Assembly: GCA_937899645.1 (NCBI GenBank)
Contig: CALCCD010000043.1
Coordinates: 1-48,038, forward strand
Direction of reading: 5' to 3'
DNA length: 48,038 nt
From: an uncultured cyanobacterium
GTDB lineage: Bacteria; Cyanobacteriota; Cyanobacteriia; Cyanobacteriales; Geitlerinemataceae
Positions 1 to 48,038 of this stretch are shown here, in pieces. A program made the translations under genes and the position numbers. Below the pieces are notes generated by a model. It had not been told where the DNA came from and did not search any database. It was given only the letters and a program-made list of their open reading frames with translations. Each line of letters begins with the position of its first letter. Position 1 is the first letter of the stretch.

Positions 1-53
1 TCGAGGGCGTCAAATAACCCTCGCTCTGGCGCGCGATCTACTGCAATAGTCAT
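1..53 (-). CDS. psbD: Photosystem II D2 protein, N-terminal fragment (cut by window edge)
   Basis: The reverse complement opens with ATG and reads MTIAVDRAPERGLFDAL, matching the well conserved start of cyanobacterial D2 (MTIAV-RAP-RG-FD-LDDW). D2 pairs with D1 to hold the photosystem II reaction-centre cofactors in the thylakoid membrane. Only 17 codons are inside the window; the rest lies to the left. Known D2 proteins usually have Gly after MTIAV and Trp after RG, where this one has Asp and Leu, so it may be a somewhat divergent copy. The match is short but specific. psbA begins at the other end of the window. Confidence 0.88.
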   Translation of the reverse strand, partial: MTIAVDRAPERGLFDAL

Positions 54-78
54 GAGAAGTGTGTTCCTCGAGCAGAGT

Positions 79-106
79 CTTATATATTCGGCAAACTCTC
101 TGTCTT
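79..106 (-). promoter_or_regulatory. Possible sigma70-type promoter of psbD
   Basis: On the minus strand AAGACA (101-106) and TATAAG (79-84) are separated by 16 bp, and the -10 lies 26 bp before the psbD ATG, giving a short leader. The -35 is weak. Inferred from position and similarity only. Confidence 0.35.
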
Positions 107-210
107 GCGGGATACGCGAGGAGCGCGAAAGCTACCAGGGGCAGGATAACTGCTTTGGCTTTTGTTTTCGCGATCGCCCGAGAATAATAAATGGCGTTGC
201 TGACAGAAAG

Positions 211-228
211 TTTACGTTTCTTTACTAG
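211..228 (+). promoter_or_regulatory. HLR1-like direct repeat (possible RpaB site)
   Basis: TTTACGTT-TC-TTTACTAG: two 8-mers beginning TTTAC separated by 2 bp, the geometry of the cyanobacterial HLR1 element bound by the response regulator RpaB. Consensus half-sites are (G/T)TTACA(A/T)(A/T), so each half departs at position 6. It lies between psbD and the UPF0367 gene, and could serve either. Confidence 0.3.
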
Positions 229-464
229 GCTCTAATTATAGGGGATAGATTTCGGTTTGTGGCGCGGGCGGGCCAGTGTTGAAAAAAGTGTCGGGAAATA
301 TTCGAGCAGGGCGGGCGATCGCGTGTCGAGTTGGGAAAGCTGCACCGTAGGGCAACGGCTCTGGTGAAGGGAAGTTGGTACATTAAAGGGCGGGCTTGCT
401 CGATGCGCTGCGGCGCAGGGAGCGTCCGACCTTGATGGCATACATATATAGGTGAGTTCGCGCG

Positions 465-743
465 ATGTACGATATCGACCTGATCGTTAAGTCAACCCCC
501 GTGCCGCTGTCGGTGCAGCGCAAGTCGGAAGAGGACGCGCAGGCCACGTTCGCACAGATCCGCACTGCCCTGGAAACGGGCGAGCCGAAGGTGCTGTCGC
601 TGACCTGCGAGGGGAAAACCGAAAAGCAACTGACGATCGTCACGAGCGAGCTGTCGGCAGTACAGCTTTCTCAGAAAGCTGCGGGCGCGGGCGACGGCAA
701 GCGCACGGGCTTCTTTGCAATGGCGGCGAGTGGCGACGAGTAG
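465..743 (+). CDS. UPF0367 family protein (cyanobacterial conserved, unknown function)
   Basis: A 92-residue soluble protein. Its start (MYDIDLIVKSTPVPLSVQRK), the central LSLTCEGKTEKQLTIVTSEL segment and the C-terminal GFFAMA resemble the UPF0367 family, which is nearly confined to cyanobacteria and about 85-90 residues long. No catalytic motif is visible and no function is established. The start is supported by AGGTGAG 7 nt upstream of the ATG. The ABC ATPase starts 8 bp after its stop, so the two are probably co-transcribed. Confidence 0.8.
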   Translation: MYDIDLIVKSTPVPLSVQRKSEEDAQATFAQIRTALETGEPKVLSLTCEGKTEKQLTIVTSELSAVQLSQKAAGAGDGKRTGFFAMAASGDE

Positions 744-750
744 CGCCGCG

Positions 751-1446
751 ATGGGTTCTGAGGCAAATGAAGCAAACAGCGCGATCGCCGTTCGCGATTT
801 GAACTTCCAGTGGCCGAACGGTAAGGCCGTGCTGAGCGACTGCTCGCTAGAGGTGCCACGCGGCGAGTTTTGGATGTTGCTGGGGACGAACGGCTGCGGT
901 AAATCGACGCTGTTGCGGTTGCTGGCGGGGTTGCTGTCCTTGCCTGAAGGCGAGTCGGTGCGGGTTTCCGGTCGGGTCGGCTTCGTGTTTCAGAATCCCG
1001 ACCACCAGCTCGTGATGCCGACGGTGGGGGCGGATGTGGCGTTCGGACTTGTCGATCGCGGTTTTTCTTATCGCGAGGTGCGCGATCGCGTTGAGGATGC
1101 CTTGGCGTTGGTAAACCTGGCACATCTGATCGAGCGCCCGATTTACGCGCTGAGCGGCGGGCAAAAGCAGCGGGTTGCGATCGCCGGGGCGATCGCCCAG
1201 GAGTGCGACGTGCTGCTGCTCGACGAGCCGACGGCGCTGCTCGATCCGGACGGTCAGATCGATCTCGTGCGGCGGGTGCGCGATATCGTTCGCGATCGCG
1301 GCATGACGGCGCTGTGGGTAACGCACCGCCTCGACGAGCTGAACTTTTGCGATGGGGCGGTGCTGCTCGAGGGTGGCCGGGCGGTCGATCGCGGCGATCC
1401 CGCTCGCCTCAAGGCGCGCTTTTTGAGCCAGCGCCAGCCGTTTTGA
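751..1446 (+). CDS. ABC transporter ATP-binding protein, ECF/CbiO-like
   Basis: A 231-residue ATPase subunit. Visible motifs are Walker A GTNGCGKST, the Q-loop in FVFQNPDHQLVMPTVGADVAFG, signature LSGGQKQRVAIAGA, Walker B VLLLDEPTALLDPD, and switch histidine VTHR. The Q-loop context (NPDHQ-V-PTV--DVAFG) is typical of energy-coupling-factor and cobalt transport ATPases (EcfA/CbiO), so it probably powers uptake of a metal or vitamin; the substrate is unknown. No permease or substrate-binding subunit gene is adjacent, as is common for ECF modules. I chose the ATG at 751 over 715 because the latter overlaps the upstream gene and adds residues outside the family. Confidence 0.85.
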   Translation: MGSEANEANSAIAVRDLNFQWPNGKAVLSDCSLEVPRGEFWMLLGTNGCGKSTLLRLLAGLLSLPEGESVRVSGRVGFVFQNPDHQLVMPTVGADVAFGLVDRGFSYREVRDRVEDALALVNLAHLIERPIYALSGGQKQRVAIAGAIAQECDVLLLDEPTALLDPDGQIDLVRRVRDIVRDRGMTALWVTHRLDELNFCDGAVLLEGGRAVDRGDPARLKARFLSQRQPF

Positions 1447-1589
1447 GCGCGACCCGACACCTCCGCGCCGTCCTCTTAAAAAAGCGGCACGGATTTACAT
1501 AAAAAATTACAATAAGTCGAGTGCGGCAGTTTTTTTCTGCCGAATATCGCCCCGTCCTCCCTCGGAAGCCAAACGCTTGACTCACGCAA

Positions 1590-2135
1590 ATGTCCTCCTC
1601 CTCCAATCTCGCCGTCTTGCTGGTAGACGGCTACAACGCGATCGGGCGTTGGCCAGAACTCCGTCGAGTTCGCGATCGCGACGGCTATGAAGACGCTCGC
1701 CGCGCGCTGACCGAGCATTTGGTTAACTACGCCTCGTTCCAGTCGATCGAGACTCATCTCGTGTTCGACGCGCAGCTCCGCGACATGCGCGCCACGCGCG
1801 AGCAGGTGACATCGACTTGTTTCGTACACTTCACTGATATGGACTGTACGGCAGATACTTACATCGAAAAATTTTGCGCGCGCCGCCGCCAGGATCGCAC
1901 GCGCAGCGATCGAACGATCGTTGCGACTTCCGATCGCGCCCAGCAGCTTACGGTCATCGGCTACGGTGCGGAGTGGATGTCGGTCGAGCAGCTCGAGGCC
2001 GATGTCAGGCTTACGGCCCAGCGCGCTAGCCGCAAGCGCAAGCCCGCGTCGAAGCGCACTGCGAAAGGCTCGCTGATGCACCGCCTCAACCCCGAAGCCC
2101 AGGCCAAACTGGCAGCGATGCGTTTCGGCAACTAG
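1590..2135 (+). CDS. YacP-like NYN domain protein (predicted RNase)
   Basis: A 181-residue protein of the YacP/DUF901 family, PIN-like nuclease fold. The family pattern is clear: LLVDGYNAIGRWPEL at the N-terminus with the acidic Asp, LVFDAQLRD in the middle, then DMDCTADTYIEKF and the late IVATSDRAQQ containing the final catalytic acid. The Bacillus homologue Rae1 cleaves mRNA on the ribosome; a similar role here is inference. The last 45 residues are basic (KRKPASKRTAKG), suiting RNA contact. The upstream 140 bp is AT-rich and holds an inverted repeat CGGCAG/CTGCCG (1524-1542) with a T7 loop. Confidence 0.8.
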   Translation: MSSSSNLAVLLVDGYNAIGRWPELRRVRDRDGYEDARRALTEHLVNYASFQSIETHLVFDAQLRDMRATREQVTSTCFVHFTDMDCTADTYIEKFCARRRQDRTRSDRTIVATSDRAQQLTVIGYGAEWMSVEQLEADVRLTAQRASRKRKPASKRTAKGSLMHRLNPEAQAKLAAMRFGN

Positions 2136-2304
2136 CGCTACGTCGAAGCCGAAATTCAGGGCTTCAACCGGGGCATGCTGCTGTGCCCTGGGAGATTTCA
2201 TCGCCCTGCCGATCGCCACACCAGCCTCGAGCTTAAAGGCGCAGTACGGGCTGCGAAAGTTGCTCGCAGCACTACGGCAAAACAGCGGCAAGACAGCGGC
2301 AAAA

Positions 2305-3222
2305 CTAGGGCGAAGTGTGCGTATCGAGCTGGACGATCGTCCGTCCGCTGTAAGTGCGCAGCAGCTTATTAAACCGCTCGAATTCAAAGCTGCGAGGGTC
2401 GGAGCGCTCGCCACCGCGATCGACGATCGCGTGGGTGGTAATTCGCGCTTCGGGAACGCGCAGCCCGGAAATTAACCACGCCAAGGACTGATATTGCAGC
2501 TCGGTGTAGCCGCTGTGGGTCGCGCTGGCACCGAAGCCGTCGGGCGGGGACTCGAGAGAAACGTGGTAAGCGAAGTTGTTGACCGAAGAGGCGATGTCGG
2601 GGTTCGTTTGGACGGTTTCGACGACGCCATCGGGCGTGACGAACTCGGAGTTGCCCGCACCGAAGGCCCGCAGCTCCTCGGGGACGATGTAAACAACCGT
2701 GCCGTCGCGGCGGATAATGCTGTGGTAGCTGACTTGGTCTGCGTCGCGTGGGTGGTAATTCTGAAATGTCGCCAGGGCGCTGTCTGCCGTACCGACGGTT
2801 TCGTGAAGGACGACGAGCTGCGAGAAGCCGTCAGTCGAGTTGCCGTTAACGTCGATCGCCTCGCGCAGACCGTAGTTGGACGGGTCGGCGGGGACGTTTT
2901 CCGTCGGTGGCGCATAGCTGGGCAAGCGGCTGGGCAGGTTGCCGGGCGGTACGGGCAGCAGGTCGGACGCGTCGGGGCTGGGGGGAAAAGGCGGCTCTAG
3001 AAAGCTAGACAGCAGCAGTGGCGCGTCGAAAGGGTGGCGCAGTACGGTCGCGATCGCCCCTTCGAGCTGGGCGAGGCGCGTCTGGAACGGCGGCGCTGGC
3101 AGCAAAAAGAAGAAAACGAGCAGGCCACTCGCGCGCGCCACGCGATCGCGCAGCAACTGGAGACAGTTTGCCGTTACTCGTGCCTTACGGTTTGGGTGAT
3201 TTGAAGTGTGGGGTGAAGCCAC
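2305..3222 (-). CDS. N-acetylmuramoyl-L-alanine amidase (amidase_2 type), probably exported
   Basis: A protein of up to 305 residues. A hydrophobic stretch GLLVFFFLLPAPP (about residues 33-45) suggests a signal peptide or anchor, followed by a proline-rich linker (about 60-110). The C-terminal half carries amidase_2/PGRP features: LVVLHETVGT with the first zinc histidine, SYHSIIRRDGTVVYIVPEE, and late ITTHAIVDRGG-RSDP. The usual AWHAG motif is altered to AFGAG. Family members cut the lactyl-amide bond in peptidoglycan and act in wall turnover in the periplasm. The only listed start is GTG at 3222; a later start just before the hydrophobic stretch is possible. It converges with the YacP gene. 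Confidence 0.75.
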   Translation of the reverse strand: MASPHTSNHPNRKARVTANCLQLLRDRVARASGLLVFFFLLPAPPFQTRLAQLEGAIATVLRHPFDAPLLLSSFLEPPFPPSPDASDLLPVPPGNLPSRLPSYAPPTENVPADPSNYGLREAIDVNGNSTDGFSQLVVLHETVGTADSALATFQNYHPRDADQVSYHSIIRRDGTVVYIVPEELRAFGAGNSEFVTPDGVVETVQTNPDIASSVNNFAYHVSLESPPDGFGASATHSGYTELQYQSLAWLISGLRVPEARITTHAIVDRGGERSDPRSFEFERFNKLLRTYSGRTIVQLDTHTSP

Positions 3223-3672
3223 GGCAACAGGAAATGCAGCAGTTCCAACGGCGGAAGGCTCGATATGATGCTCTTGCGATCGAGTGCAAGATGCAGAATT
3301 CGCGGGGTCGTGACTGTATTTGGACTTCCCGAGGCTAGCGTATGCGAATATCGCGCCCGCATTCCGCTAGATCGGCTACTTCGTCGATGAATTTGCCGAA
3401 TTCGACGAAATCGAGCGCGACGATCGATGTTGCCGAATCGCCCTGACGTCTGGCCGCTTTAACCCCAAGCCCAACCTGTACAATTCAGATTGCGCGATCG
3501 AAACGCCACCGCCTGTGGCTCGACGTCCGAATCGCGGACGGGCTGTCCTCGGGCTCGCGGAGCGATCGTGTCCCCACACTTGCGAGCGTGTTGTCAATTC
3601 GCGCCAGACCCTTGGTGGGGAACGCCCGATCCGGTGGAGAAGGCCGACCCCCCGAATTTCGGCGATCGTCTC
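3223..3672. other. Non-coding stretch between amidase and anti-sigma-type ATPase
   Basis: A 450-bp divergent spacer. The longer open frames read through it are not protein-like: the rightward frame from 3490 that joins the ATPase is rich in Arg, Cys and Pro before the ATG at 3673. I see no strong promoter, terminator or RNA signal. A frame at about 3376-3500 reads IGYFVDEFAEFDEIE but lacks a start and any family match, so it may be a gene remnant. Confidence 0.4.
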
Positions 3673-4140
3673 ATGGATGTTCCGAGCGAAATCCCGCACG
3701 TTCAGCAAATCACGCTCCAGAGCGACCTGACCTGTCTGGCCTGCTTGCAGACTTGGTTTGAAGAATTTTGCGATCGGCACGCGATACTGGTGCGCTGGGA
3801 CGATACGCAGCGCTATCGCTTTAAGTTGGCGATGGTGGAAGGCTTTACAAATACCGTCCGCCACGCCCACGAGCACCTCCCGGCGGAAACGGCGATCGAG
3901 GCGGAGCTGGCCCTGGAGGCGGCGGGCGATCGCTGCGATCTGACTTTTAACCTGTGGGATCGCGGCGAGCCGTTCGACCCGACCCAGCTCGACGAGCCCG
4001 AACCGGGTACGCTACAGCTCGGCGGCTACGGCTGGTTTTTACTGCGGCGTTTGTGCGATCGGGTGACCTACAGCCGCTGCTCGGACGAGCGCAATCGCCT
4101 GACCGTGTGCAGCCAGGTGCTGACCGACGCACCTCGTTAG
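3673..4140 (+). CDS. Anti-sigma regulatory factor-type ATPase (HATPase_c_2, RsbW-like)
   Basis: A 155-residue GHKL-fold protein. The N-box is KLAMVEGFTNTVRHAH (E and N for Mg-ATP) and the G1/G2 boxes appear as LWDRGEPFDP and LGGYGWFLLRRLCDRV; the fold ends in a short strand. This is the RsbW/SpoIIAB type of serine kinase that binds sigma factors or anti-sigma antagonists in partner-switching; cyanobacterial copies often stand alone as here. I chose the ATG at 3673, since the ORF open upstream has no family likeness. The TrkA-type channel converges from the right 22 bp away. Confidence 0.8.
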   Translation: MDVPSEIPHVQQITLQSDLTCLACLQTWFEEFCDRHAILVRWDDTQRYRFKLAMVEGFTNTVRHAHEHLPAETAIEAELALEAAGDRCDLTFNLWDRGEPFDPTQLDEPEPGTLQLGGYGWFLLRRLCDRVTYSRCSDERNRLTVCSQVLTDAPR

Positions 4141-4162
4141 CCTGCTTCGGACTTTGGGAGCT

Positions 4163-6217
4163 CTACCAGTGCTCGGAGGGCATGACGTCGCGATTTGTGG
4201 AGAACCGCTGGAGCGGACGCGCGATGACCTGAAGCCGATCGAGCGTGTCGATCAGGCGGCGGGTCTGCTCGGGATAGAGCGCGATCGGGACGGTGGCGGG
4301 CAGACTCTCAAACAGCATTCGCGTTTGCGACAGGGTGCAGCCGGTGATGCGCGAGATGGCGTTCGCGCCCTCGAAGGACGAGTGTTTAGACTGAGTTGCC
4401 AGCACTTCGACATAGCAGGTGGGGATGCGCCGATCGCCATTTTCGATGCGGCTCAGTCCTTGGCGCGTGGCGAGGACGACCAGGCGATCGGCGATCGCCA
4501 GCAGCGTATCCGGCGACGGGAACAGCCGTTCGGGCTTGAGGTCTTGATGGTGAAGCAGCGGCACGACGCCATAGCCCTCCGAGATCTCCGAAAGCAGCAG
4601 CCCGTTGAGCGTGTCGATCGCCTCGATGCGGTACTCGGTAACGGTGACGGTCTGGCCGTACCAGCGCCAGAGGTTGAGGATTTTTTCGCCGAAGGCCGCA
4701 CCCGCAAAAGCGTCGGCGGCGACGGCATGGGTGCAAAAAACGTGGGCGTCGGGAATCAGGCGCAGCAGGTCGGTTCCCAGACGGTGCTTGGAAGTGCGGA
4801 TAACGATGCGCGCCTGGGGGTTGTAGCGGCGGGCCAGGAGTGCGACTTCGAGATTGAGGATGTCGTTGTTGGTGACGGCCAGGACGCTGCTGGCGCGTTC
4901 GAGTCCGGCCCGTTCCAGGGCGCGGCGGTAGTCGCGATCGGTCAGCGTTAGCAGCGGAAACTCGCTGCGCTCCGGCAGGGTCTCGCGGGAGATACCGATC
5001 GTCGGTACGTCTAGCGTCCGCAGCAGCCGCGCCACCCCCTCGCCGACGCGCCCCCAGCCGACAACGATCGCTCGATCGCCCTCCGGCAGCGTCACCAGCT
5101 TCGGCGCAAACTGAAACCGCGTCGACAGCAGCGCCTGGGTGAGTCGCGCGTAGAGCACGCCGACAAAAGCCGTACCCGCCAAGGTCAGCACCAGCGCAAA
5201 GGCGCGCAGCAGCGGCGGAACCTCTTCATTGGGCAAAATATCCCCGAACAAATCGCCGTAGCCGCCCAGCAGCAGCACGATCGTGGTGTAGAACGCTGCG
5301 CCCCAGGAGGTGGGCAAACCCAGGTAAAACAGCAGCGTCCCGATCGCCACCAGCGCCAGCACGATCGCCCCCACCGCTCCGAAAACGCTCTGCTCGTGCT
5401 GAAAAAACGAGCCGAACCACTGCCGCCACTTGATGCGCCATCGGTGGATGCGGCGGCGAGCCCCGGTGCCCGGCGCGTTTTCGCTGACTCCGTAGAAGCC
5501 GAGCGCATCGCGAATTTCAGCAAAGACCAACACGTCGCCCGAACGCAACACGCGATCGCCTTCCGGCGCGCCAAAAACGCTCAGCTCGCCCGCGATCGTC
5601 TGGTGGCTGAGGACATGGCGGTGCTTTGTGTTTAAATCGCCCAGCCGCTGGCCGCACCACTGGGGGCCGACGACGTGACTGACGATACGGATGCCGTGGT
5701 TCGCCAGCTCGAACCAGCCGAGAATTTCATCGGACAGCGCCGCCAGCGCAAAAGACGAAGCCGTTAGCTGGGTGGGCTCGAAGGCGATAAAGTTGCCGAT
5801 CGTCTCTTCGAGCAGCGTATTGAGATTGTCCTGCACCGATCGCACGACGATACGCACATCGGGATTGAGGCGGCGCACCGTCAGCGCCGTTTCGATATTG
5901 ACGCGTTCGTCGCTGGTGACGATCAGCACCGCGCGACAAAAATCGACGCCCGCCTCGGCCAGGACGCTCGGTTCGCGGCAGTCGCCGACGATCGTTTTGT
6001 CCAGCGCTTCGGGTAGGTCCGGCGCTTCCCAGAGATGCTGGCGCTCGAAGTCGATGCCCACTGTGGTGATGCCAAAGCCCTTGAGGACGGTGACGCAATG
6101 CTGCCCGAGGCTCCCGAGGCCACAGACGATCGCGCACTCGGCGCTAGACGGGGCGGAGAATAGCGGATCTTCTAACACGATCGTTCCGGCTAAGTGTGCG
6201 AGTGCGCGACGAGCCAT
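4163..6217 (-). CDS. Two-RCK potassium channel protein (RCK - TM - pore - TM - RCK)
   Basis: A 684-residue membrane protein. The N-terminal RCK/TrkA-N domain starts with the Rossmann motif IVCGLGSLGQH (about 30-40) and is followed by a TrkA-C-like region. Next come a helix (AVGAIVLALVAIGTLLFYLG), pore helix plus selectivity filter LLLGGYGDLFG, and a second helix. A second Rossmann motif AIVVGWGRVGEGVARLL opens a C-terminal RCK domain. GYGD is the potassium filter signature, so K+ conductance gated by NAD(H), nucleotide or ions at the RCK domains is likely. An RCK domain before the pore as well as after it is an unusual order. Start ATG at 6217 was chosen because the sequence upstream is a simple repeat and GGGAA precedes this ATG. 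Confidence 0.82.
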   Translation of the reverse strand: MARRALAHLAGTIVLEDPLFSAPSSAECAIVCGLGSLGQHCVTVLKGFGITTVGIDFERQHLWEAPDLPEALDKTIVGDCREPSVLAEAGVDFCRAVLIVTSDERVNIETALTVRRLNPDVRIVVRSVQDNLNTLLEETIGNFIAFEPTQLTASSFALAALSDEILGWFELANHGIRIVSHVVGPQWCGQRLGDLNTKHRHVLSHQTIAGELSVFGAPEGDRVLRSGDVLVFAEIRDALGFYGVSENAPGTGARRRIHRWRIKWRQWFGSFFQHEQSVFGAVGAIVLALVAIGTLLFYLGLPTSWGAAFYTTIVLLLGGYGDLFGDILPNEEVPPLLRAFALVLTLAGTAFVGVLYARLTQALLSTRFQFAPKLVTLPEGDRAIVVGWGRVGEGVARLLRTLDVPTIGISRETLPERSEFPLLTLTDRDYRRALERAGLERASSVLAVTNNDILNLEVALLARRYNPQARIVIRTSKHRLGTDLLRLIPDAHVFCTHAVAADAFAGAAFGEKILNLWRWYGQTVTVTEYRIEAIDTLNGLLLSEISEGYGVVPLLHHQDLKPERLFPSPDTLLAIADRLVVLATRQGLSRIENGDRRIPTCYVEVLATQSKHSSFEGANAISRITGCTLSQTRMLFESLPATVPIALYPEQTRRLIDTLDRLQVIARPLQRFSTNRDVMPSEHW

Positions 6218-6325
6218 ACGTTCCCGACAGTAGCAAACGTCTTCTCGGTTCGAGTGAAGAGCGTCGGCGGCAAGGGGGCGAGCTGCGAAGAGCCGTGGAG
6301 ATCGGTGCGATCCCTCGCCCCGATC

Positions 6326-6453
6326 GCAAATCAAATTGCTGACTCGATCGCGAACTAAATTGCAGATCGAATCGCGAATCAAATTGCAAATCAAATTGCA
6401 AGCTAAAAATCGCGAGACAAAAGTCGCAAGCTAAAAATCTCAAGCTAAAAATT
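6326..6453. repeat. Degenerate tandem repeat, period 12 then 14 bp
   Basis: Six 12-bp units like GCAAATCAAATT (6326-6397) are followed by four 14-bp units like GCAAGCTAAAAATC (6398-6453). Units begin GC(A/G) and end in AAATT, AATC or similar. It sits in the divergent spacer between the channel gene and the GGDEF gene, is AT-rich relative to its surroundings, and lies where promoters for both genes should be. Confidence 0.85.
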
Positions 6454-6569
6454 GCAAACGAAACTGTAGCTCAAAGCGCTGCAGGACTAGAATAAGCGTA
6501 CAAGATTGCGATCGAGCTTTGACTCGCGCGAAGCTATTTTTCTTAATCCAAAACTCAGAGAGTTTTACG

Positions 6570-7502
6570 ATGCTTGCAATGATGCCTCACGGGTCGTGCT
6601 TTTTATGGAACCACGTGTTGACAAATTTACACGTCAGCTCGGATACCGTTATCGCAATTTCTTACTTCTCAATTCCGACAATGATGTTCCTCGAGCGCCA
6701 TAAGATGAACGAGGACGCCCGCTCGATCGCGATATTATTTGCGTCTTTTATCTTGAGCTGCGGCCTCGGCCATCTCGTCACTGCCTGGAATATCTGGCAT
6801 ACCGACTACTGGCTCGAAGGCTCCATCAAGCTAGTTACGGCAACAATTAGCGCTTACACAGCGATCGAGCTTTACTCAAAAATACCGCTGTTCCTGAGCG
6901 TCCACAAAAGGTTGGAGGTCTCAGAACAAAAAGTCCAAACTGACGAGCTGACCGGGATGCCAAATCGGCGAGCACTAAACCGTGAGTTAGCCCAAATTAT
7001 CGAGGATAGCAACCTGAAGGCAGAAAGCCTAGACTTCTTTGGCGATGTCGAAATTCACCACGCACTGCTGTTAGCTGACCTCGATGGATTTAAGTCGATT
7101 AATGATAATTTCGGTCATCCTATCGGCGATCTCGTCTTGCAAGAAATTGCCAAGCGCCTGCTCGATAGCACGCAGATGGGTAATATTTCAATTGCTCGCT
7201 TAGGAGGAGATGAATTTGCAGCTCTCATCAGTTTTTGCAATGAAGATAAAGTCCTCGCACTTGCCCAGGAAATCCGGACGATCGTGTGCGGCTACGCGGA
7301 CTCTAACGCATATGCTGCCACCTTGGGAATCAGCATCGGGTTTCAGCTCTTTTCCCCTGGCGACCCGACAGTAAAAGCCGAAGAAATTTACGCCGCCGCC
7401 GATCGCGCCCTCTATCACGCCAAGGAGTCCGGCAAAGGAAAAATTTCTTGGACGAATCCCCACGCCGAGACGATCTACGGGGTGCGATACCAGCAGGTTT
7501 AG
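6570..7502 (+). CDS. Ethylene-receptor-like membrane domain fused to GGDEF diguanylate cyclase
   Basis: A 310-residue protein in two parts. Residues 1-110 hold about three membrane helices resembling the ethylene-binding domain of plant ETR1 and Synechocystis Etr1: PHGSCFLW, then SDTVIAISYFSIP (D25, Y32, I35, P36) and FILSCGLGHLV (I61, C64, H68). In ETR1 the C-xxx-H pair binds Cu(I), and the equivalent Asp, Tyr, Ile and Pro matter for ethylene binding; all are kept here. Residues about 125-300 form a GGDEF domain with DELTGMPNRR, LADLDGFKSINDNFGH and intact GGDEF (212-216), so c-di-GMP synthesis is expected. No RxxD inhibitory site precedes GGDEF. ATG at 6570 was preferred to TTG at 6519 because family likeness begins there. 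The neighbouring potassium channel is divergent. Confidence 0.88.
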   Translation: MLAMMPHGSCFLWNHVLTNLHVSSDTVIAISYFSIPTMMFLERHKMNEDARSIAILFASFILSCGLGHLVTAWNIWHTDYWLEGSIKLVTATISAYTAIELYSKIPLFLSVHKRLEVSEQKVQTDELTGMPNRRALNRELAQIIEDSNLKAESLDFFGDVEIHHALLLADLDGFKSINDNFGHPIGDLVLQEIAKRLLDSTQMGNISIARLGGDEFAALISFCNEDKVLALAQEIRTIVCGYADSNAYAATLGISIGFQLFSPGDPTVKAEEIYAAADRALYHAKESGKGKISWTNPHAETIYGVRYQQV

Positions 7503-7879
7503 CGCCAGAATCGCCGTCCGCTGAAATCGATCCGCCAATCGATCGTGGTTGGCATGCCGAGCTCCCGAATCGCTCTTGGCAGCGTCACTGCCGTGCGCCC
7601 TTCCCTGACGGCACGCAGTGCCGCCGAGGAAACGCCGGACTCGGGGTCACAATTAACGCGGCACACAACTGAAAGCAGCACGAGTCGGCCGCTTCGGTGT
7701 GCTGGAAGTCGGCCCCCTCTGCGAACAGCACAAAAAAAGGGCCACCCAAAAGCGGGCAGCCCGAGCTATTACCAGGTTTTAGAGCAAAGTCATTAGGCTT
7801 GCTGAAAGTATGGCGGCCTGTCTTCAACTTCGGGGTAAACGAAGCGCGTCAACGAACCGACGAACAGCAATGCAAAGAC
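7503..7879. other. Non-coding stretch between GGDEF gene and hli
   Basis: A 377-bp tail-to-tail spacer. It contains a strong minus-strand terminator at 7732-7762 and no credible gene; short open frames on both strands are low-complexity shadows. Confidence 0.5.
7732..7762 (-). terminator. Rho-independent terminator of the hli transcript
   Basis: Read on the minus strand: GGGCTGCCC, 6-nt loop GCTTTT, GGGTGGCCC, then seven T. The 9-bp stem has seven Watson-Crick and two G-T pairs. It lies 117 bp beyond the hli stop codon and would end hli or ctaA-ctaB-hli transcripts. Confidence 0.85.
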
Positions 7880-8020
7880 TTAGAGAAGGCCGATCTGCGA
7901 CAGAATGCCTTGACCAGTCATGATTTCAGTTGTGATGCCGATAATGAAACCGAGCATGGCCAGACGACCGTTCCAGGTTTCAGCGAATTGAGTGAAGCCG
8001 AATTTTGTTTCGTTTTCCAT
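7880..8020 (-). CDS. High-light-inducible protein (one-helix Hlip/SCP)
   Basis: A 46-residue protein found by reading the minus strand. It has the chlorophyll a/b-binding helix signature: FAETWNGRLAMLGFIIGITTE, broken here into FAETWNGRLAM and LGFIIGITTE, with the Glu and Asn-Arg pair that ligate pigment and pair helices, followed by MTGQGILSQIGLL. Such proteins sit in the thylakoid membrane, bind chlorophyll and carotenoid, and protect photosystem II and chlorophyll synthesis under strong light. AGAGG lies about 13 nt before the ATG. It is downstream of ctaB on the same strand, but an HLR1-like element in the 161-bp gap suggests its own promoter. A strong terminator follows. Confidence 0.93.
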   Translation of the reverse strand: MENETKFGFTQFAETWNGRLAMLGFIIGITTEIMTGQGILSQIGLL

Positions 8021-8088
8021 GATGTCTATCTACCTCTGTTGAGTAAGATTGAATGCCTCTAAACAAAAGTTAACACAGCTAGCTGCTG

Positions 8089-8106
8089 CGTGCAACATTT
8101 TGTAAA
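8089..8106 (-). promoter_or_regulatory. HLR1-type high-light element upstream of hli
   Basis: On the minus strand TTTACAAA-AT-GTTGCACG, two 8-mers 2 bp apart. The first fits the HLR1 half-site (G/T)TTACA(A/T)(A/T) exactly; the second keeps GTT-CA. It lies 69 bp before the hli ATG. HLR1 is the known binding site of RpaB, which controls hli genes, so light control is the likely role. Confidence 0.65.
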
Positions 8107-8181
8107 TCAAGCTTGACGCCTTGCTGGGCCGTTGGTTCGGGCTTCTGCAATTGCAATGGTTCGGTTGTCTCTAGAGCCGTA

Positions 8182-9156
8182 TCAGTTGCTACCCAGTGAG
8201 GCCAATTGCATGGTGAACCGTGCGACTTCTACGGTGATGTTTTGCCCGAATGGAAGGCTGTCAATCGCCATCGCCAAACACAGCAGCATTAGGTAAAAAA
8301 TCGACCATTTAAATGTGTCTTTCGCGACGGTGGTGTCGTCTGGCGCTTGCAGCAGCGATCGCGCCTTGGCCAGGAACACGCAACCCAGGCCGAGCGCGGC
8401 CACGGCATAAATCGCGCCGCAGACCCCGAGCGGATATACCAGGCCCAGCGTCGCTGCCACGGTCAGCCAGGTATAAATCCAGATTTGCTTGGCGGTCTCG
8501 GCGTTACCGACGATTGTGGGCAGCATCGGCACGTTGACTTCGGCGTACTCGTCGCGGATGTAAATTGCCAGCGCCCAGAAGTGCGGCGGCGTCCACAGGA
8601 AGATGATGCCGAACAGCAGCCACGCCGCCCAGGACAGCTCGCCCGTGACCGCCGCCCAGCCCACCAGCGGCGGAATCGCGCCTGCCGCGCCGCCAATGAC
8701 GATGTTTTGAGGCGTGTGGCGCTTGAGCCAGTGGGTGTAGATCAGCACGTAGGCCAGGATGCCGGACTGGGCCAGCAGCGCGGCGGTCAGGTTCGCGAAG
8801 CTGTAGAGCGTTGCAAACGAGGCGATCGCCAGCAGCGCTGCAAAGACCAGTGCGTCGCGAGGTCGGATACGTCCCGACGGAATCGGTCGCCAGCGGGTGC
8901 GCTCCATCACGCGATCGATATCGCGATCGTAGAAGCAGTTAATAACGTTGGCCGATGCCGCCGCCAGCCAGCCGCCGACCAGCGTCGCCAGCAGCAGCAC
9001 CGGAGCGACCTCGCCACCGGAGGCGATAAACACCGCCGCCGCCGTTTCGATTAGCAGCAGGACGATAATGCGCGGTTTGGTGAGCTGGTAGTAGCTCGTC
9101 AACAGCTGTTTGAGGTTGTGGTGGTGGCGCAGCGTGGGGTTGAGCAAATCTTGCAT
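8182..9156 (-). CDS. ctaB: Protoheme IX farnesyltransferase (heme O synthase)
   Basis: A 324-residue polytopic membrane enzyme of the UbiA superfamily. It converts heme b to heme O by adding a farnesyl group, the first step to heme A for cytochrome oxidase. The diagnostic aspartate-rich motif [15 protein letters not shown] (about 92-106) and the following RPIPSGRI are intact, with the second motif on the loop after helix 6 and about nine hydrophobic helices. Start [15 protein letters not shown] is typical, preceded by a short extension. ctaA lies 111 bp upstream on the same strand, so the two steps of heme A synthesis are encoded together. Confidence 0.95.
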
Positions 9157-9267
9157 AATTCTCGATGGAAGTTCGGATGCAGGGGGACGACCCCCAAGTT
9201 CTCTGAAATGCTTTCGGGTTCTGAAGTGCCTGCGGGCTCCGGGTTCGCTCGATCGCCCGCGATCTCG

Positions 9268-10353
9268 TTAGAACGACTCGGCTCGAATGGCTCGATCGCT
9301 AGTACTACCAGTGTCATCGGTGGCATCGGTGTCACCAGTGCCGGTCTCAGTCGCCTCGGAAGCGAGTTGAAGGAGCTCTGGCGCGCGTGCCAACCGGCGG
9401 GCGATCGTCGCAAAAGCCACCAGCGAGCCGAGCAGCGTTGCCCCGATCGTCTGGTGCGCCACCGTTAGCGGCTCGACCTGGAGATGCAGCCAGAAGGTTG
9501 CGAATCCGAGGGCGATTTGCAGCGCCACTAAGCCACCGGCGGCGTAGGCAAGACGTCGTAGCACTACAGGAAGCTGCTGCGATCGCCACGCGCCCACCAC
9601 CAGCACCAGGACGGCCAGTGTCGGTGGCACGACCCCGAACAGGTGGCCGTACATAATTCGACACAGAGACGCAAAGCCGCCCAAACACTGGTGTAGCGCC
9701 CACTGGGATGACACCAGCGCTCCTAACAGACTTTGCAGGTAAATCAGCAGCGCCGCGATCGCCCCGACCCAGCCGAGGGCTTGACAGCGCGGCACGGTCG
9801 CAGAACTCTCAGTTGCCGGACTCGCGCAACTTTGCGTCCCAGAACTTTCGGCGTCGCCGTCAAGATCGACCAGTGCTACCGTCGCCGCCACAAGCACCAC
9901 GAAGAACAGCAGCGCCGTTCCGAGGTGAGCCGTGACGATATCGAAGCGCAGCAGCTCGGTCACGGTGAATGCGCCGAGGCCACCCTGAACCACAACCAGC
10001 AGCAGCGCCAGCGCCGACACCGGCGCTAGCCAGCGCGGAAGCCGCGATCGCCACTGGAGGCTGCGTCCCAATAGCGCGATCGTCAGCAGCCCGATTGCCG
10101 ACGCATCCATCCGATGGAACCATTCGAGAAATACTTGCAGGTTCATCTCTGCCATCGGCACGACCTTGCCGTAGCACAACGGCCAGTCCGGGCAGGCCAG
10201 TCCGGCGTTGGCCACGCGCGTCGCGCTGCCGATCGCCATCAAAATCAACGTGGCGAAAACCAGCTTCCAGAGCAAACCGCGAACGCGCGCCACTGGCGGA
10301 CGCTCTGCCGCCGTAGTCTGCGAAGAAAAAAGTGGAACAACGGGATTCGTCAT
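9268..10353 (-). CDS. ctaA: Heme A synthase (COX15/CtaA)
   Basis: A 361-residue membrane protein that oxidises the C8 methyl of heme O to a formyl group, giving heme A. Helix 1 and the following ATRVANAGLACPDWPLCYG carry the conserved Cys pair region of the family, and EWFHRMDASAIG has a heme-ligand His; a second half repeats the fold with QWALHQCLGG and VAHQTIGATLLG. The C-terminus is a low-complexity acidic tail (TETGTGDTDATDDTGS). ATG at 10353 gives MTNPVVPLFSS; earlier in-frame starts to 10485 add sequence unlike the family. It is divergent from ctaC across a 687-bp gap. Confidence 0.95.
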   Translation of the reverse strand: MTNPVVPLFSSQTTAAERPPVARVRGLLWKLVFATLILMAIGSATRVANAGLACPDWPLCYGKVVPMAEMNLQVFLEWFHRMDASAIGLLTIALLGRSLQWRSRLPRWLAPVSALALLLVVVQGGLGAFTVTELLRFDIVTAHLGTALLFFVVLVAATVALVDLDGDAESSGTQSCASPATESSATVPRCQALGWVGAIAALLIYLQSLLGALVSSQWALHQCLGGFASLCRIMYGHLFGVVPPTLAVLVLVVGAWRSQQLPVVLRRLAYAAGGLVALQIALGFATFWLHLQVEPLTVAHQTIGATLLGSLVAFATIARRLARAPELLQLASEATETGTGDTDATDDTGSTSDRAIRAESF

Positions 10354-11040
10354 AGCATTACCGGAATCGTTGTGAGGCAATGCTGCAATCAAGTTCGCAG
10401 ACAGCCTTACGCCTCGATTCAAACCGTAACAAACCCAGTGAGTGATTGCTTCGTTTGCCGAAAAGCCACCAAAATACACTGACAAGAAAATCCCGCAAGC
10501 CTTGATAATTCGTACTTCTAGCGAATAAGATCGAGAAAGGTTACCGTCTCGAAAGGTAGCTTTATATTCAAATAAGATAGTCGCTGTAACCCTTGCTAGC
10601 AGAGAGATAGGGCTAGATACTAGACGGACGAAAATTTCGCGAATCGCACATCAATACGTCACGTTTATTAACGAAGATGACAGCGACGTAAAGATCCCAA
10701 AGAAAACGTAAAAAAGACCGATTCTGACTGCAAGCTTCGGGCGACTGACCTAACTTAGTAGGAGCAGCTCGCTACTCGATGAAAGCCGAAGAAAAGCTTA
10801 AAAACGCGACGAAACGAGCAGGGCTTCCTTCGCGATTTGTTGTGGGCGCGTTGCCGGTAGATGCACTGCCATCTGCTCCCCCGCGATCGCAGTTTCGGAC
10901 ATCGTTGCCGTATCGAACTTCTGTGCCGAGTCTGAAGCCGCATCGAGCTCCGATCGGTTATCCCCAAGGCTGCCGAGACCGCTAAATCCGCCGTACCCAG
11001 CAAAGACCGCCAGCTAGAGACCGCCAGCTAAAGATCGAAT
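10354..11040. other. Long divergent regulatory spacer between ctaA and ctaC
   Basis: A 687-bp region without a believable gene. The part at about 10480-10740 is AT-rich for this genome and contains stretches such as CTTTATATTC and GTTTATTAACG that could be promoter elements for either direction. Next to ctaC lies a perfect 14-bp tandem duplication. An open frame at 10779-10985 has no family likeness. Confidence 0.5.
11004..11031. repeat. Perfect 14-bp tandem duplication in the ctaC leader
   Basis: AGACCGCCAGCTAG (11004-11017) is directly followed by AGACCGCCAGCTAA (11018-11031), 13 of 14 bases identical, ending 9 bp before the ctaC ATG. It overlaps the expected ribosome-binding region, where no good Shine-Dalgarno is seen. 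Confidence 0.8.
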
Positions 11041-12054
11041 ATGGAACGCGTCAATAAAATCCCTCCCGCCATAAGCCTGACCATCGCCGGAACTGCGATT
11101 ACGATCGCCAGCATCTGGTACGGCCAACATCACGGCTGGCTGCCGGAAGCGGCCTCCCAGAACGCCCCGATGGTGGACGAGCTCTTCAACTTGATGATGG
11201 GCATCTCTACCTGGCTCTTTCTCGCTATTCAGGGTGCGCTCGTCGTTGCCATCATCAAGTTTCGTAAGAAGCCTGGCGATGAAACTGACGGCCCGCCGAT
11301 CGAGGGCAATCTCATGCTCGAGTTGGTATGGACGGCGATCCCGGTGGTTATCGTCATGGTGCTGGCGGTCTACAGCTTTGACGTGTACCAGCAGATGGGC
11401 GGGCTCGACCCGATGGCCTCCCACGACCATAGCCGTGTGGCCTCTGTGAAATCGGGCGCGGCGATTGCCGGTTCTATCGGCGAAGATGCTCCAGGCGGCG
11501 GCGATCGCGTCGCACTGGGGATCGGCGCAAACCCTGACGTCGAAGGCAATGCTGCCGATGTAACCATCGACGTGATGGGCCTGCAATACGCATGGCTGTT
11601 TACCTACCCCGGCGAGGTTGGAACGGGCGAACTGCACGTTCCCGCCGGAAAAGACATTCAGCTCAATATCAAGGCAATGGATGTGCTGCACGCCTTCTGG
11701 GTGCCGCAGTTCCGTCTGAAGCAGGATGCGATCCCCGGACGCACGACCCAACTGCGCTTCCGCCCTGAAGTGACCGGCCACTACCCGATCGTCTGTGCCG
11801 AGTTGTGTGGCCCGTTCCACGGCGCGATGCGCTCCGAGATCGTCGTCGATACGCCGGAAGACTACGAGCTGTGGCTCGCCGAACAGGTCGCTACCGCCTC
11901 CGATGATTCGCGCCTTGCCACCAACGAATCTCAGCTCGAGCTGGCAACCGAACTGCGCGATGCCGATCGCCTGATGCTGCACCCCAATATGCCGGACGTG
12001 TCGGCTGAGATGGTGGCGCAGATGTCGCACATGCACGCTCACCACCATCCCTAA
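11041..12054 (+). CDS. ctaC: Cytochrome c oxidase subunit II
   Basis: A 337-residue subunit that takes electrons from cytochrome c or plastocyanin through its CuA centre. Two N-terminal helices (about 10-30 and 57-110, including LELVWTAIPVVIVMVLAV) precede a cupredoxin domain. CuA ligands are visible: H217 in VLHAFWVPQF and C252, C256, H260, M263 in CAELCGPFHGAM, with the bridging Glu between the cysteines. A Gly/Ala-rich insert at about 125-165 lengthens the linker, and the C-terminus ends in a His/Met-rich tail (MSHMHAHHHP) that might bind copper. First gene of ctaCDE. Confidence 0.96.
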   Translation: MERVNKIPPAISLTIAGTAITIASIWYGQHHGWLPEAASQNAPMVDELFNLMMGISTWLFLAIQGALVVAIIKFRKKPGDETDGPPIEGNLMLELVWTAIPVVIVMVLAVYSFDVYQQMGGLDPMASHDHSRVASVKSGAAIAGSIGEDAPGGGDRVALGIGANPDVEGNAADVTIDVMGLQYAWLFTYPGEVGTGELHVPAGKDIQLNIKAMDVLHAFWVPQFRLKQDAIPGRTTQLRFRPEVTGHYPIVCAELCGPFHGAMRSEIVVDTPEDYELWLAEQVATASDDSRLATNESQLELATELRDADRLMLHPNMPDVSAEMVAQMSHMHAHHHP

Positions 12055-12061
12055 AACCCTT

Positions 12062-12142
12062 CGTAGGGGCGCATGGCAATGCGCCCGGGATCGCTGAAAC
12101 ACCCCGGCGGTATCGCAGGCGCACTGCCGCGTGGCCCCTACG
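12062..12142. repeat. 81-bp palindromic element between ctaC and ctaD
   Basis: Ends CGTAGGGGC (12062-12070) and GCCCCTACG (12134-12142) are perfect 9-bp inverted repeats. Inside, GGGCGCAT and ATGCGCCC form an 8-bp stem with 4-nt loop (12067-12086). GTAGGGGCG...CGCCCCTAC elements are common, dispersed, gene-less repeats in cyanobacteria. It starts 7 bp after the ctaC stop and could form a strong mRNA hairpin. Confidence 0.8.
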
Positions 12143-12190
12143 GACGCCGCATCTTGATTTCGCCTTACATCCGCAATTTAAAACTCCGCA

Positions 12191-13870
12191 ATGAGCACGA
12201 GCATCCTCGAACCGACGCCACAAGCTGCGCCCGAGCCACCCGAGCCGGAGCGCCACTGGAAAGATTTTTTCGGCTTCAGCACCGACCACAAAGTCATCGC
12301 GATTCAGTACTTCGTCGTTAGCTTCGCCTTCTATATGATTGCCGGGGCGATGGCGACCACCATCCGCGTCGAGCTGGCGACCCCCGATGCCGACTTTCTC
12401 GGCTACGAGCACTACAACGGCGTGCTTACCCTCCACGGCACGATGATGATCTTCCTGTGGATCGTCCCGGCGGGTGCGGCTTTCGCGAACTATTTGATTC
12501 CGCTACAGGTGGGCGCGAAGGATATGGCCTTCCCCGTGATGAACGGGCTGGCCTTTTGGCTCGTGCCGCCCGGTGGTGCGCTGCTGCTGCTCAGTCTGCT
12601 GGCCGAAACGCCCCCGTCAGCAGGCTGGACGTCCTACCCGCCCCTAAGTCTGATGACGGGGCAGGTAGGGCAGATGATGTGGATCTTGGCGCTGCTCCTG
12701 CTCGGGACTTCGTCGATTCTCGGTGGCGTTAACTTCGTCACGACGATCCTCAAGATGCGTATCCCCGGCATGACGCTCTACGATATGCCGCTGTTTTGCT
12801 GGGCGATGCTGGCGACCTCGCTGCTGATCCTGATTTCGACACCGGTGCTGGCTGGGGCGCTGATTCTGCTCAGCTTTGACCTGCTGGCGGGTACGGCGTT
12901 CTTCAACCCCACCGGTGGCGGCGACCCAGTCGTCTACCAGCACATGTTCTGGTTTTACTCGCACCCGGCGGTGTACATCATGGTTCTGCCGGTGTTCGGC
13001 ATTATCTCCGACGTGCTGCCCGTCCACGCCCGCAAGCCGGTGTTTGGTTACAAGGCGATCGCCTACTCCAGCCTCGCGATCGCCTTCCTGGGCAACATCG
13101 TCTGGGCACACCACATGTTCACCAGCGGTACTCCCGGCTGGCTGCGGATGTTCTTTATGGCAGCGACGATGGTGATCGCCGTGCCGACGGGCATCAAGGT
13201 GTTTAGCTGGGTGGCGACGATCTGGGGCGGCAAGCTGCGGCTGAATTCGGCGATGCTGTTCGCGATCGGCTTCGTGTCGATGTTTCTGGTCGGTGGCCTC
13301 AGCGGTGTGATGGTGGCGTCAGTCCCCTTCGATATCCACGTCCACGACACCTACTTCATCGTCGCCCACTTTCACTATGTGTTGTTCGGTGGGTCGGTAT
13401 TCGGAATCTACTCCGGCCTCTACCACTGGTATCCGAAGATGGTCGGCCGGATGCTCGATGAGACCTGGGGCAAGGTTCACTTCGTGCTGACGTTCGTGGG
13501 ATTCAACCTTTGCTTCTTCCCGATGCATATCCTCGGCCTCCAGGGTATGCCGCGCCGTGTGGTGCAGTACGACCCGGCGTTTGAGGATATCAACCGCATC
13601 TGCACGATCGGCTCGATTATCCTGGCGGTTTCGACGCTGCCGTTCCTCTACAACGCGATCCGCTCCTGGTTCTGGGGCGAGAAGGCGTCGGCGAATCCCT
13701 GGAACGCGTTGACCCTAGAGTGGCAAACCAGCTCGCCGCCGATTATCGAGAACTTCGAGGAAGAGCCGGTGCTGTGGTCGGGGCCGTATGACTACGGCAT
13801 CGATAGCGAGCCGGAAGAAGACGATCGTTCTGTGGCCGAGCTGTTGGCCGAAGTCAAGGCCGAGATGTAA
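12191..13870 (+). CDS. ctaD: Cytochrome c oxidase subunit I
   Basis: A 559-residue heme-copper oxidase core subunit with about 12 helices. It reduces O2 and pumps protons in thylakoid and/or cytoplasmic membranes. Ligand sites are present: LTLHGTMMIF (low-spin heme His), HPAVYIMVLP (CuB His and cross-linked Tyr), AHHMF (two CuB His) and HDTYFIVAHFHYV (heme a3 and heme a His). The helix-6 motif is FYSHPAVY rather than GHPEVY: the D-channel Glu is replaced and Tyr-Ser precede the His, which marks the A2 subfamily usual in cyanobacteria. The N-terminus has a proline-rich, acidic lead and the C-terminus an acidic tail. Confidence 0.97.
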   Translation: MSTSILEPTPQAAPEPPEPERHWKDFFGFSTDHKVIAIQYFVVSFAFYMIAGAMATTIRVELATPDADFLGYEHYNGVLTLHGTMMIFLWIVPAGAAFANYLIPLQVGAKDMAFPVMNGLAFWLVPPGGALLLLSLLAETPPSAGWTSYPPLSLMTGQVGQMMWILALLLLGTSSILGGVNFVTTILKMRIPGMTLYDMPLFCWAMLATSLLILISTPVLAGALILLSFDLLAGTAFFNPTGGGDPVVYQHMFWFYSHPAVYIMVLPVFGIISDVLPVHARKPVFGYKAIAYSSLAIAFLGNIVWAHHMFTSGTPGWLRMFFMAATMVIAVPTGIKVFSWVATIWGGKLRLNSAMLFAIGFVSMFLVGGLSGVMVASVPFDIHVHDTYFIVAHFHYVLFGGSVFGIYSGLYHWYPKMVGRMLDETWGKVHFVLTFVGFNLCFFPMHILGLQGMPRRVVQYDPAFEDINRICTIGSIILAVSTLPFLYNAIRSWFWGEKASANPWNALTLEWQTSSPPIIENFEEEPVLWSGPYDYGIDSEPEEDDRSVAELLAEVKAEM

Positions 13871-13873
13871 CCG

Positions 13874-14040
13874 GTAGGGTGCGTTAGGCGGCGAAGTTCT
13901 GACCCAAATCGCGACATCTTCGACTCCGCCGTAACGCACCGCAGCCCTGCATTCAATAGCCCTATATTCGGCGGTGCGTTATGGCGAGGCCAGCGCGATC
14001 GGCAAGATCGAAACATCGTCATCGCCACAACACACCCTAC
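13874..14040. repeat. 167-bp palindromic element between ctaD and ctaE
   Basis: GTAGGGTG (13874-13881) and CACCCTAC (14033-14040) are terminal inverted repeats. Internally GCGTTAGGCGGCG faces CGCCGTAACGCAC (about 13927-13939), and another GCGGTGCGTTATGGCG follows at about 13971. The GTAGGGTGCGTTA...TAACGCACCCTAC type is a familiar non-coding cyanobacterial repeat. It starts 4 bp after the ctaD stop and ends 37 bp before ctaE. Confidence 0.8.
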
Positions 14041-14076
14041 TGACAATCGTTATTTACGTTGAGATATTTCAGATAA

Positions 14077-14694
14077 ATGACCATGCAAACCACCGTCGAT
14101 ACCACCCCCGAAAACGACGCTGTAGAACACGGCCACGGCGCGCACGGCGACCATCCCGACCACCGCCTATTTGGGATGTTCGTGTTTCTGGGCGCGGAGG
14201 CGATGATCTTCCTGGGGCTGTTCGCCGCCTATCTGACGTTCCGTGCGGTTGCCGATGTGTGGCCGCCTGCGGGGACGCCGGAGCGGGAGCTGCTGCTGCC
14301 GGGGATCAACACGATTATTCTGATTTCGAGTAGCTTCATTATGAATCGTGGCAATCAGGCGATTCGGAAGAATGATGTAAAGGGGCTGCAGTTTTGGTTT
14401 GGGATTACGGCGGCGCTAGGCGCGGTTTTTCTGGTGGGTCAGGGGTATGAGTACTACACGAATACATTTGGCCTGACGGACAATCTATTTACGAGTACGT
14501 TTTACGTGCTGACGGGCTTCCACGGATTGCACGTAATGTTCGGGCTGTCGTTGATTTTGATGGTTCTGTTGCGATCGACGACGCCGGGACATTACAGCAG
14601 TGAGTCACATTTTGGGGTGGAGGCTTCGGAGCTATATTGGCACTTTGTCGATGTCGTTTGGATCGTGCTTTTCTTGATTCTTTATATCCTTTGA
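14077..14694 (+). CDS. ctaE: Cytochrome c oxidase subunit III
   Basis: A 205-residue membrane subunit with five helices, the short form usual in cyanobacteria. Family marks are FGMFVFLGAEAMIFLGLFAAYL at the start (read as FGMFVFLGAE then AMIFLGLFAAYL), GQGYEY, TGFHGLHV and the terminal YWHFVDVVWIVLFLILYIL region. Subunit III stabilises subunit I and proton uptake. The N-terminus before helix 1 is His/Asp-rich (EHGHGAHGDHPDHR). Last gene of the ctaCDE cluster. Confidence 0.96.
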   Translation: MTMQTTVDTTPENDAVEHGHGAHGDHPDHRLFGMFVFLGAEAMIFLGLFAAYLTFRAVADVWPPAGTPERELLLPGINTIILISSSFIMNRGNQAIRKNDVKGLQFWFGITAALGAVFLVGQGYEYYTNTFGLTDNLFTSTFYVLTGFHGLHVMFGLSLILMVLLRSTTPGHYSSESHFGVEASELYWHFVDVVWIVLFLILYIL

Positions 14695-15060
14695 AATCTC
14701 CTTTCTTTAAATCGCATGCAAGGAATAGTTAATTCCTGTAAGCCTAAACAAATCTATCTATTGATAGAGGTGAGATTTTAGGGATTTTTCCCGCGGCTTC
14801 TTTAGCTGAGCTTGGTAACTACTCAGCTTTAGGGAGCTAAGGAGAGCTGATCGGACGAGAATAGCTCGACCAGAGCCGGTAAAATCCGACGCCCTTGCTG
14901 GCGAAGGGAAGAGAGAGCGCACCGGGAACGAACGCCTCAGTCATGACAAAACCGGCGGCATCGTCCGCGAAAGTCGCGGCGACACCAGCGGCGACCTGGC
15001 GAAGCTACTCGGCGCACTGAACGTACTGTTTTCGCTCGCCGATCGCGAGACCGCTAAAAG
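14695..15060. other. Spacer between ctaE and the hydrate-repair gene
   Basis: A 366-bp convergent region. It contains short hairpins, for example AGCTGAG/CTCAGCT (14804-14828), TCTATC/GATAGA near 14757 and GGGA-TTTT-TCCC near 14780, but none is followed by a convincing U run. An open frame from about 14821 to 15063 has no start codon. Termination of ctaE probably happens here. Confidence 0.4.
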
Positions 15061-16641
15061 CTAGACGCAATCCGCGATCGCCCGATTGATAAACTCCGCC
15101 AGTGCCGTCCCGTCTACGCCGAGCTGCGATCGCGCCGCCGCCGCCCGCCGACCGCCCTCGGCATGCCACCAGGTCGCTGCCGCCACCGTCTCGAACAAAT
15201 CCCGGCCCTGCCGTGCCGCCGCCGCCACCAGCCCGCCCATCAATCCCGTCAGCACGTCCCCCGAACCGCCCCGCGCTAAACCCGGCGTCCCCACATCGAC
15301 GATCGCCAACGGTCGATCGACGGCTGAAATCACCGGGCGCGCGCCTTTGTGGACGACGATCGTGCGGTGTCGCGTCGGCGCTTTGCGAATCAGATCGAGG
15401 CTAGCGTGGGGATCGCGGTGGCCGAACAGACGGCGGAACTCGCCGGGATGGGGCGTCAGAATCGTTGGCGCTGTGCGGCTCGCGAATGCTTGTGCGGGCA
15501 GCTCGGCCAGGATATTGAGCGCGTCGGCATCGAGGAGCAGCGGGCGATCTTTGACGAGGAGCTGCTGGATTAGCGTCGTCGGCTCGGAGGTCAGGCCGCA
15601 GCCGCAGGCGATCGCGTCGAATTTTTGCCAGATACTTTCGTCGTCGAAGTCGGGCGGTAGCGTCGCGATCGCGCCAGACTCGCTCTCGTTCGCGGCCATC
15701 ACCACCGCCTCGGGCAGTTGCGCCGCGACGATTGGCTTCAGCGACTTCGGCACGACGATCGACAGCATCCCGACGCCGCTCGATCGCGCTCCGAGCCCCG
15801 CCAGAATCGCCGCGCCGAGGTAGCGCTGGGAGCCACAAATCAGCAGCAGATGCCCCTCTTTGTATTTGTGGGTCAGGGGCGATCGGGGCAGACCGAGGGC
15901 GGCGATCGCGTCGGCCTGCGTCACGCGCCGCTGCGGCAAACCGCCGGGAAAGACAGTTTCGATATCCGTCGATCGCAGTCCGAACGGCAACAGCTCGACG
16001 CGCCCGATGTAGGGCCGCGCCGCATCGCGTAGCAGGCCGACTTTCCTCAGGCCGAGGCAGAGCGTCACATTGGCACGGAAGGCGACGGGCTCTGCGTCGT
16101 TTGAGTTTGCGTCACCGCCGCCGATCGCCTCGCCCGTATCGGTGTGGATGCCGCTAGGAATGTCAATCGCGATCCGTAGCGCGTCCGCCTGGTTGGCCCG
16201 CTCGATCGCCGTGGCTAGCTCGCCCGCGATCGGTCGCGTCTGCCCGAAGCCGAACAGCCCGTCGAGGATCGCGGCACTGCGATCGATCTGCGTCGCTAAG
16301 TCCGATGTCGTTTTGACGCGGGGAATTTCGAGATAGTCCGCAAAGCTGGCGTGCTGCTGGGTCAGCGGCTTGCACCTCTCAAAAGGCTGACAGCGCGTCA
16401 CGTCATAGCCCCGCAGCCACAGCTCCCGGGCCACGACCAGCGTATCGCCGCCGTTGTGCCCCGGCCCCGCCAGAATCAGGATCGGCGCGTTTGGCTCGAC
16501 CAGCTCCACGACGCGATCGGCGATCGCCGTGGCCGCCTTTTCCATCAGCGCCGCGACGGGCATTCCCACGTCGAACCAGCGCTGCTCGATCACCTGCATT
16601 TCCGCCGCCGTCACCAGCGCCCCGTCGATATTTGCCATCAT
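15061..16641 (-). CDS. nnr: Bifunctional NAD(P)H-hydrate epimerase / ADP-dependent dehydratase
   Basis: A 526-residue metabolite-repair enzyme. The N-terminal YjeF_N domain (about 1-225) epimerises damaged NAD(P)H hydrates (LAGPGHNGGDTLVVAREL, IAIDIPSGIHTDTGE); the C-terminal YjeF_C ribokinase-like domain (about 245-525) dehydrates the S form using ADP (ILTPHPGEFRRL, VVHKGARPVI, PGLARGGSGDVLTGLMGGL). The minus-strand ORF extends far upstream to 17385, but the extra sequence is a shadow of the next gene. ATG at 16641 overlaps the TGA of the upstream RNA-ligase-like gene (ATGATG), so translation is probably coupled. Confidence 0.93.
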   Translation of the reverse strand: MMANIDGALVTAAEMQVIEQRWFDVGMPVAALMEKAATAIADRVVELVEPNAPILILAGPGHNGGDTLVVARELWLRGYDVTRCQPFERCKPLTQQHASFADYLEIPRVKTTSDLATQIDRSAAILDGLFGFGQTRPIAGELATAIERANQADALRIAIDIPSGIHTDTGEAIGGGDANSNDAEPVAFRANVTLCLGLRKVGLLRDAARPYIGRVELLPFGLRSTDIETVFPGGLPQRRVTQADAIAALGLPRSPLTHKYKEGHLLLICGSQRYLGAAILAGLGARSSGVGMLSIVVPKSLKPIVAAQLPEAVVMAANESESGAIATLPPDFDDESIWQKFDAIACGCGLTSEPTTLIQQLLVKDRPLLLDADALNILAELPAQAFASRTAPTILTPHPGEFRRLFGHRDPHASLDLIRKAPTRHRTIVVHKGARPVISAVDRPLAIVDVGTPGLARGGSGDVLTGLMGGLVAAAARQGRDLFETVAAATWWHAEGGRRAAAARSQLGVDGTALAEFINRAIADCV

Positions 16642-17204
16642 TCGTCGAACTCTGTCAGGCTGAACTCGAACTGCGCGGCGACCTGCCAGCGCGTGCCGTC
16701 GTGTTCCAGTCGCGTCAGCTTCGGCACGACAAACTCCGCCGAAAATGGCCGATCGCGAAACTGCGGCCACGCTCGATCGAAGGCGCTGATACTCAGGTCG
16801 CGCAAGGCGATCGTCACGTGGGGCTCGAAGGTAGGGTAGCGGTTGCGGGCGGTGATGCCGAGGCGCTCTTTGAGGGTGTCGTACAGCTCCGGCTGAATCG
16901 CCAGCAAATCCGGCGTCTTCTCCACATGGACGAACAGGACTTTCGGCGGGAACGCCCCGAAGCCTTCGAGCGCGATCGGGACGGGCGCTTGGTAGGCCGC
17001 GAACTCCGATAGCACCGTATCCAGGGCGTCGGCTTCGGACGGCTCCCACTCGAACGGCGGCTGGAGCGTCACGTGGGGCGGCGAGTTGAGCGCCTTGCGG
17101 CTGTCGTAGCGGCTGGCAATTTCTTGCTTGAAGGCCGTGACGCGATCGCAGATATCGTCGGGCGGCAGCAGCGCGATGAAGTTGAGGCGCGAGGTGTCGG
17201 ACAT
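16638..17204 (-). CDS. 2'-5' RNA ligase / cyclic phosphodiesterase-like protein (2H superfamily)
   Basis: A 188-residue protein with the two 2H motifs: PHVTLQPPF (about 43-51) and PHVTIALRDL (about 130-139), and the typical opening LNFIALLPPDDI. Such proteins open or close 2',5'- or cyclic phosphodiesters in RNA or nucleotides; the substrate here is unknown. The start ATG at 17204 gives MSDTSRLNF; the longer ORF to 17387 has unrelated sequence. It overlaps the hydrate-repair gene by 4 bp, and so shares its transcript, though the functional tie is unclear. Confidence 0.85.
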   Translation of the reverse strand: MSDTSRLNFIALLPPDDICDRVTAFKQEIASRYDSRKALNSPPHVTLQPPFEWEPSEADALDTVLSEFAAYQAPVPIALEGFGAFPPKVLFVHVEKTPDLLAIQPELYDTLKERLGITARNRYPTFEPHVTIALRDLSISAFDRAWPQFRDRPFSAEFVVPKLTRLEHDGTRWQVAAQFEFSLTEFDE

Positions 17205-17277
17205 CGGTAGACGCGCGCGATGGCGAACGCGATTTCTCGTTACTGTATCCAGAGTAGTTGACCTGCCCAGTTTGCCC

Positions 17278-17553
17278 ATGCCTTGGTTTGCCAAAATCGA
17301 ACGCGGCATCGTCTCCAAAGACGAATTCGATCGCCACGTCCCCGCCCACATCGACTTCGTCCGTGAGCTGAACGCCCAAGGCCACAACGCCCGCAGCGGC
17401 TACTGGAACCGGCGCGGCGGCGGGATGCTGCTGTTCGAGGCGGAGTCGTTTCAGGCGGCACAGGCGATCGTGTAGCGCGACCCGCTGATCGCCAATGGCT
17501 GCGTGGAGTACGATCTATTTCACTGGTGTCTCGTCGCCGAGCCGGATGAGTAG
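17278..17553 (+). pseudogene. YciI-like protein with an in-frame TAG stop
   Basis: Reading from ATG at 17278 gives 65 codons (MPWFAKIERGIVSKDEFDRH..), a TAG at 17473-17475, then 25 more codons in the same frame (RDPLIANGCVEYDLFHWCLV..) to a second TAG at 17551. The two parts together form a normal-length YciI domain: the RDPL--NGCVEYDLF-W segment is the family's conserved C-terminal half. So a single base change has split the gene; a sequencing error or stop readthrough are alternatives. YciI proteins are small ferredoxin-like-fold proteins of mostly unknown function. Confidence 0.8.
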
Positions 17554-17577
17554 CGGCGCGTCGGGCAACCCTTTAGA

Positions 17578-20500
17578 CTATCGTTCCACCACCTCAAAGG
17601 GGTTTTCGGCTTCGCTGGGGAGCAGTGCGGCCTGCTTTTGGCGCTTTGTCATCAAGGCGGTATAGCCGACTTTTAGGAAACCTGCCGCGACAGCACCGGG
17701 AACGCCAAGCATCGAGCCGACAACTTCGATCGCAGCTTTGACAGCCTCATCGCGCGTGTCGGAGTCGGCCACTGCACGCATCCACTGCCACCACTGATTC
17801 TGTTTTTCGGACGACTGGTACAGGATCTCGTCTTTGAAGTCGCCAGACTCGCTGGTGGCGCTGAGATCGAGGTCAGCGAGTAAGGTTTTGAGGAGTTCGG
17901 CGGTTTCGGCGGGACTGGGGTTGTTGTAGGTCGTGACGTTTTTGTCGCCCGCCACATTGTCGCCGCTGCCGCCGTGGTGTTGGGTAATGCTAGTGCCGCC
18001 GTTGACGATATTGCCTCCAGCGTATTGGCCGCTGTTGTTGACTTCGTTGTAGGCTCCACCGCCAGTGTTGATCGTGCGTCCGGTGTTGGTCATGGTGTTG
18101 ACTTGACTGGGGTAATTGTTAATAACAACGCTAGAGCTGAAGGGAGAGGATCGCCCAGTCGGATCGCCGTACCGATCGCGTTCTAGGCCACTGTTATCAA
18201 GCTCATCGCTCGAACTGGGCAGCATCGGCGCGGCAATATCGTCGAGCAGGCTGCGGACGTTGACCATTTTGTAGCTGATATCGCACTGCACCTCGTACTG
18301 TTTGTGTTGCAGGCGGCGGCGGAGGTTTTCCCAGGTGTAGGTGTGGGGTTCGGTGCTGTGCTTGCAGGTGTCGCAGTTACAGGGGATGTAGGTTTCGTAG
18401 TCGATGCGATCGTAGGTATTGGAGATTTGCTCCAGCTCGCGGGCGATATAGGTCAGCAGGTCGCGTTTGTGGTGGCCGGAGACGCGGATGCGGATGGTGG
18501 CTTTGTGGTAGCGGTCTTCTTCGATAATCTCGGCGCGGGCGCTGCGATCGCGCAAAATCACACCGTGTCGCCAGACGAGGCACTGACGCTCGATATATTC
18601 GTGGATGGCGACGACGAACCTCGGAAAGATGTCTTTGGGTTTGAATTCGTATTCGTAGCGCAGGATTAGGTTCTCGGTGTCGTCCCAATCGTAGTTGCAG
18701 CTCTCTTTCTCCAGCAGTTGCGGCGAGATGTAGCGGCCTTTGCAGTGGGGGATTTCGTAGCAGAGGCCGAAGTGCATCATCAGGTCGAGCAGTTCGTCGC
18801 GCATTTTGGCGGCGTCGCCTTCGTTCCAGATGGTTTCGAGATCGCGCTCGTCGAAGCGCCCAAAGTTGGCTTTGATCTCGCGGTTGTCGAGGATTTTGTA
18901 AATCGAGCCGGTCGCCCAGGTGGGGTTGAGTATTATCAGCTTTCGCAGGCCGCGTACTTTCTGGAAGTGGAGGCAAATCCCGAGGTCGTGGAGGAATTTG
19001 CTGGCGGCGAGCATGTCTTTTTCGTCATCAAAGCCGTTGTTGCGGCACAGCTCGAAGTAGCGATCGCGGGTAATAAAGTTCTGGTTTTGCGAGAGGTTTT
19101 CGAGGACGGCGCGGATGTTCGCCCAGGGGATCGAGACGTTGCTGCCGATGTGGGGCAAGTTGCAGAGATAGAACCGGACGAGGGTTTGGAGTTCTTCTAG
19201 ACCGCGATTGTCTGCGAGGTTGACGGCGTGGATTTCTTTAAGGTTGGGGAATTCGGCGCGGAGGCTTCGTTCGTCGAGGTCGCACTGGCGGTCTTGTTTT
19301 TCGTTTTTGACGATGATGACGGGGCTACTGTTGCTGAGGATTTCGACGATGCTGAGCCAGTAGTAGAAGTCGGTGTTTTCTTTGCGGGTGTCGGCGACGA
19401 GGATGTAGACGGCGCGTTCGGTAAGGAAGAATTGGTGGGTGGAGTGGTAGATTTGTTGGCCGCCGAAGTCCCAGATGTTCGTGCGGAGTTTAGTTTCGGG
19501 GTCGTAGTCGATTTCCCAGCGTATAAGGTCGATGCCTTCAGTAGATTTTTCTTCGGGTTGGAGCTCATAGCCGGGGTCTTGGAGCTTGTTGGCTAGGCTA
19601 GTTTTGCCTGCGCCACTTTCACCAACAATGAGAAGCTTGGCTTCAGTAATAGATGGGGTTTCGTTGGGGGGCGTGAAAGCAAGTTGAAGTATAGTCTTGA
19701 GGTCGCCCGCTGCCCAAGGCTCACGCCCAACCAGTAGTTCAGGTGCTATGTGAATCGGATTACCAGATAGGTGGAGCGTCCTCAAACTTTTGCAGTGTTG
19801 AATGAATTCTGGCAAGATGCAAATCTGATTTCCACTGATATCAACTTCCTCAAGATTCTCAAGACTCTTGATCCAAGATGGTACTCTCGAAAGCCGATTC
19901 CTCCTTAAGTCAAGATAAGACAACTTTCTTAGGTTCCCCAGCTCAGCGGGTAATTCATACAAATTATTGCCGCTAAGGTCTAAGACTTTTATATCTTTTA
20001 GACTCCCGATCTCTTGTGGAACGAAAGATACTTCGTTGCTCCCAAGAAATAACTTCTCAAGACTTTCTAAAAGACCTATTCTCGGAGATATATTTTTGAG
20101 TCCGACCTTCCAAAGCTTCAGATTGCGAAGTTTTGACAATTCAAACAGATCGGTGGGGAGCGATTCGATTTTATTTCCGCTCAAAGTCAGAGACTCGAGC
20201 GTAGAAATATGAGATATGCCTTCTGGTATTTTCTCTAAAATATTGTAGCTGAGGCTTAGGCAAGATAAGAAATCAAGATTAGATATCTCAACTGGTATAT
20301 CCTGAAGGCGATTGCCTCCAAGATCCAAGAATGAAACCTTTGGTAGAGAGAATATTTCCTTCGGGATTTCGGTAAGCCTATTTCTGTATAAGGAAAGTTC
20401 TTTAATCTCTCTACATTCAGCCAATTCGATAGGGATGCTTGTCAGGTGGTTGCATCCTATATCTAGAGATTTAAGGTTTGACATTTCTCGGATGTCTGAT

Positions 20501-21042
20501 GAAATCCGGCTAATCTGGCTGTTGTGAATATGAAACCGCTCTAGTTTTTCTAATTCTGCTAAAAATCCAGGAATTTCTTGTATCTCATTTCTTCCAATAG
20601 ACAAAGATTTTAGACCCTGACACTCCACCAGTTTCCTTGGTACTTCATTGAATCCATTATCATCAATGTCGAGATCTTGCAAAGATTCAAGCTGAGTTAG
20701 ACAGTCCGGTATTGTCCCTAGGTTGTTATTCCAAAGATCGACCTCTCTGAGATTCTTCAAAGCTGAAAGACTTGAAGGGAGTTTTTGTAGACGGTTAAAA
20801 GCTACTCTTAAAATCCTGAGATTTTCCAGGCTTCCTATACTATCAGGCAGGCTTTGTAAGAAATTACCGTGATCTAGCTTTTCTTTTTCATCATATCGAC
20901 CAAGGCTCAGGCATTCTAGCTCTGTTAGCCCTCCAATTTCCGGTGGTAACTCCTCGATCCCCATCCCCGATAAATCCAACTCCTTCCACCCCTCATCCTT
21001 CGCCCGCGCCAACAGCTCCAACAACTCTTTCCGCGTCGTCAT
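17578..21042 (-). CDS. Roco protein: leucine-rich repeats, Roc GTPase, COR, Asn/Gly-rich linker, C-terminal domain
   Basis: A 1154-residue protein. Residues about 17-430 are roughly 18 leucine-rich repeats of about 23 residues (L--L-LS-N-L--IP--I). The Roc GTPase has P-loop GESGAGKTS (about 474-482) and switch II WDFGGQ (about 524), with VKNEKQD in place of NKxD. COR follows (about 640-900) with a CNCDTCKHS cysteine cluster near 890. Residues about 960-1040 are Asn/Gly-rich (INNYPSQVN, GGSGDNVAGDKN), then comes a short helical domain with Ala/Gly-rich, possibly membrane-active segment (SMLGVPGAVAAGFLKVGY). Roco proteins are dimer-regulated GTPases; the output here is unknown. The LRR half is AT-rich with no GCGATCGC sites, unlike the GTPase half, suggesting separate origins. 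ATG at 21042 preferred over 21060. Confidence 0.9.
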   Translation of the reverse strand: MTTRKELLELLARAKDEGWKELDLSGMGIEELPPEIGGLTELECLSLGRYDEKEKLDHGNFLQSLPDSIGSLENLRILRVAFNRLQKLPSSLSALKNLREVDLWNNNLGTIPDCLTQLESLQDLDIDDNGFNEVPRKLVECQGLKSLSIGRNEIQEIPGFLAELEKLERFHIHNSQISRISSDIREMSNLKSLDIGCNHLTSIPIELAECREIKELSLYRNRLTEIPKEIFSLPKVSFLDLGGNRLQDIPVEISNLDFLSCLSLSYNILEKIPEGISHISTLESLTLSGNKIESLPTDLFELSKLRNLKLWKVGLKNISPRIGLLESLEKLFLGSNEVSFVPQEIGSLKDIKVLDLSGNNLYELPAELGNLRKLSYLDLRRNRLSRVPSWIKSLENLEEVDISGNQICILPEFIQHCKSLRTLHLSGNPIHIAPELLVGREPWAAGDLKTILQLAFTPPNETPSITEAKLLIVGESGAGKTSLANKLQDPGYELQPEEKSTEGIDLIRWEIDYDPETKLRTNIWDFGGQQIYHSTHQFFLTERAVYILVADTRKENTDFYYWLSIVEILSNSSPVIIVKNEKQDRQCDLDERSLRAEFPNLKEIHAVNLADNRGLEELQTLVRFYLCNLPHIGSNVSIPWANIRAVLENLSQNQNFITRDRYFELCRNNGFDDEKDMLAASKFLHDLGICLHFQKVRGLRKLIILNPTWATGSIYKILDNREIKANFGRFDERDLETIWNEGDAAKMRDELLDLMMHFGLCYEIPHCKGRYISPQLLEKESCNYDWDDTENLILRYEYEFKPKDIFPRFVVAIHEYIERQCLVWRHGVILRDRSARAEIIEEDRYHKATIRIRVSGHHKRDLLTYIARELEQISNTYDRIDYETYIPCNCDTCKHSTEPHTYTWENLRRRLQHKQYEVQCDISYKMVNVRSLLDDIAAPMLPSSSDELDNSGLERDRYGDPTGRSSPFSSSVVINNYPSQVNTMTNTGRTINTGGGAYNEVNNSGQYAGGNIVNGGTSITQHHGGSGDNVAGDKNVTTYNNPSPAETAELLKTLLADLDLSATSESGDFKDEILYQSSEKQNQWWQWMRAVADSDTRDEAVKAAIEVVGSMLGVPGAVAAGFLKVGYTALMTKRQKQAALLPSEAENPFEVVER

Positions 21043-21073
21043 CCCCAAACCCCAAACCACAACAGCCCCTATT

Positions 21074-21496
21074 CTAGCCAGCCCAAGGATTCACCACCTC
21101 AACCCCACACTCCTCAAAATCCTTCACATTCCGCGTCGCCAACACCGCCCCACTCACCCTACAAATCGCCGCAATCTGCCCGTCGAACTGCGTGGACGCC
21201 CCACCCGCAGCCGCTCCGCCGCAATCCGTCCGTACCACTCCGCCGCCGCCGAATCGAACGGCAAAATCTGAGCCACCAAATCCGACTGAAAAGCCTCCAA
21301 CGCATTCGCCAGCAAAACATCCCGACAGCGACCCTCTGGAAGACGCCGAACCCCGAACAAAATCTCCGTTTGCGTTACGCTCGTCAGCATAGATCGCAGC
21401 CAGCTCCGGTAGCGCGTCAACCCAGCGCCTGACCCTCTCCGTTCCTTGCGGATGAATTAACTGCGAATACACATTGGTATCCAGGACGATCTTCAT
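21074..21496 (-). pseudogene. VapC-type (FitB-like) PIN toxin with two frame breaks
   Basis: Three pieces in two frames rebuild one PIN toxin. Frame A: MKIVLDTNVYSQLIHPQGTE with the first acidic residue. Frame B: SVTQTEILFGVRRLPEGR through ILPFDSAAAEWYGRIAAERL. Frame A again: STQFDGQIAAICR..LATRNVKDFEECGVEVVNPW, with the last acids. The breaks lie near 21385 and 21195, and compensate each other. Order and spacing fit FitB/VapC RNases, which cut tRNA or mRNA. Either the toxin is inactivated or the reads contain two errors. Its ATG overlaps the antitoxin stop codon (ATGA). Confidence 0.8.
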
Positions 21497-21759
21497 TCTT
21501 CATCAAACTCAGCGAACAACGTGTCATCCAGCCGAGCCGGTTCGCGCGGCGGAATATCCAGCTCGAGCGGCTCCAAATGACCAAAACGCCGATCGCACAA
21601 CTCCACAAATCGCGCCTCACTCATCGTGTCCGGCTCGTGCTGCCGCTCCAAAGTTTGCAGTTCCCGATCGAGCAAAGCCCACAGCTCCCGCTTTTCCGCC
21701 TCGCTCAACTCCCGAATCGTCGGCAACAGCTCCTGTAGCGTCATCATCCTTCGCCCCAT
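21493..21759 (-). CDS. Putative antitoxin partner of the VapC-like gene
   Basis: An 88-residue, strongly acidic protein (many Glu, Asp; C-terminus LFAEFDEE) with helical N-terminal part LQELLPTIRELSEAEKREL. Its stop overlaps the toxin start by 4 bp, the usual layout of VapBC operons. The N-terminal segment does not look like a standard AbrB or RHH DNA-binding domain, so assignment rests on position, size and charge. GGGGAAGG six bases before the ATG at 21759 supports that start over the ATGs at 21747 and 21744. Confidence 0.6.
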   Translation of the reverse strand: MGRRMMTLQELLPTIRELSEAEKRELWALLDRELQTLERQHEPDTMSEARFVELCDRRFGHLEPLELDIPPREPARLDDTLFAEFDEE

Positions 21760-21917
21760 TTGATACCTTCCCCTCAGTTTAGCCAGCTCATTACTTCGCC
21801 CCGCATCACGAGCGCTCTAAACCGCATCCACTTTGATGGGCTTCGGGCGAGGCAGCACAGTGCACGATCGTGCAATTGCTATCGTAAAAACAGACCCCAC
21901 CAACCCTATCCAAGACC

Positions 21918-22376
21918 GTGACCCTGGCTCAAGAGCGACTGGCACTGCTATACGAACGAGATCGCGCCCGCTGGCTCGAAGCGACCCTCCAGCGACTGCG
22001 CGATCGCGACTACGACAACATCGATTGGGACAACCTCCTCGAAGAACTCGACGACATGGCACGCAGCGATCGACGCGCGATAAAAAACAACACCGTCGTC
22101 ATCCTCGTCCACCTGCTCAAATGGCAATACCAGCCCGAAATGCGTACCGGAAGCTGGGCTGGCAGCATCACTGAACACCGCACCCGTATCCTCGCCCTGC
22201 TCGACGACTCCCCAAGCCTCCGCAACGCCCTTCCTGATGCAGTCGAGTGGGCGTACCCCCGTGCCAAACGCCAAGCCAGCGACGAAACTGGACTGCGCCC
22301 CGATCGCTTCCCCGAAACCTGCTCCTACAAACCCGAAGACGTATACGACGACGACTTCTGGCCGGATGCAGTCTGA
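21918..22376 (+). CDS. DUF29 family protein
   Basis: A 152-residue soluble protein of DUF29, a family greatly expanded in cyanobacteria. The pattern is clear: YERDRARWLEATLQRLRDRDYDNIDWDNLLEELDDMARSDRRAIKNN in shorter runs (e.g. IDWDNLLEELDDMARSDRRA), VILVHLLKWQYQPE, SWAGSITEHR and late DRFPETCSY. Function unknown; DUF29 genes often lie near mobile or toxin-antitoxin loci, as here. Translation appears to start at GTG (21918), since MTLAQERLALLYERD begins the domain. Confidence 0.88.
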   Translation: MTLAQERLALLYERDRARWLEATLQRLRDRDYDNIDWDNLLEELDDMARSDRRAIKNNTVVILVHLLKWQYQPEMRTGSWAGSITEHRTRILALLDDSPSLRNALPDAVEWAYPRAKRQASDETGLRPDRFPETCSYKPEDVYDDDFWPDAV

Positions 22377-22417
22377 CCGCTTCCGGCCGTTGCCGCGCGT
22401 TTCGCCCGATCGCGATG

Positions 22418-22446
22418 TTGACTCGGCCTTAACGCAGTGTTACTTT
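22418..22446 (+). promoter_or_regulatory. Promoter of the SRP RNA gene
   Basis: TTGACT (22418-22423), 17-bp spacer, TACTTT (22441-22446). The predicted start, 7 bp further, falls on the first G of the SRP RNA helix at 22454, which supports both calls. Confidence 0.75.
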
Positions 22447-22453
22447 GTAATCC

Positions 22454-22549
22454 GGGTCTGAACCCATGCAATTGTGACGCCCAAATCTTGTCAGGACCGG
22501 AAGGTAGCAGCAATACGGGATGCTCGCGATAGGCGTGGACTTCGGGCCC
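22454..22549 (+). ncRNA. ffs: Signal recognition particle RNA (4.5S-type)
   Basis: A 96-nt small SRP RNA. The invariant tip is present: GTCAGGACCGGAAGGTAGCAGCA, here given in parts GTCAGGACCGGAAGG and TAGCAGCA (22490-22512), containing the GGAA tetraloop and the symmetric loop contacted by Ffh. The ends pair over 9 bp: GGGTCTGAA (22454-22462) with TTCGGGCCC (22541-22549). It binds Ffh and guides membrane proteins to the translocon. A T-rich stretch (TTTTGAGTTTTTTG) immediately follows and may help termination. Confidence 0.95.
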
Positions 22550-22574
22550 TTTTGAGTTTTTTGTTCCAACCGCA

Positions 22575-22638
22575 GAGAAACCGGGTTTTTGAGAGTTTGC
22601 CGCGCTTCGATCGGCACGCTTCCAAAAAACCGGTTTCT
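22575..22638. repeat. About 63-bp palindrome-ended repeat, copy 1
   Basis: Bounded by GAGAAACCGGGTTTTT and AAAAAACCGGTTTCT. Two more copies with the same kind of ends and nearly equal length occur at 34334-34395 and 38764-38826. It lies between the convergent SRP RNA and GH57 genes and has no coding capacity. Confidence 0.7.
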
Positions 22639-22664
22639 GGTTTCAACGGTTTTACGGCAGAGGA

Positions 22665-25193
22665 TCAGCTCTTTCCGATCGCCCGATCGATGTCGATCTG
22701 CAACACCTGAGCGAGCTGCTTGATGTAGCCTGTCACCGTCGGCAAGTCGCCATCGCGCAACGCCAGGAACACCGACTCCTGCGCGAACTCCAGATCGATC
22801 TTCAGCCCCAGCCGATCGCAGGCTTCGAGCAGAAACGATAGCTCCCGCACGAACGCCGGTCGATCGAGGTTGTCGAAGTCCTCCGGCTGGTGCGGTGCGA
22901 GCAGGTTGGCGATCGTCGTCTGGATGAAGGTCTCGATGCGGTGGCACGCCTGCGGCACGGTGAGCTTACAGTCGATGCGCTCGGCCTCCGCCGCCACTGC
23001 CGCCAGCTCGTTGAGCGCGTTGCCCCGTTCGGCGTGGCCGCGACTGAGATGGGCGACGGCGCGATTGAGGCGGTGGCGCAGGGCGACTTCAGCGGCAACC
23101 TGTAGCTCCTGCGGCACTTCGCGATCGGCGCGGCGGTAGGCGGCGATCAGGCTGTAGTTGTCGCGGTAGACCTGCGTGTAGAGCCGATCGAGTTCCGCCA
23201 GCGTGTTCTGGCTGAGCTGCTGGACGATGCGATATTCCTCTTCCTCGAAGAGGTCGTCGAGCGCGTAGGTGTCGCCCTCGAACAGGTCGTTCATGCTCAA
23301 AATCACCTGGGCGGTACTCGCGCCGGTGAGGCTGGCGAAGAGCGTGTCTTTCAGGTGACTGTAGGCGAGCCGATCGCGGAACGGCTGCACGCAGCAGTGG
23401 AAGTCCAACCCGCCCAGATGCAGCGCCGCAAAGACGAGGTGCTGCGATTCGCGCGAAATCTCCGAAGTCAGCCGCACCTGCCCGATCGCCAGGTTCAGCG
23501 ACCCGAAGCGTTGGATTTGATAGTCGAGGCGATCGGCTTCGTAGCAATAGACGCGGTGCTGCTCCGGGTGCGCTGCGAACAGCGAGGCGATCGCGTAGTG
23601 CGCCGCCACTTGCCCCCAGGTCACTTTCGAGGTCGTAACGGATTGACGATAGAGATCGGCTCCGTCGGTGTATTCCGGCGCGTTGGTGGGCGCGGCGGCG
23701 AGTTGCGCGACGAACTCCGGCTCGAGATCGACGCCCGAGACGACTCCGGCCAGCTCGATCGCCCGCGCTGCGTAGCGCAAAATCTGCGTGCCTTCCGGTC
23801 GCGAAATCTCCTCGAAAAACCAGCCGCAGCTCGTGAACATCAGCAGGCTGTGGCGCTGCATTTCTAGCAGGTGTAGAGCGTCGGTGCGCTGCTCGGCGTC
23901 GAGCTCGTGGGCTTGGTGGACGCGCAGGAACTCGGCGATCGCGTCCGGCGATCGCGCCAAAATCACTTCGACAAAGGCATCCCGTGCCGCCCAGGGGTCG
24001 CGCAACACTTCGGGCGCGTGTTCTTCGTAGACGTCAATCAGCCGATCGCGCAGCCAGTTGAGTGAGTCGCGCAGCGGTTTGCGCCACTTCTGCTGAGTCT
24101 CGTCGCTGCCGCCGCAGCCGCAGTCTGTCTGCCAGCGATCGACGCCGTGGGAGCAGCTCCAGGCCGTTACGGGCTTCAGCTCGCACTCCCAGCTCGGCGG
24201 AAACTGGCTCAGATAATGGCCGAAGTTCGTCACCTGCCAGCCGCGATTGGCGAACTCCGCCCGGAAGCAGTAGGCGATGCATTTTTCTTTGCCCGCCTTA
24301 TGGTGGCCGAAGGTTTCGCCATCGGTGGCGACGGAGACGATCTGCGACGGGCGATCGTCGTGGTGGACGGCCAGCGCGAGGCGATCGGCGAACGTCCCCG
24401 ACCCCTGCAAAATGTCGTCGTTGAAGCCCATCTCGCCGGAGATCGGCCCATCGTAGAAAAATACGTCCAGGTAGCGTGTCTTGGCGGCATCAACGAAGCA
24501 GCGATACGGACGCGCGGGATCGATATTGCCGTCGGCCACGTCGATCCAGTCCGGCTCGCCTTCAGCGGCCAACGGGCGACAGCGCGCCACCTGGGACGGC
24601 GCGAGAATAACGAACTTAAGCCCTTCTTCGATTAGCACCTCGACGGTTTCGCGATCGATCGCCGTCTCCGCCAGCCACATGCCCCCGGGGAAGCGTCCGA
24701 ACCGCTTCTGGAAGTCGGCGATGCCCCAGCGCACCTGGGTTTGCTTGTCGCGCCGATTCGCCAGGGGCATGATGATGTGGTTGTACACCTGTGCGATCGC
24801 GTTGCCGTGGCCGTCGAGACGGGCGGCGCTGCGGCGATCGGCTTCGAGAATCTTGTCGTAGGCGGCGCGATCGTGAATTTCAAGCCACGCCATCAGCGTC
24901 GGGCCGATGTTGAAGCTCATGTACTCGTAATTGTTGACCAGCTCGACCAGCTCGCCGCGATCGTTGTAGATTCGCGCGAAAGCGTTGGGGCGATAACACT
25001 CGTAGGAAATCCGCTCGTTCCAGTCGTGGAACGGCGCGGCGCTGGGCTGGCGCTCGATCGCGTCCAGGTAGGGGTTCTCGCGCGGCGGCTGATAGAAGTG
25101 GCCGTGGACGGTGATAAACGTCTGCGTGCCGGTCTCGGGAGACTGCGGTGTAGCGGGAGCAGCCGCGTCGATGAAAGAAGTATTCGTCGTCAT
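22665..25193 (-). CDS. Glycoside hydrolase family 57 protein with DUF3536
   Basis: An 842-residue cytosolic protein. The N-terminal half is a GH57 barrel: TVHGHFYQPPRENPY, WLEIHD, MPLANRRDKQTQVRWGI and FGRFPGGMWLAETAIDRETVE, where the Glu of WLAE matches the family nucleophile region. VATDGETFGHHKAG is the second conserved motif with the expected acid. The C-terminal half corresponds to DUF3536 and is helix-rich. GH57 enzymes are alpha-amylases, branching enzymes or amylopullulanases; DUF3536 members are conserved in cyanobacteria and probably act on glycogen, but the reaction is not known to me. ATG at 25193 begins a typical sequence. Confidence 0.9.
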   Translation of the reverse strand: MTTNTSFIDAAAPATPQSPETGTQTFITVHGHFYQPPRENPYLDAIERQPSAAPFHDWNERISYECYRPNAFARIYNDRGELVELVNNYEYMSFNIGPTLMAWLEIHDRAAYDKILEADRRSAARLDGHGNAIAQVYNHIIMPLANRRDKQTQVRWGIADFQKRFGRFPGGMWLAETAIDRETVEVLIEEGLKFVILAPSQVARCRPLAAEGEPDWIDVADGNIDPARPYRCFVDAAKTRYLDVFFYDGPISGEMGFNDDILQGSGTFADRLALAVHHDDRPSQIVSVATDGETFGHHKAGKEKCIAYCFRAEFANRGWQVTNFGHYLSQFPPSWECELKPVTAWSCSHGVDRWQTDCGCGGSDETQQKWRKPLRDSLNWLRDRLIDVYEEHAPEVLRDPWAARDAFVEVILARSPDAIAEFLRVHQAHELDAEQRTDALHLLEMQRHSLLMFTSCGWFFEEISRPEGTQILRYAARAIELAGVVSGVDLEPEFVAQLAAAPTNAPEYTDGADLYRQSVTTSKVTWGQVAAHYAIASLFAAHPEQHRVYCYEADRLDYQIQRFGSLNLAIGQVRLTSEISRESQHLVFAALHLGGLDFHCCVQPFRDRLAYSHLKDTLFASLTGASTAQVILSMNDLFEGDTYALDDLFEEEEYRIVQQLSQNTLAELDRLYTQVYRDNYSLIAAYRRADREVPQELQVAAEVALRHRLNRAVAHLSRGHAERGNALNELAAVAAEAERIDCKLTVPQACHRIETFIQTTIANLLAPHQPEDFDNLDRPAFVRELSFLLEACDRLGLKIDLEFAQESVFLALRDGDLPTVTGYIKQLAQVLQIDIDRAIGKS

Positions 25194-25394
25194 AGGGCTC
25201 GAAAAACCGGAAAAGCGCGCGGAAGGTCGAAACCGCACGCTCGAAGCGAACGGCGATCCGTTCGCGCAAAGGAGGTCAGATCGTGGACTGTTGCCACCTG
25301 CATCCTATGGATTTCCACTTGGGGGCGGGCGATCCCGATATATGCCTTTGTCTTTTGAAATATTTCGCCGGGATTTGTTAACGCAGGATGAACG

Positions 25395-26219
25395 CTAGCC
25401 CTTGCCGGACTGGCCGGGACGCGGGAAGTGTTCGACCTGAGCGTAGCCGCCGAAGACCAGGTTCGAGCCCTCAGTTTCCAGGCGGTTGAGGCGCAGCGTA
25501 ATGCCGTCGAGGTCGAAGCGATCGAGATCGACCATGTCGTTCAGGAGCAGCATCATCGCGTCGATCAGGGACTTTGCGTCTCTCCGATGCGCGGCGGGCA
25601 CATCGTCGAGATGCAAGGTTGGCGTACCGAACTCAATCTTGCGCCGACGCTTGACGCTGACCTGGGTCGTGAACTTCAGTGGCAAGGCCGGACAATCGAC
25701 ACCCTTTGCGGTAGCTGCGATCGTCACGTTGGTGTCGGCTCCGAGCTTCATCGACACGTCCTCGAACGAGACGAGGCTGAGCGCCCAGTTCCCCGTCAGG
25801 CCGTCGAGATCGAGATTTTGCAGGCGCGCCTTAACCAGGTCGGCCTCGAACGATCGCGTCAGCCCAGCTTCGCTGAGCACCACGCGTGCGAGCGCTTGAG
25901 TCGGCTGCTTGAGCTTGAGCTGACCGGCTAGCACCGAGCCAGGGTCGATCGCGACGGCGTCGGTCTCGAACGACATCTCGGCGACGGGAAACTGCTGGCG
26001 GATCACCATGTTGCGACCCTGCATCTTAAAGCCGTCAATTGCGCCCTGAAGTAACTTGCTGGGCGGATTGCAGCGGATATTTACGTCAATGTGTTCGCAC
26101 TCACTAAATAGACGGGCGATCGACTGACTAGCAACGGTATCGAGAAGGTTCTCGCCCCAATCGTTGCCGGACTGCCAGTTATTTCCGGAAAAGCTGCCAA
26201 ACATGCTCGATGCAACCAT
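25395..26219 (-). CDS. DUF2993 family protein
   Basis: A 274-residue protein matching the LmeA-like DUF2993 family, widespread in cyanobacteria and actinobacteria. Typical parts: SQSIARLFSECEHIDVNIRCNPPSKLLQGAIDGF (in pieces: SIARLFSECEHIDVNIRCNP, KLLQGAIDGF), followed by repeated beta-strand patterns such as PTQALARVVLSEAGLTRSF. In mycobacteria the relative LmeA acts on lipomannan in the envelope; no function is set for cyanobacterial members. No classical signal peptide is seen. It is divergent from rimM over a 276-bp spacer. Confidence 0.8.
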   Translation of the reverse strand: MVASSMFGSFSGNNWQSGNDWGENLLDTVASQSIARLFSECEHIDVNIRCNPPSKLLQGAIDGFKMQGRNMVIRQQFPVAEMSFETDAVAIDPGSVLAGQLKLKQPTQALARVVLSEAGLTRSFEADLVKARLQNLDLDGLTGNWALSLVSFEDVSMKLGADTNVTIAATAKGVDCPALPLKFTTQVSVKRRRKIEFGTPTLHLDDVPAAHRRDAKSLIDAMMLLLNDMVDLDRFDLDGITLRLNRLETEGSNLVFGGYAQVEHFPRPGQSGKG

Positions 26220-26495
26220 AGGTTGAAATACCTAGGTAAAACGATTGTCCCATCCTGTTTGTAACAAAGTATAAAGATTCCTGCAATTCGTAGAACCTCA
26301 CCTCTTGCGATGCCACGGGGTGTGCCGCGACGTTCCGCGATTGCTGCGAACAGTATGGAAGGCGGGAAGTATCCTTCGTTTCGCGAACCTGTGGCAAAAC
26401 CACGTCGGGATTGTTCGGGTCGCACGGCGCTCTAAAATCGAGTGCGCCTTATCCCCAGGATACAGCGCTGCGTCCCCGATCCTCGCGTCGCCGCC

Positions 26496-27134
26496 ATGAT
26501 AGAAGACTGGATTGAAATCGGCAGAATCGTTGGCCCCCATGGGCTTCACGGCCAGCTCAAGGTGTACCCCAGTTCGGATTTCCCAGAGCGCTTCCTAGAG
26601 CCGGGGACGCGCTGGCTGAAGCGGCGGGGGCAGCACGAACCGGAGCCCGTCGAGCTGACGTTCGGGCGCGACGTGCCGGGGAAGAACCTATTTGCGATTG
26701 AAATCGAAGGTATTGAAGATCGCGATCGGGCAGAGGTTCTGCGGGATGCGGTGCTGTACGTGCGCGGGGACGATCGCCCAGAGCTGGAGGAGGGCGAGTT
26801 TCACGTGATGGATTTAGTCGGCCTGGAGGCGCGGATCGCGTCGAGCGGGAAGCGGATCGGGGTGGTGGCGGATGTGATGTCGTCGGGGAACGATTTACTG
26901 TCGATCGAGCTAGATGAGCCGATCGCGGCGAAGGAAACGTCGTCGAGCCGTCGGCGGTTTCGCCGCAAGCAGAAGGTGAAGCAGCCGCAGACGCACGTTT
27001 TGGTTCCGTTTGTGGAGGCGATCGTGCCGGTGGTGGATGTTGCGGGGGGATTCGTGGCGATCGTGCCGATTCCGGGGTTGTTGGACGAGCGCAGCGCCAT
27101 GATTCGGGAAGACACACCCGACCCTCAGGTATAA
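26496..27134 (+). CDS. rimM: 16S rRNA processing protein RimM
   Basis: A 212-residue ribosome maturation factor that binds S19 and helps assemble the 30S head. The N-terminal RimM barrel is standard (IEIGRIVGPHGLHGQLKVYP), and the C-terminal PRC-barrel carries GEFHVMDLVGL and VLVPFVEAIVPVVDVAGG. A basic insert (SSRRRFRRKQKVKQPQ) lies inside the PRC domain. ATG at 26496 gives MIEDWIEIGRIV, the normal start. The second half of this gene (26712-27096) is present a second time downstream without a single difference. Confidence 0.95.
   Translation: MIEDWIEIGRIVGPHGLHGQLKVYPSSDFPERFLEPGTRWLKRRGQHEPEPVELTFGRDVPGKNLFAIEIEGIEDRDRAEVLRDAVLYVRGDDRPELEEGEFHVMDLVGLEARIASSGKRIGVVADVMSSGNDLLSIELDEPIAAKETSSSRRRFRRKQKVKQPQTHVLVPFVEAIVPVVDVAGGFVAIVPIPGLLDERSAMIREDTPDPQV
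26712..27096 (+). repeat. 385-bp direct repeat, left copy (inside rimM)
   Basis: Identical to 28138-28522 base for base on comparison by eye, at an offset of 1426 bp. It covers rimM from codon 73 almost to the end. Beyond both edges similarity falls off, though the right flanks still resemble each other (GATTC-GGAAGAC). Confidence 0.95.
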
Positions 27135-27353
27135 AGACGAATCTACCCCAGAACCAGGGCTATTTCATTCTGGATTGACCGGTTCTGTGCGTTGACGAGT
27201 TCTCGTGACTCTGGCCTCCGAAGCTTTGAGTGAAAGCTCCCTGAAAGCTCGGCAGCACGTTGGTCAAGTGAAGAATGAAATAAACTTGGTCACGCAATAC
27301 CTCGAGCGCAGTCGGGAGGGTTTAATAAACTCAATAGATAGGGGCCGATCGAG

Positions 27354-28076
27354 ATGAACTGGAATGTAGCGATTGCGGCAGGTGGCGGCGCGAGTCTTGA
27401 TTTCTTAGAAATTGCAGTTATCGCCTATGCCATAGCGAGATCGGGTTACCAACGCGAGGCGATCGCTGGCTGCGCAGCCGGTATATCGAGCGTAGCGATT
27501 GCTGCGGTGGCACTGGGCTCGAATATTCAGCTCGTCCCGCTCCACTGGCTACAGCTAATTACTGGGGCGGTGTTGCTTTGGTTCGGTTGGGGCTGGACGA
27601 AAAAGGCAGTGGTGCGGCAGGCGACCGGGCGGCGTGCGGGCTGGCTGGCTGACGATCCGCTAGAAGCAGAAGCAATCGCGCTAGAGGCCGCACCGCAGGG
27701 ATTCAGTACGGCAAACTTTATCGTAATGGCCAAAAGTGCAGCGCTAGAAGCGTTTGAGGTCGCGGTTATCGCTGTAACGCTAGGAATCGCGTCGAGTGCT
27801 TGGGGCGAAGTTTTGGGAGCTGTGGGAGTCGCCTGTGTGGGGTCGATCGTCGTGGTGGCAGCACTCCATGCTTATCTGGCAAAAGTCCCCGATGTGTTGA
27901 TTAAGTTGGGGACAGGGATCGTGCTGTTGGCGTTGGGTACGTTTTGGCTTGGGGAAGGTTCAGGCTGGGAATGGCCGGGAGACTGGGCAGTTGTGGGGTT
28001 GATTTGTCTGTATGGTTTGGTTTCCGCTTTTGCCGCGTTCTGGCTCGGCCGCAAGATGGAGAACTCGGCAGTTTGA
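27354..28076 (+). CDS. Polytopic membrane protein of COG4280 type (putative transporter)
   Basis: A 240-residue membrane protein with about seven helices in two related halves. Each half begins with the same kind of acidic, helical motif: ASLDFLEIAVIAYAIARSG (about 14-32) and AALEAFEVAVIAVTLGIAS (about 125-143). Conserved Glu in paired membrane motifs recalls exporter families such as LysE or Gdt1, but I cannot name the substrate. The internal duplication suggests an inverted-repeat-type fold. The gene stands alone between the two rimM copies, preceded by 219 bp with an inverted repeat CAGAACC/GGTTCTG. Confidence 0.7.
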   Translation: MNWNVAIAAGGGASLDFLEIAVIAYAIARSGYQREAIAGCAAGISSVAIAAVALGSNIQLVPLHWLQLITGAVLLWFGWGWTKKAVVRQATGRRAGWLADDPLEAEAIALEAAPQGFSTANFIVMAKSAALEAFEVAVIAVTLGIASSAWGEVLGAVGVACVGSIVVVAALHAYLAKVPDVLIKLGTGIVLLALGTFWLGEGSGWEWPGDWAVVGLICLYGLVSAFAAFWLGRKMENSAV

Positions 28077-28137
28077 GGAAAGAATTCAGGCCAAGCAATT
28101 GTGGAATGCCGCGCTATCTGCGAGCGAAATCGATGGC

Positions 28138-28578
28138 ATTGAAGATCGCGATCGGGCAGAGGTTCTGCGGGATGCGGTGCTGTACGTGCGCGGGGACGAT
28201 CGCCCAGAGCTGGAGGAGGGCGAGTTTCACGTGATGGATTTAGTCGGCCTGGAGGCGCGGATCGCGTCGAGCGGGAAGCGGATCGGGGTGGTGGCGGATG
28301 TGATGTCGTCGGGGAACGATTTACTGTCGATCGAGCTAGATGAGCCGATCGCGGCGAAGGAAACGTCGTCGAGCCGTCGGCGGTTTCGCCGCAAGCAGAA
28401 GGTGAAGCAGCCGCAGACGCACGTTTTGGTTCCGTTTGTGGAGGCGATCGTGCCGGTGGTGGATGTTGCGGGGGGATTCGTGGCGATCGTGCCGATTCCG
28501 GGGTTGTTGGACGAGCGCAGCGTCACGATTCAGGAAGACGAGCCCGATCCCAAGCCAGACGAAGAGCAAGGCCAATGA
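28138..28578 (+). pseudogene. RimM C-terminal fragment (duplicate), with 385-bp repeat right copy
   Basis: From 28138 to 28522 it repeats rimM codons 73-200 exactly, then ends differently (VTIQEDEPDPKPDEEQGQ instead of AMIREDTPDPQV). It lacks the N-terminal RimM domain; the frame runs back into the membrane gene with no good start, so it is probably not a working protein. Its stop overlaps the next ATG (ATGA). That suggests this right copy keeps the ancestral rimM 3' end and junction with the DUF4291 gene. Confidence 0.88.
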
Positions 28579-29186
28579 GTGAGACTCCCAAGCACCAGAT
28601 CCGCGCGTTCTACAACGACGAAACCATCCGGGTCTATCAAGCCTACAGCGATCGAATTGCCGATTCAGCGCTCGCGAATCAAACCTTCGTCAGCCCGCCA
28701 TTCAAGCTCGATCGAATGACTTGGATCAAGCCGTCTTTCCTATGGATGATGTATCGCTCTGGCTGGGGAATGAAGGACGGCAAGCCGTCGAAGATCTTGG
28801 CGATCGACATTACGCGAGCAGGATTTGAGTGGGCGCTCGACCATAGCTGCCTCAGCCGCCCGAGCAAAGATCTCTCACCGAAAGAATGGAAGCAGATGAA
28901 GCGCACGCATCCGGTACGTATCCAGTGGGATCCCGAGCGAAATCCCGATCTGGAGGCTTTGGACTACAGAGCCATCCAGATCGGGCTCTCAAATGAGGCC
29001 GTGGTGAAATATCTCAACGAATGGATTACGTGCATTACAGACATCACGCCGCTGACACGCGAGATTCATGCTCTCGTTCAGCAAAGTCGTTATGAAGAGG
29101 CAAAGCAGTCCCTCCCAAATGAGCTTGCGTATCTACTCGAAGAGAATACTCGCTTGCAAATCAACGCCGATCTTTGCCTCAATTAG
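28575..29186 (+). CDS. DUF4291 family protein
   Basis: A 203-residue soluble protein with the DUF4291 pattern: IRAFYNDETIRVYQAYSDRI, FVSPPFKLDRMTWIKPSFLW, MMYRSGWGMKDGK, AIDITRAGFEWAL, and RIQWDPERN. Function is unknown; the family is broadly spread in bacteria and fungi. Its ATG overlaps the stop of the rimM fragment, so it was presumably transcribed with an intact rimM before the duplication. Lower GC than rimM but with ordinary codon use. Confidence 0.88.
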   Translation: MSETPKHQIRAFYNDETIRVYQAYSDRIADSALANQTFVSPPFKLDRMTWIKPSFLWMMYRSGWGMKDGKPSKILAIDITRAGFEWALDHSCLSRPSKDLSPKEWKQMKRTHPVRIQWDPERNPDLEALDYRAIQIGLSNEAVVKYLNEWITCITDITPLTREIHALVQQSRYEEAKQSLPNELAYLLEENTRLQINADLCLN

Positions 29187-29242
29187 CCATAAGTGAAGCT
29201 GTTTGTCTCGCATCAGTGACACGGCACAGAGCTCACGAAAAG

Positions 29243-29268
29243 CGTTCCCACGCAGGAGCATGGGAACG
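29243..29268. terminator. Palindrome between convergent genes (repeat or bidirectional terminator)
   Basis: CGTTCCCA (29243-29250), 10-bp loop CGCAGGAGCA, TGGGAACG (29261-29268). The 8-bp stem is perfect. The sequence resembles a widespread bacterial palindromic repeat (CGTTCCCA..GGAGC..TGGGAACG). No U run follows, so terminator function is inferred from its place between two gene ends. Confidence 0.55.
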
Positions 29269-29275
29269 ATGCGAA

Positions 29276-30124
29276 TCAAAACGGCTTTGAGATCACAACA
29301 TCTTGATAAGTCACGCCATTCTCTCGTCCAGCCCACGAGCCAAATTCGATATCGATGATTTGATGGCCTGCTGCCGCGTATATCTCGTAGATAGTGCTAA
29401 TGGGGTATGCCGTGCATAACAAGGGATTTTCTTGACTGTAAGTGAAAACGCCATTTACAAAAAAGGGCAACGCTCTGTCCGTCAGACCGCACTTCATAAC
29501 ATACTTTGCGTACTCATCTACAATAAGCCAAGTATTAATTCCATACCCGCCTGAACCCAGCACCTTTGCTTGTTCCTTTAGAACATGCTGAATTCCTTCA
29601 CGCCACATGTGAGTAAAGACTGAATGGGAAAAGACAACATCAAACTTGCCTTCGTACTCGATTGGAAGAACGGGCTCGCTTGACTTGGCTTGACTCTTAC
29701 TACTTTTACCTTCTTGTATGTAGATATAGTTTTCGTCTGTCGAAATATCTTGGAAGATAAACTCGAAGTTGGGGAAACTAGAGTAGCCTGCTTTTAATGA
29801 ATCGATAGCAAATTTGCTGATATCAAGCCCTAGATATAACCCCTTGCTGGAGAGATAGTTACTAGAAGCATATGCGAGGCGTCCCCAGCCACACCCATAG
29901 TCAAGGATTGATGCATCTGGGGTTAAATTAGCTTTCTCAATCAGGTAAGGTAGCTCTTTCAGACATGCAGACTCCACGTGGCCTCTGATGTACTCGGAAA
30001 GACTAGATATGGACTTGTCGTAGTTCCCATTATTTTCGGGGCTGGGAATTCGTGGGTCGATTTTCCCCAGATTAAATGCTTGTTGGAACTCCTGATAGAG
30101 CTTTGTTCGTGCATCGATCGTCAT
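29276..30124 (-). CDS. Class I SAM-dependent methyltransferase
   Basis: A 282-residue protein. Motif I is ILDYGCGWGRLAYASS (SAM-binding loop), followed by GLYLGLDIS (acidic loop) and FDVVFSHSVFTHM (post-II region), the normal order of a seven-strand methyltransferase. The substrate is not evident. The gene is clearly AT-richer than its surroundings and lacks HIP1 sites, so it may be acquired. It follows a glycosyltransferase by 62 bp on the same strand, which hints at glycan or surface polysaccharide modification. Confidence 0.82.
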   Translation of the reverse strand: MTIDARTKLYQEFQQAFNLGKIDPRIPSPENNGNYDKSISSLSEYIRGHVESACLKELPYLIEKANLTPDASILDYGCGWGRLAYASSNYLSSKGLYLGLDISKFAIDSLKAGYSSFPNFEFIFQDISTDENYIYIQEGKSSKSQAKSSEPVLPIEYEGKFDVVFSHSVFTHMWREGIQHVLKEQAKVLGSGGYGINTWLIVDEYAKYVMKCGLTDRALPFFVNGVFTYSQENPLLCTAYPISTIYEIYAAAGHQIIDIEFGSWAGRENGVTYQDVVISKPF

Positions 30125-30186
30125 CTTTCGCTCGAGGTTAGTTCTGACCTCATGAGATTACCCCAGCTTCTCACTCTCTGAAATAC

Positions 30187-31419
30187 TTACAGCGACTCGA
30201 ACAGCGCTTCGTACTTGTCCAACGCGCTCGAAAACGCATAATTCTCCAGCGCAAACTGCCGCACGTTCGCGCTCAACCGCGCCACCTCCTCCGGATCGGC
30301 GTGCAGCTCCCGAATCGTCGCCGCCAGCTTCTCCGGGTCTTCCGGCGGGATCGTCCGACCGCCCTTGCTGTTTCGCACTGCTTGCGATGCCGTCCCGATC
30401 GCCGGAACCGACGCCACGATCGGCAACCCACTCGCCGACAGCACCTGAATCTTCGACGGCATATTGAACGCGATCACGTTGCCCTTCTGCATCACCAAAC
30501 CCAGATCGGCAGCGGCCAACATCTGCGGCAACAGCTCGCGCGGCTGGAACGGCAGCAGCGTCACGTTATCTGCGCCCAGCTCGTCGCGGAGGGCTTGCAG
30601 CTCGTCGCGCGCCTTACCTTCGCCGACGATAACGATCGCGATCTCTGGTACGTCGCGCAAATGCATCGCCGCATGGATTAGCGTTTCGAGACCCTGCGTG
30701 CGGGCGATGTTGCCCGAATAGAGCACGATAAATTTTCCCGTCAGACCGTTCTCGACGCGGAACGGGTTTTCGTCTTTGTTGCTGCCGGTCGGGGCGGGCT
30801 GAATAAAGTCCGTATCGACCCAGTTGGAAATCAGCGCTAGCTTCTCGGCGGGGACGCCCTTATCGCGCAGGTTGTCCACGAAACCGTCGGCGATGACACT
30901 GATGCGATCGGCGGTTCGATAGGCGAACTTCTCCAGCCATGAAAAGATCTTAATCATGCCCTTGTTGGTCATCAGGCCGGTGTGGACGGCGGCGTCGGGC
31001 AGGATGTCCTGGAGGTTGGCGACCAGCGGGCAACGGAAAATCCACTTGAGGACGGCGGCAGGGACGGTGGCGGGCAGCGGCGGGATCGTCAGGAAAATCA
31101 CGTCGGGCTTGTCGCCGTTAAGCGCCTGAAAGAAGCTGGTGGCGACGAAGCTGATTTCGAGCAGGGCGCGATCGATAAATCCGGGCTGCGGTCGAATCCA
31201 GACGTAACAGCGCTGGAGCTTGACGCCGTTGCGCTCCTCGGTCATGTAGAGCTTGCCGCGATAACCCTCGTAGATGCGCCGCTCGGGATAGTTGGGCATC
31301 CCCGTCACGACGCGCACCTCATGGCCGCGTTTGGCGAGCCCTTCAGCCAGTTCGGTCATCAGCGGCGCGATGCCGATCGGCTCGGGGTGATAGTTATAGG
31401 AGTAAATCAGGATTTTCAT
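30187..31419 (-). CDS. Family 4 glycosyltransferase, WcaI-like
   Basis: A 410-residue GT-B enzyme. The start MKILIYSYNYHPEPIGIAPL and VVTGMPNYPERRIYEGYRGK match the WcaI-like group of GT4, used in extracellular polysaccharide synthesis. The C-terminal domain has FIVLYSGNIARTQGLETLIHA and the donor-binding segment VIAFNMPSKIQVLSASGLPIVAS. The sugar and acceptor are unknown. The methyltransferase downstream may be in the same transcript. Confidence 0.88.
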   Translation of the reverse strand: MKILIYSYNYHPEPIGIAPLMTELAEGLAKRGHEVRVVTGMPNYPERRIYEGYRGKLYMTEERNGVKLQRCYVWIRPQPGFIDRALLEISFVATSFFQALNGDKPDVIFLTIPPLPATVPAAVLKWIFRCPLVANLQDILPDAAVHTGLMTNKGMIKIFSWLEKFAYRTADRISVIADGFVDNLRDKGVPAEKLALISNWVDTDFIQPAPTGSNKDENPFRVENGLTGKFIVLYSGNIARTQGLETLIHAAMHLRDVPEIAIVIVGEGKARDELQALRDELGADNVTLLPFQPRELLPQMLAAADLGLVMQKGNVIAFNMPSKIQVLSASGLPIVASVPAIGTASQAVRNSKGGRTIPPEDPEKLAATIRELHADPEEVARLSANVRQFALENYAFSSALDKYEALFESL

Positions 31420-31757
31420 GCGCGGGTTCGCCGAGGATTTGCCGGGGATTTGCCGATGGTGGGAGAAACGTCTCGTGGAGGCGCATCGCTACACGTTGGG
31501 AGCTGTGCATTGAGGAAACATGCCAACGCGAAACGCCTGCCGATCGCTTCGGAGTCTTTGCGCCGCGATCGGGAAAATCGGTCGCGATCGCAGCGCGTTG
31601 CAATGCCCGCACCGACGCTTCGCCGCACAGCCGTACAATTTAGGCCGTACACTTCAAAGAGAACCGATCGCAGCGCCGTAGGCCAGCATTCGCAACCCAG
31701 GCTAACTCACGCTGCCATCCGATCGCGCCGCCTTTCGCCCCGACCGCCCCGTCCGCT
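31420..31757. other. Divergent spacer between glycosyltransferase and diheme cytochrome
   Basis: A 338-bp high-GC region with GCGATCGC-like octamers. Open frames in it are Arg/Ser/Pro-rich with no family likeness. I see no clear promoter pair or hairpin. Confidence 0.4.
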
Positions 31758-32315
31758 ATGCCTTCCGTCAAATCCCGCCGATCGCCCCTGATTTTGCTGC
31801 TGCTCGTCGCGCTCTGGAGTGCCAGCATCGGCTGGCTCGCGAGCGGGGCCTGGGCGCAGGACTCCGAGCTACCCGATGTCCCGGATGAGTTTCCGTATAT
31901 CGGCACGGTCGATCCCATCCCCGAGAACAAGCGCGCCGGTCAGACGCTGTATCTAGGTAACTGCGCGGGCTGCCATATCGCGATTCCCCCGGCGCTGCTG
32001 CCGACCGAAACCTGGCGCGACAACCTCCTCGACGAAGATCACTACGGCGCGATCGTACCGGTGCTGCCCAGCCCGCAGATCGAAATTCTTTGGGACTACC
32101 TGCAATTTTTCTCGCGCCCGAATCCCAGTCAAAACGAAACTCAGGCGTTCCGGCTCGACTCCTCAACTTTTTTCACGGCGATGCATCCCGGAATGGCGAT
32201 CGAGCGTCCGGTGCGCCTCGACGGCTGCGCGTCCTGCCACCCTGGCGCGAATGACTTTGACTTTCGCCGAACCCAAGAGACCCGACAGGCGATCGCGCCG
32301 CCAATCGCACCGTAG
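31758..32315 (+). CDS. Exported diheme cytochrome c
   Basis: A 185-residue protein. A signal peptide (basic KSRRSP, hydrophobic LILLLLVALW, cleavage after AWA near 33) sends it across the membrane. Two heme c sites are seen: CAGCH (69-73) and CASCH (157-161), each Cys-x-x-Cys-His. This fits the cyanobacterial diheme cytochrome family, found in the lumen or periplasm and thought to carry electrons; a partner is not known. A ctaCDE oxidase lies 17 kb away, but no direct link is visible. Met residues near HPGMAIERP may be an axial ligand. Confidence 0.85.
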   Translation: MPSVKSRRSPLILLLLVALWSASIGWLASGAWAQDSELPDVPDEFPYIGTVDPIPENKRAGQTLYLGNCAGCHIAIPPALLPTETWRDNLLDEDHYGAIVPVLPSPQIEILWDYLQFFSRPNPSQNETQAFRLDSSTFFTAMHPGMAIERPVRLDGCASCHPGANDFDFRRTQETRQAIAPPIAP

Positions 32316-32374
32316 CGATAAGCCAAACTATTGTCGCCATTAAGACAAATAAAACTTTACAAAACGAAAAACGA

Positions 32375-32401
32375 AGTTACGCTAGAGAGTGAAGCGTAAC
32401 T
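32375..32401 (+). promoter_or_regulatory. Perfect 9-bp inverted repeat upstream of small membrane protein
   Basis: AGTTACGCT (32375-32383), 9-nt spacer AGAGAGTGA, AGCGTAACT (32393-32401). It ends 11 bp before the ATG at 32413. It could be an operator or an RNA hairpin limiting ribosome access; TTTACA at 32355-32360 just upstream may be a -35 element. Confidence 0.6.
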
Positions 32402-32412
32402 ATGTCCGTCAC

Positions 32413-32616
32413 ATGCGTCAGTTTTTCCTTGTCGTGCCCATTGTCATTGTTTTCTTACTTGCTCTCGTGGCGACGGGTGCTCGCTCGTTCCTTCCCGGCG
32501 GTCTGGCTGAGCCTGCACCGGCTGGTATGACTCTCTTCCCAGCGAAGGCCGACCCGTTCGTCCACGTTCCTTCGCCGACGGCAAATATTGCCCTCGCCGC
32601 GCCGTCGATTGGTTAG
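32413..32616 (+). CDS. Small membrane-anchored protein of unknown function
   Basis: A 67-residue protein. Residues 3-22 (FFLVVPIVIVFLLALVATGA) are a membrane helix, and the rest is a Pro/Ala-rich tail (PAPAGMTLFPAKADPFVHVP) likely outside the cytosol. I do not recognise the family. ATG at 32413 is chosen; an in-frame GTG at 32389 would start inside the inverted repeat. The acetyltransferase begins 2 bp after its stop, which supports co-translation and that this is a real gene. Confidence 0.6.
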   Translation: MRQFFLVVPIVIVFLLALVATGARSFLPGGLAEPAPAGMTLFPAKADPFVHVPSPTANIALAAPSIG

Positions 32617-32618
32617 GG

Positions 32619-33233
32619 ATGGCAGGGTTTGCGGCGCTACCTGTCGGTTACCGGCTGCGCGTCGGCTCGCCTCTCGATCGTGCCTTGCTTTTTTCTTTTG
32701 CCCACCGCGCTTATCGCGAGGTTGATTCTGTTCGTACCGGCAATCGGCTGTCGCAAACTCTCGATCGCTACTTGAGCGCTCGCACGCCCATCTGGTGGAT
32801 TGAGGCCGACGCGCCGAGTTCGGGGGCCAGTTCGGAAGGCAAATCGCCCCCTGACGCGGGATCTGGGTTGGGTGCGCGCTCGGGCGATCGCGCGGCCGCT
32901 GAGAGGCGATCGGGCCTACCGTATCTCTCGTCCGGTGAGCCGACCGGCCAGCTTCAGAATTTTCAACCCATCGCCTGTCTCTGGCTAGGAAGCGCTACAA
33001 CGCCCAGTGATGCCGAGCCTCAGGCTTATGTTTTGTTGCTTTACGTTGCGCCCGAGCACCGGCGGCGCGGTCTCGCAACTCACCTGCTTCATTTGGCGGA
33101 AGCCGAGGCTGAAAGGCGGGGCGATCGTCAGCTCGGCTTGCAGGTGCAGGCGGGCAATACCGCCGCGATCGCGCTGTATGAAAAATTGGGCTACTTCACG
33201 CTGTCGCGCTGGATGGGCAAGCCGTTGGGGTGA
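32619..33233 (+). CDS. GNAT family N-acetyltransferase
   Basis: A 204-residue protein. The acetyl-CoA-binding motif is YVLLLYVAPEHRRRGLATHLL (in parts: LLLYVAPEHRRRGLATHLL), with the later LQVQAGNTAAIALYEKLGYF. Residues about 65-110 are a low-complexity Ser/Gly insert (SSGASSEGKSPPDAGSG). The acceptor is unknown. It starts 2 bp after the small membrane protein gene. Confidence 0.82.
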   Translation: MAGFAALPVGYRLRVGSPLDRALLFSFAHRAYREVDSVRTGNRLSQTLDRYLSARTPIWWIEADAPSSGASSEGKSPPDAGSGLGARSGDRAAAERRSGLPYLSSGEPTGQLQNFQPIACLWLGSATTPSDAEPQAYVLLLYVAPEHRRRGLATHLLHLAEAEAERRGDRQLGLQVQAGNTAAIALYEKLGYFTLSRWMGKPLG

Positions 33234-33432
33234 GGGCGATTCAGGCGCGATCGGCCCGCTTCCGAGCCCACCGGACGATTGTGTTAACCTGACTAGGCTG
33301 AAACATCGCGTTACAAAAGATCGACTAGCTGTGATGAGAGACGGGGCTGAGCTTTGCTGACTGTAAACTCCGCATCCCTGGCGATTTTGCCACTCGTTTT
33401 TCGAGCCGTTTATACCTCTGCATTGAGCTTCC

Positions 33433-34278
33433 ATGACTATTGCTACCGCTGCTCCGTTGCGCCCGCGCTGGCCGGGGATTTTCTTTAATGCCGCCCTGCA
33501 CGTCGGCGCGGCTTTCGTACTGCTGCCGCAGAATTTCTCTTGGTCGGCGGTCGCACTGTTCGTTGGCCTCTGGTGGGTGACGGGCTGTCTCGGCATCACT
33601 GTCGCCTACCACCGCCTGATCGCTCACCGCAGCTTCACCGTGCCGAAATGGCTCGAGTACGTGCTGATGTTCTGCGGCACGCTGACGGCCCAGGGTGGCG
33701 TCTTGGTTTGGGTCAGCTACCACCGCGCTCACCACCGGGGTGTCGATAGCGACGGCGATCCGCATACGCCGGTCGATGGCTTCTGGTGGAGCCATATGGG
33801 CTGGTTGATGGTGCATCACCCACTCAAGGGCAAGTGCGAACGCTTTATCAAAGACATCATTGACGACCCGGTATACCGCTTCTGCGATCGCTACTTCATT
33901 GAAATCCAGGCGGCGTTCGGCGTCCTGCTCTACATGCTCGGCGGTTGGCCGTTCGTCGTGTGGGGTGTCTTCTTCCGACTGGTGTTCGTGACCCACGTAA
34001 CCTGTATGGTCAACAGCGTCACCCACACTTTTGGCTACCGCAATTACGACAGTAAAGATCGCTCGACAAACCAATGGCTCGTCGCGGCGCTGACCCACGG
34101 CGAAGGTTGGCACAATAACCACCACGGCCACCAGTATTCGGCGAAGTTCGGCCACAAGTGGTGGGAAATCGATGCAGGCTGGATGGTGATCCAGTGTTTG
34201 GCAGCGCTGGGTCTGGCTAAAAATGTCAAGGTGCCGCGCACCGAACCGCAAAAAGCCGAACTGCAAGAGCAGTCGTAG
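33433..34278 (+). CDS. desC: Delta-9 acyl-lipid desaturase
   Basis: A 281-residue membrane di-iron enzyme that puts the first double bond at C9 of acyl chains in membrane lipids. Three His boxes are intact: HRLIAH (60-65), HRAHH (97-101) and HNNHH (227-231), with four helices between. FNAALHVGA is a normal start. Cyanobacterial desC genes respond to cold; the upstream 199 bp has no recognisable element. One 63-bp repeat copy follows the gene. Confidence 0.92.
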   Translation: MTIATAAPLRPRWPGIFFNAALHVGAAFVLLPQNFSWSAVALFVGLWWVTGCLGITVAYHRLIAHRSFTVPKWLEYVLMFCGTLTAQGGVLVWVSYHRAHHRGVDSDGDPHTPVDGFWWSHMGWLMVHHPLKGKCERFIKDIIDDPVYRFCDRYFIEIQAAFGVLLYMLGGWPFVVWGVFFRLVFVTHVTCMVNSVTHTFGYRNYDSKDRSTNQWLVAALTHGEGWHNNHHGHQYSAKFGHKWWEIDAGWMVIQCLAALGLAKNVKVPRTEPQKAELQEQS

Positions 34279-34333
34279 ACGCAGAAACTTAGAGGTCGGA
34301 CTTCTCGATCGACGCAGTTTCGTCCAGATATCT

Positions 34334-34395
34334 GAAAGCCGGGTTTCTCCGGTTCGGTCGCACTCGATCGAGCCTTTGTAGAAATCCGGTTTCTC
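34334..34395. repeat. About 63-bp palindrome-ended repeat, copy 2
   Basis: Ends GAAAGCCGGGTTTCTC and AGAAATCCGGTTTCTC, 62 bp overall, between desC and the IMPase-family gene. Same class as 22575-22638 and 38764-38826. Confidence 0.7.
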
Positions 34396-34569
34396 GCGTT
34401 TTATGCGTGGTTTGGTAGGGTATGTTGCGGCCACGATCGATAACAGAAACATGCGCCGCCGCAACGCGCCAACGACAAGCGCTAAATCCTTGCGCTGCGG
34501 TTCGAGCCTGCCGATCGCGCTTTTCGACTATCGCTCGCGACCGCGACGCATCTTACTAAGCCGCCGATT

Positions 34570-35412
34570 ATGGTTCCTTCGATCGCCCGCCTGACCGAAT
34601 TCGCCGATCGCCTCGCCCGCGAGGTTGGCGCGGAAATCCAGCGCGACTTTGCCACCGTCGTCCCGGAGATCAAGCCCGACGGCTCGCTCGTGACGAAGGC
34701 CGATCGCTTTGCCGATGCCAAGCTCCGCGACGCAATTCGCGCCGAGTTTCCCGACCACGGCATTTTGACCGAGGAGGGCAATCGCACCCTGCCCGACACC
34801 GACTTTTGCTGGATCGTCGATCCGATCGACGGGACGACTAACTTTACGCGCAGCGTTCCTGTCTGGGGCGTATCGCTGGGGGTGCTGTATCGCGGTACGC
34901 CGGTGTTTGGGTTGGTGTATTTCCCGCCGCTGGGACAGAGCTTTTCTGGCAGCTATCCGGGCGAATCCGGGCTCGATCTGCCGATTGCGGCTACTCTAAA
35001 CGGCGAGCCGATCCGCGTCTGCCAGGATGCGATCGACGGCCAGCACTTTTTTAGCGTCTGCACCCGCAGTGTCGATCGCGTCGTTCATCCGATGCCTTGC
35101 AAGATTCGCATGCTGGGCGCTTCGACCTATAACTTTTTGACTGTGGCGCTGGGGAGCTGCCTGGGGGCGATCGAGGCGACGCCGAAGATCTGGGATATCG
35201 CGGCAGTCTGGCCGATCGTCCGGGCGAGCGGGGCGCAGTGGCTGTTTCTCGATGCGGCGGGGGAGCCGATCGAGCGGTTTCCGCTGCGCCCGAACCGCGA
35301 CTATACCGAGGAGAAGTTCCCGGCTTTAGCGCTGGCGAAGTCCGAGTTTTTCGCGACGTTCGCCGCACGACTAAAGCTGGCGTCGATCGCAGGCCAGTCG
35401 ATCGCTGGATAG
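34570..35412 (+). CDS. Inositol monophosphatase family protein
   Basis: A 280-residue Mg-dependent phosphatase. Metal-binding motifs are seen: GILTEEGN (Glu), WIVDPIDGTTNF (Asp-x-Ile-Asp-Gly-Thr), and WDIAAVWPIV near the C-terminus. The family dephosphorylates inositol phosphate, histidinol phosphate or 3'-phosphoadenosine compounds; this sequence does not settle which. ATG at 34570 gives MVPSIARLTEFADRLARE. The convergent LRR gene ends 30 bp away. Confidence 0.88.
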   Translation: MVPSIARLTEFADRLAREVGAEIQRDFATVVPEIKPDGSLVTKADRFADAKLRDAIRAEFPDHGILTEEGNRTLPDTDFCWIVDPIDGTTNFTRSVPVWGVSLGVLYRGTPVFGLVYFPPLGQSFSGSYPGESGLDLPIAATLNGEPIRVCQDAIDGQHFFSVCTRSVDRVVHPMPCKIRMLGASTYNFLTVALGSCLGAIEATPKIWDIAAVWPIVRASGAQWLFLDAAGEPIERFPLRPNRDYTEEKFPALALAKSEFFATFAARLKLASIAGQSIAG

Positions 35413-35441
35413 AGAGCACTGGGCGATCGCGCTCGGAACCT

Positions 35442-36662
35442 TCAGGTGCAGCTCGCGCTGCCATCCAGGGACACTTCATGCAGGCACGGCAGGCGATCGA
35501 GCTGTGGTGGAGCGAGGCCGCTGAGTCGGTTGCCGTGCAGATATAGGGACTGCAAGCTAGAGAGCTGGCCTAGCGCCGCTGGAATCGTGCCATCAAGCCG
35601 GTTGCTCGCCAGCGACAGGTACTCTAGCTGGCTGAGGTCGCCCAGCGCCGCCGGGATCGCGCCGGATAGGGCATTGCCGTTGAGATACAGGTTCTGCAAG
35701 TGCGACAGTTGGCCCAGCTCGCTTGGAATGGGGCCGACGAGGCGGTTTCCGCAGAGGTAGAGGCTACGGAGATTCGACATTCGTCCGAGGGCAGCGGGAA
35801 TCGTGCCGCTGAGCTTGTTGACCGAAAGCGAGAGGTGCAGCAGACGGCGCAGCCCGCCCAGCGCCGCCGGAATTGCGCCGCTGAAGGTGTTGCCGCTGAG
35901 GTCGAGTTCGGTGAGTCGCGACAGTTTTCCGAGGGTGGCGGGGATATTGCCGCGCAGTTGGTTGCCGCCGAGTTGCAGCTCGCTCAGGCAGATGAGATTG
36001 CCCAGCGCGGACGGTAGCTGGCCCCGCAGGTTGGTGGATGGGAGCGCGAGCGTGGTGACGCGGTTCCCCACGACGGTAACGCCGTACCAGCGGGCCACTG
36101 CCGAGGCGGCGGGCGGCGCGGTGCTGGCAACGTCCCAGTTGGCGCAGCGCGTCCAGTTATCGCCGTCGGTCTTGTGATGCAGCGACCGTAGTGCCCGGTA
36201 GTCGCCGGGATCGAGCGGCCCGTCGGTCGGCGGCTCGGCATCATCGGATACGAGAATCGGCGCGCGGCACGATCCCGGCATCGGCATCGCGATCGCGGCA
36301 ACTCCGGTGGTGGACTCCAGCGCCGCGAAGAGTGCCGTCCGTTCGGTTTCGGAGAGGGGGCGATCGGCGTGTACCAGCACTTCTGCCTGCGCGGCGAAAG
36401 CAGCACGCCAGTCGAGGCCTCGTCGCGCCGCCTCGACCGCCGCTGCTCCAAAGCCGCGATCGCCCGTCTCGGCGGCGAACCAGTGCAGCCGCTCGAGACC
36501 CTGCCGCTGGCTGAAGATTTCGCAGAGCTGGGCGAAGCCGTCCGCATCGGGGCGCAAGACGATCGTTTCAATTCCCGTCCGTATCAGCGGTAGCAGCACG
36601 TCCAAATCCTGGACGTACGGGTCGCAAATCGCCAGTGTCGCTGGATAGACTGAAGAGTTCAT
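35442..36662 (-). CDS. Plant-type leucine-rich repeat protein with DUF4347-like N-terminus
   Basis: A 406-residue protein. The N-terminal part (about 8-140) resembles DUF4347, as found in cyanobacterial surface proteins: AICDPYVQDLDVLLP, IVLRPDADGFAQLCEIF. Next, ALRSLHHKTDGDNWTRCANWD looks like the cap before plant LRRs. Residues about 200-395 hold about eight 24-residue repeats of the plant-specific kind (L--L-L--N-LSG-IPA-LG-LS), as in receptor kinases. The DUF4347 part lacks the usual C-terminal His region. No signal peptide is visible. Such LRR proteins bind proteins or glycans. Confidence 0.8.
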   Translation of the reverse strand: MNSSVYPATLAICDPYVQDLDVLLPLIRTGIETIVLRPDADGFAQLCEIFSQRQGLERLHWFAAETGDRGFGAAAVEAARRGLDWRAAFAAQAEVLVHADRPLSETERTALFAALESTTGVAAIAMPMPGSCRAPILVSDDAEPPTDGPLDPGDYRALRSLHHKTDGDNWTRCANWDVASTAPPAASAVARWYGVTVVGNRVTTLALPSTNLRGQLPSALGNLICLSELQLGGNQLRGNIPATLGKLSRLTELDLSGNTFSGAIPAALGGLRRLLHLSLSVNKLSGTIPAALGRMSNLRSLYLCGNRLVGPIPSELGQLSHLQNLYLNGNALSGAIPAALGDLSQLEYLSLASNRLDGTIPAALGQLSSLQSLYLHGNRLSGLAPPQLDRLPCLHEVSLDGSASCT

Positions 36663-37007
36663 AAGCTTTACTGATGGCTGGAGGAAGCGAACAGCGGGCC
36701 GCGCGTCGGGCGATCGCGCTGCCTTGCTCTACAGGTAAATCCGCAAGCTTTAGGAGAAATTACGCATAGGTCGGGAACTTTTTTACTCGTTTTAACGTAA
36801 AGCCGTTGGAAGCACGGAGATGCGGTTCCGTAATGTCTCGCGACTCTGCCATAACCTAGCCTTAAAATCTCCCGACGTGCCGCTGCCTCACCAGAGATAA
36901 TGTCAAGATAAATCTGCGTCGCGCTGCCCAACCTGCCAAAATGAGCCCGTAAGGTGGCCCGACACCGCTTCTAAACTGCTTCTAGACCTCACCCTCCGCC
37001 CGAATCC
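36663..37007. other. Divergent spacer between LRR and TPR genes
   Basis: A 345-bp region with an AT-richer centre (about 36770-36820, GAACTTTTTTACTCGTTTTAA, in parts) and GAGATAATGTCAAGATAAAT near 36894. These may hold promoters. No gene is visible. Confidence 0.4.
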
Positions 37008-38678
37008 GTGGAACCGACCTCTTCTCGCTACACCGACGAACCCGGACCCAAGCGCTGGCTCCTGGCCAAGTCTTCTCAGGTATTCGGCCTTTCGCCGGAA
37101 TTCCGTCGTGGCAACCGCTGGTATCGCGCGCGACAGTACGATCGCGCTCTGGCGTCCTACGACGTGGCGCTCGACCTCGACCCGACGCTGCATCCGGCGT
37201 GGCTGCGGCGCGGGCAGACGCTGGCAAAGCTCGAGCGCCTCAGCGAGGCGCTCGTCGCCTACGATCGGGCGATCGACCTGCGGCCGGACGACGTGTGGGG
37301 CTGGTTGCTGCGGGGTCGGCTGCTGTTCGAGCGCGAGCGCTTCGACGAAGCAGCCAACAGCCTCGAGCGCGCCAGCGAGTGCGATCCCACACGTCCCGAA
37401 GCTTGGATTTACCTGGCGCGGAGCCTGGTGGGGCTCAACCGCTACCTGGACGCCGCCAACGCCTACCGCGAAGCGCTGGCCCTGCAGCCGACCGATCTCG
37501 AACTACATCGGCGCTGCGGCGAGGCGTTTACGCTCTGCGGGCGAGATCGAGAGGCGATGGACACCTACGCTGCTGCGATCGCCCTCGCGCCGGACGACGC
37601 CGATCTTTGGGAGCGTTACGCTCGCGCGGCGCGGCAGGCCGGGGAACTTTCGGCGGCACTGCAAGCCTACGATCGCCTGCTGGTGTTGCAGCCCGCCCGT
37701 CCGGGGGCGGTACTCGATCGCGGCTTTATTCTCGAACGGCTGCAGCGCACCTCTGACGCCCTGGCCAGCTACGATCGCCTCTTGCAAGAGCAGCCCGATA
37801 GCACCGACGCCTGGATTGCCAAGGGTATGGCGCTGCGCCTCGCCGAGCCCGGTTCAGCCAAAGCCTGTTTCGATCGCGCCATCTCCGTCGATGAGCGATC
37901 GGCGGCAGCCTGGTACGGCAAGGGGTTGGTCGCCCTCGACGCTCGGCAGGACGCGATCGCCCTTAATGCCTTCAATCGCTCTACCCATCTCAATCCGGAC
38001 TTCGCGCCGAGCTGGCTCGAGCGCGGGCGGCTGCTCGCTCAGCTCGAGCGCCACGATGACGCGGCGATCGCTTTCGACAACGCCCTGCAAATCCAGCCGG
38101 ACAACCCCGACGCCTGGATCGAGCGCGGCTACGCCCTCGCCGCTGCCGGTCGTCACACCAGCGCAATCGCATCCTATGACAAAGCCGTCGAACTCGGCGG
38201 CGATCGCGATTTGGCGGCCACGGCGCGAGCTGAGTTCGCGCGCGGTGCGGCCTTTGCCCAGCTCGATCGCGCGGACGAGGCTGTGGGGGCCTACGAGCGC
38301 GGCCTGGACTGCGACATCACTCAGATCGACGGCCACCGCGAGCGCTGCGCCCTGCTCGAACGCTACGACCGCCTCGAAGAGGCCCGCGTTGGTTACGATC
38401 GTGCCCTGACCCTGTGGCCGACCGACCTGCCGCTGTGGTTCGCGCGCGGCCAGCTCCTCTGCCAGCAGCGCCGCTACGAGGATGCCCTGACGAACTACGA
38501 TCGCGTCGTCCAGCTTCAGCCTGCGAGCTGCGAGGGCTGGCTCCAGCGCTGCGGAGTCCTCGAACGGCTCAATCGCCCCCAGGAGGCGCGCCAGTCTTTT
38601 GCGATCGCCGAGCAAATCGACCCGAGCTTGAAACACGGCGATCGGCGGCAAGCCTTCTCGTCGCTGAACCTGGGCTAG
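37008..38678 (+). CDS. Tetratricopeptide repeat protein
   Basis: A 556-residue protein made almost wholly of 34-residue TPR units (about 14-15), from residue 37 (GNRWYRARQYDRALASYDVA) to 545. Each unit has the A-x3-Y-D pattern typical of cyanobacteria. No enzyme domain, signal peptide or membrane helix is seen, so it is a scaffold for unknown partners. The start is GTG at 37008 (MEPTSSRYTDEPG), as no in-frame ATG precedes the first repeat. Large out-of-frame open frames here are composition effects. Confidence 0.88.
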   Translation: MEPTSSRYTDEPGPKRWLLAKSSQVFGLSPEFRRGNRWYRARQYDRALASYDVALDLDPTLHPAWLRRGQTLAKLERLSEALVAYDRAIDLRPDDVWGWLLRGRLLFERERFDEAANSLERASECDPTRPEAWIYLARSLVGLNRYLDAANAYREALALQPTDLELHRRCGEAFTLCGRDREAMDTYAAAIALAPDDADLWERYARAARQAGELSAALQAYDRLLVLQPARPGAVLDRGFILERLQRTSDALASYDRLLQEQPDSTDAWIAKGMALRLAEPGSAKACFDRAISVDERSAAAWYGKGLVALDARQDAIALNAFNRSTHLNPDFAPSWLERGRLLAQLERHDDAAIAFDNALQIQPDNPDAWIERGYALAAAGRHTSAIASYDKAVELGGDRDLAATARAEFARGAAFAQLDRADEAVGAYERGLDCDITQIDGHRERCALLERYDRLEEARVGYDRALTLWPTDLPLWFARGQLLCQQRRYEDALTNYDRVVQLQPASCEGWLQRCGVLERLNRPQEARQSFAIAEQIDPSLKHGDRRQAFSSLNLG

Positions 38679-38763
38679 CTGGACTAACGATCTCCCGCCA
38701 CCCCAGCAGTCGTAACTCGTCCGAAAGGTCTGACTTTTTACTCCTGTGACACCGCTCGCAATT

Positions 38764-38826
38764 GAGAAACCGGTTTGCTTCGATCCGGTTGCAATTTCGT
38801 GAGTCGCCGATGGAAGTCCGGTTTCT
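38764..38826. repeat. About 63-bp palindrome-ended repeat, copy 3
   Basis: Ends GAGAAACCGGTTTGCT and GAAGTCCGGTTTCT. Same end sequences and length as copies at 22575 and 34334; the middle is less conserved. Confidence 0.7.
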
Positions 38827-39029
38827 GGGGTTGCTCGGGCTGCTGCCGTCTGGAATCCGGAGCGATCGCGAAATTTCACCGAGAAATGTCCGCTGCAAAC
38901 ATAGAATGGTAAAGCTGCGTTTGGCTGGGCGGCGAGATTCGTCACGTGCTCGTCACATCTTCGCCCCGCTCGACGCGGATACCCGCCCCAACGCCGTTTC
39001 CCCGCGCTACACGCTTTGACGGGGAACGC

Positions 39030-39072
39030 GCGATCGAGGACTGCCCCCGAGACGTTCGCAGTCCTCGATCGC
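39030..39072 (+). promoter_or_regulatory. Perfect 15-bp stem-loop in the leader of the Zam-like RNase gene
   Basis: GCGATCGAGGACTGC (39030-39044), 13-nt loop, GCAGTCCTCGATCGC (39058-39072). The stem has no mismatch and contains half of a HIP1 octamer. It ends 40 bp before the ATG, so it is probably in the mRNA leader; no U run follows, which argues against a terminator. Confidence 0.85.
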
Positions 39073-39112
39073 CGCCCCATTCACCGTGAGATAGACACGA
39101 GGATCGCCCTGC

Positions 39113-41503
39113 ATGGAATTCTCAATTTCGACCCTGCTATCGAGCTTCCCCGACGGCAAATCGATCGCCCCAAAAGCCCTGGAGAAGAAGCTAGAGTGCG
39201 ACGAAGCCGATGAGCTACGCAAGCTGCAAATCGCCCTCGACGCTCTCGAAAAACTCGGCCTGGTGTCGAAAGAGCGCGGGCGTTACCGCCGCAGCGAGCG
39301 TGAAGAGTGGGTCGAAGCGCGGCTGCGCTGCTCGAGCAAGGGATTTTGCTTCGCGATTCAAGACGAAGAGGGGGCGGACGATATTTACGTGCGCGAGTCA
39401 TACCTGAGCAATGCCTGGAACGGCGATCGCGTCTTGGTGCAGGTCATCAAAGAAGGTAGCCGCCGTCGATCGCCCGAAGGCGAAGTCAAGCTGGTGCTGG
39501 AGCGAGCGAACCCGTCGGTACTGGCGCGTATTAAGGAAGTGCCCGACGAAGGATACCGCGCCGTACCGCTCGACGATCGCCTGCTGTTTGAAATCGAACT
39601 CGAAGAGCAGCCCGACTTCAAAGATATTCTCGACTATCTGGTTCACGTCGAAGTCCAACGCTATCCCCTCGGCCAAAACCCGCCTCTGGGCAGTGTGGCG
39701 CAGATTCTCGGCAGCGACGCCGAAACTGCCAACGATATCGATATCGTGTGCTGCAAGTACGACCTACCCCGCAAGTTTTCCGCAAAAGTCGAGCGGGCGC
39801 TAGAGAGTGTACGCGATCGCCTCGAGCGCCCGGTGGAAGTGGCCGATCGCCTCGATCTGCGCGACGTACCCACCTTTACCCTCGGAGCCGTCGCCAGCCC
39901 GGATTCGCCTGCGGTCAGCGTCGATCGCGCCTTCAGCCTGACGCCCAGCGATGGCGACGGCGCATGGCAGCTCGGCGTTCACCTGGCCGATGTCGCTGCC
40001 TATATCCCCCAGGATTCGACGATCGATCGCGAGGCGCAGCGCCGCAGTACGGCAACCTTCCTCGGCGATTTGGTGCTGCCGATGCTGCCCGAGACGGTAA
40101 TTGGGGCGCTCAATTTCGTGCCCGACGCCGATCGCCTCGCGATTTCGGTCGTCTTTATGCTCGACGAGAGCGGCGAAGTCCTCGACTACGAGATTCAGCC
40201 CAGCGTCGTACGCGCCGATACCGCCCTGACCTACGCCGACACCGACGGCTGCTTTAAGGAGAAAGACGGCGCGATCGTCGCCAACCCGAAGGCCAAGCTC
40301 GCCGGTCGGCCTAAGTGGCTTGCCGGAACGATCGCCAACTTCTGGTCGATTGCCCTGTCCCTGCGCGACCAGCGCTACGAACGTGGCTCGTTCGACCTGG
40401 CGCTGCCGGAAACAAGCCCCCACTTTGACGACGAAACCCAGCTCGGGGCAATGGTGGTCGCGCCGCTGCCCGCCGCTCAGCAGATGGTCTCGGAGGTGGT
40501 GCTGCTGGTCAACCAGAGTATCGGCGAGCACCTCAACGCCCTCGACGTCCCGGCGCTCTACTTAGCCCAGCCCGCCGTCGATCCGGCCGATGCGATCGAG
40601 GCGATCAAGCTAGTGGCCAATATGGACATCGAACTGGCGCTCGAAGATGAAGAAGAAGTCTACCCCAGTGACTTCAAAACCTTCACCGATCGCTTTGCCG
40701 AGTCGGAGCACGAGAAGATCTTCTCCTACTTGCTCGAGGCGATCCTCAAGCCCACTAACTACACCACCGAGGTTTCTCAGCACTTCGGCCTCGCGCTCGA
40801 AGAGGGCTACATTCACGCCGCCTCCCCGCTCCAGCGCTACTCCGATTTGTTCGTTCAGTATTTGCTCCACGCGATTTTCGAGCACGGGCGCGATCGGCGC
40901 ACGACCCGCATGAAAGAAGGCGTTAACCTACGCCACTCTTCCTGTCAGGGCAAAATCAACTGGAACGTGCTGCCACCGGAAATCCACAGCGAGTTCGAGC
41001 GGCGCGTCGGGCTGCTGGCGCTGCCGATGACCGAGCGCGAAAACCTAATCGGCGAGGCGGAAAGCGACCTGCTCGGCCTGCAAAAAGCCGGGACGATGAA
41101 AGACCGCACGGGCGAAGTGTTCTCGGGCTTGATCACCGGCGTGCAGTCCTACGGCTTCTTTGTCGAGATCGAAGCAGGAAAAGACGGCCCCGCTCCCAGC
41201 CGCCTGGAGGGCCTGGTTCACGTCTCGTCGCTCAAAGACGACTGGTACGAGTATCGATCGCGCCAGCAAACCCTGGTCGGGCGCAAAAGCCGCAAACAGT
41301 ACGGCCTCGGCGGCTCGGTGGAAGTCCAGGTCAAGAGCGTCGATTACTACCGCCAGCAGATCGATCTCGCGCCGGTCAGCTCGGGCGATAGCGAGTCAGC
41401 GGCCAGCGAAACGGAAGCGCCCGCCAGCGACGACACGCCCGACACGCCGCTCGAAGCCGACAATTCGGTGCTGGGCGACCCCGACGCGATGGAAGACGAA
41501 TAA
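39113..41503 (+). CDS. zam: RNase II/R-family protein, Zam-like
   Basis: A 796-residue protein: N-terminal winged-helix (about 1-65), cold-shock domain (RLRCSSKGFCFAIQ, about 75-140), RNB domain (about 250-580) and C-terminal S1 domain (GEVFSGLITGVQSYGFFVEI, about 665-760). The layout and the TFTLGAVASPDSPAVSVD segment fit cyanobacterial Zam, known from acetazolamide resistance in Synechocystis. RNB catalytic Asp positions (D-x5-D-x-D-D in E. coli RNase II) align to P263, S269, D271, R272, so only one acid remains. It may be a non-catalytic RNA-binding relative, or it may use other residues. The C-terminus is an acidic Ser-rich tail. ubiX follows directly; a strong leader hairpin precedes. 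Confidence 0.85.
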   Translation: MEFSISTLLSSFPDGKSIAPKALEKKLECDEADELRKLQIALDALEKLGLVSKERGRYRRSEREEWVEARLRCSSKGFCFAIQDEEGADDIYVRESYLSNAWNGDRVLVQVIKEGSRRRSPEGEVKLVLERANPSVLARIKEVPDEGYRAVPLDDRLLFEIELEEQPDFKDILDYLVHVEVQRYPLGQNPPLGSVAQILGSDAETANDIDIVCCKYDLPRKFSAKVERALESVRDRLERPVEVADRLDLRDVPTFTLGAVASPDSPAVSVDRAFSLTPSDGDGAWQLGVHLADVAAYIPQDSTIDREAQRRSTATFLGDLVLPMLPETVIGALNFVPDADRLAISVVFMLDESGEVLDYEIQPSVVRADTALTYADTDGCFKEKDGAIVANPKAKLAGRPKWLAGTIANFWSIALSLRDQRYERGSFDLALPETSPHFDDETQLGAMVVAPLPAAQQMVSEVVLLVNQSIGEHLNALDVPALYLAQPAVDPADAIEAIKLVANMDIELALEDEEEVYPSDFKTFTDRFAESEHEKIFSYLLEAILKPTNYTTEVSQHFGLALEEGYIHAASPLQRYSDLFVQYLLHAIFEHGRDRRTTRMKEGVNLRHSSCQGKINWNVLPPEIHSEFERRVGLLALPMTERENLIGEAESDLLGLQKAGTMKDRTGEVFSGLITGVQSYGFFVEIEAGKDGPAPSRLEGLVHVSSLKDDWYEYRSRQQTLVGRKSRKQYGLGGSVEVQVKSVDYYRQQIDLAPVSSGDSESAASETEAPASDDTPDTPLEADNSVLGDPDAMEDE

Positions 41504-42178
41504 ATGGCGATCGAAGCAACCGAACGCGCGGCAGGAACGCCCAACGTGCCAACGCGACCGATCGTGCTGGGCGTCACTGGTGCTTCGGGACTGATCTACG
41601 CCGTGCGGGCGGTAAAGTACCTGCTCGAAGCGGACGAAGATATCGAGCTGGTGGCGTCGCGCTCGGCAGCGATGGTCTGGAGCGCCGAGAACCAGATTGC
41701 CATGCCCGCCGAGCCGACCAAGCAGGCGGAATTCTGGCGATCGCAGGCAGGCGTACCGACGGGCGGGCGGCTGCGCTGCCATCCAGCGGGCGACGTCGGC
41801 GCGAACATCGCCAGCGGCTCGTTTCGGACGCGAGGCATGATCGTAATGCCGTGCAGCATGAGTACCGTCGGCAAGCTGGCGAACGGCCTCAGCGGCGATC
41901 TGCTAGAGCGGGCGGCGGACGTGCAACTTAAGGAAGGTCGCAAGCTGGTTCTCGTGCCGCGCGAGACGCCGTTTAGCCTCATTCACCTGCGGAACCTGAC
42001 GACCCTGGCCGAGGCGGGCGCGCGTATCGTTCCGGCAATTCCGGCCTGGTATCACAAGCCCCAGACGATCGAGGATTTAGTCGATTTCGTCGTCGCCCGC
42101 ACCTTCGACCAGCTCGATATCGACTGCATCCCGCTGAAGCGCTGGAAAGAAGACCTCGTCGATCGCACCGACCCATGA
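41504..42178 (+). CDS. ubiX: Flavin prenyltransferase UbiX
   Basis: A 224-residue flavoprotein which joins dimethylallyl phosphate to FMN, making the cofactor of UbiD decarboxylases for quinone synthesis. Typical marks: LGVTGASGLIYAVRAVKYLL, the SGSFRTRGMIVMPCSMSTVGKLANG region (parts: SGSFRTRGMIVMPCSMST), LLERAADVQLKEGRKLVLVP and RETPFSLIHLRNL. It starts immediately at the stop of zam, so the two are one operon. The N-terminal 15 residues are extra. Confidence 0.94.
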   Translation: MAIEATERAAGTPNVPTRPIVLGVTGASGLIYAVRAVKYLLEADEDIELVASRSAAMVWSAENQIAMPAEPTKQAEFWRSQAGVPTGGRLRCHPAGDVGANIASGSFRTRGMIVMPCSMSTVGKLANGLSGDLLERAADVQLKEGRKLVLVPRETPFSLIHLRNLTTLAEAGARIVPAIPAWYHKPQTIEDLVDFVVARTFDQLDIDCIPLKRWKEDLVDRTDP

Positions 42179-42303
42179 CGACGCGTCGTCAAAATTTAGT
42201 GTGAAACGATACATTGGGGCTGTGTGTCGGCGTCCAAAGGCCGGATGGCTGGCTCGCACCTGTCCGCTCGTCAAACCGTTACTTCACGAGGAAACACGTC
42301 ACC

Positions 42304-42765
42304 ATGACTGTCGAAACCAGCGACTTCTCTCTCGATGCCTTTGAAGACGAAACGGGAAGCATTGACTATCCCAGAGAAATTGAAGCCGTGATCGCCAGCT
42401 TGGCCGATGAAGGCCGCGCGATGGTCGGCCAAAGCGAGGCCGGTCACGCCTGGAAATTCGAGTACGGCAGCGTCGAGGTCTTCGTGCAGCTCTCCGGCTC
42501 GACGGAAGACGACACGCTGGCGGTGTGGTCGCCGATCCTGTCGCTGCCCACTAAAGACGACATGGGCTTGATGAAAAAGCTGATGGCGATGAACTGGCAG
42601 GGTACGTTTGAGTCCTGCTTCGCGCTCGACGGCGACAAGGTGATCGTCATGTCGTCGCGATCGGTGGCCGACCTCAACCCCAGCGAAATTTCGCGGGCGA
42701 TCACGGTGGTTGCAACGATCGCTGACGATAACGACGAAGCGCTCATCGAGGAATATCAGAGTTAG
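42304..42765 (+). CDS. YbjN domain protein
   Basis: A 153-residue acidic soluble protein with the YbjN/TY3-like fold: WKFEYGSVEVFVQLSGS, LAVWSPILSLP, LMKKLMAMNWQGTFESCFAL and a long C-terminal helix with LNPSEISRAITVVATIADD. YbjN-type proteins look like type III secretion chaperones and often help other proteins, but the function here is not known. GAGGAAA lies 10 bp before the ATG. The next gene begins 2 bp after its stop. Confidence 0.82.
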   Translation: MTVETSDFSLDAFEDETGSIDYPREIEAVIASLADEGRAMVGQSEAGHAWKFEYGSVEVFVQLSGSTEDDTLAVWSPILSLPTKDDMGLMKKLMAMNWQGTFESCFALDGDKVIVMSSRSVADLNPSEISRAITVVATIADDNDEALIEEYQS

Positions 42766-42767
42766 AG

Positions 42768-43550
42768 ATGACGGAGCGATCGGCTGACGCGCGACCGACC
42801 TGGCGGCTCGTCCCATCGATCGCCGCCGACGGCCTGACGCAGATGGCGATCGACGACTGGATGCTCGATCGCGTCTGCCACGGCCACCCGCCGACCCTGC
42901 GCTTCTATACCTGGTCGGAGCCGACGCTTTCCCTCGGCTTCCATCAAAAGACTTTCCCCGATCGCTGGTGCGATGGCCTGTCGCTCGTTCGCCGACCCAC
43001 TGGCGGACGGGCAGTTTTGCATGGTGGCGGCGTTGACGGAACGGGAGACTTGACCTACGCGCTCGCGATGCCCGTTGCAAACTCGCGCCGCAGAGAAATT
43101 TACTGCGAGCTGTGTCGCTGGATCGTCGAAGGCTGGAAACGGCTGGGCGTGGAGCTGTACTTCGGCGGCGATCGCGACTACGCCAACCGCGCGAGCTGCT
43201 TCGGCACGGCGACTTCAGCAGATCTCGTCACGCCAGACGGCACGAAGTTTATCGGCAGCGCCCAGGTGTATCGGAAACATGCAGAAATTCAAGCCGTCTT
43301 GCAGCACGGCTCGATGCAGCTCGACCCCGATCTCGTCCTGTTCGAGAAAATTTTTGGCGAGCCCTGCCGCGCGATCGAACCCGCGATCGCGCTGACCGAC
43401 GAAACGATCGCCACGCTGATCGACGCCGCCCGCGACGCCTTCGGGATTCAGCTCGACCCGCGCCCACTCGATGCTGTCGAGTTCGCCGAGATCGAGGCGC
43501 GTCGGCAGCGTTGCCGCGTCGCGCGATCGGTTTCCCCTCCAGCGAATTGA
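42768..43550 (+). CDS. Lipoate-protein ligase A-like protein
   Basis: A 260-residue protein of the BPL/LplA fold. Core motif RRPTGGRAVLHGGGVDGTGDLTYAL (parts: RRPTGGRAVLHGG, DLTYAL) matches the lipoyl-binding loop, and TKFIGSAQVYRKHAEIQAVLQHGS (parts: KFIGSAQVYRK, VLQHGS) carries the conserved Lys region, with Ser-Ala-Gln in place of the usual SGxA. It may transfer lipoyl or octanoyl groups to the H-protein or dehydrogenase E2 subunits. The start WRLVPSIAADGLTQMAID is the usual cyanobacterial form. It forms a tight pair with the YbjN gene. Confidence 0.85.
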   Translation: MTERSADARPTWRLVPSIAADGLTQMAIDDWMLDRVCHGHPPTLRFYTWSEPTLSLGFHQKTFPDRWCDGLSLVRRPTGGRAVLHGGGVDGTGDLTYALAMPVANSRRREIYCELCRWIVEGWKRLGVELYFGGDRDYANRASCFGTATSADLVTPDGTKFIGSAQVYRKHAEIQAVLQHGSMQLDPDLVLFEKIFGEPCRAIEPAIALTDETIATLIDAARDAFGIQLDPRPLDAVEFAEIEARRQRCRVARSVSPPAN

Positions 43551-43618
43551 CCGACATGCGAAAAGGAAGTTCGATATCCTGATGAAGATTTGCTAACGTT
43601 TCCCATCGCCTCAGAACC

Positions 43619-44815
43619 ATGCGCTTTCGTCGTTTCGGACGCACCGAATTGCAGATGCCCGTCTTCTCCTGCGGGGGAATGCGCTACCAGCACTCCTGGA
43701 ACGATCGCCCGCTGAGCGACATCCCCGCCGACGGGCAGGCTAACCTCGAGGCGACAATCCGCCGCTCCCTCGAACTCGACATCGTCCATATCGAAACTGC
43801 GCGCGGCTACGGCACATCCGAACTCCAGCTCGGTCAGGTGCTGCCAAAGTTGCCCCGCGAGCGCCTCATCGTCCAAACCAAGGTCGGCCCCCGCGAAGAT
43901 GCCGCTGAGTTCGAGTCGATGCTAAAGCAGTCTTTCGAGAACCTAAGCGTCGATCGCGTCGATCTGCTCGGCATCCACGGCATCAACCTGCCCGAACATC
44001 TCGACACGACCATGCGTCCCGGTGGCTGCATGGACGTGGTGCGTCGCTGGCAGAAGCAAGGCCGAATCGGCCACGTTGGCTTCTCCACCCACGGCCCGAC
44101 GGACATCATCGTCAAGGCGATCGAGACCGACGCCTTCGACTACGTGAACCTGCACTGGTACTACATCTTCCAGAAAAACTGGCCCGCGATCGAAGCTGCC
44201 GCCCGCCACGACATGGGCGTCTTTATCATCAGCCCCTCGAATAAAGGCGGGATGCTCTACGAAGCGCCGCAGAAACTGATTGACCTTTGTGCGCCGCTGA
44301 GCCCGATGGTCTTTAACAATTTGTTCTGCCTGAGCCACCCGCAGGTTCACACCCTCAGCCTAGGCACGGCTAAACCCAGCGACTTCGACGAGCACCTGAA
44401 GACCCTCGACCTGCTCGATCGCACGAGCGAAATCCTGCCGCCGATCCTCGATCGTCTCAAAGCCGCCGCGATCGACGCCCTCGGCGAGGAGTGGTATGAC
44501 ACCTGGAACCAAGGTCTTCCGCACTGGCAAGACGTACCGGGCGAAATCAACGTCGAAACCGTCCTCTGGCTGCGGAATCTGGCCGTTGCCTACGATATGA
44601 CCGAATATGGCAAGATGCGCTATAACCTGCTCGGCAGCGCCGGTCACTGGTTCCCCGGCAACAACGCCAAGAAAATCGCGGACTTCGAGGCCGATCGCTT
44701 TGCGCCGGTGCTGAAAAACAGTCCGTATCGCGATCGCATCCCGGCGCTGCTGCACGATGCCAACGATCGGCTGGGCGGTGAAGCGGTGAAGCGCCTGTCT
44801 CAGTCGGGGGATTGA
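43619..44815 (+). CDS. Aldo/keto reductase family protein
   Basis: A 398-residue TIM-barrel oxidoreductase. RFGRTELQMPVFSCGGMRYQ is the standard entry, HIETARGYGTSELQLGQVL has the catalytic Asp region with Tyr but Asp replaced by Glu-Thr, LIVQTKV has the Lys, and LLGIHGIN the His. Length exceeds a plain AKR (about 320): a C-terminal extension of about 90 residues (LPHWQDVPGEINVETVLWLR..) is present; it has no Cys cluster, unlike iron-sulfur forms. NADPH use and substrate are unknown. Start ATG at 43619. Confidence 0.85.
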   Translation: MRFRRFGRTELQMPVFSCGGMRYQHSWNDRPLSDIPADGQANLEATIRRSLELDIVHIETARGYGTSELQLGQVLPKLPRERLIVQTKVGPREDAAEFESMLKQSFENLSVDRVDLLGIHGINLPEHLDTTMRPGGCMDVVRRWQKQGRIGHVGFSTHGPTDIIVKAIETDAFDYVNLHWYYIFQKNWPAIEAAARHDMGVFIISPSNKGGMLYEAPQKLIDLCAPLSPMVFNNLFCLSHPQVHTLSLGTAKPSDFDEHLKTLDLLDRTSEILPPILDRLKAAAIDALGEEWYDTWNQGLPHWQDVPGEINVETVLWLRNLAVAYDMTEYGKMRYNLLGSAGHWFPGNNAKKIADFEADRFAPVLKNSPYRDRIPALLHDANDRLGGEAVKRLSQSGD

Positions 44816-44905
44816 GCAGAACGTTTGGCACGGGCTGCGGAATGCTCTGGAACACCCCTGTGGTTACAGCGACCCCCGCCCTTTAAGTTAGGCGAAGTAC
44901 GAGCG

Positions 44906-45904
44906 ATGCGATCGACCCTAGCCATGCTGGCTGTACTCCTTGGATTAACGGCTTGTAGCGTCCCCAGCGAACCGATCGGCACAGCTCCACAGGAGGAGCC
45001 CGTCGTTCGAGCGACATCGCCAGCAGCGACAGCGTCCGACCCCGCTGCGGAGCCCGCCAAAGACCAGCTCGATGTTTCCTTGCACGTTACTGGACTCCCC
45101 AACAACCGGGTGCGCGTTGAAGGAACAGTTATTGGAGCAAAGGCCGCGAGCTTCCGACTGAACGTCGAAGCAGCGAGGTCAGAAAGCGATTCAGAAAGCG
45201 AATTCGTACGAGAGACGACCGTCACGATCGCCGAGGACGGCTCGTTCCGTTCCGAAGCCCTCGAGCTTGCTGAAGGCTCGGAGAGTGAGGTATATCGAGT
45301 CACCTTATTCGTCCCGACCGAGCCACGATCGATGTCGTACGGAGCCGGAAGCGGCGAAGGCGTCCAGATGTTTAGCCCGCTCCAGATGATACATCCGGAG
45401 AAAGTCAACGAAGTTCCCGAAGGTATCCTCGCGTTCGAGCTTTCTTTTGGGGTGGGAGGACAGTCTACGGAGGCCGAGCGCGCCGCGTGGCGAGACGCTC
45501 AGCTCGCATCGTACCGCCAGTGGCAGACTAATCTCGAAGATTTAAAGGTGCGTCTCGACGAGCAGTTCGAGAATCCGGCCAGCGCAGCGCAATGGCAAGC
45601 CCGCTCCGAGCAGATTGATGCAGGGCTGTTGGCTTATCGCCAGCAGTTCGCAGAGCTGGGCTCGCTCGTCGAACATCGTGCGATCGGTGGGGCGCTCGAT
45701 GGCCTAGATCTGATGCTCGCCGAAGTCGAACGCCTCACGATCGAGCGGCAGCAAAATCCCAGAAATCCACTGCTTCGCCTTTTCCCGCAGCTCTTCTCGG
45801 GGGCTCTCGATACTAACGGCTACATTGAGGCGAAAAACACGTACATCAACGCCACGAACGATATTGAAGGCAACCTGATTCGGCCTCTCGAATTCGATCG
45901 ATAG
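44906..45904 (+). CDS. Lipoprotein of unknown function
   Basis: A 332-residue protein. MRSTLAMLAVLLGLTACS is a lipoprotein signal with lipobox LTAC (Cys 17), so the mature form is lipid-anchored. A Ser/Ala/Pro-rich spacer (about 18-50) leads to a beta-rich domain (VSLHVTGLPNNRVRVEGTVIG..) and then a long helical region from about 185. Translation start is taken at ATG 44906, not 44825, because the signal begins there. I do not recognise the family. It converges with the glycosyltransferase 16 bp away. Confidence 0.75.
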   Translation: MRSTLAMLAVLLGLTACSVPSEPIGTAPQEEPVVRATSPAATASDPAAEPAKDQLDVSLHVTGLPNNRVRVEGTVIGAKAASFRLNVEAARSESDSESEFVRETTVTIAEDGSFRSEALELAEGSESEVYRVTLFVPTEPRSMSYGAGSGEGVQMFSPLQMIHPEKVNEVPEGILAFELSFGVGGQSTEAERAAWRDAQLASYRQWQTNLEDLKVRLDEQFENPASAAQWQARSEQIDAGLLAYRQQFAELGSLVEHRAIGGALDGLDLMLAEVERLTIERQQNPRNPLLRLFPQLFSGALDTNGYIEAKNTYINATNDIEGNLIRPLEFDR

Positions 45905-45920
45905 CCAGCCAGCCTCCGAC

Positions 45921-47114
45921 CTATATATCCACCGATGGACGCGCCAGCGTCTGAGCCGCCTCGCGATGGCCGACCCCCTCGCGATCGGTGAAACTCGCAT
46001 ACAGCCCCTCGAGCCGGTTGATATTCCCCTCCAGCGTATAGCGCTCGAGGACGCGCTGGCGAGCCTTGTAACTGAGGATGCCCGCCATCTCCGGATGGTC
46101 GCGCAGCAGCGGCAGAATCGTCTGCAACTGTGCCGTCACTTTCTGCGGATCGAGGACGATACCCGCGCCTTTGTCTAGCACCTCGCCATCCGCTCCCACA
46201 TCCGTCGCAATACAAGCAATTCCACAGGCCATCGCCTCCAGTAGCGACAGCGACAGCCCCTCGACAAACGACGGCAGAATAAACACGTCCGCCCCACGCA
46301 AAATCTCGATGCGTCGCCGCTCGTCAGCCACGTAACCCAGCCAGCGCACGCCGTCTGCCTCGCCATAGCTCGCGCGTAGCGGCTCCGCCAGCGGCCCGTC
46401 TCCAACGATCAGCAGCCGACAAGTCTCGCCCATCTTGGCCAGCCGCCACGCCTTCAGCAGCGACTCGACGTTTTTCTCGATCGAGATGCGCCCCTGGTAC
46501 AAAAAAACCCGCTCCGTCCTAACTTGCAGCTTCAGCTCCGACGCACCGGGTGAATATTTCTTTGCGTCCACCCCATTGGGGATCACCACGACGCGATCGG
46601 GCGGAACGCCGAGCTGCACGAGCAAATCGCGCTGCACCTGCGAAAAGACGATCGTCATATCGTACTTGGCGAGACAGGGCGCGTGGAACTGGTATGCAAA
46701 GTGCTGCGTGTTCGAGGTCAGATTCCAGCGGCGGCGCGCGAACGGCGGGTGGAAAGTCGCCACGGACGGGATACCTAGCTCGCGGCAAATATCGGGCAGC
46801 ACGAAGTCCAGCGGCGAGAGCGCAAGCGACGCATGGACGATATCGGGCTGGAGCTGACGCAGCGCGTCAGCCAGCACCTGCTGCGACTTCAGCGTCGGAA
46901 TCGTATACAGCGTCGATTTGTACAAACAAGGCAACGAGATATGACGGGCGCGCTCGGCCCGCAGGTGCGCTGGCGAGCCGCCATCTGTCGCACCCTGAGA
47001 AAAGTGAAAAAAACTAACGTCGTATCCCCGATCGATTAACGCATTGGTAATCTCACGGCCATAGGTAACGTTGCCGCAGAAGGGAGACTTTTTTCCCAAC
47101 CAAGCGATGTGCAT
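45921..47114 (-). CDS. Family 4 glycosyltransferase
   Basis: A 397-residue GT-B enzyme. MHIAWLGKKSPFCGNVTYG begins the acceptor domain; RVVVIPNGVDAKKYSPG and ERVFLYQGRISIEKNVESLL are typical GT4 links, and FILPSFVEGLSLSLLEAMAC has the donor-binding Glu-x7-Glu motif (E-G-L-S-L-S-L-L-E). It transfers a sugar with retention, probably for lipid or exopolysaccharide; exact product unknown. It stands alone, divergent from the HIT gene over 193 bp. Confidence 0.88.
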   Translation of the reverse strand: MHIAWLGKKSPFCGNVTYGREITNALIDRGYDVSFFHFSQGATDGGSPAHLRAERARHISLPCLYKSTLYTIPTLKSQQVLADALRQLQPDIVHASLALSPLDFVLPDICRELGIPSVATFHPPFARRRWNLTSNTQHFAYQFHAPCLAKYDMTIVFSQVQRDLLVQLGVPPDRVVVIPNGVDAKKYSPGASELKLQVRTERVFLYQGRISIEKNVESLLKAWRLAKMGETCRLLIVGDGPLAEPLRASYGEADGVRWLGYVADERRRIEILRGADVFILPSFVEGLSLSLLEAMACGIACIATDVGADGEVLDKGAGIVLDPQKVTAQLQTILPLLRDHPEMAGILSYKARQRVLERYTLEGNINRLEGLYASFTDREGVGHREAAQTLARPSVDI

Positions 47115-47307
47115 ACCAGGGGAGTGACAGTTCGTGAACGCTTGCTAATGTACCAGGTAATTTCCGCTAATTGAGCCCGAGCTGCCATTCCAGCAGTACA
47201 GTGCCTCAACCAGGCGAGCGCTCCGTATCTCACCCCCACCCTCCGATCTCGTTCCGTATTCGGCTCGCCAATCCGCAAACTCTCATCAAGATTTCCCCCC
47301 AGCCGCC

Positions 47308-47652
47308 ATGTCCGACACGCTGTTCTCGAAAATTATCCGCCGCGAAATTCCCGCCGACATCGTTTACGAAGACGAGCTCTGCCTCGCCTTCCGCGACATC
47401 GCGCCCCAAGCGCCCACCCACGTTCTCGTTATCCCGAAAAAGCCGATTCCCCGGCTCTCCGAGGTAACGCCTGACGATACGGCCCTGCTCGGCCACCTGC
47501 TCGCCAAAGTCGCCACCATCGCCAGCGACCTCGGACTCGCCGACAGCGGCTACCGCATCGTTATCAATAATGGCGACGACGGCGGTCAAACGGTCGATCA
47601 CCTGCACCTGCATATCCTCGGCGGCCGCTCGATGCAGTGGCCACCGGGATGA
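47308..47652 (+). CDS. HIT family nucleotide-binding protein (HINT-like)
   Basis: A 114-residue protein with [31 protein letters not shown] and the histidine triad [10 protein letters not shown] (98-102 and flank), the HINT pattern. Such enzymes hydrolyse AMP-amino or AMP-lysine bonds; the cellular substrate is unknown. The size and order are those of a typical HINT. The 274 bp that follow lead to psbA. Confidence 0.93.
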
Positions 47653-47843
47653 GCCAGCGACTCACGCAAGCGCTCGCGCGGTGACGACCGACAGTCCGTA
47701 ACCAGTCCGCAACGTCAGCGCGAGTGGCGCTCTCATACGCGAAATGAGAAATCTCAGATTTATTCGCGATCGCCGAACCCCTTGTGAGACGGGCCCGGTC
47801 GGCAATCGCGACCTCGCCAACACTATCGAAATTGAGTCAAGAC

Positions 47844-47872
47844 TTTACAACTCGCAATAATCTAGCTATATT
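47844..47872 (+). promoter_or_regulatory. psbA promoter
   Basis: TTTACA (47844-47849), 17-bp spacer, TATATT (47867-47872), 54 bp before the psbA ATG. Close to the sigma70 consensus and consistent with known short psbA leaders. Confidence 0.75.
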
Positions 47873-47926
47873 GTTATCAGCGAAGGCAATCGGCCAACGC
47901 TAGAACCATTAAAACGCAATAATCAA

Positions 47927-48038
47927 ATGACGACTGTTCTACAGCAACGCGAATCCGCGTCTCTGTGGTCGCGCTTTTGTGAGTGGGTCACCAGCACCAA
48001 CAACCGCCTTTACGTCGGTTGGTTCGGAACGCTGATGA
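47927..48038 (+). CDS. psbA: Photosystem II D1 protein, N-terminal part (cut by window edge)
   Basis: ATG at 47927 opens [20 protein letters not shown] and continues [16 protein letters not shown], the conserved D1 N-terminus leading into helix A. D1 binds the manganese cluster and most photosystem II cofactors in the thylakoid membrane. Residues after M37 lie outside the window. An AT-rich promoter lies directly upstream. D1 is replaced often under light, and cyanobacteria usually have several copies; which isoform this is cannot be told from the fragment. Confidence 0.95.

Follow-up and report, generated by a model that had tools for sequence, protein, structure and literature searches.

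By its sequence, the protein encoded at positions 6570–7502 (+) of the window—the whole 48,038-nucleotide stretch of DNA analysed here, from an uncultured cyanobacterium of the family Geitlerinemataceae—is a member of both the ETR1-type sensor family and the GGDEF family and lies outside the kinase-type ethylene receptors. We propose that it is a single-chain receptor that takes up ethylene, or a small ligand much like it, at a putative Cu(I) site and thereby tunes its production of c-di-GMP, a reading that we consider moderately probable. Support for it comes from the Pfam matches, the residue set of the sensor, the intact residues of the GGDEF domain, the predicted helices, the clade formed with relatives, and selection on the sensor, to which we add the GGDEF and ComFB matches of the source genome. 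Counted against it are variation in the ETR1 K91 column, two proteins with altered site residues (L354 and L282), a thin monomer model, weak hydropathy, and the lack of a PilZ match in the source genome.

Under this proposal, three helices would form an ETR1-type sensor holding Cu(I) through D25, C64, and H68, and ethylene, or a small copper ligand akin to it, would bind at the Cu(I). Binding would shift the packing of the helices; helix 3, predicted to be continuous from the membrane to the cyclase, would relay the change, altering the way in which the two GGDEF domains of a dimer meet and thereby the rate of c-di-GMP synthesis.

Gene architecture, putative metal site, and cyclase

The 310-aa open reading frame runs from ATG 6570 to a stop codon at 7502; all coordinates of its parts given below are on the + strand. 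An in-frame TTG at 6519 is an alternative start (327 aa), but the relatives favour the ATG: 6 of the 13 listed open with MLALMPHGSCFLW or MIALMPHGSCFLW, similarly to the window protein, which opens with MLAMMPHGSCFLW. Pfam places ETR1_N (PF25487) at residues 17–110 (6618–6899; E = 1.8e-27; 95.9 bits against a curated cut-off of 27, and 98.8 bits in the whole-genome search) and GGDEF (PF00990) at residues 123–290 (6936–7439; E = 1.3e-31; 110 bits against a curated cut-off of 23.8); a Pfam search of the protein up to E 1 returned no family beyond these two. The presence of a complete GGDEF domain in the same chain as an ETR1-type domain, as an earlier note on this DNA had claimed, is thereby confirmed by Pfam and by motif reading. 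Kinase-type ethylene receptors carry a histidine kinase output, complete or degenerate; here, GGDEF alone lies beyond residue 122. An artefact of assembly or annotation was rejected, as the frame is uninterrupted and the compact architecture recurs in 21 other genomes (in one of which the gene, L369, has an in-frame stop).

The earlier note had also placed the equivalents of the ETR1 site residues in this protein, and the alignment bears this out. A MAFFT alignment of ETR1 and AzoEtr1 with the sensor domains of the fetched loci places residues D25 (codon 6642–6644), Y32, I35, P36, I61, C64 (TGC, 6759–6761), and H68 (CAT, 6771–6773) in the ETR1 columns D25, Y32, I35, P36, I62, C65, and H69. The residues at these columns, DYIPICH, are identical in the window protein, AzoEtr1, and ETR1. 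We take Y32, I35, P36, and I62 to belong to ETR1's seven-residue set, following the earlier note. The full set is widespread, occurring in 119 of the 187 non-reference rows of the alignment. K87 of the window protein occupies the ETR1 K91 column (Lys in both), a position presumably of importance; among the 22 compact proteins described below, this column holds Lys in 9 and Thr or Ser in 13. C10 falls in the ETR1 C6 column, in line with the excerpted text of PMC6682694, according to which the cyanobacterial receptors compared there have one Cys at that position.

Excerpts of the literature describe the copper site of ETR1 as Asp25, Cys65, and His69 (PMC12643061), with concurring positions for C65 and H69 (PMC6586836), and state that ethylene binding to ETR1 requires seven residues, whose names are given in a figure (PMC6682694). 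Since those seven are reportedly required in ETR1 and are common to AzoEtr1 (PMC11819568, likewise in excerpt), we assign Cu(I) and ethylene to the window protein as candidate ligands, D25 being a putative copper-site residue and C64 and H68 putative Cu(I) ligands. The main rival to ethylene is copper or another small ligand: the sensor might bind Cu(I) but report copper itself or such a ligand, for example carbon monoxide or a different alkene, in which case ethylene would not be the natural signal. The conserved residues argue for a metal site more than for a ligand, the K91 column varies within the compact family, and Cu(I) loading by itself is described, in the text available from PMC12643061, as stiffening full-length ETR1. 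However, the reported requirement for the seven residues in ethylene binding by ETR1 (PMC6682694) and the report of AzoEtr1, with the same seven, as a functional ethylene-binding protein (PMC11819568), both taken from excerpts, speak for ethylene, and we regard the rival as unlikely, if deserving of serious attention.

The AlphaFold2 model (30-row alignment; mean pLDDT 85.3) has helices at residues 15–41 (6612–6692), 48–77 (6711–6800), and 80–122 (6807–6935). It is a model of the monomer, its sensor part is supported by about five sequences, and block means of pLDDT are 70–85 across residues 11–110. The Asp, Tyr, Ile, and Pro of the site lie on predicted membrane helix 1 and the Ile, Cys, and His on predicted membrane helix 2, so that the prediction has the three-helix arrangement of an ETR1-type sensor, with Asp on the first helix and Cys and His together on the second. 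The Cys and His thus share a helix and occupy matching helix positions in the alignment, and the earlier assignment of the site withstands both comparisons. Predicted helix 3, comprising a membrane part and a signalling helix and including K87, is unbroken to residue 122, directly ahead of D125 in the DELTG motif. By hydropathy, helix 2 alone passes the threshold in the window protein, with helices 1 and 3 weakly hydrophobic, whereas ETR1 has three peaks and AzoEtr1 four. A PDB sequence search with the sensor found no solved chain (the best match, E 0.27, was to unrelated proteins); family members, at about 300 residues, lend themselves to solving the structure of this sensor.

The cyclase domain carries the complete GGDEF signature: DELTG, DLDGFK, the GTP-site residues N and D, and GGDEF (residues 212–216; 7203–7217), in the motif string DELTG, DLDGFKSINDNFGH..GD, GGDEF. 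These residues serve catalysis and GTP binding in diguanylate cyclases. A GGDEF domain that is a poor enzyme and serves instead to bind nucleotide or mediate interactions, leaving the protein no source of c-di-GMP, is very improbable, as every catalytic and GTP-site residue looked for is present and solved structures of diguanylate cyclases head its fold matches in the PDB. The RxxD product-inhibition site, common but optional in such domains, is replaced by MGNI upstream of the catalytic motif. The absence of RxxD, correctly read for the window protein, does not extend to its family: RxxD occurs in 19 of the 22 compact proteins and is absent in the window protein and that of Spirulina, the remaining one (L366) not being readable by the pattern used.

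A compact sensor–GGDEF family

The possibility that the fusion is unique to the source genome was rejected, the compact form being found in 21 other genomes. Two-domain profile searches, in which at most six candidates were scored per genome and the genome samples overlap, recovered it in 3/386 genomes across the phylum, 2/388 of the order, and 21/358 of the class; a third match in the order sample and a 22nd in the class sample are sensor–GGDEF–EAL proteins. Combined, these searches yield 22 compact proteins, including that of the window, from 10 genera and 7 families, with 13 of the 22 in one genus. The tally of genera and families was made by group codes, that of Spirulina being taken from G783, whose protein reading is the same as that of L034.

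The compact proteins form one clade without kinase sensors (SH-aLRT 100) on a 126-row tree built without L217, L315, L316, L282, L281, and L213 and with only about half as many kinase rows. On a 200-sensor tree, from which only L217, L315, and L316 were left out, L213, L281, and L282, with their long branches, neighbour the four compact sensors (SH-aLRT 81), and the edge of the family is therefore not fixed.

All seven site residues are kept in 21 of the 22 compact proteins. The exception, L354 (1489–2370, −), has PRG for PHG near its start; Gly replaces the Cys ligand and the GGDEF domain is retained. Near-invariant columns make up 39 of the 105 of the sensor, and all seven site residues are among them (seven columns drawn at random would all fall there with P = 0.0007). 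In a comparison of 12 relatives, to which the window gene did not belong, dN/dS is 0.00–0.28 for the sensor and, where defined, 0.00–0.33 for the cyclase, in each case for 54 of the 66 pairs, the remaining pairs being too diverged to list. Purifying selection acts on the sensor in the close relatives compared, and the low values in both parts indicate that both halves are maintained in those 12 relatives. Variation in the K91 column and at RxxD, in turn, counts against a uniform mechanism throughout the family.

Genome G135 encodes a natural control pair: an intact compact copy (L116) and a paralogous sensor–GGDEF protein (L282; 162–1154, +) in which six of the seven site residues differ (HCLPLLQ). 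Since L282 keeps its GGDEF domain with the site residues changed, fusion to GGDEF does not in itself constrain the site.

The window gene itself has a GC3 of 59.2, compared with a median of 75.9, and ranks third lowest among 32 hand-picked window genes; no match at E ≤ 1e-60 was found in the genomes listed, 2 from the same genus (with completeness of 86 and 82 percent) and 11 from the same family. Because of this low GC3 and the absence of matches in those genomes, the gene may be a recent arrival in the source genome.

These observations bear on a reading in which the sensor serves chiefly to anchor and dimerise a constitutive cyclase at the membrane, with its binding residues inherited but unused. 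The weakly hydrophobic helices 1 and 3 of the window protein, the loss of site residues in the GGDEF fusions L282 and L354, and the GC3 value that marks the window gene as a possible recent arrival would all suit an anchor. An anchor, however, would have no use for an Asp, a Tyr, and a Cys-x3-His pair inside its helices, and neither the retention of all seven residues in 21 of the 22 members nor the low dN/dS of the sensor in relatives fits with it; we therefore think this reading quite unlikely and favour a ligand-binding receptor.

Genomic setting and outputs of related sensors

The window gene stands alone, with a divergent TrkA-type gene at 4163–6394 on one side and, on the other, a convergent gene for 46 residues at 7883–8020 (Pfam Chloroa_b-bind), presumably a high-light-inducible protein. 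Inspection by eye of the regions around the gene in 13 relatives revealed no shared signalling gene. A divergent gene resembling that of the glycine cleavage T protein (by eye) adjoins 7 of the 8 relatives listed from family f26; this recurring neighbour indicates that the gene is old in that family and says nothing about function. The earlier suggestion of a role in light-driven motility or a biofilm choice thus finds no support in the neighbouring TrkA-type and chlorophyll-binding-like genes or in the flanks of the 13 relatives. A promoter scan of the region found 0 where 1.3 were expected, and a link to a defence system is not supported, there being no PADLOC match.

The source genome has 15 GGDEF matches, including the window gene, and 3 matches to ComFB; PilZ had no match there. 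According to excerpts of PMC12313861 and PMC13075795, ComFB/CdgR proteins are cyanobacterial c-di-GMP receptors.

Two further ETR1_N genes are present in the source genome. One (L003; contig C40, 1–1818, −) encodes a sensor followed by a degenerate GGDEF domain, with AGADGF for the motif, and EAL; its sensor, which appears as L213 in the alignment, keeps six of the seven site residues, with Leu for Ile. The other (L001; contig C103, 1405–2842, +) is a kinase-type gene that appears to be split, its sensor frame and kinase end lying in different frames through a frameshift or sequencing error.

Elsewhere in the window, a long stretch of the C-terminal part of the protein encoded at 26442–27134 is repeated about 1.5 kb downstream at 28012–28578 in near-identical sequence (by eye), as if a gene that we take to be RimM-like had been duplicated in part. 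A 1160-aa protein of leucine-rich repeats with a small GTPase-like part (by eye) is encoded at 17578–21060 (−), has low GC3, and gave no PADLOC match; a bacterial small SRP RNA lies at 22455–22551 (+; Rfam RF00169, 60.6 bits).

Across the phylum, ETR1_N matched in 90 of the 386 genomes sampled (88 above the cut-off), with 217 matches in total (126 + 91). Sensor loci were fetched for 184 of these 217, leaving out 19 frames of at least 1000 aa and 14 that were short, weak, or broken; one fetched locus (L316) has no sensor ORF, so 183 proteins were classified. As shares of this non-random sample, the outputs are kinase in 157, GGDEF in 15, GGDEF with EAL in 5, and neither in 6 (the split kinase gene L001 of the source genome among them), so that 20/183 have a c-di-GMP-type (GGDEF-bearing) output. 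Classes were assigned by models built on the window and locus sequences, and Pfam was concordant for all eight of the sensor proteins checked.

In the class of Rheinheimera, ETR1_N matched in 16/369 genomes (12 above the cut-off). Three proteins there carry GGDEF, one of them, from Rheinheimera aquimaris, being a short fusion with a longer linker; the loci from this class reach no further than about 1.5 kb from the sensor, and the sample is centred on a genome picked for its fusion.

Kinase and c-di-GMP outputs interchange at least 12 times on the 200-sensor tree (11 times on the 126-row tree), and the sensor has therefore been joined to or parted from c-di-GMP outputs many times. Five ETR1_N GGDEF proteins with frames of 584–592 aa (L214, L215, L216, L279, and L280) have His at the D25 column, fail in part the catalytic-site patterns, and form one clade on the 200-sensor tree (SH-aLRT 100); this group possibly has a different metal site. 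A plasmid search with the full-length protein returned at least 5000 records; the 20 matches listed are 27–32% identical, and GGDEF, EAL, or cyclase genes make up most of those among the 20 that carry an annotation.

Known systems and significance

ETR1 of Arabidopsis shares with the window protein the three-helix N-terminal domain and the seven residues in register; the window protein has a diguanylate cyclase as its output, without the GAF, histidine kinase, or receiver parts of ETR1. The longer ETR1_N proteins of c-di-GMP type in cyanobacteria and Gammaproteobacteria (sensor–linker–GGDEF and sensor–GGDEF–EAL) have the same two modules, but their sensors lie outside the compact clade on the 126-row tree, with L213, L281, and L282 left out. 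Membrane-bound diguanylate cyclases with other sensors (e.g. the MASE type and an ammonium-transporter GGDEF protein, PDB 8qj3) likewise join a membrane sensor to GGDEF; they differ in having no ETR1-type copper site, and 8qj3 matched by sequence in its GGDEF part only.

SynEtr1/UirS (Slr1212) of Synechocystis, as excerpted from PMC6682694, is also a cyanobacterial receptor with an ethylene-binding N-terminal domain. It combines the sensor with a cyanobacteriochrome and a histidine kinase and has a response regulator downstream, whereas the window protein carries its cyclase in the chain; the likeness is drawn from descriptions, not from sequence. AzoEtr1 of Azospirillum brasilense has all seven residues and a sensor 39.1% identical to that of the window protein, but its output consists of PAS and histidine kinase parts, and a response regulator gene lies downstream. 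The copy used here (L324) is on a plasmid of strain 2020WEIHUA_K and was identified by its start and its length of 525 aa, which fit the excerpted description in PMC11819568.

That ethylene-domain proteins of bacteria have unusual outputs is already known in general terms: PMC7700396, in excerpt, reports a wide range, some absent from plant receptors, although the word GGDEF does not occur in the text of that paper. In the excerpts of PMC6682694, a gene with a diguanylate cyclase domain is grouped with GeiEtr2, not as a fusion. A census covering the inputs of c-di-GMP signalling (PMC8846402) mentions MASE in passing; the words ‘ethylene’ and ‘copper’ are absent from its main text. No description of an ETR1_N–GGDEF fusion was found in the literature searched, though reviews may already mention one. 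The effects of ethylene on Synechocystis (biofilm and phototaxis) are traced, in the excerpts of PMC11819568 and PMC6682694, through a histidine kinase receptor.

We suggest tentatively, and at slightly less than an even chance, that the compact protein is a dedicated, conserved ethylene receptor that would turn a gas into c-di-GMP within one chain of 300 residues, without a kinase or response regulator, and would be a second evolutionary solution to ethylene signalling, present in at least 10 cyanobacterial genera. If the compact family does respond to ethylene, it would connect a gas to c-di-GMP directly and offer a small protein for measuring metal binding together with output; the family is conserved, and its ligand is now accessible to experiment.
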